From positions 62,001 to 126,000 of the forward strand of contig VWRR01000017.1 of NCBI GenBank assembly GCA_013995675.1: 64,000 nucleotides of DNA, written 5' to 3'. The position numbers and the translations under genes were made by a program. Shown here piece after piece: positions 1 through 64,000 of this stretch. The notes below the pieces were generated by a model. It saw nothing but the letters and a program-made list of their open reading frames with translations, was not told the origin of the DNA and ran no database searches. The stretch is from Cyanidiococcus yangmingshanensis. Taxonomy: Eukaryota; Rhodophyta; Bangiophyceae; Cyanidiales; Cyanidiaceae. Each line of letters begins with the position of its first letter. The first letter of the stretch is position 1.

Positions 1-953
1 CGTTTCTGTACCTGGTATATATGGAAGCGTTGAAAATGATTCGACGTCGATTGAACAGGCCGTTAAGCAGAGCGCTACCCTTGCGTACTCGGCAGTCGCC
101 ACGATGACCTGGAGAGCTTGCTGCATTCACCGAAGACCGACTGCGGTATATTCCAGCTCTACAACAGTCCAGGGTGAAGTGATGAGCTACTCAAACAGGT
201 TTGGCGCCTCTTATTATCACTTCAAGTCGTCGATGAGCATCAGTTGCCCTGTTGGTGCGTTGGCAGCTGCAGATGACTGCACATACTCCTAGGCGTGACG
301 GAGCCCCTGCTACCGCTTCTGGGGCCGTGAAAAGCGTTCTCGACCGTTCCTCGGCTGTGTGTACCAAGACGTGCGCGAACACTCGCGAACATTCTTGAAA
401 GGTAAATCTTACACGAACTACAACGCCCAAGCCTTCAATCGCGCTTTCGGAAGAAGCGACCGAGTTTCTTTGTGGTTGATGAGCGCCAAACACGCGAGCG
501 TTCACTGCAAACACAACCCCCACTTGGCGTAACGTCTGGAGCACAGAGCTGAATCCTCAGTTTTTTTTTTCGTTTTCATCAAGACTATTGAATGCGAATA
601 CTTATGGCCAGCGAAGAAACATCAAGGATCCTATCGCTGCCGTGTTTTTCATCACCTTCGGGTCTGGTCGCCAGGGCAAGCCTCTGAACGTCTCCGTCAA
701 GCGCACAAGCTGGCAGCCACAGGAAGCACTGATCGTCACTCCGCTATCGTTCCCGCTGTCATGACTCCTAAGTGATCCATACCAACCACAAGGTCGTCGA
801 ACGCGAGTTCTAAACCAATATCGGTCGAGCACGTCTCGAAAGAACCAAGATAGGGATCATTGTTTCAAGGCCAGCGAACGCTTCCTTGACGCCACCTCAC
901 CTGTTTGTTGGTCTGTCTGTCTCGTGAACGATACGGATAAGACGGTCTCTGTT
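1..953. other. stretch without a recognisable gene
   Basis: Only short reading frames on both strands, none resembling a known family or continuing into a longer coding chain. The left edge may hold the regulatory region or the end of a gene that lies outside the window. I see no tRNA or repeat here. Confidence 0.4.
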
Positions 954-1292
954 ATGCGCATAGAGCGTTGGCAGAAGCCTCCTCAGCCGGAGACAGAGAT
1001 AGTGGATCCACCAGTGGGTCTACCTCGTACGTTTCGCGGGCTGCGAGCTCTGACGATTCTCGCTACTGCAGCGTCAGGCGTCATCGTGGTGCTCTTCGCT
1101 GAGCCGCCTCGCATCCAGTTACCAGACGGGTCGACAAAGCCCAGACCCCACGTTTTTGAGGGCATTCAGCGCTGGTTCTTTACTGAGTTGTCCAAGGCAG
1201 GATTTAGCGGCTGGGCGAATCGAACGGAGGTGGAGTCGCAAGTGGAGCCGATCCAACCACGACCACTGTCCAGCGAGGTAGAGCCGAACTGA
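954..1292 (+). CDS. small single-pass membrane protein, unknown function
   Basis: A 112-residue frame that starts at the first ATG of the open stretch; the frame is open a little further upstream but has no earlier ATG. Residues about 29-48 form one hydrophobic segment preceded by Arg residues and followed by a soluble tail with a F-x-x-I-Q-R-W-F stretch. Proline is frequent before and after the segment. This is the pattern of a small single-pass membrane protein, perhaps of a mitochondrial or plastid membrane, but no family is recognised. It is tail-to-tail with HRD1, whose stop lies about 360 bp further on. The frame is short, so it could be a chance frame; the clean hydrophobic segment is the only support. 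Confidence 0.4.
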   Translation: MRIERWQKPPQPETEIVDPPVGLPRTFRGLRALTILATAASGVIVVLFAEPPRIQLPDGSTKPRPHVFEGIQRWFFTELSKAGFSGWANRTEVESQVEPIQPRPLSSEVEPN

Positions 1293-1655
1293 GGCTGCAA
1301 AACCCTTCGACGGGAGCGTGTTCGTGATCGTCACGATGAGAGCGCCTGCGCAAGGGCTCAGTGAAGTGCACGTGACGCAAGAGAAACCTTTTCTGGGAGG
1401 CCGAAAGGACCAAGCCCCCTGCAGAGGCCTCCGAGAACGGACGGGACCACGACGGTGAGACGCTCATGGCTGCAAACGATCTTCCGGGACAGGACAGCTA
1501 GCGACGCTAGGGAAGACGTTACTCGAGTACCAGAACGATGAAACAGGAACTCTTTTAGAGAGATTGATGCAGTTTCAGACACGACGAACCGTGTTGCCAA
1601 TGCGCGACACCGATCGCAACCTTCCAAACCGAAATGCTCTCGGTCGCAATCGCGC

Positions 1656-3275
1656 CTACTGAGACTCAGTATCATCCAGCTCGTATTCGAGTCGCTCAAT
1701 GAGGTTGTGCATGACGTGAGACAAGTCATCCAGTTGTTGCTGCAGTCGACGAGCATCCTGCAGCGTTGCGCTTCGGGGACGCGAATGCGGCGTATGCATC
1801 CTCCGTGCTGGTAAGGTGCCCTCTGGGGTACTGAAGCTTGCATATGAATCTCTTTCGGCAGGGGTCGCTTGAGCCAATTGTTCCAAAACAGCCAGCAACT
1901 GAGGCGGTGGCGGTGGCGGTGCTAGATCCGGCGTTGTCGGCAGAGGCCATGGATGGAGAGCCGAAGGCAACGGTGCTCTGTTTCGTATGTTGCGAGCCGT
2001 CGACGTGGCGGCCGATCTACTCTCCGGGGACGGTTCAGAGCGTGGTTGCTCATTCATAGGGGCAGTCGTATGGAACGCTTCTCCTTCTGTTGTTGTTGTT
2101 GCTGTCGAGGTAGCACGTACGGAGCCAGGTGCTGGATCCTGGCCGAGAGCGGGTCTGTCTGGAGCCTCAGATCGAGGCTGGGCACCTAGTCCTGCCACAA
2201 CCCCTGGTGTTGGTGACGAGCTCGCACTCCTAGACGGAGCACGCTGGGGACGAATATCGCGTCGACATGTGGGACAACTCATGCTCCGCTCCATCCAGGA
2301 TCGGAGGCAGCGTAGATGGAAGATGTGGCCACAGACGAGCTTCTTTGCACCAGCACCCCCGAACATCTCCTCTCGGCATATGATGCAGGTTCGGTCTCCT
2401 GCTGCGAGCTCTTGGTCCGTGGCGTTAGGAAACTGTGTGTGCATCGAGCGCACAACCTGGCGGTAACGAATAAATTCGACGAGCCGCTGGCGAAACGTAC
2501 GCGCAGTCACCGCCAGATCTCGTAGAATATGTAGGGGAAGGCTGTAAAACAAATGCACGTATGTGAAAAAGGCGAGGTAAGCGGCGAGCTGAAGAAACAA
2601 AGACAGAAGCTCGTTGTAGAACAGCCAGATGCCTTTGTCGTCCCAGGTGCCCTCGGTGAGTACAAACACATCAATCACGAAAAGGACATAGCGAATCAGA
2701 TGGCTCAATAGACCAATGAGTAGAATCGCATACTCGAAGGCGAACATGGCCATGATCGAAGGACCATGCGTACTGGTGAAACTCAAGCAGTGCCATAACA
2801 TGTAACTGTCCGTGACGAGGAGCCAAACGAAAAGCATCACGAGCCGCAAGTGTGTCAAGCGTGGACGTGAAATGACAATGACCTGTTGCTCAACATATCC
2901 GAGACGTTCTTGACTAAGCCAGTGGAATACTTTGAGAAAAAAGGTCCACGCAAACATGCTCAGGAAACGAGCATGAAAATCCGTCCTGGAGAAGACCGTC
3001 ATCGCCAGAAACATTTCCACGAGCGCCTCTCGCGCACGCAAATGCAACCGCTCGACTTCGACCAGGCGCAGCTCTCCGAGGAATAGTCGCTGGAGGCTCC
3101 GACCCAGCAAGAACAGAGAGGCGATGCCTGTGTTGGCGGCAGCAAACCGAGCTGTTTTCGAGTTGTACAAATACGCCGTTGCGCGATAGAAGCTCGGCTG
3201 CGTAAACCAGGCATGGCATAGGATGAGACCGAAAACACTATAGGAGAGAATCATGTAACGGTTTGTCCCGTTCAT
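1656..3275 (-). CDS. HRD1: ER membrane E3 ubiquitin ligase HRD1 (synoviolin)
   Basis: HRD1 is the RING-type E3 ligase of ER-associated degradation; it ubiquitinates misfolded proteins retrotranslocated from the ER. The 539-residue product begins with a series of hydrophobic segments through about residue 245 (I count five or six clear ones), typical of the HRD1 membrane domain. A RING-H2 finger follows at about 297-337 with ligand order C-x2-C, then C-x-H-x2-H-x2-C and C-x2-C, including the segment VCGHIFHLRC. The tail is Pro/Ser/Thr-rich and low in complexity, ending in an acidic helix. Length matches the family (about 550-620). The frame is open for eight more codons upstream but only with a GTG, so the ATG starting MNGTNRY was chosen. 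The partner HRD3 is encoded about 16 kb away on the other strand. No frame break is seen. Confidence 0.95.
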   Translation of the reverse strand: MNGTNRYMILSYSVFGLILCHAWFTQPSFYRATAYLYNSKTARFAAANTGIASLFLLGRSLQRLFLGELRLVEVERLHLRAREALVEMFLAMTVFSRTDFHARFLSMFAWTFFLKVFHWLSQERLGYVEQQVIVISRPRLTHLRLVMLFVWLLVTDSYMLWHCLSFTSTHGPSIMAMFAFEYAILLIGLLSHLIRYVLFVIDVFVLTEGTWDDKGIWLFYNELLSLFLQLAAYLAFFTYVHLFYSLPLHILRDLAVTARTFRQRLVEFIRYRQVVRSMHTQFPNATDQELAAGDRTCIICREEMFGGAGAKKLVCGHIFHLRCLRSWMERSMSCPTCRRDIRPQRAPSRSASSSPTPGVVAGLGAQPRSEAPDRPALGQDPAPGSVRATSTATTTTEGEAFHTTAPMNEQPRSEPSPESRSAATSTARNIRNRAPLPSALHPWPLPTTPDLAPPPPPPQLLAVLEQLAQATPAERDSYASFSTPEGTLPARRMHTPHSRPRSATLQDARRLQQQLDDLSHVMHNLIERLEYELDDTESQ

Positions 3276-4643
3276 TTCGCCAGCAAAGCAAAGATACACG
3301 CGTCACGACGCTCAGGAACCGTCTGTATGTCAAAAGGCACCTGGCAGGAGTGCTTCGTCCGGAGCGACCAGCGCGTTCGTCAACGGCACCGCAGTGACCT
3401 ACACACTAGACACTAGCGTGAAAAAGCCTTCAACCACTACAAGCCAGGACACGGAGTGTTCGAGTCTACAGGAAGCTCGCGCACGCTTGGGTGCCTGCAC
3501 AGCGACGCTACGACCAACCCCGAAACAGAGCAGCGCGCCGCGTCAACGCCAGTGACTTTGTCGAAAGAGGAGCAGTAGGCACCAACGTTTACGTTCGATG
3601 CAGCTTACTAAACTTCAACCTTATTCGAGCACTCCGCTACCAACCAAGGTCAGAAACGTCCACAGCAGTCTCGAGGCAAACAATCGCGCGGCGAGGCGCT
3701 TCAGGCACATCCAACGTTCGGGCAGCGTCCCCCCGGCCGCGACTGCTTGACGGGACCCAACGCGACGCGGTTGGGGATGTCCATAAATAACCTAAAATGT
3801 TGCTAAATGTTCGTCTCTATCCTTTCTATTGCTATGGTTGTTGTCTGTGCGTATCGGACGCCGCTTCGGCGCTGACTACCTGACGGGAACCGACTCCACC
3901 CCATTGGAGGAGATCAGCCACCAATAGACTGAGAACTTGTTTAAGGTTCTTACCGATCATGCCTCAGGTTGCGTATGCATGGCGATTGTGCCTCGCGTGT
4001 CCGCTCGCGGAGAATGTCGCTGCGACAACAACGTACGATGCGTATTCGGTTGCGCTTGTCATCGCCAGCGATCGCCAGTTCAGGACTGTACCCGATGGGC
4101 AGAGAATCTGTCTACCCCTATTCACGCATCACCGGATCGAATGCCAGAAACCTCCATAAAAGGGCGTGACTGTTTCGCCACGACCAGCTTGAGAAAACAT
4201 CTCTAGAGGAAAATCGTAGCACCGATAGCGCAAGCAGACACACACCGAAACGCTATGGAATGAAGTGCATCGCTGGCCCCGTCCCCGCGCAAGGGAAACA
4301 CATCACCAAGGCCGCCGACAACCAACGGTTTTTCTTCCTCCCTGAATCGATGTCTCAGCAGACGACGACGTTCCATACGCCATACCGAGCAACGACGCCC
4401 AAACAATTCACCCAGACGCTCGTCTCTGTCCTCAAGACATGTCTTGGTTGTCTATGCGCTCGGGCGACGAGCGATCTACCCGACATCGTCGGACGTTAGG
4501 AGCCCGCAGCGACCGAACCCGAGGAACGCACGATCGAATCGCAGCGTGTCCGGCCGCCGTTGCGCGCGAGGCCGAACGTTTTTTTGAATTCCCGTTCGGG
4601 ATTTGGGTCCTTGGCGCTGTGCCGTTGCAGCGATCCTTCAACC
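3276..4643. other. intergenic stretch between HRD1 and SMC2 (divergent)
   Basis: This 1.4 kb region separates two divergently transcribed genes and should hold both promoters. Reading frames are short and unconvincing. Around 3720-3920 there are several G/C-rich segments that could fold, but I cannot assign an RNA family. No tRNA-like T-arm is present. Confidence 0.4.
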
Positions 4644-7600
4644 ATGTTTCTGAAAGAGATTATTTTAGACGGGTTTAAATCTTATGCTCATCGTACCGTT
4701 TTGTCGGGGTTGGATCCTTATTTCAATTCTATCAGCGGTCCGAATGGTAGCGGGAAATCAGCGATTCTGGATGCGATCTGTTTTGTGCTGGGTATGACGC
4801 ATCTGCCGTCGTTGCGAGTTGGTGGGCTTCAGGAGCTCATCTATAAGAACGGGCAAGCCGGAGTGCAGCGCGCGTCTGTGACGCTCGTTTTCGACAACAC
4901 GGACGTTGTGTCGTCTCCTGTTGGCTATGAGAACTGTCCGGAGATTACGGTAACGCGTCAAGTCGTGCTCGGTGGTCGCAGCAAGTACCTGGTGAACGGC
5001 CATGTCGCGCAGCCGGCCAAGGTTCAAAACCTGTTCCATTCTGTTCAACTGAACGTGAATAATCCACACTTTTTGATCATGCAGGGTCGGATTACGAAAG
5101 TTATCAACATGAAGCCCCAGGAGCTGTTGAGTATGTTGGAGGAGGCTGCCGGCACGAGTATGTACGAGGTGAAGAAGACGGCTGCTCTGAAAACGATCGA
5201 GAAAAAGCAGCGGAAAGTGGACGAGATCAACACGCTTCTGTTGGAGGAAATTACTCCATCTTTGGAGAAACTGCGAGAGGAGCGGGAGCGGTTTCTGCAC
5301 TGGTCTGCAAACAACGCAGAAATGGAGCGGCTCCGTCGTATTGTTGCGTTACAAGCGTATGCCCAGGCCAAGGAGCAAGTCAATCGACTCGAGACGGAGG
5401 AGGCGGCATTGAACACAGAGCTTCAAGGCCTCGAAAAAGAGCAGGCGCAAGCGAATACAGCACTCAAGGCCCTACAAGCACAAGGCGGCGCTGCGAAGCG
5501 CGACCGGGAGGCGAAACAGCTACAGCAACAGGAAGACCACGTGGCCACCTTGGATAAGGAGATTGTGAAGGAGCGTACGCTGCTGGACCATTTGCATGCA
5601 TCGTTGATGGCAGAGCGGAACCAGCAAAGGGCGCTCCAACAAGGAAGCGAGCGCTTGGCCAAGGCGGTGACAGAGCTAACGTCGCGGCACCAGGGAGCTG
5701 GTGCCGCAGGTCGAGGAGCGGCGCCAGCAGGCAAAGCAGGCTAATGAAAAGTGGCGGACACTTTCCGAGGCCTCAGCGTTTCGCTCCCGCACGGAGCTGA
5801 TCGCCTTCGGCGCGACAACAAGTTACGCTTGCGCAGACCGAAGAGGAGAATAGCAAGCTCGCACTAGATGCGGCGCGGTGCGAACTCGAGAGGCACGCCA
5901 AACGTGCCACAGCTGCTCGTGCTCTGGAGGCAGAGCTTTCCAAGGCAGAAAAAGCCGTCTCTTCGGTGAAGTTGCAGCTGCATGAGCTCGACTATGACCA
6001 TATCGCGGCTGAGAAGCTACGCCAGCGCCGCCATACAGAGGAACAGGCCGTGCACGCCCTTCGCGACCGCCTGGATCGTCTCTCCGCCCGGTTGGCTCTG
6101 ATCGACTTTACGTATCAGGTTCCTGAGGCCAACTTTGAGCCCAGCCAGGTGAAAGGTGTTGTCGCTCGTCTCGTGCAGCTACAGCATACCGAGTTTGCCA
6201 CCGCGATTGAGATTGCTGCCGGTTCCAAGCTCTTCTACGTCATTGTAGACAATGAGCAGACTGGCAAGCTTCTCCTGGAACGGGGCCAACTCACCCGCCG
6301 AGTCACCATGATTCCATTGAACCGCATTGACGACAAAGTCCTTGAACCAGAGCGTGTTCGTCGTGCCCAGCAAGCGGGTGGGAACCTCGCCCTGGCGCTC
6401 ATTCGTTTCGATGATGAGCTCGAGCCCGCGATGCGTTACGTCTTCGGGCGAACGCTGGTCTGTGACGGTATTGAACAAGCCAAGCAGTTGGCTTTCTCAG
6501 AGCGTATCCGCTGCCGAACGGTGAACGCGAGATGGAGACCTCGTTGATCCGCAGGGCACCATGACGGGGGGAGCGCGAGAAAGCACACCATCGATTCTCG
6601 CTCGCGTTGCCGAGTACACAGAGGGAATGGCGGAGCTGCAGTTGCGGGAGCGCGCCCTGGTAAAGACGGAGGAGGAGCTTCATCAGCTGGAGCAGAAAGC
6701 AGATGAGTACGGTCGTCTGACCACAGCGCTCGCCATGCGACAAGGCGAAGTTGAGGCAATCCGGGCGCGCATGCTTGCCGAGCCCTTTCTCAAGTCCAAG
6801 ACCCTGGTATCGAAGCTCGAGATCGCAGCTACAAGAGCATGCCGAAAAACGACAACTGGCTGAGCGAAGGCTCGCTGAGCTCGACTCTGGAACAGACCTG
6901 GGCGCTCAGGATCTTGCCGAGGCAAAAGCATTCGCGGAGCAGCAGCAGCAGCTCCTGCAGGAGCAGGAGGCCCAGCTTCAACGCCTTAATCGACAGATGG
7001 AATCCGCTCAGAGCGAGCTCGCAGATACAGCAAAGCGTCTCGAGCAATGTGAACGAACGATGGCGCAACTGGAGACCGACATCCAACGCTCGGGACGTCG
7101 CCTGGAGCAGGAACTCGAACCAGCCCATCGTTCGGCGCAGGAGCAGTTGCAGCAGCTTCGGGAGACGCTGTTGGTCGAGGCTCAAGAGCAAGCGCACCGC
7201 ATGGAACGCATGGGTGCTCTTGGAAATCGAATGGAGAGCTTGGCGTTGGAGATCAAACGCCGACAGCTGCGTCTCGCTGACCTCGGAGAGGCGCTCACCC
7301 ATGGACGTCGGGAGGTTGCGCGCCTTGAGGCCGAGCACCCATCTCTTTCGCGCTCCGCTGGAGACGTTTCCGTGGTTGACGCGGAGGAAATCACGCGGGC
7401 CCAGCAACAACTGGCTCGCTTGAGTTCCGAGAACCAGTCCCTCGGCAGACGAATCAATCGGCGTGCTTTGAGCCTTTTCGAGAAATCCGAACAAGAATAC
7501 CAAGACCTCATGAACAAGAAACGCATCATCGAAAACGACAAGCAGAAAATTTACGCGGCCATTCGTGGCCTAGACGAAAAGAAGCGGCTGGCTCTTGAAG

Positions 7601-8211
7601 CGACCTGGCATCGAGTGAACCAAGACCTGAGTGCGATCTTTTCCACCCTGCTTCCCGGTGCAGATGCCCGTCTTGATCGCCTGGCCGGGAGTCAGTCGAT
7701 GTTGGATGGTCTCGAGCTCCGAGTCGCGATGGGCAATACCTGGAAAGACTCGTTGGCCGAGCTCAGTGGCGGACAACGCTCGCTTGTCGCCCTCAGCCTG
7801 GTGCTCGCCATGCTCAAGTTCAAACCGGCACCAATGTACATCCTTGACGAGATCGACGCGGCGTTGGACCTGAGCCACACCCAGAACGTGGGCCAGGTCA
7901 TTCGTCGATCGTTCCGCGACAGTCAGTTTATCATTGTGAGCCTCAAGCCGGCATTGTTCGAGCACGCAAACGTAGTCTTTCGAACGAAACTTGTCCAGGG
8001 GGCATCGACGGTGACACGCGCTGCCTTGTCGCAGCGGGACCAGGCACCAACGTCGCCAAGTTTATTAAGGGTCTCGAACGCAACCGACAGAGCGACGACG
8101 AGATCCAAGGTACTAGTCTGCCGAGCCCCAACGGCTGCCCATGACGACACGATGCCGGAGGAGGAGGACACCAAGGCCACGCAGGCGCCTTCTCCTGCCC
8201 TGGTCCGCTGA
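4644..8211 (+). CDS. SMC2: condensin ATPase subunit SMC2 (four +1 frame changes)
   Basis: SMC2 pairs with SMC4 as the ATPase core of condensin and compacts mitotic chromosomes. The N-terminus reads [14 protein letters not shown], the family's typical opening, with Walker A GPNGSGKS at residues 32-39. A long coiled coil, a hinge (about 6130-6550), a second coiled coil, the ABC signature LSGGQRSL (about 7760) and Walker [12 protein letters not shown] (about 7838-7870) follow in the right order, with a divergent tail of about 70 residues. The start ATG is set by this conserved opening. The coding line moves +1 four times: near 5690, 5800, 6525 and 6815. Both sides of each change carry SMC-like sequence, and deleting one base at each restores one frame. 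With all key motifs intact this is more likely a working gene with consensus errors than a pseudogene. Confidence 0.93.
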
Positions 8212-8263
8212 GCAGCGTTCAGGCGTCATGCGTCGCCAAGTCCAGGTGCGGCTCACTGAACCC

Positions 8264-8887
8264 CTAGTCCATTCGTGCTTTGAGCTCGCGCACCGTCAGA
8301 CCTTGACCGTGCAGCACGTAAACGACTGCTCCCCAGCCGCTGAGGCAGTCGCGGTCCAACGCCGCCAGCAGACACTGGGCCGTCACTTCGAAGAGCGCCT
8401 CGGGGTCGAGACCCGGTCGCCAGAACGTCTCACACGTCCCGTAAAGCGATTCAGCACAAGTGCCTGCCGCCACAAACTCCTCCGAGACCATGGGTGTCCC
8501 CAACAGGTCCATCGAGCAGCAGTACGGCTGGTTATCGGCCGAGAGACCCACCAGCACTGGCTCCACAAAGTACGGTGCGAAACGACGCTCGTAGAGCAAG
8601 GATGAGACGAGCGCGGACACAGTGGCTGGTCGTGGCTCCCGCTTCTCACTCAAGCGGTACAGGTTCGTGCGCATGCGAACGCGCTCGGCCAAGGTCATGC
8701 AGTCGGTTGCGAGGCCTGTCAGTCCGAGCACCAGACGATCGTGCACGCGAACGAGACGGTTCGCATCGCACGCCAGTGTCAGTTGTGCTTGACCGAACCG
8801 TCGATCAGCACCGATCGCCACGCACTCGTGGCCAACGGTAGCGACGATAGCACCACCGTTATAGTGTAGCGGGTTTACCTGACTCAT
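8264..8887 (-). CDS. PSMB3: 20S proteasome subunit beta type-3
   Basis: This 207-residue protein matches the length of the beta3 subunit (about 205). It opens with a short, unprocessed N-terminus followed by NGGAIVA and a conserved ADRRFG element, as in yeast Pup3 and human PSMB3. Beta3 has no catalytic N-terminal threonine, and none is seen after a propeptide here. The subunit sits in the inner beta ring of the 20S core and shapes the active chamber next to beta2. The start is the only ATG that fits the family. Nineteen bases upstream on the same strand lies the 3' end of a split tRNA gene, leaving almost no room for a separate promoter. SMC2 ends 52 bp beyond its stop, tail-to-tail. Confidence 0.93.
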   Translation of the reverse strand: MSQVNPLHYNGGAIVATVGHECVAIGADRRFGQAQLTLACDANRLVRVHDRLVLGLTGLATDCMTLAERVRMRTNLYRLSEKREPRPATVSALVSSLLYERRFAPYFVEPVLVGLSADNQPYCCSMDLLGTPMVSEEFVAAGTCAESLYGTCETFWRPGLDPEALFEVTAQCLLAALDRDCLSGWGAVVYVLHGQGLTVRELKARMD

Positions 8888-8898
8888 GAGACTTGTCC

Positions 8899-8902
8899 AA
8901 AA
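8899..8902 (-). terminator. oligo-T RNA polymerase III terminator
   Basis: Four T residues on the minus strand begin four bases after the discriminator base of the tRNA-Arg gene. This is the minimum usual Pol III stop signal. It lies inside the 19 bp between the tRNA and the PSMB3 start codon. Confidence 0.6.
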
Positions 8903-8906
8903 CGAA

Positions 8907-9104
8907 CGCGACGGAAGGGACTCGAACCCTCAATCTTCGGTTGAAGCTCCTTGTAGCACCCGAGGGAGTCGGATGGGTGTGCCCGACGACGAGCGCCTGG
9001 GCGAGCCGGAGACCAACGCTTTCGATGGACGGCGCGACACGGCCGGTAATCCATTTGCGGCAACGGGATTGCGATTCAGCGGGGACCCGTAAAGCCACCG
9101 TCGC
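8907..9104 (-). tRNA. tRNA-Arg(CCG) gene split by three introns
   Basis: I rebuilt this by hand on the minus strand. Exons are 9104-9094, 9058-9047, 9019-9006 and 8942-8907, together 73 nt, the normal length before CCA addition. Acceptor strands GCGACGG and CCGTCGC pair in all seven positions, with discriminator G. The D-loop holds ATGGATTA, as in many Arg tRNAs. The anticodon stem TTGGT/ACCGA encloses a loop CTCCGGA with anticodon CCG at 9009-9007. The variable region is AGATT and the T-arm carries the TTCGAGT loop. The introns are 35, 27 and 63 nt; the first two lie at or within the D-arm and the third at the canonical 37/38 position. The exact edges of the D-arm introns can slide by a few bases. 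Disrupted tRNA genes with D-arm introns are known from Cyanidioschyzon. An oligo-T terminator follows. Confidence 0.85.
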
Positions 9105-9238
9105 GCGTTACGCTCGGTAAAATGGTTCAGAATCGGCATATAAAGCGGTCTATGCGATCTCGGTACGCGAATGGATGGTATGCGTGCGGGCGTTGATGCG
9201 TGATGAATCGGCCTGTGCGTGTCGCTTGAACGGAGGTG

Positions 9239-9943
9239 ATGGGGCCTATGCGTTTGGTGTCGCCGACTGCGAACATGTTTGTGAATGGTTTATGGAGCTT
9301 GCGAGCGCTGGACTCGCCTCCGTCGTCCTCTTCGTCTGATGGACTGGGGGACGACGCTGACGACACGGGAAAGTGTGACGTTGGCGAGGTACAACGGCGG
9401 CGGCGGCCGTCTCCTCGGCGACCGCGTGGCAACCCGTTGGCCGGCTTGGTGGCAGCGCTCGAGGCTCGGTTTGCAGCCACGTTTCCGGAACTGCGGGACC
9501 GCTCGGCAGTTCGGCCGGCGCCTTTTGCGGAGCGGGGTGTTCGACGTGGCATGAGCGGTCGAAGTTTGGAGGCGCTGTTGCGTGAACGGTACCTTCCGTT
9601 GACGGGACGCTCGCTGCGTCAGTTTCTGCGAGACCTCTACGGATACGAGTACGATGTGCAGCCAGTGCGACGGAACGTTCTTGGAAAGTACGCTGTTTAT
9701 ATGCAGGTGATGTGGGAACACACGTTGCAGGCGTCGTTTCGAATGACCCAGGAGCAGTATGTGGAGCATCTGCAAGCGATTGCCGATATTCTGAACGCAT
9801 ATGACGGGGCGGCAATGTACTTTCTTCGCGAGTTGTATCGCTCCAGACGGGAGCCGGTGGTGGGCATGTCCGTGTCCATTCGGTTGCCCATGGTGGATCC
9901 TTCGCATTTTGATGAGATTTTTAAGGGGCGCGGTGGAGCGTGA
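9239..9943 (+). CDS. DUF3067 family protein, probably plastid-targeted
   Basis: Residues about 115-215 match DUF3067, a small family of unknown function found in cyanobacteria and in plastid-bearing eukaryotes. Recognisable elements are TGRSLRQFL, a YDVQ strand, VMWEHTLQASF and an EHLQAIADILNA helix near its end. The 234-residue product carries about 115 extra N-terminal residues with a basic start, a Ser run and Arg/Pro-rich spacers, a plausible plastid transit peptide plus linker. The frame also opens one codon earlier at a GTG; the ATG at 9239 was used. Its promoter must lie in the 134 bp between it and the 5' end of the divergent tRNA-Arg gene. The function of the family is unknown to me. 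Confidence 0.8.
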   Translation: MGPMRLVSPTANMFVNGLWSLRALDSPPSSSSSDGLGDDADDTGKCDVGEVQRRRRPSPRRPRGNPLAGLVAALEARFAATFPELRDRSAVRPAPFAERGVRRGMSGRSLEALLRERYLPLTGRSLRQFLRDLYGYEYDVQPVRRNVLGKYAVYMQVMWEHTLQASFRMTQEQYVEHLQAIADILNAYDGAAMYFLRELYRSRREPVVGMSVSIRLPMVDPSHFDEIFKGRGGA

Positions 9944-10310
9944 CGCGAGTCGCCCGAGACCAGCACGAGGGTGGGTCCCAGCGCCAGTCCAGGGACGATG
10001 CGTCCAATGACGTGCGCTCAGGTGGAAAGACTCGAGTCTAGCACTGAATTCTAAAGAAGTTCGGATGATCTTGCGCCCGAGCAGTGACCGTACCAGAAGC
10101 TCGTTCATGTTGCCAACGCCCTGGGACGGGGTCGAATCGACTGCAGCAGGTCATCAAGCCCGTGGCCGTGATGAGGCCCTCGACCAGCCTAGCCCAGGGA
10201 CGCAACGAGCGTCTCTCGGATCGGCGACTCCTAAGAGCAAGGTTTTCTCGAGAGTGCGCGATCTTTGACGCAACGCTGGCGGAACGAAGGAGGGCGGCTA
10301 CGGCACCGAT
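9944..10310. other. intergenic stretch, convergent gene ends
   Basis: This is the spacer between the ends of the DUF3067 gene and SPC24. I see no gene, only the 3' flanks of the two convergent genes. Confidence 0.5.
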
Positions 10311-11096
10311 CTAGGACTCGATGAGCGCCCAGAGACGGTCAGCGGCGTCAACCGGATCACCGTGTCGAAATCGAAAAGGTCGGACATCGTTCTCGCAGTC
10401 ACGGGCCACGTAGCCTTCGACTTGGGTTTGCTCGCAACGATAGTTCCAGCGGATGCAACTAATGGTCACGTATAAACTCAATGCGTGTTTCAGGCTAGGA
10501 ATATCCGTTTGAACGCGTTGGCGGTAGCGATCCAGTGCCTGCTGAACTTCAGTGGACTCTGCTTCGAGCTCACGCAGGTTTGCCTGCAGTGCTCGACTGC
10601 GCTCCTCGTCGGAAAGCATCCGCTCAATGATCTGACGCTTGGTGACTTCACGCTCTTCGATCCGCTGCTGATGCATATGCTCGGGCTCAGGGGAGAGCGC
10701 GCGTTGCCGGGCAGCTTCAACGTGCCTAGCGAGCTGCATCAACGACTCTTTCGCTTGCTGCTGCCGTTCGAGTGCCGTCTCCCCAATCCGCTGCTCGAGA
10801 ACCGCCAGTGCCTCTATCGACTGGATATCCTCTTCGGAACGAAACACAGCTGTCAAGTCCTGTAGCAAGTCGAGCGTCTCAACTTGATCCGTGTCACCGA
10901 CAAGTCTCGAGTCCCCTTTCATCGCTGAACGGCTATCGTGCGTGGAACCGTCATCGGCGGACTCTGGCCGGTTTGCGAGTCGAGGCCTCAGCGGTGTGGG
11001 CGCCAGTGCGAGCACCGCCTCTGGCGTCGAGTTGTTGTAGGCGGCCACGAACGGCTCAAACCGAGCTCGTGTTGTTCTCGGTGTTGACGACTCCAT
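10311..11096 (-). CDS. SPC24: kinetochore NDC80-complex subunit SPC24
   Basis: SPC24 forms the inner, centromere-facing head of the NDC80 complex together with SPC25. The 261-residue product has a disordered N-terminus, a long heptad-rich coiled coil (about residues 75-205) and a C-terminal globular domain. That domain carries the family pattern I-x-W-N-Y-x-C-E, then V-E-G-Y, then R-P-F, ending in LWALIE, close to the vertebrate SPC24 C-terminus. The start chosen is the ATG giving MESSTPRT, just before the conserved part. The frame stays open for about 190 codons further upstream through a CGT-type repeat, with other ATGs that would add a Thr-rich stretch; I consider that extension accidental. 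The coiled coil alone is not diagnostic; the C-terminal domain is. Confidence 0.82.
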   Translation of the reverse strand: MESSTPRTTRARFEPFVAAYNNSTPEAVLALAPTPLRPRLANRPESADDGSTHDSRSAMKGDSRLVGDTDQVETLDLLQDLTAVFRSEEDIQSIEALAVLEQRIGETALERQQQAKESLMQLARHVEAARQRALSPEPEHMHQQRIEEREVTKRQIIERMLSDEERSRALQANLRELEAESTEVQQALDRYRQRVQTDIPSLKHALSLYVTISCIRWNYRCEQTQVEGYVARDCENDVRPFRFRHGDPVDAADRLWALIES

Positions 11097-11563
11097 CGTA
11101 ATCGTCACTGCAAACGAAACTGATACGGACGCAATAAACACCGATGACGTCCAAAAGTAACCGTTCAAGGACGAAACGAGGTCCTCGACCACGCGCACGC
11201 CACCGTAACAGACACCACAACGTGCCGCCGGGGGCCACGGCGCGCTGGCGCAATTCAAACGTCGGATGCGTGCAGACACACACGCACATGCATCCGCGCC
11301 TGAATCGCGGGCGCGTCGCCATGCGATCGCAGCGGCGGCCGCAGCATGGCCGACCCGTACACCCCCGCCGCCTAGGCAATGGATCCGTGCGCGAGGTTCC
11401 ATCGGGTGGATGGCGTCGCCGTACGCGGGGGCCACGACGCCGCGTGTCGCCATGGCGTGCGGGCAGCAGTCGCGCGACGACACTTCATGGCTGGGGGCAA
11501 GGCTCTCGGCGGTCGACGACGACAAGGCCATCATCGTCATCGTCGTCGTCGTCGTCGTCGTCA

Positions 11564-11606
<43 letters not shown>

Positions 11607-11853
11607 GTCGATGGCTGTGCGCGCCGATCCCGCTGGGCTGCCGTCCCCATACGGATTGGCCACGGACGCAGTCGCACGGACGCGTCTAGGGCGATCGATC
11701 GCCGAGCTTGCTGGCTGGCTTGCTGGGGCGTGTGGACAGAAGCACCCAGGTAGGCTGAAGCAGACTGCTGGTAAGCCAGGTGGATAATAGAGGAAAGTGT
11801 GCTGGTCTCTCGTACATTCTCACGGAGAGGACGTTCGTGAAGCGAAACTCGTC
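11097..11853. other. divergent promoter region of SPC24 and the starch-binding protein gene
   Basis: This is 757 bp between two divergent starts. It contains the CGT/CAT trinucleotide repeat listed separately and a segment rich in CAC/ACA and GCG runs near 11260-11300. No gene is recognised. Confidence 0.5.
11530..11606. repeat. CGT/CAT trinucleotide microsatellite
   Basis: About 25 tandem trinucleotide units, mostly CGT with scattered CAT, lie in the shared upstream region of SPC24 and the starch-binding protein gene. Such repeats are length-variable; read in frame they would encode poly-Thr or poly-Val, which explains a long chance open frame across them. Confidence 0.9.
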
Positions 11854-12594
11854 ATGTCTGTTCGTACAGCGTCCGCAGTGGGTAGCCACAGCAGCAGCGG
11901 GAATATGAACGGGCCCGCTGGAAGTGCGAAGGACTGGATAGAAGTTTTTCACTCAATGCCATCTTTGGAAAACGTTTATATCATCTTCTCGAAGGACGGT
12001 GGTCCCTGGACCCCAAACCGGACACACAAGTTCGAGGATGCGAGCCATATTCGAGAGGGTTTTCGGGTGTTTCGGGTTGGCGGTTGTAAGCGGCTCGAGT
12101 TTGCGATTACCGACGGGAAGCGATACTGGGATGATAACGGTGGGCAGAACTATGTCATTACCGAACCGGGTCGGTATGTTGTGAGTATCAATGGCCTGGA
12201 ACGTCGGGGTGACGTCGATATCGAGGAGATTCATCGACAACAGACCAAGACAGTGGATCAATACATCGAAATTCTGTACCGATCGCCTCCAGGGTGGCAG
12301 CGGGCCCATATTCTCTACGCAAAGCAACTGAATGCACAAGGTGGTTGGACGCCCAGTCCCGGCGAGCCCATGTTGCGAAATCCGGAGGAAAGCGGTCTCT
12401 TCTTTATCCGTCTGCTTGCCAAAGAGCTCGAATTCGTCTTCACAGATGGCGAGAATGCGTATGATAATCGGAAAGGGAAGAATTACAAATGTCATACACC
12501 AGGTCGCTACATTGTGCAGTACGAGCAGTGTCAGTACCTCGGACGTAGTCAACGGGATCTGCTGCGTCAAGAGACCGCTGGAAGGAAAGCGTGA
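11854..12594 (+). CDS. protein with two tandem CBM25/CBM53-type starch-binding modules
   Basis: The 246-residue product consists almost only of two related carbohydrate-binding modules at about 28-112 and 137-222. Each has the layout of CBM25/CBM53: an opening V/I-E-x-x-Y/F strand, a Y-x-x-x-x-GG-W-T-P segment, an F/L-EF-x-x-T-D-G turn, N-x-G-x-N-Y and a closing P-G-R-Y strand. In land plants this module type occurs in starch synthase III. No catalytic domain, transmembrane segment or clear transit peptide is seen; a short Ser/Gly-rich N-terminus precedes module one. Red algae store floridean starch in the cytosol, which fits a non-targeted starch-binding adaptor. The upstream open frame lacks ATG, so the ATG of MSVRTAS was taken. 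Partner and precise role are unknown. Confidence 0.8.
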   Translation: MSVRTASAVGSHSSSGNMNGPAGSAKDWIEVFHSMPSLENVYIIFSKDGGPWTPNRTHKFEDASHIREGFRVFRVGGCKRLEFAITDGKRYWDDNGGQNYVITEPGRYVVSINGLERRGDVDIEEIHRQQTKTVDQYIEILYRSPPGWQRAHILYAKQLNAQGGWTPSPGEPMLRNPEESGLFFIRLLAKELEFVFTDGENAYDNRKGKNYKCHTPGRYIVQYEQCQYLGRSQRDLLRQETAGRKA

Positions 12595-13868
12595 TCAGTC
12601 AGGCGGCGTTTTCAGTGCGGAAGATGCGACCTTAAACACAAGGCCAGACCATATGGCATCGTTTGGTGTGCGTCCAACGCCCATTCAATCTGGTAAAGGC
12701 GTGTGTATGGTTCTGAGCCTAAGTTTTCTCCGGTGCTCCCATTGACTCCGACCTGGCCGAACGGTTGTCTTCTTCTGGGGCCACTTGGGGTGTCATTGGC
12801 AGCGGCCGCGCATCGTGGACGACACTGGCGCCGAGGAGTGTGCTTCGGACTCGAGAGGCTGGGTCGAGGTCGTCGTTCGAATGCTCTCGGCGGGAAAGGC
12901 TGGTCGGATCGACGCATTGCATCGAATATGGCCATGAAGGGACGAAGCGTGCAGCACCTGGGCGTACGAATAAAGCTGAAGAGACAACGAACGGTGGATG
13001 CGAAAAGGCTGCCGTGCTCGTGTACGGCAAGTTGGTCATCGATTTACCGTCAGCTCAAGGGCAGGCACTGTCTTGGTCAGGTCGGAATCAAGCTTCTCAG
13101 ACCTGCGGTGGGTCTGGAAACCAGCGACACCAGGCGCAGCGCAAGTCTCGGACGACGGGGTTTCCGAATCCTACCCGGCGTCTCTGGCAACCTGGAACGC
13201 GCTGCTGCGTCTCTTCTGAAGTTTCGCTCACGGATGCGACCTCCAAGGCCCGGTGACATAAGCCATGCACAGCGTTGCGTTGATCGGCCTCTTGCGCACA
13301 AAGCTCCAAGCGGTTGTCTCAAAAAGCGCTCATGGGCTCATGAATCGGACGGCAAGCACCGGGCGCTCAAACCTTGCATATTCGACAACAAGGTTTTTGA
13401 AGATAACGACGTCGTATAAGGACAGGGAATGCTCTATACAAGCTAGATTCTCGTCTCAGACGCATACCAAAGCTGACTGTTCCGCGCCTGTGTCGGTGGC
13501 CGTCGCCGGAATCGCCACTTCGTCTGTCGAGTCAGGGGTTGAACGTGTTCCGTTCCAACGCCATATACAGCGAATTTGAATGATACGGCAGGAGCTAGTC
13601 ATCCCGCATCGGCTTCTCTGTCAGTGCGACTCGCTGTACGCCTCGCGGATACAAACCGTCCCCCGGCGAGTCGGCCAGCTCCTCTACGAAGTGCGCGATC
13701 TCGGCATCGGGTGTGCCTGCGACCGCGTCGGACCCTCTGTCGCTTCGAGCAGGCCCACAAACTGGTTTGGTGTGCACCGTCCTCCCTTTCGTGTCGATAA
13801 GAAACCTCTGCAGCATTCCATGCGTTCGTTTTCGATTCGCCGTCGGGGAAGATTACCGTTTTCGAGCA
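12595..13868. other. stretch without a confident gene
   Basis: Several medium open frames overlap on both strands between 12700 and 13420 (up to about 240 codons on the plus strand). They are Arg/Ser/Gly-rich and resemble no family. A coding chain with frame changes cannot be excluded. The 3' flanks of the two neighbouring genes lie here. Confidence 0.4.
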
Positions 13869-14780
13869 TCAAGCCAGCTTGTACGCTTCGAATGACAACG
13901 CATTCATGCCGATCGCGTACATAAAAACTCCAACATCTTCTCGCCATGTCTCCGCAACGTTTTCCAACAGCTTCATAAGACGCTCATCTAGTTGCTTCCT
14001 AGCAGCCGCTTTTGTCAACGTGGTCTGGGCATAGCGTCGAGCCAAGCGAGCAACTTTCCAGATCTCTGAGTCGGTCGCCCCACGCTCAGACGCCTGCAGG
14101 ATCGCCATTCGATGGAGTCGTTTCAGAGCCATGGTTACCTCAAAAATTATATAATGAGCCCAGAGCTCAGTGTCTTGATCATGGTGACGAAGACCCCGAA
14201 GAAAAATCGCCCGAGCCGTATGCGTTGAACCAAACAGGTCGACCTCGAGTGAGGCAACCACCACGAAAACGCGGGGACAGCTCGGGCCTATCTGACGTAA
14301 CGCCCGGACAAGCACCGGACGTGCAGTTCGTTGCTCCCCCGTGCGGGCCACAAAACGAATAAAAGCAAACCAGAGGGTGTCTTCCGCTCGCAGCAACCGG
14401 GTCGATACGGCTCGTTCATACAGACGAATGATCCGTTGGCGCATCTTGCCCAAAAGTTTCAGTCGTTGCGCGCGCTGTACCCTCGTTGTCGGCACCATGG
14501 ACGAGGATCGTTCTGCGGACGGCGCTGGTTCTCGCTTTGATAGTCGTCGGCGAAGCAGCGCCCATACCGCCACCTCGAAACGAATGTAAGATACGAAAGT
14601 GTCGCGTAGTCGATCGCGCATACTATTGCCCCCTTTCGTTCGCGCAAGTGCACACTCCCAAGTTCGTCGTCGTTGAAGCAGTCGCGCGGCCTCATCCAAA
14701 GTCCAGGCGCCAGCCTCGACTTGTTCGGTGGTCTGCTGGAGAACCTCCTCCAAGTGCCGCTCAATACTTACAGCGGCCAT
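13869..14780 (-). CDS. UTP6: UTP6-like U3 snoRNP (SSU processome) protein
   Basis: UTP6 is a HAT-repeat protein of the small-subunit processome that acts in early 18S rRNA processing in the nucleolus. The N-terminus follows the U3-associated protein 6 pattern: a helix with an L-E-E-V-L-Q-Q stretch, an R-R-R-x-x-E element (about residue 36), a YIRFE helix and then HAT-like repeats with LWFAFIRF and ELWAHYIIFE. At 303 residues it is only about half the length of the yeast or human protein (near 600 in human), and I find no clear C-terminal continuation in other frames downstream. It is therefore either a shortened algal form or interrupted at the stop. The start ATG sits directly before the conserved helix. 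Confidence 0.75.
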   Translation of the reverse strand: MAAVSIERHLEEVLQQTTEQVEAGAWTLDEAARLLQRRRTWECALARTKGGNSMRDRLRDTFVSYIRFEVAVWALLRRRLSKREPAPSAERSSSMVPTTRVQRAQRLKLLGKMRQRIIRLYERAVSTRLLRAEDTLWFAFIRFVARTGEQRTARPVLVRALRQIGPSCPRVFVVVASLEVDLFGSTHTARAIFLRGLRHHDQDTELWAHYIIFEVTMALKRLHRMAILQASERGATDSEIWKVARLARRYAQTTLTKAAARKQLDERLMKLLENVAETWREDVGVFMYAIGMNALSFEAYKLA

Positions 14781-15304
14781 ATGAAAACGACTTGAAAGCC
14801 GGCCCTAGACCAAGACAGGATCACGCAACCACAACAGATTGATGAATCTAACCAATCCTCAAGTTATTATTTCTTCAATTTCAGCAACAATACCCAGTGT
14901 CAGGTAGTACTCGTTCGATGCGATAAAGTGAGCCGCCGTGGCCCCTGCGTAGTGCACAGTACCAGACAACCCACACGCGCTCACGTATAACCCCAAGTTG
15001 CAAACGCTCCGACTCAATGTTGCTTGCCCCTACACAAGCGCACCCTAGAGTGCCTTGCGTCGAAAGTGGTATTCGTAATCGTGAACGTTTGCCTTCAACG
15101 CAGTCGTTGCAGAACGATGAGCGACAACGATGCGTCTCGTTCGTCAGTACGTCATGTCCATCTGCGACAAAGCTGGTCATACCAGCATGGGCCGTTCAAC
15201 CGTCGTTGTTCTTGGCTTGCCCCCATCGTGGCAAAACTGAAAAAGATTTCTCATGAAACGTGAACTTGCACGATAGTTTGGTGCCCGTATCCGTCTAGTG
15301 GGGT
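14781..15304. other. divergent intergenic stretch
   Basis: This is the region between the UTP6 start and the zinc-finger gene start. No gene is recognised. An A/T-rich segment near 14850-14890 could be part of the UTP6 promoter, which is a guess. Confidence 0.4.
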
Positions 15305-15760
15305 ATGCGTGCATACCCGGTCACTAGGGTACGGAGACTTGTACCGCATGATGTCTCTTCGGAGAGTTTGACGGAGGTGCCGGTTGGCGGTGACGGGGCC
15401 GTTCCGTTGCCACTGGCAGCAGCGGTTCTGTTGTCGAGGGCCCCTCTTTCGACGTCGAGCGAGCGCAGCGACGATCAGGGAGCCAGCCGATCGTCGCATG
15501 TCCACGATCAAGAGCCAGTATTGAGTGCCTTCGGTGAGAGAGAAACGGATCCGGACCCACTCGCGACGTCTGTGGGAACGGGGGCTTTCTCAGGTACTTT
15601 AGCATCGGTTCTGGTCAAAGATGAGTTCAATTGTACAGTATGTGGGCGCGGTTTCCAGCGAGCCTGTGCACTGGCGCGACACAAGCGCAGTCGTCTGCAC
15701 CGGCGGAACGTTGCCCAGGTTGCTAGGCGAAAGCGCAAGCGAGATGGCTCGGCTCGCTAG
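15305..15760 (+). CDS. putative C2H2 zinc-finger protein
   Basis: A 151-residue frame with one C2H2 finger at about residues 109-131: C-x2-C-x12-H-x5-H, with a phenylalanine two residues before the first Cys and an Arg/Lys-rich stretch after the last His. The basic C-terminal tail (RRKRKR) looks like a nuclear localisation signal. The first 100 residues are Ser/Val/Pro-rich and unstructured. One finger with a basic tail suits a small nucleic-acid-binding protein, but which one is unclear. The finger argues that the frame is real; length and N-terminus give no further support. Nothing convincing follows for about 1.9 kb. Confidence 0.5.
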   Translation: MRAYPVTRVRRLVPHDVSSESLTEVPVGGDGAVPLPLAAAVLLSRAPLSTSSERSDDQGASRSSHVHDQEPVLSAFGERETDPDPLATSVGTGAFSGTLASVLVKDEFNCTVCGRGFQRACALARHKRSRLHRRNVAQVARRKRKRDGSAR

Positions 15761-17695
15761 ACCGAAGGGTGGTTTGTTGCACGTGCGCGAAGCTCATCGA
15801 CAAGCTGCAGTTTCGCGTAGTTGGGCGGACGAGCGTGTTTTTAGGCGAATGGAGGCATATGGACGAGTCAAACTTCGGACAGGAGGTGGCGAGAAGGGTC
15901 CACGTGAGGCATTCTCGTCCGCAAGCCCTGGCATTCTGGACTCGTAGACCTTGTCCAGTCGATGGACTAGGTCGGTTTCATGATGCAATGCTCGAGTCTC
16001 AGGCAATGTCTGGACATGGATCTTTTGGAGACAGGTCCATCCTTGGAACGTCGCTACGATATCACTTTAGAGAGTCTCCCGAATGGTTGGCCGAGCACGG
16101 CTGCCCAAGTTTACGCTTATCTCGAACTGCTCTCGGCTCTGATTGCCATCCTCTCGATCAAATCATGATGGACGAAAATGACCATTCAGTGAGTGCTTGA
16201 GATAGACTTGGGGCGGGGGTTCCGAACTAGGCTCGTCGGAGCCGTGTGTGGCCATGCTCGAAACCGAGCGTGATTCCAGAGGCTCGCGTGGACCTGCCTC
16301 GTCAAGAAGCGCAAGAGAACAGACGATATCCGTTCAGGCCATCGATACGTTCATGGAGATTCTCGCTTCGGCGCGTTGGAGGACCTTCATATCATCACAG
16401 CGCCAAATTGAGTAGAACCAGCGCGTCGAGTACACGAGGGAATCCGTCTGACTGGCGGACGACAGCGATGTAACAACGATAGGAGGAGCCTTCAAGAAGC
16501 AACCGTTACCAAAGCAGGGCTGCTCATGGCCTCGCTCCTCCTGTTACCATCGGCTGCAGGCTTGATTGCCTTTTCGAAATATTCAGAAACAGAAAACCTG
16601 GATACCCTCCTTCGATGGCGAAGCTGGTCAACATAGAAATGAGTGGAGGTACGTACAGCGCTCCAACTTGTTCGTGTTCGCCTGCTCACAATGGACGCCG
16701 AGCACCATCATTCTATGTCGATGCTGCAGCTGTTGTAGCCCTGTTCGATGATTTAAGCTCAACATTCAGCGACAATCACCGGCGACAATTCATATCCCAT
16801 GCGTTCCTGTATTGACATGGACTGCGAGCGCTGTCTGTTCACTAGAGCGGTGACGGGAGCATTGCACTTGAGGACGATGGAACGCCCATTGATACGAATC
16901 CGCTGGTGGATCGAAATCCTTGTCATGTCATCTTTCGGTCCGATGTTGACCGGTATCATTCTGTCCAAAACGAACGTCTGCGAGAAGTCCGCAGCGGATG
17001 AACGCATCAGAATCAATTTCGGAAGCAGTCACCCGAATGGATGGACTAGTCTTGAAGGAGACCGGTGTACGGTCCAATCGAGATTCAGGCAGCGCTTGTC
17101 TGTCGATTGTGTACAGCTTGATATTTTGGTGCCCATCTAGGCGCGTGTTCGTTGTCCGTCACACATCTCATGAATTGGCCAAGTCGTCTCGTGGTTGTCG
17201 ATCATGCGAGCCATGTCTGGGTTTTCACGGCGGGCACCTAGTCCTCCGTTTCTGACATTCGATTGAATCGCTCCGATGGAGGCGAATAGACTCAAATGTT
17301 TCTGTTTTGTCATAGCGGAGAAAGTGATACGTGCAACGCTCTAGTAGGCGCAACCCTGTAAAGTTTCAGTGCAAGGCTGATATTTTATCCTTAGAGAGCG
17401 AAGATGCATCGAGGCCTCAAACCGATACCGGTGATGAGGCGCTGCGAGGAGAGATCCTTGCTGGCACTAGTACCAAGCCACTCAGACGAGTGACCGGGCA
17501 CGCGTCCATTCATCTCTTCTAGCTTCAAATCGCAAATGGAGCAGACGGCCGAGACCCTATGCAAGCGCATGCAAGCGCCGATCCACGAACAGAATCCGAG
17601 CAGTTTTCGCAGTGCAAGCTTCGATACAATCTTTGGCAACCGCTGGCCGATAAGCAGCTTCAGTGACCTGGACAAGCATGCCCGGAAGAGGGATC
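15761..17695. other. long stretch without a confident gene
   Basis: The longest gene-poor part of the window, about 1.9 kb. Short frames on the minus strand between 16490 and 17675 can be strung into a protein-like chain, but only with about ten frame changes and without similarity to a family, so I do not call a gene. No tRNA-like structure was found. Confidence 0.35.
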
Positions 17696-18919
17696 CTAGT
17701 CAAACCAAAAGCGGGACGACTGCAGCAACCGCAAGATTTCTTGGGATATCGCCATCATTGGAGCGTGGGTGTTCCGAATGCGCTCCGATAATTGATCCCA
17801 GGCACACCAGCATTGTTCGCCTGTATGCAACGTCTTGTGCATGAACCGATCCGCCTCAACGAGACGCAGCAGGTAGAGGTCCGCCAGGAGCAAGCCGCCT
17901 GGCCACTCCATTCGGAGCGGATGCTTTTGTATTGGACCGGGTACCAGCGCCTGCCAAAAACCTTCGCAAGTACCGAGCATCATCTGAGCGTCGTCCTGCG
18001 CCGCCAGCAGTCCCGTTCTAGCAGCGTGACGCCACCACGACAGATGCAGGAAATGCCATTGCCTACACGTTGGCTCACTGGCACCAGTCGGTGCCCCTGT
18101 GCCATACCAGAGATACATCACGCGCTGTTCTGCAACCTCTCGCTGCACGATCCATAGGGACACTCGCCACAAGGCCGGTACGAGCTGTCTGATTGCCGAC
18201 GGGAGCCAAGCCATGACTGCCCCCGTCTCTGGCGCTGCGCTGTTCGCCAGCGCAACCAAGTCATTGAAGCAGTGACGCCCTGTTTCACGCTCAGCATCCA
18301 AGTCGACCTCTTCGGAGGCCCTTATTTCGTCGACGCAATCATTTCCATGGTTCCAGGATCGATCCGCATTCGAAAAACTCGTTGGCCAGAGGGGCTCCAA
18401 CTCCTTGACGAGAATCACATCGCATCGATAGGTACGATTCGCTTCAGAGAGGTCCCGATATCCAGCCTGGCGATAGAGCGCACAAGCAGCTTGGAGGACC
18501 GACGCTGACTCAATGACCACCTCTAATGAACACCAACTGGACTGCCGAATCCGAGCCTCTAGGAAAGCCAATAAAAACCGACCCAGACCGCGACGACGAT
18601 ACATCCGCTCGAGGTACATCTTGCGAACCTCGACCCGAATGGGTGCCTCTGGAGAACGCGTCAGCGGCTGCCACGCCGCTGTTCCAACAATCTCGGAGCA
18701 TTCACCGTCCTCCAACACAAAAAACTCACCACCATGGGCGAAATAGGCCTGTTTGACAGCAAGAACGTCGGCATCGGCTCCGTTCGGCTCCCACTGCAGT
18801 CCAAACTCTGCAAGTACTCGAGCAACGAGCTGAGCGGTTGCATCGCAGTCCTCTAGTCGCCAGTTACGCAGTCGAAGCGATCTGCCAATGTAGGTCTCTA
18901 GCCAAGTGCATTCTGGCAT
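17696..18919 (-). CDS. GNAT acetyltransferase fused to an unknown C-terminal domain
   Basis: The product is 407 residues. Residues about 12-170 form a GCN5-related N-acetyltransferase domain: a strand ending in VEVRKMYL, the acetyl-CoA pyrophosphate loop RRRGLGR at 108-114, then the LYRQAGYR motif B element. The C-terminal 235 residues are Trp/Leu-rich, probably helical and match nothing I know. A GNAT domain alone is usually 150-180 residues, so over half of the protein is an added domain that may define the substrate. The frame extends seven codons upstream only with a non-ATG codon; the ATG giving MPECTWLE was used. The substrate cannot be told from sequence. Confidence 0.8.
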   Translation of the reverse strand: MPECTWLETYIGRSLRLRNWRLEDCDATAQLVARVLAEFGLQWEPNGADADVLAVKQAYFAHGGEFFVLEDGECSEIVGTAAWQPLTRSPEAPIRVEVRKMYLERMYRRRGLGRFLLAFLEARIRQSSWCSLEVVIESASVLQAACALYRQAGYRDLSEANRTYRCDVILVKELEPLWPTSFSNADRSWNHGNDCVDEIRASEEVDLDAERETGRHCFNDLVALANSAAPETGAVMAWLPSAIRQLVPALWRVSLWIVQREVAEQRVMYLWYGTGAPTGASEPTCRQWHFLHLSWWRHAARTGLLAAQDDAQMMLGTCEGFWQALVPGPIQKHPLRMEWPGGLLLADLYLLRLVEADRFMHKTLHTGEQCWCAWDQLSERIRNTHAPMMAISQEILRLLQSSRFWFD

Positions 18920-19556
18920 TGACCAAGCGAGCTCAGACAATGCGTTTCGAGTAACTAGACTTGGTGCTGGCCGCAGACGCGAGCCAATAAACCACGGACG
19001 GCTTGATCGACTAGTTGCAGCCCTCTTGGCGCCGTGATTTACAGCTCGTGCATATCACTTGGCTTCATCCAAGCCAAGGGATAACTCTGTTCAAGCCAGC
19101 GACTCGCGCCCAAGCCCAGTCGACCTCGACCGGAGCAGTTCAGTGCCCTGGCACGAGCTTCAAAAACGCTCTGGGCTCGGGAAGCAACCACCAGGTCGAT
19201 GTTACGAACAAGCTCGACTCTCAAACAGGGCAAGGAGGCTGCTTGCTCTGACGACGACGACAACTGATCGACCCTGCTTGATCCTGAAACGTCTCCGAGT
19301 CTGCACGAGCCGAGACCCACTCGTAACCGCAACGCGTGCGCGAGCCGGGCAACGCACCGAGAGAGCGCGCAGTCTGGGGACCCCCGCTACCCGAGCGTCT
19401 AGACGATTCAGGACGGGATAGAGGCTGTTGAGGCCCTTGTGGCTTGCGTTCAGTAGGCGGCAGAAGGTGCTCGGTTTCTCTACAGGTTCGTCTTGTTGCT
19501 TTCTGGGATTAGGGTATTGAAACCGTACGTTGATCAGCGGAACGTCAGCGCTGGCA
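18920..19556. other. divergent intergenic stretch
   Basis: This is the promoter region shared by the GNAT gene and HRD3. A long minus-strand open frame crossing into HRD3 is its antisense shadow. No other gene is seen. Confidence 0.5.
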
Positions 19557-22500
19557 ATGACTGGCCGAGAACGTGGTCCAAGGCGGAGCCCTCGTTGGAG
19601 AGCGTCACTACGCTCTGCCTTCGTTCTGTGGGTGCTCTTTTGGTTGATCGGTTTCGTTATTTTGCACGGTCTACGGATCAGTGAAGCAAAAACACCAGCG
19701 GTTCCGCAGTCATCAGCAGCCAGTGAGACGGCTAGGAGTCCAGGCACTCGAACTGCGGCCGTTGAAGGGACGAACTCGGTTACCTGGACGGAACGCGCAC
19801 CAGCGTTTGGTGTGCAGCGGCCAAGCGCTGACGCCTCATCGACATCCAAGCCAGACAAGGTTAATGAAGACGTTGTCTCTGCAGAAAAGGTGGACTCGAT
19901 ACCAGCATCCGGCTTTTTGACGCCGACTTGGCGACAACGTAGAAACCCAGCGCCGAGTACGAGCGCACAAGCGACCGTCGGGAGACTGGCAACGGGACCA
20001 TTCGGCAGCAAGCCATCTCCAGCAGATAACCAACGACAAGAGAACCAGGCAGATCGAGCTCCGCAGGGCAGCGCGCTTGCTCGAGACGAGTCCCACTCCA
20101 CAGCAACATCTTCGTCGGAGAACTCGAATAGTCAACCGGCTCCTCCACCTGTGACAAATAGTGTGAGGAATGTATCCGAAACGATGCCATTGAGCGAGCA
20201 TGACGAAGAGCTTCTCGAGATCGTTGACGAGCACTCGGCCAACGACGTGCCCCTGGACGTTGCTACCGAAAGCGTCCTTGAAACGCAATCTGCAACGAGG
20301 ACTAGAGAAAGGACGATGCAGCATCGGCCCGTTCCTTTGACACAACAAGTACCATTCGTAGATGCAGCTTCACGGTTGGAGGCAAATGCGGATCCAATTC
20401 GTGATCATCGCGAGGACGAGCACCGCAGACTGAAAGACGAGGCTGCTGCTGCTGCTGCTGCCACCTCGGTCACAGTTGTTGACAAAGACCAAATTCGAGA
20501 CGGAGCGAAAGAAGACATACATGATGATCAGTTCTCAGATACACACAAAACCAGCGTTGCGTCTACAGGAATCGCTTCAGCAGACGCTGCGATGATGGAA
20601 GACTCCGTCACCGAAGCCTTCGTTTCCCCGACAAAGGCCGCTCCCGTTCCCCACCAGACCGAAATCCAGCATCCTCAACCGCTGCCGAGTACGGCGCTCT
20701 CCATGGAAACCTTCCTTAGCCTTCTTGGCTGGCGCTTGAATGGCCACCAAGTTGAGCAACTGACGCAACAAGTATCCGATGAGCAGCAAGCGATGGATGA
20801 TCGACAGATCGCCTTGTATGCCCTCGAGATTATCCAAGAGGTGTTGCGTCTGGATGCTCAACTCATGGAACTGATTCCTCACTCGGATCGAGCACCCATG
20901 CTTGACGACTGGTGGCCGGCACTCAAAGAGCGTACCACGATGGAAGTTCTACAGCTAACCACGCAGCTGCAACTGGTTCGTCTCCAGGTGGGACCACCAG
21001 CACAACACTCGAATCCGGATCCGACACCGAGTGCTCGTCTCTTTCGCCATCGTCTGGATGCGCTCGCTGCTGAACTCGATGCCTCGTTTGAAGCAATGAT
21101 GATCCTCGTGGAGCGCGGTGAACAACATCTCTTTGCGCTGGCAACACCCCAGGGATTGAACTTGGTTGAACTGCGTCCGCTCAAGGAGCGGATCACCCGT
21201 TGGCGAATGCGAATGCAGAAAGAACGAGCGAAACTTCAGCGACGTCTATTGGACTTTGATCGTGCAGCGAGTCCGTGGCCAACAGCAGCCGCTGAAGAGC
21301 TGCCCAGGCAGACGAAAACCCTATCACCACTGGTGGCAGACGCTTCATCCGGCACTGATCATTCAGATCCTGTTCAGGAGGCGATGAACACCACAGCACC
21401 GAGCAGCCATCAAACATCGACCGGGGAGCCGCGCTCCCAGCCAGCGTCCTGGGTGACCCAAGTCGAACAGCTGTGGCGAACCAAGGCTGATCTCGTTCGG
21501 ATTCAGGAGATTCTGGAGACCGCTGCTGACTCGGGTGATGTCGTCGCCAGCAGCACACTAGCACGCCTGCTCTGGTTTGGCGACAGTGAACGTCTCTTTA
21601 GACCGAATCGCTCACGAGCACTGCACTATTTGCAGCAGGCAGTCGCTGCAGGCCAGCCAGATGCCCACGACTTGGCAGCGACCTTGGAACTGGTGAACGG
21701 AAACGCCTCCTCTCTGAAGCGGGCGTTGTTGCACGTTCATCGCGCAGCAATGGACGGACAAGCGCATGCCCAAATGGTGGTCGCGTTTCGTTACCTGTAC
21801 GGCCTTGGTGGCCTCCCAGAGGACTGCAACCAAGCGGTGCGCTTCTATCGCCTGGCAGCGGCGCATGCGGTGCACGACACCGCCACGACCAATGACCCGA
21901 GTCGCTACGAACCACGTGCAGTCCCTGCGTTTGCATCGAAAGCGATGGAATCAGAACTGAATCTGGAGCGAGAGATCCGTCGTCGAACGCTACGCTTTCG
22001 AAGAACGATGCCTCTGGAAGCATTTCGTCTCTCCGCCGAAGATGCGAGACGCATTCGCCGCTTTGCTACACAACGACGACGTTTCTGGGCGAACATGGCT
22101 GCCAAGGCATCCGAGACCAGTTTCATCGGTGACGAGCAGCGGATCAGGGTCTGATTCGGCGGCCAACGATCCACCAGACTGGTTGGAGATGCTGCGAACG
22201 GCTACCTCGGAAACGATATGGCCCACCGACGCACCCGAGGCAATGACGTCCACACACTGGTCGATGATTCCAGGTGCGGACGCTCTAGACGACGAACGTG
22301 AATTGATCGAGTACTATCGACACGCAGCAGAACGAGGAGACGTTCGAGCGCAAGTTGCGATGGGTCAGTTGCTGTTGCAGGGAGCTCCAGGACTGGCGCC
22401 AGATCCCAATCAAGCGTTTCAGTACCTAAGGCGCGCCGCTCAGGCCGGTGATCCACATGCCCACGTATACTTGGCCACCATGTATAGTCAAGGATTGGGT

Positions 22501-23685
22501 GTAACCCCCAACAATGAATCAGCATTGTGGCATTATCGGGTAGCCGCAGCGCGTCGAGAGCCAACCGCGTTGAACGCCCTCGGCCATCTCTACTTGTGGG
22601 GCATCGGCGTCGAACGGAATGGCCACGAAGCGGCCCGGCTCTTCCGTGCAGCGGCTGCTCAGGGCCATATCGAGGCCAAGTACAATCTCGGTATCCTCCA
22701 TCAGAACGGTATCGGGGTAGAACGACGAGATCAACATCAAGCGTTGATCTGTTTTGTGGAGGCAGCCCGAGCAGGTCATCGGCGAGCTGCCTGGAAAGCC
22801 GCCCTCCTCATGCAGGCCGGTGTGACGCAGAGCACCTGTGTCGATATCGCTTTGAGCTTTCGACGAGTTGCTGAAGATGGACGTGCTGTACGCATGTTCC
22901 TAGAACGAGCTCGCTGGCTTGTCGAGCAGAGCGGACTCGTCTCGTCCCGTGGATCGCGAGTACGTCGCCGAGTGTCCCCAGAGCAGGTCGCAGCCATGTT
23001 GGACGAGGCGCTGTGGCGAACCGTGCAAGCTGCCTGGGCTGGCGTCGAAGTCGCGCAGTATAACGCTGCCTTGTTGTACGCCTCCTGGATGCAGGATGAG
23101 CAACAGGCGCTCCAGTACTGGCTCTTGGCCTCGCTGAATGGACATCGTCAAGCGATGATTGAGGCTGGAGACCTCCTCTATCGATGGCAGGAGCGTGAAC
23201 GCTGGCCTGTATCCGTAGCCTGGTCCTGGTCAGGTGCCGATCGACAACGCGTCTCTGCCGTTGACTGCTATCGACAGGCAGCGGAGCTGGGTACAGCGGA
23301 GGCCTTGTTTAACCTCGGCTATCTGCATATGCGCGGTCGTGGTGGGGCTGTCTTCGACCCCCACCTAGCGCAACGGTATTTGGAAGCGGCTCGAGCGATT
23401 GATGCCAAGGAGGCGTGGCTCGCTGCCACCCTTGCACTCTTTTGGCTCCGTCTGGAACAAATGGGGCAGCGTTTATCGCCATGGTATCGATGGCGTCCTG
23501 GTTTTGGACGCATCCGCGGTGAAGACGTCAGATCGTTTTGGCGTTCCTATCGCCCTCGAGTGGTGCTTGTGCTGTTGGGATTTTTGGGATGTGCCCTGGC
23601 AGCGAAATGGTGGATTCGTCGACATCTCCAACCATCGAACACAATGCAGAGAGAACGACCGAGCATCCATTTACATCGAGAGTGA
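19557..23685 (+). CDS. HRD3: HRD3/SEL1L, Sel1-repeat partner of HRD1 (one +1 frame change)
   Basis: HRD3 (SEL1L in animals) is the lumenal, membrane-anchored subunit that stabilises HRD1 and delivers misfolded glycoproteins to it. The protein starts with a signal-anchor (about residues 18-40), then a long acidic, Ser/Thr-rich lumenal region with an Ala run. Sel1-type TPR repeats begin near 21520 and include the HRD3-specific FRYLYGLGGLP element with a following Cys (near 21790). A second block of repeats at about 22300-23450 ends before a C-terminal transmembrane helix (about 23560-23625), the expected topology. The coding line shifts +1 once within 22042-22154, between the two repeat blocks; both sides are Sel1-like, so the gene is one unit. 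The first in-frame ATG at 19557 was chosen. Confidence 0.88.
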
Positions 23686-24203
23686 AAACAAGCATAGGGG
23701 CTGGCGATTATTTTATGGCCGTATGAGTGCTCTCTAAAGCATGCTGCCGCCTTGGAACCAATTGATGACCAGCATCGTCCTAGTCGAGTGCCTAGCGAGT
23801 AAGATGACGCACCCCAGGCGCTCCGTGAAGCGCTGTCGCACCGCGAGTTGCATCATCGACAACCATGAGACCTGTTGCAACAGTTCGGAGCCGCTGCGCT
23901 CCCAAGAGGATACGTGAAGAAAAATGAACGTATTCTGATGCAGTCACAGGAACGTGTTCAGGTCCCGAGAGATCGTCGCATGCTCCCTCGAGCACAGTGC
24001 AGGAACACGCAACTGGGCAACCAGGAAGCGCACTCTTCAGACCCAGCACTGCTACCTGCTCTCGGCGCTGAAGAACAAGACGGTGCTCGTCGCTGGAAAC
24101 GCCCCCTTGTTCATCCGCTATGCTCGAGGCAGGACTCGGGATCGACCATGGCTATACGCATTCAGCGTCCTTGTGGTTTCGTCTCGATCAGGAGGCGATA
24201 CCT
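23686..24203. other. convergent intergenic stretch
   Basis: 3' flanks of HRD3 and RPC1. Open frames on the plus strand here run on as antisense of RPC1. No gene is recognised. Confidence 0.5.
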
Positions 24204-27200
24204 TCAACGAGCATAACCTGCTCGATCGCCACTGCAAGTCTCATACACCAGTTGGGATTCGGGTGGTCGCGCTCGATGCCATACCAGGTGAGCACGTTGC
24301 ACCTGCAGGGTCGATACGGCTCGCTCCTCGCCACCTTGATGATGATCGTTGCCGTCAACCGTGGCCACTGGCCTCAGAGCACATGAATGTACACCCGTGC
24401 GATGCCCGTCAATTGTGCGCTGACCACAAGCCTCTTCGGAGAGACCAACAGAGACCATGCCAGTCCCGAGGGGTACCGGCCTCCCCATAATCACTCGTTC
24501 GCTGACGCCTTGAATCCGATCCGAACGGGTTCGCAGCGCTGCTTCAAACAGGTGATCGACGGTCTTCTCGAAACTGGCCAGCATGAGGGTGCTCTGACGC
24601 ATCTTGCCAATACCAAAGCGTGTGATACCCAAGACCTCGCCGCCAAAAGTCATCATGTCGGCCAACAAGTTCACATGCCGCGCGTCCACCGTCACACCAT
24701 GCGCAGCCATGGTCTCTAGGATCTCTTTCACCATGGTCGTTCGCGCTGCTTCAATGCCAAGGACACGCTCAACGACCAGCACATGGTTACAGAACACGCG
24801 AGTCGGATCCACTCCTTCCGTATTCATGATCGAGCGCATATCTTCGCTTTCGGCGAGCAACTGAACGGACGAGGCATGGTCAAGCGAGAACCCATCGGAG
24901 ACACTGGCACTGGGCGGAAGCTGGCTTAGGACCACGCGTCGAATGCTGGGGAGACCACTCACCACCAGTTCGAGTAGACGACGCTGTAGCTGGGAGAGTT
25001 CGCGCTCTATATCCTGGAACGATGTTCGACGATCCGAAAACAACGAGGAGCGACGTGCAGAACGCGTCCCGCAATCAGCTGCTGCCGTTGGCCATACCTG
25101 CAAGTGAACAGTTCCGTCCACCTCCCGATGGATGCGCAGACCACTCGATGATATAGGACGTTGCGTTGGATCTGGGGCTGGCCAATGCAACTGCGCCCGT
25201 AGCCGACGCAGCAACGGTACCTCGACTGCATCCTCGCGCTTGAGCGCCTTGTTGACGCCTACGACGAGACCTTGCTCCTGAGCGAACACCTCGTCGAGCA
25301 CGTAATCGAGATAGGCATCCTGGCGCTGCCAACGAATCTCTCCGTACCGAACGACCTGGCCCAGACGACGACACTCCAAACGAGTGCGAACAGCCCGGGC
25401 GAGCTCCAGCGTGCTCCTATTTGGCACCTTGTCCAGAGCAGCGGTGACCAAGGGTGTCGAGATATGACGCGTAGCATTGACCAGTTCCTTGATCCGCGGA
25501 ACGCCCTGAGTGATGTTCATGCTTGCTACACCAGCGAAATGGAACGTTTTGAGTGTCATCTGTGTGGATGGTTCACCGATAGACTGGGCAGCAATGGCCC
25601 CGACCGCAGTGCCCGGTTGGATCAAGGCCCGTTGCAATTTGCGCTCTACCAGAACCATGAAGCGTTGCCACTGGCGATCATGGAGCGGACCTCGAGTCGC
25701 AATCGATTCGGCTGCAGCCTCCCGCACTCTTTCAGGCCAGGTACTTGGAATAGGAATCGAAGCCAAACGATCGGTTGTTGTCTTGTTCCGCTCGCTGTTC
25801 TCCATGGTGAGCAGGCGCGTCGGTGTCAACATGCTTGTTGGAATCGTGCTAGGTCCGGTATCGCGAACAAGAGGCTCTTCACGGCGCACGGTTGGAGAGC
25901 GCACTTGGGCATCCAAAGCGACCGCTTCGTGCGCGTCCAGCCACTGGATGGTGTTCCAGAGCCGTTCCCAGTCGATCGCTTGACCGTGCATCGCTTCCAT
26001 CTCGAGGGGATCGAGTCCATCGCCACCGTAACGAAACTGAACGACACCAGCATTGCTCGTTCTCACGGTACCGTCGTACGCTACGCGCAAATCTTCCAGC
26101 GCTTTCATGAAGCGACGTTGCATGTAACCTGTTTCAGCAGTCTTGACAGCTGTATCTACGAGGCCTTCGCGACCGGCCATGGAGTGAAAGAAGAACTCGA
26201 TCGCGTTCATGCCAGCGTAGAACGAGTTTGCTACAAATCCACCTGCTTCCGGTGACTTGTCTCCTCGCGGAAAATGAGGCAAGGTACGTTGCTGGAAGCC
26301 CGATCGAACCCGAGTGCCATTCACGGTCTGTTGACCTACACAGGCCACCATCTGGCTGATGTTGATGGTGCTACCTTTGGCCCCACTCATGGCCATGATC
26401 ATGGCCGCGTTCTCTGGGGCCATATCCTGCAGGCAGAGCTGCCCAGCTTGCTCACGTAGATCACTCAAAAGTCGATGAATATGCCACTCAAGCGTCTCTT
26501 CGTCCGTACAGCCGGGTCGTGGTCGCATCGTGCCCTGGCGATACCGATCGATCGCTGACTGAACTTGCCGATAGGCGTCGTGAATCCTCTCTGCCTTGGC
26601 CTGTTCGAGTGCCACAGATGGACGAACCTCATCAATACCAAAACTGAAACCGTATTCGGAGAGCCAACGACTGGCGAAACGAGCAAGTCGATTCATACAA
26701 CGAGCAGCGACCATTGGGCCCGCCTCTCGATGCAGCACGTAGAGTAGAGCGCTCTTCGACTGGGCACCGATCGTTCGTTTCGCGACTTGGCCACAGACGA
26801 GTTCCGCGGCGCGTACACAGACGTAGGCATCGGCTGGACACCAGCATTTGTCCCCGATATAGCCCTTTTCTGCTGCGTCACAACAGATGAGGGCACGTAT
26901 CTCGGCGTTGGCGAGCAGCTCATCGGCCTGGACCATGGCCGAAAAGAGTTGTTTGCCCGTCCACAGCGGCTCAGGGTGGAGCACTGCCGGTTCGGGCAGT
27001 CTGGGCTGGAACAGCTGCTGGTGTCTGTGGCTCAAGCGCCCAGACCAGGCACTGCGCGGCTGCCTGTCGACCGTAGAAAACATCCTTATGGGTCAAAAGA
27101 TACAGCGCCGTGATGAAATCTTGGGTGCATGCGATAAGCGGTTCACCGTTTCGCGGCGAGAGGAGGTTGTTACATACCGCGAGCAGCTCCATGGCTTCGG

Positions 27201-29529
27201 CTCGGGCCTCCTCCGTCTGCGGAACGTGTAAATTCATTTCATCACCGTCAAAGTCGGCATTGTAGGGTGCACAGACGCATTCATTGAATCGAAACGTTCG
27301 CCCAGCGATGACTTTGACTCGATGCGCCATGATAGAGAGTCGATGCAGGGACGGTTGTCGATTAAAGAGAACAATGTCCCCGTCGATGAGGTGTCGCTCA
27401 ACCACACAGCCGGGGAGCAGTCCCCTGGCAATCTCTTCACGGTCTCCAAAGCGAAGGAAGCGCTTGCTTCCGTCGGGAAACAGAACATAGTTCGCGCCGG
27501 GATGACGATCAGGGCCACGGAGGATACACGCTCGGAGACGATCGATGTTGAAGGGTGTCACACGTTCTGGGTAGGTAAGGACCCTGGCGATACGGAGTGG
27601 AACACCAACCTGGTCGATCGATAGGTTCGGGTCAGGCGAAATCACCGTGCGAGCAGAAAAGTCGACCCGTTTTCCCGAAAGATTGCCTCGAAAACGCCCC
27701 TGCTTGCCTTTGAGTCGCTGACAGAGCCCAATCTGGGCCTTGTAGTATAGACCAGAGGGCAGACCTGGGTATTCGGCGTGGATGTAACGAGCAACTGCCA
27801 ACTGCAGATGATCCCAGGCATCCATGAGTTTGCCTAGATCAGCGCCTTTGACCAGTTGTTCGAGAACGAGCGTGTTCGCTCCAGCAATATCGGCCAGCAT
27901 GACGGTAAGGTCATCCTCCGTGCTGCCTTGGGAGGGATCACTGCAGACGCTGGGACGAATGCAAACTGGCGGAACAGCTACACAGCGTAGCAGGAGGTCC
28001 TCTGGTCGACACACTTCCGGATTCATCCCCAACGCCTCGATATCCGATGGAGTCATGTTGCGAAACAACTCCAGGACGTGCATTGGCGTCAGCTCGAGCG
28101 AGTATCGAGCTCGCCTCTCTCTGCTCGATGCAGCGCCATCGATTGCTTTCTGGCCGGTCTGTCTCGTGACTCCAGTGCTGGCACTAGCAGTTTTCGCGAA
28201 AGTTGCATCCGGACCGTCATCTTCGATATCAAACATCGCTTCTTGGCCAAAATGCCAAGCTCTTTCTCGAGACAGCGTCATCGAGACAGACGTTCCAGAG
28301 GCATCGCTGAGACGCTCGTTCCAACGGGACAAGTAACGCTGAAGCTGATGCCATTGCCGTTGACTCCAGCCGGCTCGCGGAGTGAGTTCATGCACCAGTC
28401 GTGGCGCTCCTGTCGACGTAGACGGGTTGCGTCGTTGTCCACCACCACCGGCACCACCGGCACTGGCACGAGACCCAGACCCAAGGCTGTCTCTCGTGAT
28501 CGCCGCTGATGTTGTTGTGTTTGATGCCAGCCACTCGCGACCGCTAGTGACTTTGCGAACGAGACCATTCGGGGCCCCACAATGACGACAAATCGCGGAT
28601 CGTTTGGCCCACTCCACATGACGTTTCAGAAGAGCCTGCAAATGACCAGGTGTCTCCCGCTCTCGTCGACGGCGTTGTTGTCGATGCAGGGAATCGACAA
28701 AATGCTCCTCGACAAGCAAGCGACTACATCGTTTGCAGATGCACTGGAGAATCTGGAGCAGGTAACCCAAATATCCGACATGAAAAACTGGTAAGACGAG
28801 TTCTATATGGCCAAAATGACCAGCACAATCTGCAAGTGAGCGTCCACAGGTTGCACAACGGTCGTTCTTATCGCTGATACCGAGATGCTTGTCCAGGGCC
28901 CCGTGCGGCACCACATCGTGTTCCGGGGTGTACAGCTGTTTCCGTGTGATTTCGATAACCGAGGCCCGTCGAATATCGTCTACTGAGGGAACCTCAAACT
29001 GGATGGCTTCCAGACTCCCCGAAAGTACCTGGGTATCGTCTCGTAGCGTCGCTGGACAGGTGGACAGCGCTCGTCGTAACTGCTCCCGCTCTACCAACAG
29101 GCGATGGAGTTGCGCATATGGTGTTCGGGTGCTCGTCAAACTCCATTCTCCTTGGTCTGGTGATGCAAACGAAGGGCCTTGTGTCGGCAAAGACGATACT
29201 TTTCGACGAAGCTGTTCTAGCTGAAGCTCGATCTGAACGAGTTCCTGACGCGCTCGAAATATCTCTCGCAGGCGTTGCCAAGCAGTCACCGCAGTCGGTC
29301 GAGGCTCATGCGACTCGTGCACAAACGTGTAACTTCCGTAGATGGAGGCATCGAAGGGGACAGCCCGTGAAAATCCGCTACGAAAGGTTTCAAGCAGGTC
29401 CGTACCCAGTTGGCGTCGATCACACGCTGAGCGCCTGCCAGCGCCTAATTGGACTTGTTCAGCGGTGCACGGAACACCAGTATCCATAAGACTTGCCCCT
29501 GCAACGTCACTCAACTTGGTTGAAGACAT
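24204..29529 (-). CDS. RPC1: RNA polymerase III largest subunit RPC1 (one +1 frame change)
   Basis: This is the largest catalytic subunit of Pol III, which makes tRNA, 5S rRNA and other small RNAs. The Zn-binding clamp (CATCGRSLADCAGHFGH, near 28830-28870) and the following cysteine-rich segment are of Pol III rather than Pol I or II type. The active-site loop NADFDGD binds catalytic Mg (near 27260). The LWTGKQ segment and the trigger-loop region with GEPSTQMTLKTFHFAG (near 25540-25590) follow. Unusually, about 175 residues, partly coiled coil, precede the start of homology at FEVPSVDDI, whereas yeast RPC1 begins close to it. The frame changes +1 between about 26995 and 27040, just before LPEPAVLHP, so the stop of the first frame is not the site. 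The last 90 residues are not conserved. ATG at 29529 chosen because the earlier start is not ATG. Confidence 0.93.
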
Positions 29530-31289
29530 CCATGGGTTCCGCGCCAACGCACTGCTAACTTGGACGGAAGGGGACGCTCCAGCAGCGGCGAAGTGGGCGT
29601 GATCTCTGCAGACGCACCCAACCAGGCAGTGGTTTCTTCACGTGCTCTCCAGCCGATGTTGTCTCCCAGAAAGTAGCGCTCCACGAATCAACAGAATGTT
29701 TGCAAAAGTTCAGAAAGATCGTTCGAATGAACCCTCGGCAAGGCTTGTCGACTAGCGTCGTTCTAGTGGGGAATACGGCGAGCGCGTTGGCGCTCCGACT
29801 GGCCATGATGTCCGAAAAGGGCTCGTGAAAGAAATCATGGTCGTCACATAGATGAATATAGAGTAGGCTGAGCTTGAATGGTTTCTTGAGACCTTGATGC
29901 ATCTCCGTTGGTGCTCTAGTGCTTCGCGGATCTGGCTTGACTCGGTCTAGTGTCACTGGTAATGGGAAACATCGACAAACATGGAAGCCAAACGGCCTGG
30001 CCACCCAAGAATGGCTTTGTCTCAGTTAGTTCGGATGGTTCGCATCCAACAGCATCCCGTGCGGCTCTGTCGAGATCTTTTCTGTAGATAAACGATTGCG
30101 TCCAACGACAGCAAATCCGGATACGACTCGTCTCGGGTTTATCTCGAAACCTAGTTGAAGGAGTGATGTTTGCCTGCTGGCAAGCCCCCGAGAACCGATG
30201 CATCCCCCAGACGTCAGCGAGTCGTACTCGATTCGACGAACCAACGACCACCGTCCTTGTCATCATTCAATAACGAAGCACCGTTCAAAGCGAGTAAATA
30301 TATGCAGTATGACCGGAATCATAACCCATGTTTGTCTAAGACTATTGTCGCGGCGAAACGAGACGGGGTCGCAGAGCCATTCGGGCACAAACCACGGTAC
30401 AATACTGGTGTTGTATCGAGCGAGTTTTGGCCTGGCAGTAACGGCTAGAGGAAACCAGATCAAGGCAGCGATTTCGGAACATTGGTTTGAAGCGGAGCTG
30501 GATAAGAGGTTGGGACTCGTTCATAGGATACGATCATTCCTCACTGGTGTTTGTGCTAGGAACTGAACGATTTCGGGTCTGGTGTGGAAACGGAAACGCC
30601 CGAACTTTGGCAGCAGCGAGACAGGGAGCCTTCATCACTCTGGGGCGTACACAAACGTTTCTATCGTGCAAGTGCCTCGCTCGTTGGGAAAGATTCGCTG
30701 GGAGAAGAATCAACAGAACGAGTGTTTTGGCGATACACTCGGATAGGCTAAAAGGTTGAAACGGACGTTTTTGCAAAAGTTGCGGTCTTGCTAGAGCAAG
30801 ACGTTGATCACGGTGGACTGCCCGATCATTTTTTGTCTTGAAAGGGCATCATTCGAGCCCCTGACTGCAGCACATTACACGGGTCTGGTTTGGCGAGCTC
30901 AGGCAACTGCTTGTGAGGCCCGTAGAGCATTGTTTCGCGAACCGCAACGCGCTCGGTAAGGATCTTTGGGGTAACAACGTGAGCGCGTGGCCAACGAGCT
31001 CGTGCGTACTGGACGTCTTCGGCTTGAGCGGCAAGCACCGATCAGCCTTCCAGTGTGTGGCCAGTAAACACTGGTGTGTGAAACCGAACAAGACGAGCTT
31101 CGACGAACGCTTCACGACGGTGCTTTGAGGCCTTGCGAAACCATAGCAAAAAAGCCTTGCAACATTCCGGTATCGTGTCGACGCACTCGTCTTTGGACGA
31201 GCTCGCTCTAACGGAGGAACGCAAGCTCTTCAGAGAATCCTTGCGTCCATCGTCGAGTGCAGTCGTAACGAGCATGCTGCAACCAAGCG
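29530..31289. other. long divergent intergenic stretch between RPC1 and dnaE
   Basis: About 1.76 kb between two divergent starts. Only small, unconvincing frames are present. It must contain both promoters. I looked for tRNA T-arms and known snRNA motifs and found none. Confidence 0.4.
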
Positions 31290-34200
31290 ATGGATGCTCT
31301 CAGTTTCGTTCCCATTGCACCGCAAGCATCGTCTCTTGGTCGCAAGCGGAGCTCCTGTCTTCGCAGTCGAACTCGTTGGCAACGACAGCGCTCCTGGTGT
31401 ATCGCCAACGAGTCTCTCTGGAACATCGATCGAGTCGATCATGCTGATGGGAACGCGCCTCTGTCCGTCCATGCATCAAGTCGACCCGAGTCCAGCATGA
31501 TTGGCTCAACAAGCACGCTGGAGAGAGCACCACCAGCCGACCTGTCCACAAAAACTGACCAGAATGACACACTAGTCGTTCCCGGAGACGACCAAGCTCA
31601 ACATCGCGCGATAGCGTCCGAGGCGGATAAAGCGCGCTCACGCTACGTCTATGCACCGCTGCATGTGCACTCAGACTATTCGCTGCTGGATGGGGCATCC
31701 CATATTAAGGATCTGGTTTCGAGGGCCATTGAGTTGAGGTGTCCGGCACTCGCGCTCACGGACCATGGAGTCATGTTTGGAGCAGTGGAACTTATACGGC
31801 AGGTTCGCGACCAGACCAGAGAGGCTGGCTCGACCATGAAACCCATCATCGGCAACGAGATGTACTACATCAACGCCGATGTCATCAGGGATCAGTATGC
31901 ACTCCGCAAGGGCGAAGTACGCAAATACCATCTCGTTGTCCTGGCCTATAACCTGGCCGGATACAGGAACTTGTGCAGGATTACATCGCTTTCCCATCTC
32001 GAGGGCGTGCAGGGACGTGGCATTCTGAAACGGCCATGTATCCACAAGGTCTGGCTAGCGCAGCATCGTGAGGGCCTCATCGTCACTTCGGCATGCCTGG
32101 CTGGAGAGATTCCTCGTGCACTCGCCCAGGACGACTTTGAATCCGCTCGAAGGGTGGCAATGTGGTTTCGAGATACGTTTGGTCCCAATTTCTACCTCGA
32201 GTTGCAGGATCATGGCGATGAGATCTATCGCAAAGTCAATCTGGGGCTGGTGCGACTCTCGCGGGAGCTCCATATTGAACTGGTGGCGACGAACGACTCA
32301 CACTTTACTCTGGAGAGCGATGCCAAGGCCCACGACGCCCTCATCTGTATCCAGACTGGTAAGCGCGTCGTCGATGTGAAACGCCTGCGCTACAGTGGTA
32401 CAGAATACCTGAAATCCTACTTTGAAATGCGTGACCTTTTTCTGGACTATATTGATGAAGACTTGGTCGAACGTGCGCTTTGGAATACGGTTCGTATCGC
32501 CGAACAGGTCGACTTGCCGGTCGATGAGCTCATTGGGGTAGAGATTCGCTTACCAGCGTTTCGCCCTCTGGCCCCCGGTGTAAGTGCAGATGATCACCTG
32601 CGAGCGCTCTGCATGTACATGCTGATCTTTGAACGCAACCTACCCTATTACGGTAGCTATAAGGAACGATTTGATCATGAGCTGAGGGAGATTGCTCGAC
32701 TTGGCTTCTCTGATTACTTTCTCATCGTCCACGACTACATTACCTTCGCGAGGCGCGAGAACATTCCCATTGGGCCTGGTCGGGGCTCGGCAGCCAGCTC
32801 CCTGGTAGCCTATCTCCTGCGAATCACGGATGTGGATCCAATACGTCACAATCTGCTCTTTGAACGTTTTCTGAACTTGGATCGGCGATCACTACCCGAT
32901 GTCGATACCGACTTTAGCATGGAGGGTCGCGAGCGAGTCATGGCCTACGTCATGGCCAAGTACGGTGCTGCCTATGTTGCCCAGATCATTACATTCAATC
33001 GCTTGAACTCACGTTCTGTGGTGCGGGATGTCGCTCGAGTGCTCGGTGTTCCACAACGCGAGGCCAACTACATGTCCAAGCTGATTCCCATCGATCGGGG
33101 CAGTGCCGCTTCGATCGATTCGCTTATCGATCCATCGGCAGGGACGTACTGGGCACGGCAGTTTCGCAAACGTTACGAGGCCAGTCCTTCGACGCGCAGT
33201 TGGGTCGATGCTGCCAGACGACTCGAAGGTGTCAACAAATCCTACGGTGTTCACGCCGCGGGTATTGTGGTCGGTGCGGAACCGTTGGCCTCGATGGTGC
33301 CACTCACGCGAGGCAGCTCGGGCGAGATTATCACTCAATACACCATGGAGGACGTCGAGCAGATGGGCATGCTTAAGATGGATTTCCTGGGTCTTCGAAA
33401 TCTCTCGGTCATTGAGCAGACCTGTGCACTGATCCGGGAGATCTACGGGCTGGATGTGGATCCCAGCGAAATCCCCGAAGATGATCCCGCGACCTATGAG
33501 CTTATGTGTCGCGCCGACCTCGACGGAGTCTTTCAGTTCGAGTCGTATGGCATTCGTCGGGTTGTGCAGGAGGTACGGCCCGTGAGTATTGACGACTTGT
33601 CGGCTGTGCTGGCGCTCTATCGTCCGGGGCCTCTCGACGCTGGCCTTTTGGATGCCTACCTGGACTTTCGATATCGACGCAAGCCAGTCGAGTATGACCA
33701 TCCGATGCTTGCACCGATCCTCCAGGAAACCTACGGCATCATGCTCTATCAGGAGCAAATCATGGCCCTCGCTAGGACGATTGCGGGCTATACCATGAGT
33801 CAGGCGGACACACTCCGTCGCGCCATGGGCAAGAAGAAGCCCGACGAGATGGCATACCATCGCAAGGCATTTGTCGAGGGTGCCATGCGGCGTTGTTCGT
33901 TTCCCGAAGACTTTGCAACCTTCCTCTTCGACAAGATGGCCGTGTACGCGGACTATTGCTTCAACAAGTCCCATTCAATCTCGTACTCGGGAATTACGCT
34001 CCAGACAGCGTGGTTGAAAGCCCATTTTCCGGCCGAGTTTGTATGTGCACTACTGAACACGAGCCTTCAGAACAACGACAATGACCGGTTCATGCGTTAT
34101 CTCTACTCGGCCATGGATGAAACCGGTCTCTCGATTCGTCTACCATCGGTGAATCGTTCTGATCTGTGGTTCATTCCCGATTGGGCCGCAAAACGTCCCG

Positions 34201-36044
34201 GCGATGGAGGATATGGTGAACCTCCCGCCCGGCCGCGCTCGGTGCTCTTCGGCTTGGCAGCGATCAAGAACCTCACCATGCGAGAGGCCGAGGCGATCGT
34301 GCAAGAGCGGCGGCGGCGGCGACGACCCTATGCTTCGCTCGCGGACGTCTGTTTGCGTTTGCCAATCAGCGATACAGAGGTGCTGGTGCCCACCGAGATG
34401 CCCGCAGCCGCATCACGACAGCCGGAGCCGTCGACAGAACCTTTCTTCATCAGCAAGGGTGCGCTGGAGGTTCTCATTCATGCTGGCGCCTTTGACTTTC
34501 AGCATTGGAGTCGAAACGCTCTGATCGAGTCGTTGGATGACACGCTGGAGTGGGCGATGCAGGTGCGTCGATTCGTGAAAGCATCCGACGACAGCGACTG
34601 GGAAAAGTCGGCTGCAGCTGTCGCTCAAGTCAGCGAATACATTCTCGAATCTGCGACGCGAGAACAGTACGCTGAACTGTTGGCGACTGCTCCAGGCCCG
34701 GACGAGGATCTGTTTGGATCCGTCAATGAGAGGAGCGCGGATGATGAGTTCGAGGAAATATCGCCGCTGGAAATGATGGAGGAAGAGTACGCGGCACTAG
34801 GCATCTACCTGACGGGGACTCCACTCTTGGCAGTGCGGTCCGTCATTGTGATGCTGCTGCCGGATCTGATCAGTATGATTCATCCAGATCCTGATTTGGG
34901 CATTGCAGGTCCGAGCTACCGCAACCTCGTCCGGTCGCTGCGTCGTGCGATGACCATGAGAAGCCTCCAGTCGGCGTTTCCAGACATGATGCGAGACATT
35001 CAGCTGCCGCCGCACGTAGATGGAGCTGTGGATGAGGCCCTGAACCTCGTTCGGGAGGAACTACTCCCCAGTTCGGAGCTGAATTGGGAGCTGGCCGAGG
35101 CCATGGCCGCCTACTACGACGGCGATAACGATGAAGACCTCGCGGACATCCGTGCAAGACATGGTTTTGATGACGCGGAAGCTTCGAACCTCAAGACAGA
35201 GGGTGCCTTTCCGAAGGGAACCATGCCCTGTGATCTGTTGCGTGGCGAGGGTGCTGAGATCGCCGTCATACCGAATGAACTCTTGAGCCTGAGTGCGGAT
35301 CCGTTCAGTGAGAGCGAGCGCATTCGACGCGCACGTGACCTCTTTCAGGGTCGAATCGCCAACGAGAGCACGACCGACTGGGTGCCAGAGGATAAGCGCA
35401 TTGTCTTGCGCGAGGGACATGAGTTCTTCGGTCTCGTCATGCTACAAATATTCAAGGTAACGGAAGGACCCAACAGGGGTGCACCCGTCGCGCTCGCACG
35501 GATCGAAGATCATCTCGGCAGTCGCGTCAAGGCGGTGCTATACAACAGGACCTATCGACGGGTACAGGCGTTTCTCCAAAGCGAGGATGTCCAGGGACCA
35601 TTTGCAATTCATGGGTATCTGGCTCGTCAGCGTTTTGGCCCATTTGGCGAGGAAGAGGAGACCGAAATGGTCATAGAGCATGCGATCCCCTTACAGGACT
35701 TTTGTTTTCTATACATCCAGCTTAGACCGGAGACGCTCACCGACGGATCGGCCGAGGACCAGCACGATGCGGAACGAATCATGCCGTCAGCGAGACAGGT
35801 CCTGAATGCGCTCGATGAATGGCACCGGCGCGACGCTGAACAGCTCATGACCATGAAATCGCGTTCAAGGCGGGCCAGCTACCCGTGGCCAGTTGTGGTT
35901 GACCTCGTCGAACCCGCACACGAAATCATCTGTCGTATGCGTTTGACGCCCTCCCAGGGCGTTCGCGATGTCGATGGCATAGCAAAGCACCTCCAGGAGC
36001 TGGGTGTCGACGCCCAGGTAATTCGCTTCTGCTTCAAAAGATAG
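31290..36044 (+). CDS. dnaE: DNA polymerase III alpha subunit (DnaE-type), probably plastid-targeted
   Basis: A bacterial family C replicative polymerase in an otherwise eukaryotic neighbourhood. The 1584-residue product has about 115 N-terminal residues resembling a transit peptide (basic, Ser-rich). A PHP domain follows with LHVHSDYS (His125, His127), then the palm with GPGRGSAAS at 495-503 and P-D-V-D-T-D-F at 536-542. The third catalytic Asp lies in KMDFLGL (about 698). RPGPLDAGL, MGKKKPDEM and the FNKSHS segment complete the fingers; an OB-fold lies near the C-terminus (about 35400-35680). Bacterial DnaE is about 1160 residues; the excess is the N-terminus plus an acidic insert of about 200 residues (about 34840-35400) after LGIYLTGTPL. 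No split or intein is seen. I infer work on plastid DNA. The frame is fully intact. Confidence 0.93.
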   Translation: MDALSFVPIAPQASSLGRKRSSCLRSRTRWQRQRSWCIANESLWNIDRVDHADGNAPLSVHASSRPESSMIGSTSTLERAPPADLSTKTDQNDTLVVPGDDQAQHRAIASEADKARSRYVYAPLHVHSDYSLLDGASHIKDLVSRAIELRCPALALTDHGVMFGAVELIRQVRDQTREAGSTMKPIIGNEMYYINADVIRDQYALRKGEVRKYHLVVLAYNLAGYRNLCRITSLSHLEGVQGRGILKRPCIHKVWLAQHREGLIVTSACLAGEIPRALAQDDFESARRVAMWFRDTFGPNFYLELQDHGDEIYRKVNLGLVRLSRELHIELVATNDSHFTLESDAKAHDALICIQTGKRVVDVKRLRYSGTEYLKSYFEMRDLFLDYIDEDLVERALWNTVRIAEQVDLPVDELIGVEIRLPAFRPLAPGVSADDHLRALCMYMLIFERNLPYYGSYKERFDHELREIARLGFSDYFLIVHDYITFARRENIPIGPGRGSAASSLVAYLLRITDVDPIRHNLLFERFLNLDRRSLPDVDTDFSMEGRERVMAYVMAKYGAAYVAQIITFNRLNSRSVVRDVARVLGVPQREANYMSKLIPIDRGSAASIDSLIDPSAGTYWARQFRKRYEASPSTRSWVDAARRLEGVNKSYGVHAAGIVVGAEPLASMVPLTRGSSGEIITQYTMEDVEQMGMLKMDFLGLRNLSVIEQTCALIREIYGLDVDPSEIPEDDPATYELMCRADLDGVFQFESYGIRRVVQEVRPVSIDDLSAVLALYRPGPLDAGLLDAYLDFRYRRKPVEYDHPMLAPILQETYGIMLYQEQIMALARTIAGYTMSQADTLRRAMGKKKPDEMAYHRKAFVEGAMRRCSFPEDFATFLFDKMAVYADYCFNKSHSISYSGITLQTAWLKAHFPAEFVCALLNTSLQNNDNDRFMRYLYSAMDETGLSIRLPSVNRSDLWFIPDWAAKRPGDGGYGEPPARPRSVLFGLAAIKNLTMREAEAIVQERRRRRRPYASLADVCLRLPISDTEVLVPTEMPAAASRQPEPSTEPFFISKGALEVLIHAGAFDFQHWSRNALIESLDDTLEWAMQVRRFVKASDDSDWEKSAAAVAQVSEYILESATREQYAELLATAPGPDEDLFGSVNERSADDEFEEISPLEMMEEEYAALGIYLTGTPLLAVRSVIVMLLPDLISMIHPDPDLGIAGPSYRNLVRSLRRAMTMRSLQSAFPDMMRDIQLPPHVDGAVDEALNLVREELLPSSELNWELAEAMAAYYDGDNDEDLADIRARHGFDDAEASNLKTEGAFPKGTMPCDLLRGEGAEIAVIPNELLSLSADPFSESERIRRARDLFQGRIANESTTDWVPEDKRIVLREGHEFFGLVMLQIFKVTEGPNRGAPVALARIEDHLGSRVKAVLYNRTYRRVQAFLQSEDVQGPFAIHGYLARQRFGPFGEEEETEMVIEHAIPLQDFCFLYIQLRPETLTDGSAEDQHDAERIMPSARQVLNALDEWHRRDAEQLMTMKSRSRRASYPWPVVVDLVEPAHEIICRMRLTPSQGVRDVDGIAKHLQELGVDAQVIRFCFKR

Positions 36045-36651
36045 TCATCTGATCCGCAAGCTGAAAAATGCTTCATTGCGACCGCGGATATCCACCAAAA
36101 CGCCCGGGGAAACGCTGCTAGTTCCGGTCGCATCCGTCACCCTACGACCTTATCGGCGAAATACCTAAACCCGCAACATCAAGCCCAAGTGAAACCCGGC
36201 CGACAAAAACCCGACACCTCAACCATCACGGACTATCCAACCATCCACTTAGATAAATTTCATATACTATCAAGAGTGATCGATCGACTCGGATGCAGCG
36301 CTGATGGAGGCCAGGAAACGACCAGACCCGAGACGACACGCATCGAGACGAAACGATCGCGGAGCGCGTGCCACGTGTCCAGTTCCGTGCGGGTCTTCAG
36401 AAGCAGCACAAACCTGCCTAAAATGGTTATTCGACCATCCAGCCGAGCGCGGGATTCGGCAACCACCGCCCATTCATGGAATGGTGCGCACCGCGCGCGC
36501 GGCTGGCTCGCCGATGGGACGGATTCGAACGCGCGATCGACGTCGATGCGCTGGCGTCTGCGCGACGCGATGGCCACCCGTGGCGGGCCCAGCGGTGTGG
36601 CCTGTTTCCCCCATGCACTGCCGTTGTGTCGTACCAACCGCGTATCGACGG
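36045..36651. other. upstream region of squalene synthase
   Basis: The frame of squalene synthase stays open for 116 codons into this region, with possible ATG starts, but the composition is Arg-rich and unlike the protein, so I treat it as untranslated. No other gene is seen. Confidence 0.5.
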
Positions 36652-38139
36652 ATGGGCGCACTTGGAACGATTTTATGCCACCCTGATGAGGTGGTGGCGC
36701 TTGTACAATATAAACATAAGAGTCGCAAGGCCGCCTATGAACAGGAACGGGCGTTGAGACGTCGTGTTTGTGACACGAAGCGAGTCTGTGACTGGCGGTT
36801 TTGTTACGACTACTTGCAGCGGGTGTCTCGCTCGTTCGCCTTGGTTATTATGGAGTTGGATTCACACCTCCGTGATCCCGTCTGCGTGTTTTATCTTGTA
36901 TTACGCGCGTTGGACACGATTGAAGATGATACGAACTTGGATGCGACGCTGAGGATGCGGCTGTGTCGGGAGATGTACACGCACCTTGGCGAAACAGCGT
37001 ATGTTCTGCACGGGATCGGGGAAGCAGACGAGCGTGCGCTCTTGGAGCAGTTGCCGAGAGTATTTGGTTGCTTCCGTGAACTTGATCCGGCGTATCAAGA
37101 GATTATTTCGGATATTACACGGCGTATGGGCGACGGGATGGCGCAGCATATCCATCAGTGTGCGTGTGAGACGGTCGCCGACTACGACCTGTACTGCCAT
37201 TATGTAGCCGGTTTAGTGGGGATCGGTTTGAGCGCCATGTTCGCTGCGTCGGGGCACGAGTCTCGGGAGGTGTTCGTGGAAAGTAAGCTTGCAGACACGT
37301 TGGCCAACTCGATGGGTCTCTTTTTGCAAAAGACAAACATTATTCGGGACTTTTTGGAGGACCATACGGAAGGACGCACGTTTTGGCCCCGAGAAATCTG
37401 GAGTCAGTTTGGTAAGGGTATGGAGCTGGGCGCTTTGGCGCTGCCGGAGAACCGCCGAGCGGCAGTGGAGTGTCTCAATGCTATGATCACGGATGCGCTT
37501 CGGCACGTGCCCGATTGTCTCCTGTACATGTCGCAGGTGCGATCGAAATCAGTGTTTTATTTTGTGGCAATTCCCCAAGTGATGGCGATCGCGACGCTGG
37601 CGCTCTGCTACAATAATCCCGAGGTGTTCGAGCGGCGAGTGAAACTCCGTCGGGGCCAGACAGCCAAGTTGGTGCTGCGTACGCGCGATATGTCGGCTGT
37701 GCTGTCCATATTCAGGGAGCGCTGTGAGGAAATCGCGAGCTCCGCGGATCCTTGCGACCCGTCGTATGCAGAGACGGTTGCAGCGGTTGAGCACGCGCTC
37801 TCAGTGACCACTCAGATTGGCAACGATCTTGTTTTCTGTCCGGTGGGAAGCCAACGGGCGCCAGCGTATCGGGCGCCACTCGATCTCAAGTATGCGAATC
37901 GAATCGCCGTCATTTTATTCATCGTACTCAGTTTGTATGTATTATATCGACGTAAGCAACAGGATGGTGGCGGCCTCGGCTGGCGAGCCGCTTTTGGTGG
38001 GATTCCTTCGCTTGGAGACTTGGCAGCCATTGCGCTCCTCTTTGCAGTGTTGAGTTACCTTCTGGGGGTCTTTGGACTGCAATATGTATCGCTGGCGCCA
38101 CCCAACGAGGAGAAGCCACCTCACGCTGAGTTAAACTAG
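36652..38139 (+). CDS. SQS: squalene synthase
   Basis: Farnesyl-diphosphate farnesyltransferase joins two farnesyl diphosphates to squalene, the first committed step to sterols, at the ER membrane. The 495-residue product shows SRSFALVI, the first Asp-rich motif DTIEDD at 88-93, and the second at NIIRDFLED followed by GRTFWPREIW, which separates squalene from phytoene synthases. Two hydrophobic segments at the C-terminus (about 37905-37950 and 38025-38085) anchor the protein; most homologues have one, so the second and a longer tail make it about 80 residues longer than usual. The ATG giving MGALGTIL precedes the family's typical opening. The coding region is uninterrupted. Confidence 0.95.
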   Translation: MGALGTILCHPDEVVALVQYKHKSRKAAYEQERALRRRVCDTKRVCDWRFCYDYLQRVSRSFALVIMELDSHLRDPVCVFYLVLRALDTIEDDTNLDATLRMRLCREMYTHLGETAYVLHGIGEADERALLEQLPRVFGCFRELDPAYQEIISDITRRMGDGMAQHIHQCACETVADYDLYCHYVAGLVGIGLSAMFAASGHESREVFVESKLADTLANSMGLFLQKTNIIRDFLEDHTEGRTFWPREIWSQFGKGMELGALALPENRRAAVECLNAMITDALRHVPDCLLYMSQVRSKSVFYFVAIPQVMAIATLALCYNNPEVFERRVKLRRGQTAKLVLRTRDMSAVLSIFRERCEEIASSADPCDPSYAETVAAVEHALSVTTQIGNDLVFCPVGSQRAPAYRAPLDLKYANRIAVILFIVLSLYVLYRRKQQDGGGLGWRAAFGGIPSLGDLAAIALLFAVLSYLLGVFGLQYVSLAPPNEEKPPHAELN

Positions 38140-38813
38140 TCCGTTTTTAGCTTTTTATGATTCGCGACCATGGTGGCGGACGACATGTTGGCCGCGCGCA
38201 TCGACGACTGTCCCAGCATGGCCATAGGCACACACCTCAGTTGGTCTAGCGTCTTGTTCGCAGCCAGACTGATCAGCAAAGCAACGCTATGTGCCGCTTT
38301 GAAGACACCGGCTTGCCATCGAACGTTGCAGCAGGCGGCGGAAGCGACGCGCTCTACCAAATCCACGGATGTTCAGCGAGGCATCGAGGTCTCCGTTTCA
38401 TGCGCCCTCAGGGTACGAATGCCAATTCAGAGAGGCCCTCAGCGATCTCTAGTACTTGCTTGGATGGCGCAGTACGACCTCGGTTGTCGCGTGCTCGACC
38501 CTTTGCCCCAACCGGAGGCTGCGGCCAAGCTCCGCGCGTGACGTCGGCGACCAAACGAGATGCACATATGCCGAGACAGCCGCTGGTCTGGGAAGAAACC
38601 AAAGGCGACAAGTGCATGGGCGTCGGGGAATGCGACGAACATGCCTCTCGCTGGCTGCGCTTGTTGGCAGCAAGTCGTTCTCGGCAAAACAATTCGCGAC
38701 GAATCTCACCGGCCGCGGTCATCAGTGCCGAGTACCCATGAACAGTGTCCGGAGACGCTGCCGCCCGCTGTGCAGCACCAGGATTTTGTCTGCGACAGAA
38801 GCCAGGGCAGAGT
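38140..38813. other. convergent intergenic stretch
   Basis: 3' flanks of squalene synthase and the LETM1-like gene. Overlapping frames of 80-170 codons on both strands are Arg/Ser/Cys-rich and match nothing, so no gene is called. Confidence 0.45.
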
Positions 38814-41187
38814 TTAGGCATCACGGGATGGTGACGATGGAGAGGTCTTGCCACTCGACGTCTGCCGGTGCGTCTGTTCGGAGCGAGGCTCTGTCTCTCG
38901 GCTACGTCGTTTGTCACTGAGCGTGACCTCTGGTGGGCCAGCCATCACGCCGCTCGCAGAGTGCCCGTACCCTTCGTCGCTATCCTCGTCCTCGCTGGCG
39001 AGATGAGTCTCTTCAGGTACAGTGCGCGCCAGAATGGACGCTTTTTCGGCGTCCTCGGCGACCGAGTCTTTCTCTAACGTCGAAATCTGTCGCATGAGGC
39101 TCTCGTATCTCTTCATGAGCTCCTGGCGCTTATCCGTAAACGTGCTGGGGAAAAAACTCGGAAAATACCTCTGGATGAATGAGAATACCATGACGTGTCC
39201 GACGGGTGTCAGCGGCAACGCCAACAGAATCCCGAATGGGACCAGAGTTAAAATATCACGGCCGGTTCGACGAATCGTGCGCACTTCCCGCGGTGTTAAG
39301 GTGTAACCAGCCGCGGCTCTCTGGATCAGTCGCAGGGTGTACATGATGTCGCCGCCGAGGAGGCGCACACCCCGCCAGTAGAACTCGCCTCCTTCCTTCG
39401 TTTTCTGAGACATTTCCGCCAGGTACTGGCGAATTCGAGACCAGTCCAAGACTACAGAGCCCAGATTCATATAGGCATCATCTTCACCGAGGCCCAGTCG
39501 CGATTTCAGGAACTGAATATCCGATGCAAGATCCGCAAGCTCGTCATCCTCAATGAGAACTGCTTCTCCGACATCGACGAGAACCTGCATCTCGGCAAGT
39601 CGTCGCGCCAGGAGACCATACTCAGCGATCAGTAACATCTCCTCCTGCTCATCGTTGACACCACGCAAGGAAGAATAGCGCTGACGTCTCCAACTCTGCA
39701 TCCAGATAGAGGTAGATACGCTCCATCTCACTCTCGAGAACGCGTACACTAATTTGTCGACGAAGAGCGTTCACTTGGTCATCGAGCGCCCTCAGATCCC
39801 GAATGTGAATGAGCTTACCGAGCGGGCCCTCTCGACGAAGACGCATCTCACGCTCTTTGCTCAATTCCTGTAGTTTCCGCTCGAGCGGCTTGAGGTCCTC
39901 TACGGTATGCTTGAAAATGAGCGCTTGACGCTGGCGAAATGGTAGTACGGCGGTAGGTGCCGCCGCAGCATCTACAGCGTTCTGAGCGGGGCTCGGCACG
40001 CCATTCAAACGCTGCCATGTGTCCGTCACGAAATGCTTGAGCCAGGTTCGCATCTCGAGGCCCTTTTCGCGGCAAAGACCTAGTGGGCTGGACTCTGTGA
40101 TCTTTCTGGGAGATTTCGGACCTGGGGCGGATGCACCGATACCCTGGTCTTCACGCACACGTTGCGCCTCTGCCGTAACCGCTGCCTCTGCAGCCAACAC
40201 ACGATCCATCTCTGCCTTGAGTGCGCTGGTTCGCCGCATCTGGGCTGCAGCGGATAGTACACTCTCCAGTTCCTCGTCGGTGACAGCCGCTTTGCCGCCG
40301 TTGCGCGCCCGGAGCGCTCGCATGGCACGGTTGAAAAAGTCTCGTGCTGCTGGTGAGATTGTCTCAGTGGCCGCAGGCGTTGAGCTACTGCCACTGTTCC
40401 CGCTCAGCCAGGTGCTAAGTTTGGTCTCTTGAAGGCGTTGCTCCAATTCTTTGCAGAGGTCTTTCGCTTTCGCTGGAATGGGTTCTGGAAGGCTCGACCA
40501 TGAACATAGCGTCTCTAGCACTGCCTGCGTCTGCTGGACGACGCGGGCTAATGCGATTGCTCGCTCCTCTGCAGCAATGACTGCTGCGCTTCGGCCAGAC
40601 TCGGGCTCTGTTGAGCGCTCCGTTGTCGTCGCTGTTGATGCATTCATGGCGGCACTCTTTCGTTGCTGGTCGGGAGCGCTTTTTGGAGCTAGAGCTACTA
40701 GCCTCGAAGCGAGCTCTGGGTTATCTAGTGCCTGAAGCAACTGCTCAGCGAGCGTTATTCTCCGCATGGCTTCGCCGTGCTCAAGCTTGTGCTCGAGCGC
40801 AGAGACGCGATCACGTACAGCACTGAAGCGTTTTTCGGCCAGCTCCCGTCGAGCTGCATCGTTCGCATCTCGCTCTGTTGCCTTAGGTTCCCTATCACGA
40901 TCATCTAAATGGGAGGTAGACGTCTGCGGCGCGGGTTCTTGGTTGTCTTCAGCGGCACAGCAACGCCATGTTCCCGGAACCCGTACTTTTAGGTGGCCAG
41001 CGTGGTGCCTATGCCATGGTCGTTGGAGTCGCCCACCTGACGTGATAAAGGAGTGAGATTGGCGCCTGGCGCCATTCGTTAAGTGCCCTAGGGTTCCCAC
41101 CCAGAGCAAAAACTGCAGCTCGCGGTGACGCTGACGAGCAGCTTCTTCGCTTCTCTGCAGACGTCGTTGTAAGCCAAGCTTCTCCAT
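38814..41187 (-). CDS. LETM1-like membrane protein of plant type (one +1 frame change)
   Basis: About 790 residues. The C-terminal part carries the LETM1 domain: FYWRGVRLL, a helix with GYTLTPRE, R-R-T-x-R-D-I, then a hydrophobic LVPFGILLALPLTPVGH segment and FPSTF (about 39110-39380). The match is to LETM1-like proteins of plants and algae, which have a long N-terminal coiled-coil region, rather than to classical mitochondrial LETM1. The N-terminal 450 residues are Ala/Glu-rich and helical. The protein should sit in an organelle inner membrane; plastid or mitochondrion cannot be decided. The frame changes +1 near 39669-39682, just after a stretch reading LESEMERIYLYL; the two sides join smoothly. 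The earlier open frame lacks ATG, so 41187 was taken. Confidence 0.82.
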
Positions 41188-42338
41188 GGACTGTGGGCGT
41201 TGCGACGGCCGTTCTGATCGGCTGGAACCTACAGTAAAGGTGCTGTTCGAAGTGGGCGTCAAAAATCTGTTCAACTGAACGACAGCTATTTCTCTACTGC
41301 GTTCGTTGATATGAACAAAGCAGAGAGGCCCGGCTTGCTTCTATTCTAGCTCTCGGGTCTGCGTGACAAGCACTATTCACAAAGCAACAAGAAGCACACG
41401 ACACACAGCACAACGCGCTTGTGCTTGAGAACCGACTATCCAAGCTTATGGCTGGACACCAGGTGCTCGCTCCGCTCCCGCACGTTCGAAACCTAAACCT
41501 TTTGTCGTGGGTACCGCGTTCGCCTCGCTGACTCGCGTCGACTGACCTCCACACACACCTGCCCAATTAACTGTTGCACGTTTTGCACCCCCACACTACA
41601 GCGTTCTATCTCGTGATTGTAAGAGAACGAACTCGAGCGTTGGGAACGTTCTAGACCGTGTCCAAATACGCTCGCGAGTGAACAAGTTCCGTCGTTGCGG
41701 AAACACAGCTGGCTTTGCGCATTCAATGGCTTCAGTTTGTTCGTGCGCCTTGGGGGTTTCCCGTCCGCAAGTCGTCGCGTGGTTGATCGGTCGAGGGCAA
41801 AGAGCCAGTTATGCCCCTCGAGATAATGTTGGCAGCAGGGCAGTGAAGCAGTACAATGATTTGAACGGCTCCCGAGCGAACCATTCGAATCATGATGATG
41901 AAAACAGCCTGCTTGCTAACTAGTTGATGCGTTATGCCGGTCCAAACCGTCGGTCGAGGTTTGGCCAGCATGATCCCATTCCATCCAAATGACCGATCGG
42001 CATCCGATACGCCCATACAGTAAAACCGCTGAATACGTCGTGATGAGGCGAAACGACCATCGCTGCACGTGAGCTGTATTCACTCGAATACGATCGAATC
42101 GCAGAGATCGTGTTCATGAATACATCAGCAGCGGACTTCCAGGAAGGGAAGCCCTGGAGCAGGCTACGCTGGCCAATGGATCATTCGTGCAGACCGTATA
42201 CAGTCAAATGCTGGCTCATGGAGCCTTTGAATGACCTCGACAAAACCATCGGTGGTGGTGTTGCCAAGGAGGTACCACCATCAAGAGGCGCATGAGCGGC
42301 TCTAGTCCTTCTTGTCTAATTGGAAACCATTTCCGCCG
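41188..42338. other. divergent intergenic stretch
   Basis: About 1.15 kb between the LETM1-like gene and mL54. No gene, tRNA or repeat is recognised. The frame of the LETM1-like gene stays open for 29 codons into it without an ATG. Confidence 0.45.
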
Positions 42339-42845
42339 ATGGCCCTACGTCATTCTTCCCTGGACGAGCGTCTTCTAAGCACATCTATCGTTCAGCACTT
42401 GGGATTTCTTCGCATGCAAACACAACGATTTGCACGGAGGTTGCTTGAACGACACACTGGCCGGTGGTGGAGAGGGGCAAAGACCAAAGCCAAGAAGTCT
42501 GCCCTGTCGGAGAATAGGGCAGAAACTGGCGTCACATCGACGAACGCACCCACGGAGCGCTCTCGTGAGCAAGCCCGAACATGGAGCGCTTTAAATATTA
42601 TCAAGGGCGGCACCGGTCCACCAAAACAGCCATTGTCTGCATATCCAGACTGGTTATGGACGTTGCTGGCACCGGAGAACAACTTGCCGCTACGGACGCT
42701 GCGACAGCGTTTCGAAGCACTCGCTGCTCAAGGCGGGATCGCGAATGCAGAACTGAAGCTCGGCCACAAGGCGACGCAACGTTTGCTGAAGCTACAAAAC
42801 CGAGCTGAAATCAAGATGCGTAACCTGGAAGGCACGCTTATGTAG
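42339..42845 (+). CDS. MRPL54: mitochondrial ribosomal protein mL54
   Basis: mL54 is a small protein of the mitochondrial large ribosomal subunit (MRPL37 in yeast). The 168-residue product has an Arg/Ser-rich N-terminus suited to a mitochondrial presequence. The family core at about residues 85-112 reads NIIKGGTGPP, then AYPDWLWTLL, as in fungal and animal homologues. A basic helical tail follows. The frame begins nine codons earlier at a non-ATG codon; ATG at 42339 was chosen. The core is short, but the N-I-x-K-G/S-G and Y-P-D/E-W-L-W pattern is diagnostic. Confidence 0.85.
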   Translation: MALRHSSLDERLLSTSIVQHLGFLRMQTQRFARRLLERHTGRWWRGAKTKAKKSALSENRAETGVTSTNAPTERSREQARTWSALNIIKGGTGPPKQPLSAYPDWLWTLLAPENNLPLRTLRQRFEALAAQGGIANAELKLGHKATQRLLKLQNRAEIKMRNLEGTLM

Positions 42846-43895
42846 TGAATAACGTTTGCGACATACCTTTTTTGACCCGGTTTTCCGCCAACGCACCCAA
42901 GCGAGTAGGAACTTTGCGGTGCAGTGTTCTAGGAGGAGTGTCTTGGCCGCCACGTGTCCCACGCCCAAGTCTGTTCTGGACTAGGTTGTTGACCGGATAC
43001 AGCTGCCGGCTATCGATACGTTCGCTGTTGGCATGAATGTGAACAGAAACCAAACCAACGCCTCACCATAGTGCGCATTCCAAGCCAAACATACGCTTTG
43101 AATGAACGACTCCGAGGCCCTGCAGACAGCTTTGTATGTGTTGTTAGCTTGCGCAGTCGACAGATTTTAGGATGCAGGCAACTACTTGCTGTTCTCTACA
43201 GCACACGAAAGCCAACATGTTCGCTCGAGGGGGAGTATCCAGGGCGGCACCCAAATCTCCCGACCTCGAGCGGGTTCCTGACCCATGCAACCCTTCGAAC
43301 TTGCGGCGTGATCGACGACGAAGGTGGCACTTCACAGCAACCAAGTCCAATAGCGGTTCATGACTGTACCCAAAGAGATGCTCGGCATGTTCTGCTGTAA
43401 CCGAATCAACAAGTCCTGAGTTTTGGTCTGGGCCTAAACCCAATCCCGGCCATCATGCACGCGCAGCCGCTGACCCGAGCAAGGTGTTCACACAATGCGC
43501 GCTACACATGACTGCCGCTCGGGGAGGGCGCCATAACATGACTCGTGAAACAAGTCGTTTACAGGTCTCGTCGCGAAGACGCGTTTCGTGAACTCTGGTG
43601 TGCCGCTGAGGTCACAGTTTTTGTCGCTCTATCGAGACCTGATGCCTGCGAGCTCGTTCTACAACGACCGTCCAGTTGAGCGATACTTGATTTTCGCTTC
43701 GCCTGCTCATAAACATGACTTGAAGCTCGATGTATGGACTGGTTCGTACTTGCATCGGCGTGCGCTGGATTCATGAAAACCGCACATTCAAATCCTAAAG
43801 CCGATTGTTCCCGTCATGGTGCACGTCGCTGCCGCCAGGGACCTCACCCTAGTACAACTCGCGTCTTGGAGCCACTGGGCTAATCGCCTTTGCAT
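42846..43895. other. convergent intergenic stretch
   Basis: About 1 kb between the ends of mL54 and the GT64 gene. Only short frames are present. A T-arm-like sequence near 43290 fails to pair and is not a tRNA. Confidence 0.45.
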
Positions 43896-44741
43896 CTAGA
43901 GTTTTGTCAAGTCTCGCATCCGGCGCTTCTCAAACGGAATCTTCACGAAACGTTCCATAATCACGTCGTTGTATACGAGTGGATCAGCATCCTTCCAGAA
44001 AGTCTCTAGAAAGGTCTCGATGCAGTGAGCGCGCGACCCCAGATGCGAACGTGATGCACTAATACCACCGGGAAGGCCTACGCCAGGGGTACCGTAGTCC
44101 TCCACGGTGTGTTCGGCACGAACCGCGACTGGGGCACTGCCACTCATTCCGGTCACCATGCACTGACATGCTATATCCTCGCAGTTGCGATTCCCATCCA
44201 CAAAAGCATGGATACGTTCGTCTGGCAGGAGACAGCGATAGAAAAAGAGCAAATCAGCGCGCATGAACATGTGTTTGGTTAGCACCATGGAATAGCGGCG
44301 AAAGCGAGGTCGCGTTGCATTCAGCGATCTATCCAACGGCTCTGCAACGTGGTACTCGTACGCGCCTGTCCGCGGATGGCGGCGATGAAAGCGTGGGAAG
44401 AAACCCACCAGCGCATTGGGATTATCTTGCCAGACTCGAAACGCAAACGCCGCATCCTCGTGATGCACCCGTATGTCGTCGTCGACAATGAGTACGGCCC
44501 GGGTCCGCAGCGCTGGCCCCAGAGGATTGAAACGATTGTTCAGCGTGTCCTGCTGCTGACGCACCAAAATAAAACGATCGGGTGCCAAGCCCTGCAGCAA
44601 GTCTGGCGGTGGCGCTCTCTCCGGATCATGCCACACGATGAAGACCTTGTCGATGAGCGAGCTTGTCTCGATCGCCTTTGAGCCGTTGCGATGCTCTTTC
44701 CGATGACGAAACAACGCTTGACGATAATGAATGCGTAGCAT
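43896..44741 (-). CDS. GT64 (exostosin C-terminal type) glycosyltransferase domain
   Basis: This 281-residue frame contains a GT64 domain, the family of the C-terminal half of animal exostosins, which adds N-acetylhexosamine in the Golgi. Recognisable are DKVFIVWHDP (residues 31-40), the metal-binding VDDDIRVHHED (86-96), a GFFPRFHR stretch, YSMVLTKHMFM and CEDIACQCMV with a Cys pair. The very first strand of the fold, RYSVILSTY, is missing from this frame but is found at the end of the upstream GT8 frame. Adding one +1 step joins it as STY-DRDDLL, the usual GT64 opening. I therefore think this is the second half of one GT8-GT64 protein. As an independent gene it would start at the ATG at 44741. 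Confidence 0.85.
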   Translation of the reverse strand: MLRIHYRQALFRHRKEHRNGSKAIETSSLIDKVFIVWHDPERAPPPDLLQGLAPDRFILVRQQQDTLNNRFNPLGPALRTRAVLIVDDDIRVHHEDAAFAFRVWQDNPNALVGFFPRFHRRHPRTGAYEYHVAEPLDRSLNATRPRFRRYSMVLTKHMFMRADLLFFYRCLLPDERIHAFVDGNRNCEDIACQCMVTGMSGSAPVAVRAEHTVEDYGTPGVGLPGGISASRSHLGSRAHCIETFLETFWKDADPLVYNDVIMERFVKIPFEKRRMRDLTKL

Positions 44742-44763
44742 TTTGCGAAGCAGGTCGTCGCGG

Positions 44764-46104
44764 TCAGTAGGTGCTCAGAATGACACTATAGCGATCGCGA
44801 ATAGGAAAGCGATGGCGAAAGCTTCCATTATACTTGGCCAAGGTAAGCGCCTCCGACGAGCAATGCATCCAGTGTGCTTCGGTGAGCGACAGATTCCGTG
44901 CTGCTCGATCGACACGAATCCACTCGTAGTAGAAGAGCGGATCGATGTTGCGATCCCAGTCGCGATAGCTCGTTCGGTGCCAGTTCCAGGGTTTGGTCTC
45001 TCCCGTAAAGTGGACCACCCGGACTTGTTTCCGTAGGGTTGGCCAGAGTATCGTATCGCGCATTTTGAGCAGCGTATTGTACTCAAGGGGTAGGTGGAAA
45101 CGTTTCGGATTTGAGCGCCACTGCTCTCCAAAGAAGGCGTTGAGAAAACCTTGATCGCCGAGGTTATAGGAAGGTGTTTCGCGATACCGTGCGAGCATGG
45201 ATGCATAGATGTCTTCACTCGGTTCGATGACCATGACACCCGAGTTGAACGTCTCGGGATAGAGGTCTGGTGCGGCGGCTACAGCGTCGAAACGCTCGAA
45301 GAGATCATCAATAGGCGATAGAACAAGCGTGTCTCCGTCGAGGAACACGATCTTGTCGTAACTGGTCAGTGACCACAGGTGCAGCTTGGCGTAACGACAG
45401 GGCTTGTTGTCTCGCAGCCGTGCAGCGTTTAACGCGAACGGGTACGCGAGCGGGGTTCGTCGAATGACGGTCGCACCAAGCGCCTCCAGATGTCCGGATG
45501 CCTCTGTCGACAGGTTTGGTGTTGTCAGTACCAATATAGGATGACTGGTATTTCCGCGAGTCCTCAACGAGTACACCAATGCAGCAACAGCGCGGAGCAT
45601 ACGCCCGTCGCCACAGAGGAGCGTGGCGTACGCATAACGCCTGGTGGCAGTTCGAACGAGAGCACGCTCCTGTCGCCACTGTTGACTTCGCCACAAAAGA
45701 ATCATGGTTACCGCGATCAGCACTATCCATCCAACCAACGAGGAGGCGGCACGGACGTTACGCCGTGGTTTCCGCGATATTCGAACGGACCAAGCAGACG
45801 AAGGCGGCCTCGCGACCTGCTTGGCTCGCGACCCACGACCACGGGAGTGCTCAACGATATTTTTCTCCCTATCATTGGATCGGGACGTTTCCATGCCACT
45901 CTCAATTTGGTCTCGCCAAGGACTCCAAGCCACATCGCTCGGGCTCTGGGTCAACCAACGTGGTGTTTGAGGCGTCCGCAGTTCCTGGGAGCCAGTCGCC
46001 GGAGTGTCCGTCGCTCGTCGACGCGACACCTGTCGAGCTCTTCCTTTGGGCGGTTTCCTAGCCGAGCCCTCACACGAGTTTACTGGCCTACCCTCAACAT
46101 ACAT
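44764..46104 (-). CDS. GT8 glycosyltransferase, type II membrane protein
   Basis: A 446-residue frame. A cytosolic Arg/Ser-rich region of 120 residues is followed by one transmembrane helix at about 121-139, then a GT8 domain: YAYATLLCGD, the metal-binding FLDGDTLVL with D-x-D at 256-258, a FNSGVMVI strand, LGDQGFLNAFF and a C-terminal VVHFTG-x-x-KPW element. This is the glycogenin-like or hexosyltransferase fold; the Golgi topology points to glycoprotein or polysaccharide synthesis rather than starch priming. The frame stops 22 bp before the GT64 frame, and its last residues are the first strand of that domain, so the two are probably one protein separated by a single +1 frame change at about 44763. 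Donor and acceptor sugars are not known. Confidence 0.88.
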   Translation of the reverse strand: MYVEGRPVNSCEGSARKPPKGRARQVSRRRATDTPATGSQELRTPQTPRWLTQSPSDVAWSPWRDQIESGMETSRSNDREKNIVEHSRGRGSRAKQVARPPSSAWSVRISRKPRRNVRAASSLVGWIVLIAVTMILLWRSQQWRQERALVRTATRRYAYATLLCGDGRMLRAVAALVYSLRTRGNTSHPILVLTTPNLSTEASGHLEALGATVIRRTPLAYPFALNAARLRDNKPCRYAKLHLWSLTSYDKIVFLDGDTLVLSPIDDLFERFDAVAAAPDLYPETFNSGVMVIEPSEDIYASMLARYRETPSYNLGDQGFLNAFFGEQWRSNPKRFHLPLEYNTLLKMRDTILWPTLRKQVRVVHFTGETKPWNWHRTSYRDWDRNIDPLFYYEWIRVDRAARNLSLTEAHWMHCSSEALTLAKYNGSFRHRFPIRDRYSVILSTY

Positions 46105-47078
46105 CGTAAAAGGCTAAAATGAAGCCAAGGCACCCATGAACTAAGCCAAAAGTTAAGTGGCAGAGAAAATCGCTTTCGAATGCGGTCGCGCCATGTCACA
46201 TCGCTGATCCGCGCGATCTTCGATTTGGTCACAGAGCTTCCCTTGGCGACCGACTCGGTCCTCATTACAGCGAGACGCTGCGTGTTTTCGTCAGTGCCTT
46301 CGAAGAGAATGTATCCAGCGCATCATGAGGAAGGTCGGCCATTTCTCTGACCGACAGACGCAATGGGATGGATCGATCACTCGCGATTCATCAAACGATG
46401 GTCGAAGGCTTCGAGGCGACGCCTTCGATGATCGGCAGCTCTGGTATCGAACTTCAGCCTCAGTCGGTTTATTCAACCATGTACAGTTCTGTTCGCGGGA
46501 CGGGTTCTGAGACTGAGGCCGCGAGTCAACAGTGGCAAAGCGCGCTGCTGCCATCGATCGCATTGGTGTTCGGAATGGCTCGTGATCAGCGACAACTGGT
46601 GGAATGATTTCAAAAAAAAACCGCTCCTCCCTATTGCAGTTCCCTGGAGTGCATACTCCCCATTGGATCTATGGAACGCATCAGTGGGATGTCTGGTATC
46701 GATGAAACAGCGTTGGGTTTAGGCCTCTGTGCCCAAAGTCATCTGGAGTTGTCTGCGCATCCACGCGCTGCAGGAAGAACGCCTTTGTTCTGGTCAACGC
46801 GAGGCCAGGACTGCTGAACCTGTACTTTGGTTGTCCAAGTCGTCACGCGGCAGTTTGCTTCAATTGAATTGGTTGGATTCGTTTCTAGCCGTGAACATCA
46901 CTGGAATCTCTGGGAGTTGGGTTCAAATTGGAGAAAGCGCTGCCACGTCCAGGCTTCGTAACGGTTCAGCGACGTGCACCCGAGCAGTGCCGCAACCTTC
47001 GTTCCAGTCAAGTGGTGCGACTAGCGAGAAACGCACGCTACAGCCGCAGGGAACGCGACACTCGTTGCTGAAGGAATC
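46105..47078. other. divergent intergenic stretch
   Basis: Region between the GT8 start and the amidase start. Short frames only. A run of nine A residues lies at about 46612-46620. No gene is recognised. Confidence 0.45.
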
Positions 47079-49131
47079 ATGTCACTGAGGCCTCGAACGC
47101 CTTCTACCTGGACAGCACTGCGGGGTCGACGACTTGGTCTGTTGGTCAGTATCCTGGAGTTGCTCGGCGCCCTGGGATCATGGCTCGCCGCCATGTTTAC
47201 CAAACGATTGTTTAGCTTTGATCGACTACGCACGACGCTGGGGCTGCTCATCGACACAGCGGCTGGCGACTCGTCAGAGATGCTCGTCCGTGCTGCGCTC
47301 GCGACAACAGCGCTTGACGAACGTCCTATTCGAGGCCGACCAGCAGCTCGGCCTGCAACGAAAAATATCGACGAACAGCTTGGTTACGCTCGCCTATGGT
47401 CCCTGTTCCAGACGTACGCAGCAGCCATGGTTATGAAGGCACCGTCTGAATCGCTGGGAACCGACAAGTCTACACCAACCGCCCAGCATGCGAGTCGTAT
47501 CCGTCCAGGTAGTTGTCTCTACTATCACGAACGCTACCGACGCCGTGAATGCACGCCTCTGCAGGTACTCGAGGCTGCTCTAGAAGCCGTAACGAGAATG
47601 GAACGTGACGGAGTAGCAGCCTGGGGACCATCACCTTTCTCTCAACTTTTCGTTGATCGCGCCCGTCGAGCAGCGATTGCCTCGACACAACGTTACTGCT
47701 GCTGAGCCAGAGCCACAACCGCGCTCCGTCCTAGATGGCATCCTGGTCGTTGTGAAGGACTCGCTGTGTGTCGCTGGCCATGTTACCTCGAGTGGTACCC
47801 GAGTTTGGCCAACTCGAACCTATCTGGATGGTCCTCGTGTCGCGGACACAGACGCGTTGCTCATAAGGCGCTTGGAGGCTGCTGGTGCAATTGTTCTGGG
47901 AAAGAGCAAAATGACTGAGTTTGGTCTTGATCCGCTCGGATTCAGTGAAGTCTACGCCATGCCACCGTGTGTTTTCAGTGCAGCTCATGCCGCGGGTGGA
48001 TCCTCGACCGGCAGTGCTGCTGCAGTAGCGCGGGTTTCGTTGCTGCACGTGCCAGTAGCGTACGGTACGGACGGCGGTGGTAGTGTGCGTATTCCAGCGG
48101 CGTGGAACGGCCTCTTTGGGTTAAAACCGACACATGGATTCATACTACCTCGTCGTGGTGACCCAGGTATCGTCGACTCGACGGTTGGCCATGGGGGTGT
48201 ACTTGGAGTCTCGGTGCTGGATCTTGTCGCCTTTTTGGTTGCTGCTGTACAGAGTGAGGAAACGAGCCAGGCTGTCGAACAATCCGACTCAAGTCGAGCG
48301 GATGACCTCGGTGACGGGTATGCGCCACGCGGAGCAGCCAAGCAGGCTGTTGCAGGACGCTCTATCTCGTCTCTCTCGAATAGCTTCAAGCTTGATCGAC
48401 TCACCATTGACTTCGATCGCTCGCGACAAGCCTCTGCGAATCGGTATCCCTATCTCTGAATGGGAACGATGTACTTCAGCACCTATCCGACGAGCTGGAC
48501 TCGAGGCCCTCGATCGTCTCGCCCAGGCCGGCGTGGCTGAACTTGTCACGGTGCCGCCCGAAGCGCTGTCGTTGCAACCATACTGCTTCTGCTTTGGGTG
48601 CAATCTACTTGCCCTTGGATGCTCTGGAGAGTCTCCTGTCCGTGGAATGGAGTCATCAGCATCGGAGGGCGCTCCTCGAACACGGCAGTCGCCTGGTTCT
48701 TCTCACCGTGAAAGGTATTACGGGTGCAGATATGGCGGTGGCTCGGCGAGCTCGTGCAGTTCTTCGAGCCCAAATCGCTGACTGGTTTCGTCAAAGTCAG
48801 GCCGACCTGCTCGCGTTGCCGACGACAGACACGCTTCCGGTTCCGTTCCGGCCAGATCAGCAAGCCGTGCAAAGACCTTCGAGCAACTTGGCAGGCTGTC
48901 ACTTATACGTTTGTTGCCAATATGACTGGTCTTCCTGCGGGTACCGCTCCAGTCGGTTGGGCGACCGTCTCAGAGACGAATCGGCAGGCCAACGCCGTTC
49001 ATTTACCGATCGGAATTCAGTTCATTGGCGACGCCTACGATGACATGGTTGTGTTGAGCGCACTAGCATTGGTCGAACGCTTTATACCGCTGCCAAGGCT
49101 GCCAGATGGCCCAGAGCAGATCCAAACGTGA
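47079..49131 (+). CDS. FAAH: plant-type fatty acid amide hydrolase (amidase signature; four +1 frame changes)
   Basis: The amidase family uses a Ser-cisSer-Lys triad. Here VVVKDS carries the Lys (near 47752), AAGGSSTGSAAAVA the middle Ser (near 48000) and GTDGGGSVRIPA the nucleophile region (near 48065-48098). LPIGIQFIG closes the fold. The wording around Lys (VLDGI before it), GTDGGGSVRIP and the N-terminal membrane-associated helix match plant FAAH, which hydrolyses N-acylethanolamines, better than the GatA subunit of tRNA amidotransferase. The coding line steps +1 four times: near 47695, between 48220 and 48430, near 48585 and near 48865. All pieces align in order with the family, so the gene is whole except for these steps. 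ATG at 47079 lies just before the N-terminal helix. Confidence 0.85.
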
Positions 49132-49881
49132 GCGAAACCTTGTTTTTTCGAGGACTCCATTCAATACTACCAGGGAGGCGAGGCAAACACGGCCGTTCTG
49201 CACGCTTGTTTGGAGGCAGAGCATCGACTGCCAAGAGGTTCTCCGCGAATGCGGTTCGTTTCTTACAGAGCGTTTACGGCTGCGTACTCGTTGTATAGCA
49301 TTCTTCTCCGAATTTGCGCATTTGGACACCATCATGCAACTCGAGAGCGTCCCCAAATGAGTGAGTACTGGGACCACGACCGAGGGATGAATGGGTCGAG
49401 GCGTACACGATTGCGACGATTGCTGCCATTCCGTTGGATCGCTGGCGCTATCTTACTCCAGACATTTGTACCTAGTCCCGCTCCTCGGCCTTTGATCTGG
49501 TCGAAGAACTGGAACAACTCGTCCGAGTCGAAGTATCTGGATCGAATCGAGTCGCGAGCAATCAAGCCGTCTTTGGAGATCCTCAAAATAAGATTCTGAA
49601 TCCGCGACGAGCCCTAGGCAATCAATCAGGTGGAAATCTGGATATCATTGAGCGCGCTTTAGAACGACATTCGTATCCATCCATCCATTCATTCATCCGT
49701 TCGTTCATTCATTCATTCATATATCCATTCATCCGCAAACTCGAGATACGCCATCTATGTGGAGGCGAAAATCGAGTGAATCAGTTCCCAGCATTTCCCA
49801 AAATGGCCACGTCTTGCAGCGTCGCCAAAAAGGCACTCAGTATTTCGCATCTGAATGGATCGCTCCTCTACATTTCGAGCC
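49132..49881. other. convergent intergenic stretch
   Basis: 3' flanks of the amidase and thiC. It holds the ATTC microsatellite listed separately. I looked for a TPP riboswitch (CTGAGA and the downstream conserved loop) here and upstream of thiC, because plants and green algae control thiC this way, and found none. Confidence 0.5.
49675..49735. repeat. ATTC/ATCC tetranucleotide microsatellite
   Basis: About 15 tandem four-base units (ATCC, ATTC, GTTC variants) in the spacer downstream of thiC. A short patch of the same units (about 3) is seen near 54569-54582. Confidence 0.85.
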
Positions 49882-51951
<2,070 letters not shown>

Positions 51952-52140
51952 CTATCTTGTTCCATATGCATGCATGCGTGTTGGCGCAACGACGGTTGCT
52001 CCCAGAGGAAAGGACTGTTTTTTCCATTGATGTCTAATCATTCCCTGAGGAGACCGATCCTCGGTATGGTGGCGTGCCGCTTCCGCTGTCCACAGAACTT
52101 CTGCGTTTCAGACGCCGTCTGGATTAGAAACCGCGCGCTC

Positions 52141-53284
52141 ATGACCTCCAAGGAAGACACTGAACGGGATACGATCCTTGTGCTCGCTGACCTTTTATTC
52201 GATGTCGTAAAAGGCAGGAAACATGCATCTGAACTAGAGCAAGCGATCGAGTCGCAGGCGGCGTTACCTTTTTATGAAAAGCTTGTGGGACTGCGGCTCC
52301 CAAATGTGCGTGTCTCTGAGGCAGCTCTACGCGAACGCATTGCCGCACAAGTCGATGAATATCAAAGGCAAATTGCGGAGGCGCGCGAACATGAGGGCGA
52401 GACAGAAGTTCGGGAGGCGCTGGTGGCGCGCTCGGCGTTCTGGGCTCGAACTGGTGACGTGGCACGCGCCACTCGTTCATACGAAGCCGCCTTTCAGGAG
52501 ACGGTGGCTGTTGGACCCAAGCTTGACATCTGCTTCGCTTTGTTCCGTCTGGGGTTGGCCATGGAGGATCGACGGCTTATGCGACGTGAACTGGCACGAG
52601 CACGTGAGCTCCTCACACAAGGCAGCGACTGGGAACGCCGAAACAGGTTACAGGTGTATGACGCGATCTATCGCATGTATAGCGAAGGTGACTGGGAACA
52701 CGCGGTCGATGCTTTCCTCGACGGCCTGACAACCTTCACTGCAACCGAGTTGCTGAGCTTTCGTCAATTTGTGTTTTACGCGGTGATCTGTTGTCTGGCG
52801 ACGCGAGAGCGGCCGGTGCTCCAGCAGCGAGTTGCGGCCTCAGCCAGAGGTCCTGCAGGTGATCGATCACCACCCAACGTTGCGAGATTGTCTGAACGCC
52901 TTTGTCTCGTGTGACTATCTGCGAATTATGCAGACGCTCCCGCCGCTCTTGCATCAGATTCGCAACGATCGTTTGTTGTGTCGTTACGAGGCCTTTCTGG
53001 GGCGCGAAATACGTCTCGCGGCCTATACCCAGTATCTGCTGGCGTACAAGAGTGTCACCATGACTAACATGGCCATGGCATTCGGGGTGCAAGTGGCATT
53101 TCTAGACGCTGAGCTCGCTCGCTTCATTGGAGCGGGGCGCTTAAGCGTGAAAATCGACCGGCTGGCTGGCGTTATTCTAACAAGCCGACCGGATTCGCGC
53201 AACGCGCTCTATCAGGATTTACTGAAGCAGGGCGACGCGCTTTTAAATCGACTACAGAAACTGTCAAGAATTATCGACGTGTAA
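52141..53284 (+). CDS. RPN7: 26S proteasome lid subunit RPN7 (PSMD6; one +1 frame change)
   Basis: RPN7 is a PCI-domain subunit of the 19S lid. The N-terminal part is helical repeat, with LPFYEKLV near residue 43, a conserved GD-x-x-x-A/AT-R-SYEAAF element and DICFALFRLGL. The PCI domain follows with YEAFLGREIRLAAYTQYLLAYKSVTMTNMA and the winged-helix segment with VAFLDAELARFI. The size, about 380 residues, matches the family (389 in human). The frame steps +1 once near 52840, just before QPEVLQVID. The ATG at 52141 gives MTSKEDTER; the frame is open further upstream, but the extra residues lack family features. It is divergent from thiC, only 195 bp apart. Confidence 0.92.
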
Positions 53285-53892
53285 AGGTTGGCTCCTTGAA
53301 CGTATCACAAAGCTTGCTCCAAACATCTCAGCTGTGAAACATTTGTCCGTGTAGCCGAAATAAAACGTCCTCATCAGGAGGCCACGGATAACCAGGAGTG
53401 TCCGAAGCAAACTGCCGCGAACCAGGACGCCCAGCCGCCGAGAAAGTCTCGTCTCGGCACCACAGCCGAAAGCATCCAGCGAGGTCCAGGCGTCAGCTTA
53501 ATCGCTTTATTGGCCGCGTCAGAACACTGATCCAATCACCAACAAGTGCATATCAAGTCTGCGCACAACAGAGACCAGGATTCGCTCAGCGGCAGACATC
53601 GTATCAGGACTTGTGATAAATAGCCATCGCAGAGGCCACTCTCCGCAGTCGTAAAAAGCAGCCTGACCGAGTCATCCGAACTCGGCGATATCGACCTGCG
53701 AACGAGCGCTCGTCCAAGTGAGAGCCCACCCGGGGCTTTCGCACCATTCTTCAACACCGCTCGCCGAAACGTCAATCCGATATCGTGTCTTTACAGCCGA
53801 ACCCCATAGATCAAAGAAATCGATAGAAACGTTCAATGATCTGGTTGCGATCTATTACAAGAGCTCTTGACCCAGAATTCAGATTGCTGCAC
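53285..53892. other. convergent intergenic stretch
   Basis: 3' flanks of RPN7 and RPB9, about 600 bp. Short frames only; nothing recognised. Confidence 0.45.
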
Positions 53893-54267
53893 TTACTGCT
53901 CGTCTGAGGAGAGCCACGTGTTCTTGCAGCGAACACATACAAATACTAGAACCAGGGCCTCATCATTACGCCCTACCGGTGACTGAAAATAAACCGCCTC
54001 GTGGTAACCACACTTGCTACACGTCACATGCTGCGTTCGAGGCAACGTCGGGTCCAAGTGAACGTCCAAACGCACGGTCGTCTTCTCGTTCGCCGTGTGG
54101 TGCACAACGTGTCTATGGACGGGCTCAGCAAGGTCTCGTACCACCTCCCGGTACGCGCAATGTCGACAAACGTACAACAGACGCCGACGATGCTCTCTAC
54201 GAAAGTAGTCCTTGTCCTCCTGTGGATAGAGAAGGTTATTACAGTTTCGACAGAAACGTACAGGCAT
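53893..54267 (-). CDS. RPB9: RNA polymerase II subunit RPB9
   Basis: RPB9 is a small Zn-ribbon subunit of Pol II that influences start-site choice and transcript fidelity. The 124-residue product equals the family length (122 in yeast). The first ribbon has RFCRNCNNLLYP and then VCRHC; the second has TCSKCGYHEAVYFQ and FVCVRCKNTW, giving two C-x2-C pairs per ribbon. The Q-S-P-V-G-R after the second ribbon matches the family signature position. The open frame extends upstream by 79 codons, but the ATG giving MPVRFCRNCN fits the known N-terminus precisely. RPB9 is favoured over RPA12 and RPC11 because those carry the Q-x-R-x-A-D-E-x-x-T hairpin, absent here. Confidence 0.9.
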   Translation of the reverse strand: MPVRFCRNCNNLLYPQEDKDYFRREHRRRLLYVCRHCAYREVVRDLAEPVHRHVVHHTANEKTTVRLDVHLDPTLPRTQHVTCSKCGYHEAVYFQSPVGRNDEALVLVFVCVRCKNTWLSSDEQ

Positions 54268-54699
54268 CCAGAGCAGAAGAGCACAAGTCTCAAGAAGGAG
54301 AAGCAGAAGGCACCGCTCGTCGGCCACCGCATCGATGCAGCATCCTTTCCATTTCTGTTCTAAAATAGATCCATCTGTGCTGAAGATGCACACATGACCA
54401 ATCTTGTCCATAAAAGAATAGAATCGTCCATACACGTCACGATGCCATGGGACGCGTATCGGATATCGCCAGGATGTATTCTTTCCCAAGATGCGTATCT
54501 GCATCTATACGGGATGCGCTCGATACTATGAACCTTTTGCTCGATGAATCATTGCGCTGATCCACCCATGCATTCATTCATTGCTTAGCGTACGCGTAAA
54601 GTTTATTGGTCTTGTGAACGGTGTACCGATTGGGAGTAGTCAGGTTCGGAGCGTTTTCCAGACACTGCTTTTGATAGGCGCCTCGTTATCGACCGAAGC
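54268..54699. other. divergent intergenic stretch
   Basis: Region between the RPB9 start and the phosphatase start. The RPB9 frame is open through part of it, which I take as chance. Three CATT-type units lie near 54569-54582. No gene is recognised. Confidence 0.45.
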
Positions 54700-56295
54700 A
54701 TGAAGCGCTGGCTATTTGCGCTGCTCTTGATCTCGACGACGTTGGTGCTGGTGAGCACCGGCGCTTTGTCGACGCCACTGAGGCTGCGCCCAGTGTCACG
54801 AACCAGTGATTATGTCCGCCCAGAGTTGCCGAGTGAAATGCTTCCCCTGCACGATATTCGGCTGCAGTCGCGTCAGGGCAAGGTGGAGCAAGTCCATCTG
54901 AGCGTGCTCCGTTACGATCGGGTTGTGATCGGCTTCCTCCGTGATATCAACGATCTTCCGAATACAGAGCTGCCGATGCAGGCCACGCTTCGTTACGGGA
55001 CCAATCGCTCGAGTTTGGATCATGAAATGGTGCTGAATGCGCGGGTCTACTCCGGTATGCAAGAGTACAATGGCTATCTGTGGAATCCGCCAATGGGCGC
55101 TCCAACACTGAACCGCTCCCAGGTGGCTGAACTCATGAATACTGCTTCATGGGCCGAGCCCTGGTGGTACGTCTACAGCAACACCACCGTGGCGGATATC
55201 CCCGAGAATCACTCGGTTGCTGCGATTTACAACAACCCGTCGGCCCTCTACCAGTCTCCGTTGGTCTTCAACGCCAAGTTGGACAACCTGCAACCGCGCA
55301 CCACATACTACTACGATATTGATGGCGAGTACACGGGCAACTTTACGACACTCCCCGAGCCTGGTATCGCTGATGGCCCTATGACCATAGGTCTCTGGGC
55401 GGATGTCGGCCAGACCAATATCAGCGCCATGAATATGGAGTACATGCTGAAGCAGGTGAATCCCGACTTTGTGATGCTTCACGGCGATCTCTCGTACGCA
55501 GATGCGTATTGGCCGCGCTGGGATACCTGGCTGCGGCTCATGGAGCCTCTCATGTCGACCAAGATGCATCTGTGGTGCAAAGGAAATCACGAGTTCAATT
55601 CAGGTAACGAAAACAATGTCGCTTACATGTTCCGCTTCGCGACGCCCTTCAAAGAGTCCGAGTCGCCGACCTTCGAGTACCACGCATTTGAGACCGGCCT
55701 CGTTCATGTGATCACGCTGGCCTCTTTCGCTCGTTTCGATAACCAAAGTGTTCAGTATCGCTGGTTGATGCGGGCTCTGGAGCGCGTCGACCGCACCCGC
55801 ACGCCATGGCTCGTCGTCCAGTTCCATGTGCCTTGGTACTGCTCTGTCTTGGGGACTGGCTCGCGACTGCTTATGCGTGAAGCCATGGAGGACCTTCTCT
55901 ACAAATACGGCGTTGATTTGATTCTCGTTGGACACGTACATGTCTACGAGCGCACATACCCGGTCTACAACAACCAGACGAATGCATGCGGTGCTGTGCA
56001 GTTGGTTCTTGGTGACGCTGGCAACCGCGAGGGCCCTTCGCTGCCGTTCATCGATCCGCAGCCATCTTGGTCGGCATTCCGTGAGGGGTCTTTCGGTGTT
56101 GGAAAGCTGGTCGTGTACAACCACACGCATGCTCACTTTGAATGGCATCGCGTGGCGTGCGAGTACTCCAACGCGACCAACTGCGTCACGCCTGGTGATA
56201 ACTCAGCTCAGGCCCGTGTGCCTTCGGACAGTACCTGGCTGGTTCGGAATACCACGCAGTGTCCGAACCGTTTGATGCCTACGCAGCGAGTCTGA
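54700..56295 (+). CDS. purple acid phosphatase, secreted
   Basis: A metallophosphatase of the plant purple acid phosphatase type, 531 residues, with a cleavable signal peptide (about residues 1-24). An N-terminal fibronectin-like domain precedes the catalytic domain. All five metal-binding blocks are present: D-x-G at 235-237 (WADVGQT), GDLSY with D263 and Tyr266, GNHE at 295-298, V-x-F-H in VVQFHVPWYC (about 370) and GHVHVYER (about 407). The Tyr gives the family its charge-transfer colour. Several N-x-S/T sites suit a secreted or vacuolar enzyme that releases phosphate from esters. In block one the usual Gly before Asp is Ala, a mild change. The start is set by the signal peptide. No frame break. 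Confidence 0.94.
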   Translation: MKRWLFALLLISTTLVLVSTGALSTPLRLRPVSRTSDYVRPELPSEMLPLHDIRLQSRQGKVEQVHLSVLRYDRVVIGFLRDINDLPNTELPMQATLRYGTNRSSLDHEMVLNARVYSGMQEYNGYLWNPPMGAPTLNRSQVAELMNTASWAEPWWYVYSNTTVADIPENHSVAAIYNNPSALYQSPLVFNAKLDNLQPRTTYYYDIDGEYTGNFTTLPEPGIADGPMTIGLWADVGQTNISAMNMEYMLKQVNPDFVMLHGDLSYADAYWPRWDTWLRLMEPLMSTKMHLWCKGNHEFNSGNENNVAYMFRFATPFKESESPTFEYHAFETGLVHVITLASFARFDNQSVQYRWLMRALERVDRTRTPWLVVQFHVPWYCSVLGTGSRLLMREAMEDLLYKYGVDLILVGHVHVYERTYPVYNNQTNACGAVQLVLGDAGNREGPSLPFIDPQPSWSAFREGSFGVGKLVVYNHTHAHFEWHRVACEYSNATNCVTPGDNSAQARVPSDSTWLVRNTTQCPNRLMPTQRV

Positions 56296-57250
56296 AGGCT
56301 CAACGCAAGCGCTTGCTTCCACGACACGGGTTGAATGCCTTGTTTGCTCCGTGCTGGCCTATTCGGCAGACACCGGTAGCGATATGATAGCCTGTCGGTC
56401 ATTGCTCACGTTCTCGATTGTGGAGAGCTTGTCAAGACACCGCTGGCAGGAATCAACCATGACGATAGAGTACTTGTTTTCTTGTTTCGGAGACATACTC
56501 GTCGATGGAGGCGTATGCCCATACTCCGATATCCAAGCGTACACCCTGGGAAGCATTCGCGTGTATCCGGGTACCAGGGGCAGTTGCTCACCGGTATTCG
56601 AAGAGGCACCCGGGATGGGCAATCAGATTCGGTGACAAGTACTGGAGCTCGGTCGAAATCAGAGGAATGCGCTGAATGCTAGGACTGGGCGCTGCAGATA
56701 GTACTGAACGGGTTGCGCTCGTCAAAGGACGGCCAGAAAGATGTCTCAGAACGGTGCTCCAGAGGGAAGTAAACGAAACCCCATGTTCTCTCTAATGTTG
56801 TATGCTGTTTTGGCGGTTGCTCCAGCGCTTGGTAAAACAAGACTGCATACAGAAAACGATGAATTTGGTCAGCGTGAGTCATTGCAAAGGACGAAGCGAC
56901 AACACCGTCCATCAGTGCCACTGATTGCTCCTCTGCTCTGTCGCCCACGATCTCGAGTCGACTGCGACTGCGGCTTTGAGGGCCTCTCATTCCTCGGTTG
57001 GGTGCTTCTCGAGTCGACGCTGTCCAGCATCAAGAGCCGTTGCGTTTGCTCAGTATATTCTGGACTCCACTTAACGAATCGTTTATCAACGAAACGCGCT
57101 GAGACATTTCATTAGGTTCGACTCTTGCACGATTCCCGACTGTCTTTTGGATCCAAATCTCGAGCAATCATGCCTTCGGGACAAGCCTGGGGCTCTTTCT
57201 GCATGGCAAGATGTCGTTCCTCATGGATCATGTTCACGGCTCAGGATGCG
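56296..57250. other. convergent intergenic stretch
   Basis: 3' flanks of the phosphatase and RIO1. Frames of 60-125 codons are present on both strands but none looks like a protein family. A T-arm-like GGTTCGA near 57115 lacks pairing and is not a tRNA. Confidence 0.45.
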
Positions 57251-59095
57251 CTATCCTGCGGCGTTTGCATCCACCCGAGCAGCCATATATCGACGCAGAC
57301 GACTCGGTCGTTTGACTGCCAACCGTTTCAACCATTTTGGTACTTTGTTCTGTCGTCGAGCACGATTCGCTGCTTTGACCTGTTTCTTCCACGCTTTGCG
57401 AGCACAACGAACGAGTGAACGCTCATCTTGCTCTTGTACAGAGGCTGTTCCTGTCTCCTTCATCGGCATTATTGAACTGGCTACTCCATCTACGCCGTCA
57501 CCACACTTTTCCACAGCAGCGTCACCGATCAGGTCATGCTCGCTGTATGCGTCAGAGGACGCGTCTTCGGAACTACTGGTGTTCCTTTCAGCACATGCGG
57601 CATCGCTTTGAGACGTCGTCAACAAATACTCCGAATCCCTGCGTTGACAAACGTCGAGCTGGAACGTCTTGGGGCAAGGCAGCGATACCTCTGCATTTGC
57701 TACCGGCGACGATGATGTCGCACTTTTCTCATCGTTACCGGCAAGCGTTCTATTCGCATCGCTGATGAGCGTCGACATCGTTAGAGTCGAACAGAGCTCG
57801 CTCATCGTAGCGTCAGGCATCTCTTCCTCAGAATTCGTATCCTTGCTTGCCGTCACCAACGGGGTATTCGAGTAGCTCCTGTCTGAGACGCTTGTCGAAT
57901 CGCTGCAATGCTCCGGTGCAAGGTGAATCAAACGATCGTAATAGACTTGGTGAAATTGCTCCTCGTCAATTTCATCGAGTCGACGAGGGATAGAGACCGA
58001 CTGGAAGACCAACGCTTCGATGGAATCGTCGGAGAGCGTGTCCTCTTCCTGATGCCAAGTTTCAGTCCATCGACGACGACGCTTCTCTCGCTGAGCAACC
58101 TGGTATGACTGCAAAAGAGTGCAGTCATCCTGATCTACGCAATCATCGACCACGTACTCAAAGAGTTGTCGAACGCTCAATACCGTACCGGAGGAGAGCT
58201 CTGAGTCAAGGCGTGAAACCTCGAACCGACGAAAAAAAGCCGTCACCTGAATACAATCGCGACGCAAGAAATCCAAAGCCAGCGGATGATCATGCTCCAT
58301 GCTCTGCGACACATCAACAAAGTACACGCGGCGCTGCCACAACAAGAGGTTAAAGCTGCTCAAGTCTCCATGAACGAGACGAGCCTTCTGGAACATCCGG
58401 CGCATCCCGATCACTGTCTGTTCATAGAGTGCCTCATAAGGCCCCTGATGAACCTCATCCGATGTCGTCTTTCGTAATGACTCTGGAGTTGCCGTTCGAT
58501 GCGCGTCATCTATCGCCAAACTAACCGCATAACGTCTCGAGAGTGCTTCCTGAAGCCGCGGAGCCGAGTTTCCACGATCATCACCCAGAAACTGCATCAC
58601 TAGAACATGTCCACGAAGGTAGAATGGTTCAGGACAAGTAATGCCAGCTCGATGAAGCCGAGTTAGGTTACGAAACTCCTTCTCTGCCCAGAGTTTCACC
58701 ATCTTGCGCGGGTTACGCGGCTTGCCGTAACCGAAGCGAAAGCGTCGCTCGCCTGCAATATACTTTTCTCGATCACGGAAGATCAAAATCGAAGTTTTGT
58801 AGATCTTGATTGCTGCGGGCGCGATGTTTTCGAGGTCGCCAGGTCGCCGAGCCCGACCGTAGTACACGTTGGCCTCTTTGCCGGTAGCGACGCAGCCGCT
58901 CATCTCGAGCAAGGCCTCCTGTCGAAAGAGTTTCTCTAAACAGTGACGCGTGCGTCGGTCGAGCACTTGTTCAACTGTAGCGCGATCGTGTCGGTCTTTG
59001 ACTCGCCGTTGGAGTTGCAAACGTTGAGCGGTTTCGCGCTCGGCTCGTTCGGTGACCTCCTCGTGTCGTTGCGACGCGCCAGTCGAAGCGTCCAT
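57251..59095 (-). CDS. RIO1: atypical protein kinase RIO1
   Basis: RIO1 is an ATPase/kinase needed for the last cytoplasmic steps of 40S ribosome maturation. Motifs in the 614-residue product: the P-loop STGKEANVY-like element (about 70-78), lysine in AIKIYKTSILIF (K97), the RIO1-specific R-x-R-FGYGKPRNPRKMVKLWAEKE block, catalytic VHGDLSSFN (D244, N249) and metal-binding VDVSQSMEHDH (D261). The C-terminal half is acidic and Ser-rich and ends in the basic tail typical of RIO1. The usual HAD before the catalytic Leu is HGD here. An Asp/Glu/Ser-rich linker makes it slightly longer than the human protein (568). The first ATG, MDASTGAS, lies five codons inside the open frame. Coding is uninterrupted. 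Confidence 0.95.
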   Translation of the reverse strand: MDASTGASQRHEEVTERAERETAQRLQLQRRVKDRHDRATVEQVLDRRTRHCLEKLFRQEALLEMSGCVATGKEANVYYGRARRPGDLENIAPAAIKIYKTSILIFRDREKYIAGERRFRFGYGKPRNPRKMVKLWAEKEFRNLTRLHRAGITCPEPFYLRGHVLVMQFLGDDRGNSAPRLQEALSRRYAVSLAIDDAHRTATPESLRKTTSDEVHQGPYEALYEQTVIGMRRMFQKARLVHGDLSSFNLLLWQRRVYFVDVSQSMEHDHPLALDFLRRDCIQVTAFFRRFEVSRLDSELSSGTVLSVRQLFEYVVDDCVDQDDCTLLQSYQVAQREKRRRRWTETWHQEEDTLSDDSIEALVFQSVSIPRRLDEIDEEQFHQVYYDRLIHLAPEHCSDSTSVSDRSYSNTPLVTASKDTNSEEEMPDATMSELCSTLTMSTLISDANRTLAGNDEKSATSSSPVANAEVSLPCPKTFQLDVCQRRDSEYLLTTSQSDAACAERNTSSSEDASSDAYSEHDLIGDAAVEKCGDGVDGVASSIMPMKETGTASVQEQDERSLVRCARKAWKKQVKAANRARRQNKVPKWLKRLAVKRPSRLRRYMAARVDANAAG

Positions 59096-59591
59096 CCTAG
59101 GAAAGCTCAAGTTCGAAGATGCAAACCTGCAACAAGTTTGCCGAGGGTTTCGTTCAGTAGAAGTGTCTGCTTTTGCCAGCGTTGCCAGAGTACCAGTGGA
59201 ACCAAGAAAGAATGGGTTGCTTCAACGGTGGCCACTGCAAGCCAAACTCCAGTTCCTTGGCTAGCTCGACGCTAGCGCCGAACTTGTATCCCGTTTCGCG
59301 CACGAAAAACCTATACTAGCTGGAGCGATGAAAACTCTTATCCAGCAATTAAACCAACCGAGGAGAGAACACAACGGTTCATCAGCCGAGACACAGAGTG
59401 AGAATGAACACTTATCGATCCTAGCCTCGCGCTGGAGAACGCATCCGGTGTTCTGGCAGACCGCAGTCGGAGAGGAACGTAAGGACCGATCAGAGCCGCT
59501 CTGTCTGAGACAACAAACGTTTTTCGCTTGTTCGGACTTGTCGGGGCAACGAGCTCGGATACACAGGTCAAGGGCCTAGGGCTCGAGGACG
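59096..59591. other. divergent intergenic stretch
   Basis: Promoter region shared by RIO1 and the ROK kinase. Frames here are short and unconvincing. Confidence 0.45.
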
Positions 59592-60747
59592 ATGAATCAA
59601 CGAAACTGGTCGAGTTCGGAGTGGTTGTTGCTGGCAGCTGCACCAACGATGGTCGCGATGCTGGCTGCATCAGGTTTCCTAGTTTGTCGCTGGAGGAAGC
59701 GTGCATCTTCTCAACAAGGAGAGACGAACTCTAAGTTGGCCTCATCATCGACCAGAGATGAGGCCCCGAAGCGTGCGGTTTGGGCAGCGATTGAGCTTGG
59801 TGGCACTACTGCTCGAGCGGCGATCGCCATCGATACCCCAGACCAGATCATTGAGCGGTTTCAAGTGCCAACGAGTACTCCAGTGGAGACGCTAACTCTT
59901 TTGGCGGCTTGGCTTGCTGAGAAACACGGAGTGCAACCGATCACGTCGCTGGGCGTGGCAACTTTCGGCCCGATTCTGCTGCAGCACACGTCGCCGTGCA
60001 AGAACTGAGCGGAGAGTCCGATTCGGAAAGACACCCAAGCTCGCCTGGCAGGACTTTAGTCTCATCGAAGGCCTCCAATCAATCTGGTTGCAAGATGAGA
60101 CCAACCCAGTGAGCCAGGAGTTAGCGCAGCAGATCGGTCGCAAGATTCCAGTCCTCGTCGATACAGACGTCAATGCTCCGGCTCTGGCAGAGTTGGCCTG
60201 GAGACATAAGCCACACGCCGACGCCAGTCAACATGTTCTAGTCTATGTCACAGTCGGTACTGGCGTGGGCGTTGGTGTCGCCATCAATCACGAGCCGCTT
60301 CATGGACGACTCCATCCAGAAGGTGGCCATATTCGGGTGGCTCGCCATCCCGCAGACACCTACCCTGGTGCCTGTGCCTGGCATAGGGACTGCCTGGAGG
60401 GCCTCTGCTGTGCCAGAGCGCTCGCTGACCGAGCCAAAACGGATCCCGCTGAGCTCGCGATGTTATCAGATGATCACCCGATATGGGATATCGCGGCCTA
60501 CTACCTGGCACAGCTCTGTTTGAACTTGTCGTGTCTGTTGGCACCTCAGTGGATTGTCCTGGGCGGAGGAATCATGCAGCGAGCGAAGCTCTTATCCAAA
60601 ATCCAGGCGCAGTTTGCAGAACTCGACGCATCCTACCTGGGCATTGAACAACCCATCACTTCATACATTGTGTCGAGCGCGTTTGGCTCCAACGCCGGTC
60701 TAGTAGGGGCCTGTGCCTTGGCCGAGCGAGCTTGGCGGACCCGATGA
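59592..60747 (+). CDS. ROK-family sugar kinase (fructokinase-like) with N-terminal membrane anchor; one +1 frame change
   Basis: The product, about 385 residues, belongs to the bacterial ROK family and is closest in layout to the Bacillus GmuE/YdhR fructokinase. It shows E-L-GGTTA near residue 69, FGPI, TDVNAPALAE, a TVGTGVGVGVAI phosphate loop and the zinc-binding segment with H-P-E-G-GHI, C, H and C-L-E-G ligands. It would phosphorylate a hexose with ATP. Unusually, residues about 11-33 form a hydrophobic helix followed by RWRKR, so the enzyme seems anchored in a membrane or targeted by a signal anchor. The frame steps +1 once in 59914-60008, between FGPILLQHTSP and GKTPKLAW. An acidic 58-codon frame starts 4 bp after the stop, again in the +1 frame, and could be an extension. 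Animal and plant hexokinases are of another fold. Confidence 0.85.
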
Positions 60748-62296
60748 GCGTATGATGTTCTCTGGACTCGAATCGCCACCAACTGATTCGGACGAGCACG
60801 CTCTGAGAACAGCACCATCAGTACCTCGGAGTGTCGAGCAGTCTGCGTTCGTTGAGATCGTCGACGTCGCCACTTGGCCCAAAGATGGAAAGCTCGTAAT
60901 ATCCAAGCAGCGCATACAAGTTGACTGAAGCTGCAGACCTGGTCTGTGCTAGATGTCATCATCGCGAAAGCGATCGCTCAGCGCATATGAACCAACTCGA
61001 ATATGCACGGCGCTCATCTAACCAGTTTTCCGGACTGGTGCCCGTATCCAAAGCAAGGATGGTAAGAGTTACACACCAGCGTTCACGTTCGACAGGCTGG
61101 GTCAACCAGCTGACCCCAGTACATCGTTCACGACACCGAGGATAATGAAGGACGATGTCATCACGGCACATTTTATGTTGTTGGTTCCATTTCTCTGACA
61201 AAAAAGGTCAGTGCTCTGACAACTGCTCGTTGATCGCTTGGCTTTCGGGCGAATGTGTGTCCGAGATAAATGCAGAAGGCGTCGGTGGCAACGCGAGGAT
61301 GCTGAGTGAAGCAACCTGGAATGTTTCGAGGAATCCCCAATACACCCATTCTCCAGACAAGACACGATCACAGCGAACATTTCATGAACCAACACGCACC
61401 GCTGCGATACCAGTGTCATCTCTCCAGTGTGTGGTAAAGCTACATCATCATTCTTCTTCTTCGGAATTGTAGTAGTGTCAAGCAACGTCACAGACCAGAG
61501 CACGTTGTCCGATTGTTTCGATCGTAGCGTAAGCGACTCTGAAACATCGCGAGTGCCTTGATTGTAATGTACCGAACAATGATCTCTTGTCGGAGTCGTC
61601 TGCAGTCTGAGGTGCAAAAACTCTCCATACGCATCGCGGAAAAGACGAGTCATATGCAGCAACAGCAGTAGTAGCAGCTCCAAAGGAATCTCTTCGGGAC
61701 GCAACGCGGACCAACGAGACGTGCTCGTGGAACAAGATCACACGCAGCGTACTTGCACGAATTCTACTGGCAGAGCATCGGTGAAGCAAACGCTCCCTCA
61801 ACAGGCACCAGTCACCAAATGATGAGAAGACGAACAATTCACCTAGGCACAACTCCACGCTGATACCTGATCTCGTCTGCATGCCAGACGAAGAGGTGTT
61901 CAGATCCTCGTCCACCGAGCAGAAGCGTATCGGTTCCTGAATAGATTCGATTTCGTTACCCGCTTCAGGAGGCAACGAAGCGAGCAATGTCCACTGTAGT
62001 GCTCTTATCTAGGAAAAATATATGGATTTGAGCGGTCCTCGGCCCGTTGGAGCAAAAAACAGACCAACTGCAACCACAGCGCCATATCAACAGTGGCGGA
62101 ATCAAGTCTCGGCAAGCCGTCGAACAGTTCTGACGATTCAACTGTTTCACCAAAAGCACAAGCGAGTCAATCAAACCAGATACAACCAAAACATCCCTGA
62201 ATACGACGATTCCATCACTGCTGACTTGATACCAGCGTAGGGCCTAGCTCGTAGACTTGTCCTTCACAGAGTTCTGCACCGCTCATGAAGTGTCCC
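60748..62296. other. long convergent stretch, possible unrecognised gene on the minus strand
   Basis: About 1.5 kb between the ROK kinase and TRM4. On the minus strand three overlapping frames (62189-61965, 61987-61478, 61704-61102) follow each other with +1 steps and read like a Leu/Ser/Cys-rich protein of about 340 residues, but no family is recognised. On the plus strand a 58-codon acidic frame follows the kinase stop (60752-60928). I do not call either a gene. Confidence 0.3.
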
Positions 62297-64000
62297 TTAT
62301 GCCGGAGGATCAGCAAGTGCTCTACCGATTGCCTGCGCCTCCTCGGAAGGCACAAAGAGGCTGATCGAATGCACGCTGGTCTTCCATGCCGATAAAAACA
62401 AGGGTATTTTGGCCTCTTGGGCGCCAGTCACTGCTGGCACCAGCGTGCCACCTAGAATGACTGGTCCCAGCGAAAGATTTTCCAAATAGGTACGCGTTCT
62501 AATGTTAGCAATCAACGATAGCCGAAATCCGAGCTGATTCGAGGACAGACAAGTCTCTCTCAGCAACGTCTTCAGGTCAGTCGCTGGAAGTGTTATCACT
62601 CGTTCCGGAGCGATATGAGGAAGAAGCGTCGGGACCGCCTCATGAACGATTCGGAACCAAAATTTGGACTCATCTCTCGTATCGCTGTTCGACTGATGGA
62701 GCTCCATCGCCTCAAAAGCCCGTATGCCTGCCAGCAACAGACGCTCCGGTCGGTGCCGATGAGAGGCAAGCATCGCCCGCACCGAGTCTGTGAGCCAATG
62801 CAGACGCAGTCGTTTCGAGGGCGTCTCCGAGCATTGGTCCCGATACACGCGGCAGTACAGATGCGTCTCCAGTGTATCCGCACGGATGCCATAACGCGTT
62901 GCAATTCGCTCAATAACGAAAGCGCCAAAAGCGGTCTCGTTGAGAGGCACCAGCGGCGGGTCTCGGGGTCCTCGCATACGATGTGCAAAAGGTCCAGGAC
63001 CAGGGCTTGGGCCTCTTTCCGAATGAGCATCCGCGGGCACAGGGTCACTGCTGGAAGCATACTCATTCGCTCGCGCATGCTCGAGAGTGTTCTCGATAAA
63101 CTTGGGGTCACTCGCCTCGTCCGTGGTGTTTCGCCTCCAAGTCTCTGTGGACCCGGACACGTCTGCATCTGATGCATTGGATTGTGTTTTTCGTGTAACC
63201 ATTTGTGATCGAATAACGTCGACGGGGTGTCTACGGACTGTGTTGGCGAATTGCTTCGCGTAGCGCCCCGGACATCAAGCTTGTTGGGATTGCTCTGCGG
63301 CAATGGGTTCAACGTCGACGTTGCCGGATGGTCTTTGTCAACTGATTCTATTCTTGGATCGATATTTGAACTGGCTCCTACTGACGCATCAAGTTGGCAC
63401 GACAAGGACATTTGTGTTCCTTCAAGGGTAGGCTCGGAGCCAGCTGGGGCACCTGCGGGGGCACCCTCGGACACGACGTCGCTTTTCGCTGATGAGCACA
63501 CCTGCTTCGACTCTGAACGCGCCAACTCCACCGCCTGAGCGTCTCCAAACATCTTTCCTGATCACTGACCAGAGGTTGGTTCATCTGAGCCAATTCAGAT
63601 GGTAGCCATTCTTTCATACTGGCACTTGGAATCGTGGTTGCAGAACTGGCTGAATACGCAGACGCGGCGGCAGTACCGTCAATCTCGATCGATGACCCTG
63701 GATTTCTTGCGTCTATGACAATTTTCTGGGTACTCGACTCGACAGTCTTGAATGGAGCTTGTGCTGGGGTGCTGGTCGAGTCTCCGTTGCGGGTGCAGCG
63801 CTCAGGTGCAGCGGGCTTGTCTATCGCCGCCAATCGTTGAAAGACCGCCACGAAAAAACCTCCTGTATTCTGATCATGAGGCATGATCCGCATACAACGC
63901 TCCAAGTGCATCCAAGACCGCTCCTCTGCCGTTGGCGGTACCAGTGACGCCCCAAGTGTCGGATGATCCGAGTCTGATCCTGCATCCCAGTGTACTAGTC
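62297..64000 (-). CDS. TRM4: tRNA (cytosine-5) methyltransferase TRM4/NSUN2, C-terminal part, cut by the window edge
   Basis: TRM4 methylates C5 of cytosines in tRNA in the nucleus. The part visible begins beyond 64000. From about 63915 it shows MHLERCMRIMPHDQNTGGFFVAVF, split here as MHLERCMRIMPHDQN and TGGFFVAVF, the conserved end of the catalytic domain. The last 220 residues (about 62960-62297) match the NSUN2 C-terminal domain: RLHWLTDSVRAML, a FRIVHEAVPTLLPHI helix, ITLPATDLKTLL and a closing FVPSEEA. Between them lies a Ser/Thr/Pro-rich linker. There the reading frame changes twice (near 63540 and 63220), with a net +1 effect; an intron is an alternative. The catalytic cysteines lie outside the window. 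The two conserved ends make the identity firm; the linker translation is uncertain. Confidence 0.85.

Follow-up and report, generated by a model that had tools for sequence, protein, structure and literature searches.

The stretch of DNA analysed here (the window, 64,000 nucleotides) carries pieces of a tRNA scattered over almost two hundred nucleotides of its minus strand. This raises the question of whether they belong to a single interrupted gene and, if so, where the interruptions lie and how they could be removed. The locus is almost certainly a tRNA-Arg gene in four pieces: of its three small introns, two interrupt the D-arm and enclose an exon of 7 nt. Its anatomy, cloverleaf, homology, bulge-helix-bulge (BHB)-like pairing at introns 1 and 2, and flanking signals can be read directly from the DNA. 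Very probably, it serves a red alga of the Cyanidioschyzon/Cyanidiococcus type as a functional nuclear tRNA-Arg(CCG) gene, expressed through the TATA-driven, stepwise-spliced pathway proposed below.

An initial annotation had placed a tRNA-Arg gene with anticodon CCG, four exons, three introns and a 73-nt product on the minus strand at 8907-9104, and reconstruction of the splicing confirmed this. Removing introns of 36, 26 and 63 nt joins exons of 13, 7, 17 and 36 nt into the 73-nt product, and the decomposition into exons and introns is unique for the mature sequence chosen. In order of transcription, the features are as follows.

9137..9144, minus strand: TATA-like element TTTATATG, 33-40 nt upstream of the tRNA 5' end
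9104 to 8907, minus strand: tRNA-Arg(CCG) gene, 198-nt precursor
9092..9104, minus strand: exon 1, positions 1-13 (acceptor 5' strand, U8, G9, D-stem 5' strand)
9056..9091, minus strand: intron 1, 36 nt, at 13/14; BHB central helix TGGC/GCCG (one G-U)
9049..9055, minus strand: exon 2, 7 nt, AATGGAT, positions 14-20a, including G18G19
9023..9048, minus strand: intron 2, 26 nt, at 20a/21; BHB central helix ATGG/CCAT
9006..9022, minus strand: exon 3, positions 21-37 (D-stem 3' strand, anticodon-stem 5' strand, CCG, G37)
8943..9005, minus strand: intron 3, 63 nt, at the canonical 37/38 site; relaxed splice-site structure
8907..8942, minus strand: exon 4, positions 38-73, with G73 last and CCA not encoded (anticodon-stem 3' strand, variable loop, intact T-arm/B-box, acceptor 3' strand)
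8899..8902, minus strand: TTTT, probably terminating RNA polymerase III transcription, separated from G73 by 4 nt

Once joined, the exons provide each of the 21 cloverleaf pairs, including two G-U pairs, in acceptor, D, anticodon and T stems of 7, 4, 5 and 5 bp, respectively. The ends had been said to pair over seven bases, and they do so perfectly, with GCGACGG at the start facing CCGTCGC, followed by G73, at the end. The T-arm is intact (GAGGG TTCGAGT CCCTT), and the conserved positions listed in PMC3978253, namely U8, G18G19, U33, U54U55C56 and R15:Y48 (here A15:U48), are all present in the joined sequence when it is read by eye. The bases behind G73 are TTCG, so no CCA is encoded. Against the human tRNA-Arg CCG/TCG isodecoder, in the form printed in PMC9889914, the joined exons are identical at 55 of 73 positions in an ungapped comparison; the D-loop AATGGATA, the variable loop AGATT and the entire T-arm are the same in both. 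Once artificial flanks had been added, ARAGORN called tRNA-Arg(ccg) both on the fully spliced sequence and on the gene with introns 1 and 2 removed, in the latter case with a 63-nt intron. Removal of intron 1 only led the same program to call tRNA-Pro(cgg), which was taken as an artefact of intron 2 sequence. The minimum of the predicted folding energy for the mature sequence (MFE -26.4 kcal/mol) is not the cloverleaf, which scores -24.1 kcal/mol. Two other kinds of element were considered and rejected. The exons lie in linear order with the 5' half first, which is not the arrangement of a circularly permuted tRNA gene, and self-splicing group I/II introns are not indicated, as no Rfam family passed its gathering threshold anywhere in the window and the introns measure 26-63 nt.

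The flanks resemble those of Cyanidioschyzon merolae tRNA genes, which are described in PMC3978253 as having a TATA-like sequence at most 50 bp upstream and a T-stretch downstream; here, TTTATATG lies less than 50 bp upstream and TTTT follows the gene. TATA-like matches between -50 and -15 occur at 0.48% of random positions of the window, although the patterns behind this figure were picked after the sequence had been viewed, and TTTT falls within the next 15 nt at 2.8% of random positions. Intron 1 interrupts the internal A-box region, and because that region is split, a start driven by the upstream TATA-like element is proposed. RNA polymerase III would thus start from this element and end at TTTT. 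According to PMC3978253, TFC1 and TFC3 have no identified homologs in C. merolae.

A gene that appears only after three excisions calls for controls, as freely placed cuts give a reader many options and tRNA-like pieces might be assembled by eye from unrelated sequence. The expectation that standard scanners would miss the gene held for the two that were run: ARAGORN found no gene in the window and none in the 198-nt precursor even with introns allowed, and Rfam at its gathering cut-off returned nothing in the window. A strict scan, requiring a five-pair T-arm with a TTCRA core, a matching acceptor stem, U8 and a purine at position 9, gave a single match in the window, which was the tRNA-Arg(CCG) gene. 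In 200 Markov-resampled windows, the same scan, which considers the T-arm and acceptor alone, gave 0 linear matches and one permuted match. A loose B-box scan allowing one mismatch was not specific (27 matches against 17.7 expected, with 6 of 100 shuffles reaching 27). The human tRNA was also aligned to the window with up to three introns, each penalised. The score peaked at 23 with the alignment ending at 8907 on the minus strand, compared with at most 7 on the plus strand, at most 11 in 12 one-strand resampled windows and at most 7 with 8 shuffled templates. The top score anywhere on the minus strand rose from 1 without introns to 15, 19 and 23 with one, two and three introns, respectively. 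A chance assembly is therefore extremely improbable and, in practice, excluded. A 25-nt segment of exon 4 had 0 exact matches in a scan of prokaryotic genomes, a result that is uninformative for eukaryotes. The locus could instead be a relic or pseudogene that still looks intact while the intact gene lies elsewhere, and the search for other copies covered this window only. However, all 21 pairs are preserved and both flanking signals are in place, and we consider such a relic very unlikely.

Where exactly the D-arm junctions fall is less sharply defined. The claim that two introns lie in the D-arm was upheld, with cuts at 13/14 and 20a/21 and a one-base correction of the lengths: of the 35, 27 and 63 nt initially proposed, 63 was borne out, whereas homology replaces 35/27 with 36/26, each figure having been off by one. 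Among the splits tried, identity to the human tRNA reaches 55 of 73 positions with a 36/26 division and 51 of 73 with a 35/27 division. Within the best 12 of 828 splits, which had been filtered on exon-2/3 identity and at least 52 matches, 36/26/63 at 13, 20 and 37 is the sole split that combines 55 matches with all 21 pairs. Pairing at the junctions was assessed by a central-helix test, in which exon bases -6 to -3 face intron bases -6 to -3 between 3-nt bulges, and the 36/26 cuts give four of four pairs at both introns 1 and 2. A four-pair central helix occurs at about 2% of random cut pairs of equal spacing. Around intron 1, 11 of 100 cut pairs have four central pairs, the chosen one included. 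The chosen cut has an inner helix ACGGG/CCCGT of 5 bp with one slipped base, compared with 0 to 2 bp for the other ten, and no outer helix is formed with or without intron 2. Cuts leaving a 35-nt intron 1 pass at 9/44 (inner helix 0 bp) and 12/47 (inner helix 1 bp, mostly G-U) and fail at 13/48. Around intron 2, 4 of 110 cut pairs pass, the chosen one among them, and none of the four is 27 nt long.

A shift of one or two bases in a D-arm junction of an otherwise real gene is conceivable, though rather unlikely; a 24-nt intron 2, for instance, would give a 10-nt D-loop and a 75-nt tRNA. The many cuts near intron 1 that pass the central-helix test are in keeping with such a shift, as is the 24-nt cut at intron 2, which equals the 26-nt cut in its central helix (four of four pairs) and has a longer inner helix (4 versus 2). 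Because this cut is as good or better by BHB alone, the 26-nt length leans on homology too. Against a shift, the 36/26 cuts yield the human D-loop and the 73-nt length with no gap, and they turn the D-stem into an outer helix for intron 2, which has 0 bp while intron 1 is present and 4 bp once intron 1 is gone. Sequence reading GCTTAATGGATAAAGC at the junctions of the mature tRNA would speak against the shift. D-arm introns of 36 and 26 nt are therefore favoured, mainly on homology; the BHB evidence agrees, but is not sharp for intron 1. Two protein genes in the window have apparent frameshifts, so small indels may be present in the assembly, and these could have altered intron lengths by a base.

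Folding predictions for the D-arm introns depend on context. The intron 2 region folded alone takes another shape and does not form its hairpin, whereas with the cloverleaf imposed and intron 1 out, the hairpin persists in a fold 0.3 kcal/mol above the MFE. In an unconstrained fold of the 198-nt precursor, both D-arm hairpins are present and the anticodon and T arms are absent. The proposal that BHB motifs mark the junctions holds for the central helix at introns 1 and 2 and fails in its strict form at intron 3, where only relaxed alternatives were found. At 37/38, 1 of 4 central pairs forms. The one cut that passes in a grid of 104 would give a 61-nt intron and a 9-nt anticodon loop. A CTCC/GGAG helix requires a bulge of 5 nt on the 3' side and lies 3.6 kcal/mol above the best local fold, in which the anticodon stem is kept, the 3' cut lies in a 3-nt loop (TC|A) and the 5' cut falls inside a helix. 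Relaxed BHB forms such as 'no h' are described beside the strict hBHBh' in C. merolae (PMC3978253).

Under the preferred 36/26/63 division, the tRNA-splicing endonuclease would cut introns 1 (13/14) and 2 (20a/21) at their BHB structures and a ligase would seal the exons. Simultaneous cuts in the D-arm would free the 7-nt exon, so cutting and sealing one intron at a time is the simplest route. The predicted order is intron 1, intron 2 and, last, intron 3 at 37/38; in C. merolae, according to PMC3978253, the 37/38 motif is always the final substrate. Trimming of the ends, CCA addition and charging would then produce an ordinary tRNA reading CGG codons. The 7-nt exon between two D-arm introns is the least ordinary feature of the gene and suggests ordered splicing. 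More tentatively, and with considerable doubt, sequential removal may be built into the gene, with the two D-arm introns isolating the 7-nt exon and the loss of intron 1 completing the D-stem.

The window has a GC content of 55.6%. According to PMC9812998, the corresponding values are 55.0% in C. merolae and 54.6% in Cyanidiococcus, with 65.7% in Cyanidium and 37.5-40.2% in Galdieria. Together with the gene content, this makes Cyanidioschyzon or Cyanidiococcus a likely source. The eukaryotic nuclear genes in the window include those for a synoviolin-like ubiquitin ligase, an SMC protein, a U3-associated protein, a RIO-domain protein and the largest subunit of RNA polymerase III (RPC1), and ThiC and a squalene/phytoene synthase-family protein are also encoded. 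RPC1 (24204-29547, minus strand), identified by its best match in a comparison of the RNA polymerase reading frame with the PDB, is split into two overlapping ORFs, and its conserved sequence shifts frame near 27000, which suggests a frameshift or an assembly indel. The SMC-family gene (4560-8211, plus strand) seemingly runs over several frames with breaks near 5740-5800 and 6547-6721, which may reflect indels or introns. Two overlapping ORFs in different frames at 19530-23685 on the plus strand both contain Sel1 repeats and represent either a single frame-changed gene or two genes. Beside these eukaryotic nuclear genes, a 1584-aa ORF at 31290-36044 on the plus strand matches the bacterial-type DNA polymerase III alpha subunit and carries a PHP domain.

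Disrupted nuclear tRNA genes, for which Cyanidioschyzon is known according to the initial annotation, are indeed an established trait of C. merolae, where many tRNA genes are described with ectopic and multiple introns (PMC3978253, PMC4033280, PMC4090602, PMC9602550). PMC3978253 gives up to three introns per gene and lengths of 11-69 bp, a range that includes the 36, 26 and 63 nt found here. Among the literature matches listed, most of them judged by title and the start of the abstract, none concerned tRNA introns in Cyanidiococcus. The present gene adds to this window a tRNA gene missed by ARAGORN and Rfam, and offers a concrete example on which to study how several tRNA introns can be taken out one after the other in an alga while a 7-nt exon is retained. 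If the host is other than C. merolae 10D, the gene would also be useful for following how ectopic tRNA introns spread among these red algae.

Outside the red algae, tRNA genes with up to three introns, some at non-canonical sites, are reported from the Guillardia theta nucleomorph and from Crenarchaeota, which are different lineages from this alga; the non-canonical introns of the nucleomorph measure 3-24 nt and many have no defined BHB (PMC4090602, PMC4033280, PMC4390854). The permuted genes of C. merolae described in PMC3978253 share with the present gene a TATA-like box upstream and a T-stretch downstream. Neighbouring D-arm sites are used there, with a junction at 20/21 in permuted Leu(TAA) and an intron at 14/15 in Arg(CCT). 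However, in the gene described here the 5' half precedes the 3' half, and Arg(CCG) is absent from the 11 permuted genes in Table 1 of that paper. The gene may well appear already in the complete C. merolae catalogue published by Soma et al. 2013 (Sci Rep 3:2321). The three C. merolae genes with three introns are described in PMC9602550 as carrying them in the D-, anticodon- and T-arms; if that wording is exact, a gene with two D-arm introns and no T-arm intron is not one of them, and a layout with two D-arm introns around a 7-nt exon may be undescribed. The nuclear tRNA-Ile(UAU) gene of C. merolae, with introns at 12/13, 37/38 and 53/54 (PMC9602550), likewise has three introns and shares with the present gene an intron in the D-arm and one at 37/38. 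It differs in where the remaining interruption lies, as here both extra introns fall in the D-arm, at 13/14 and 20a/21, and the T-arm is uninterrupted.
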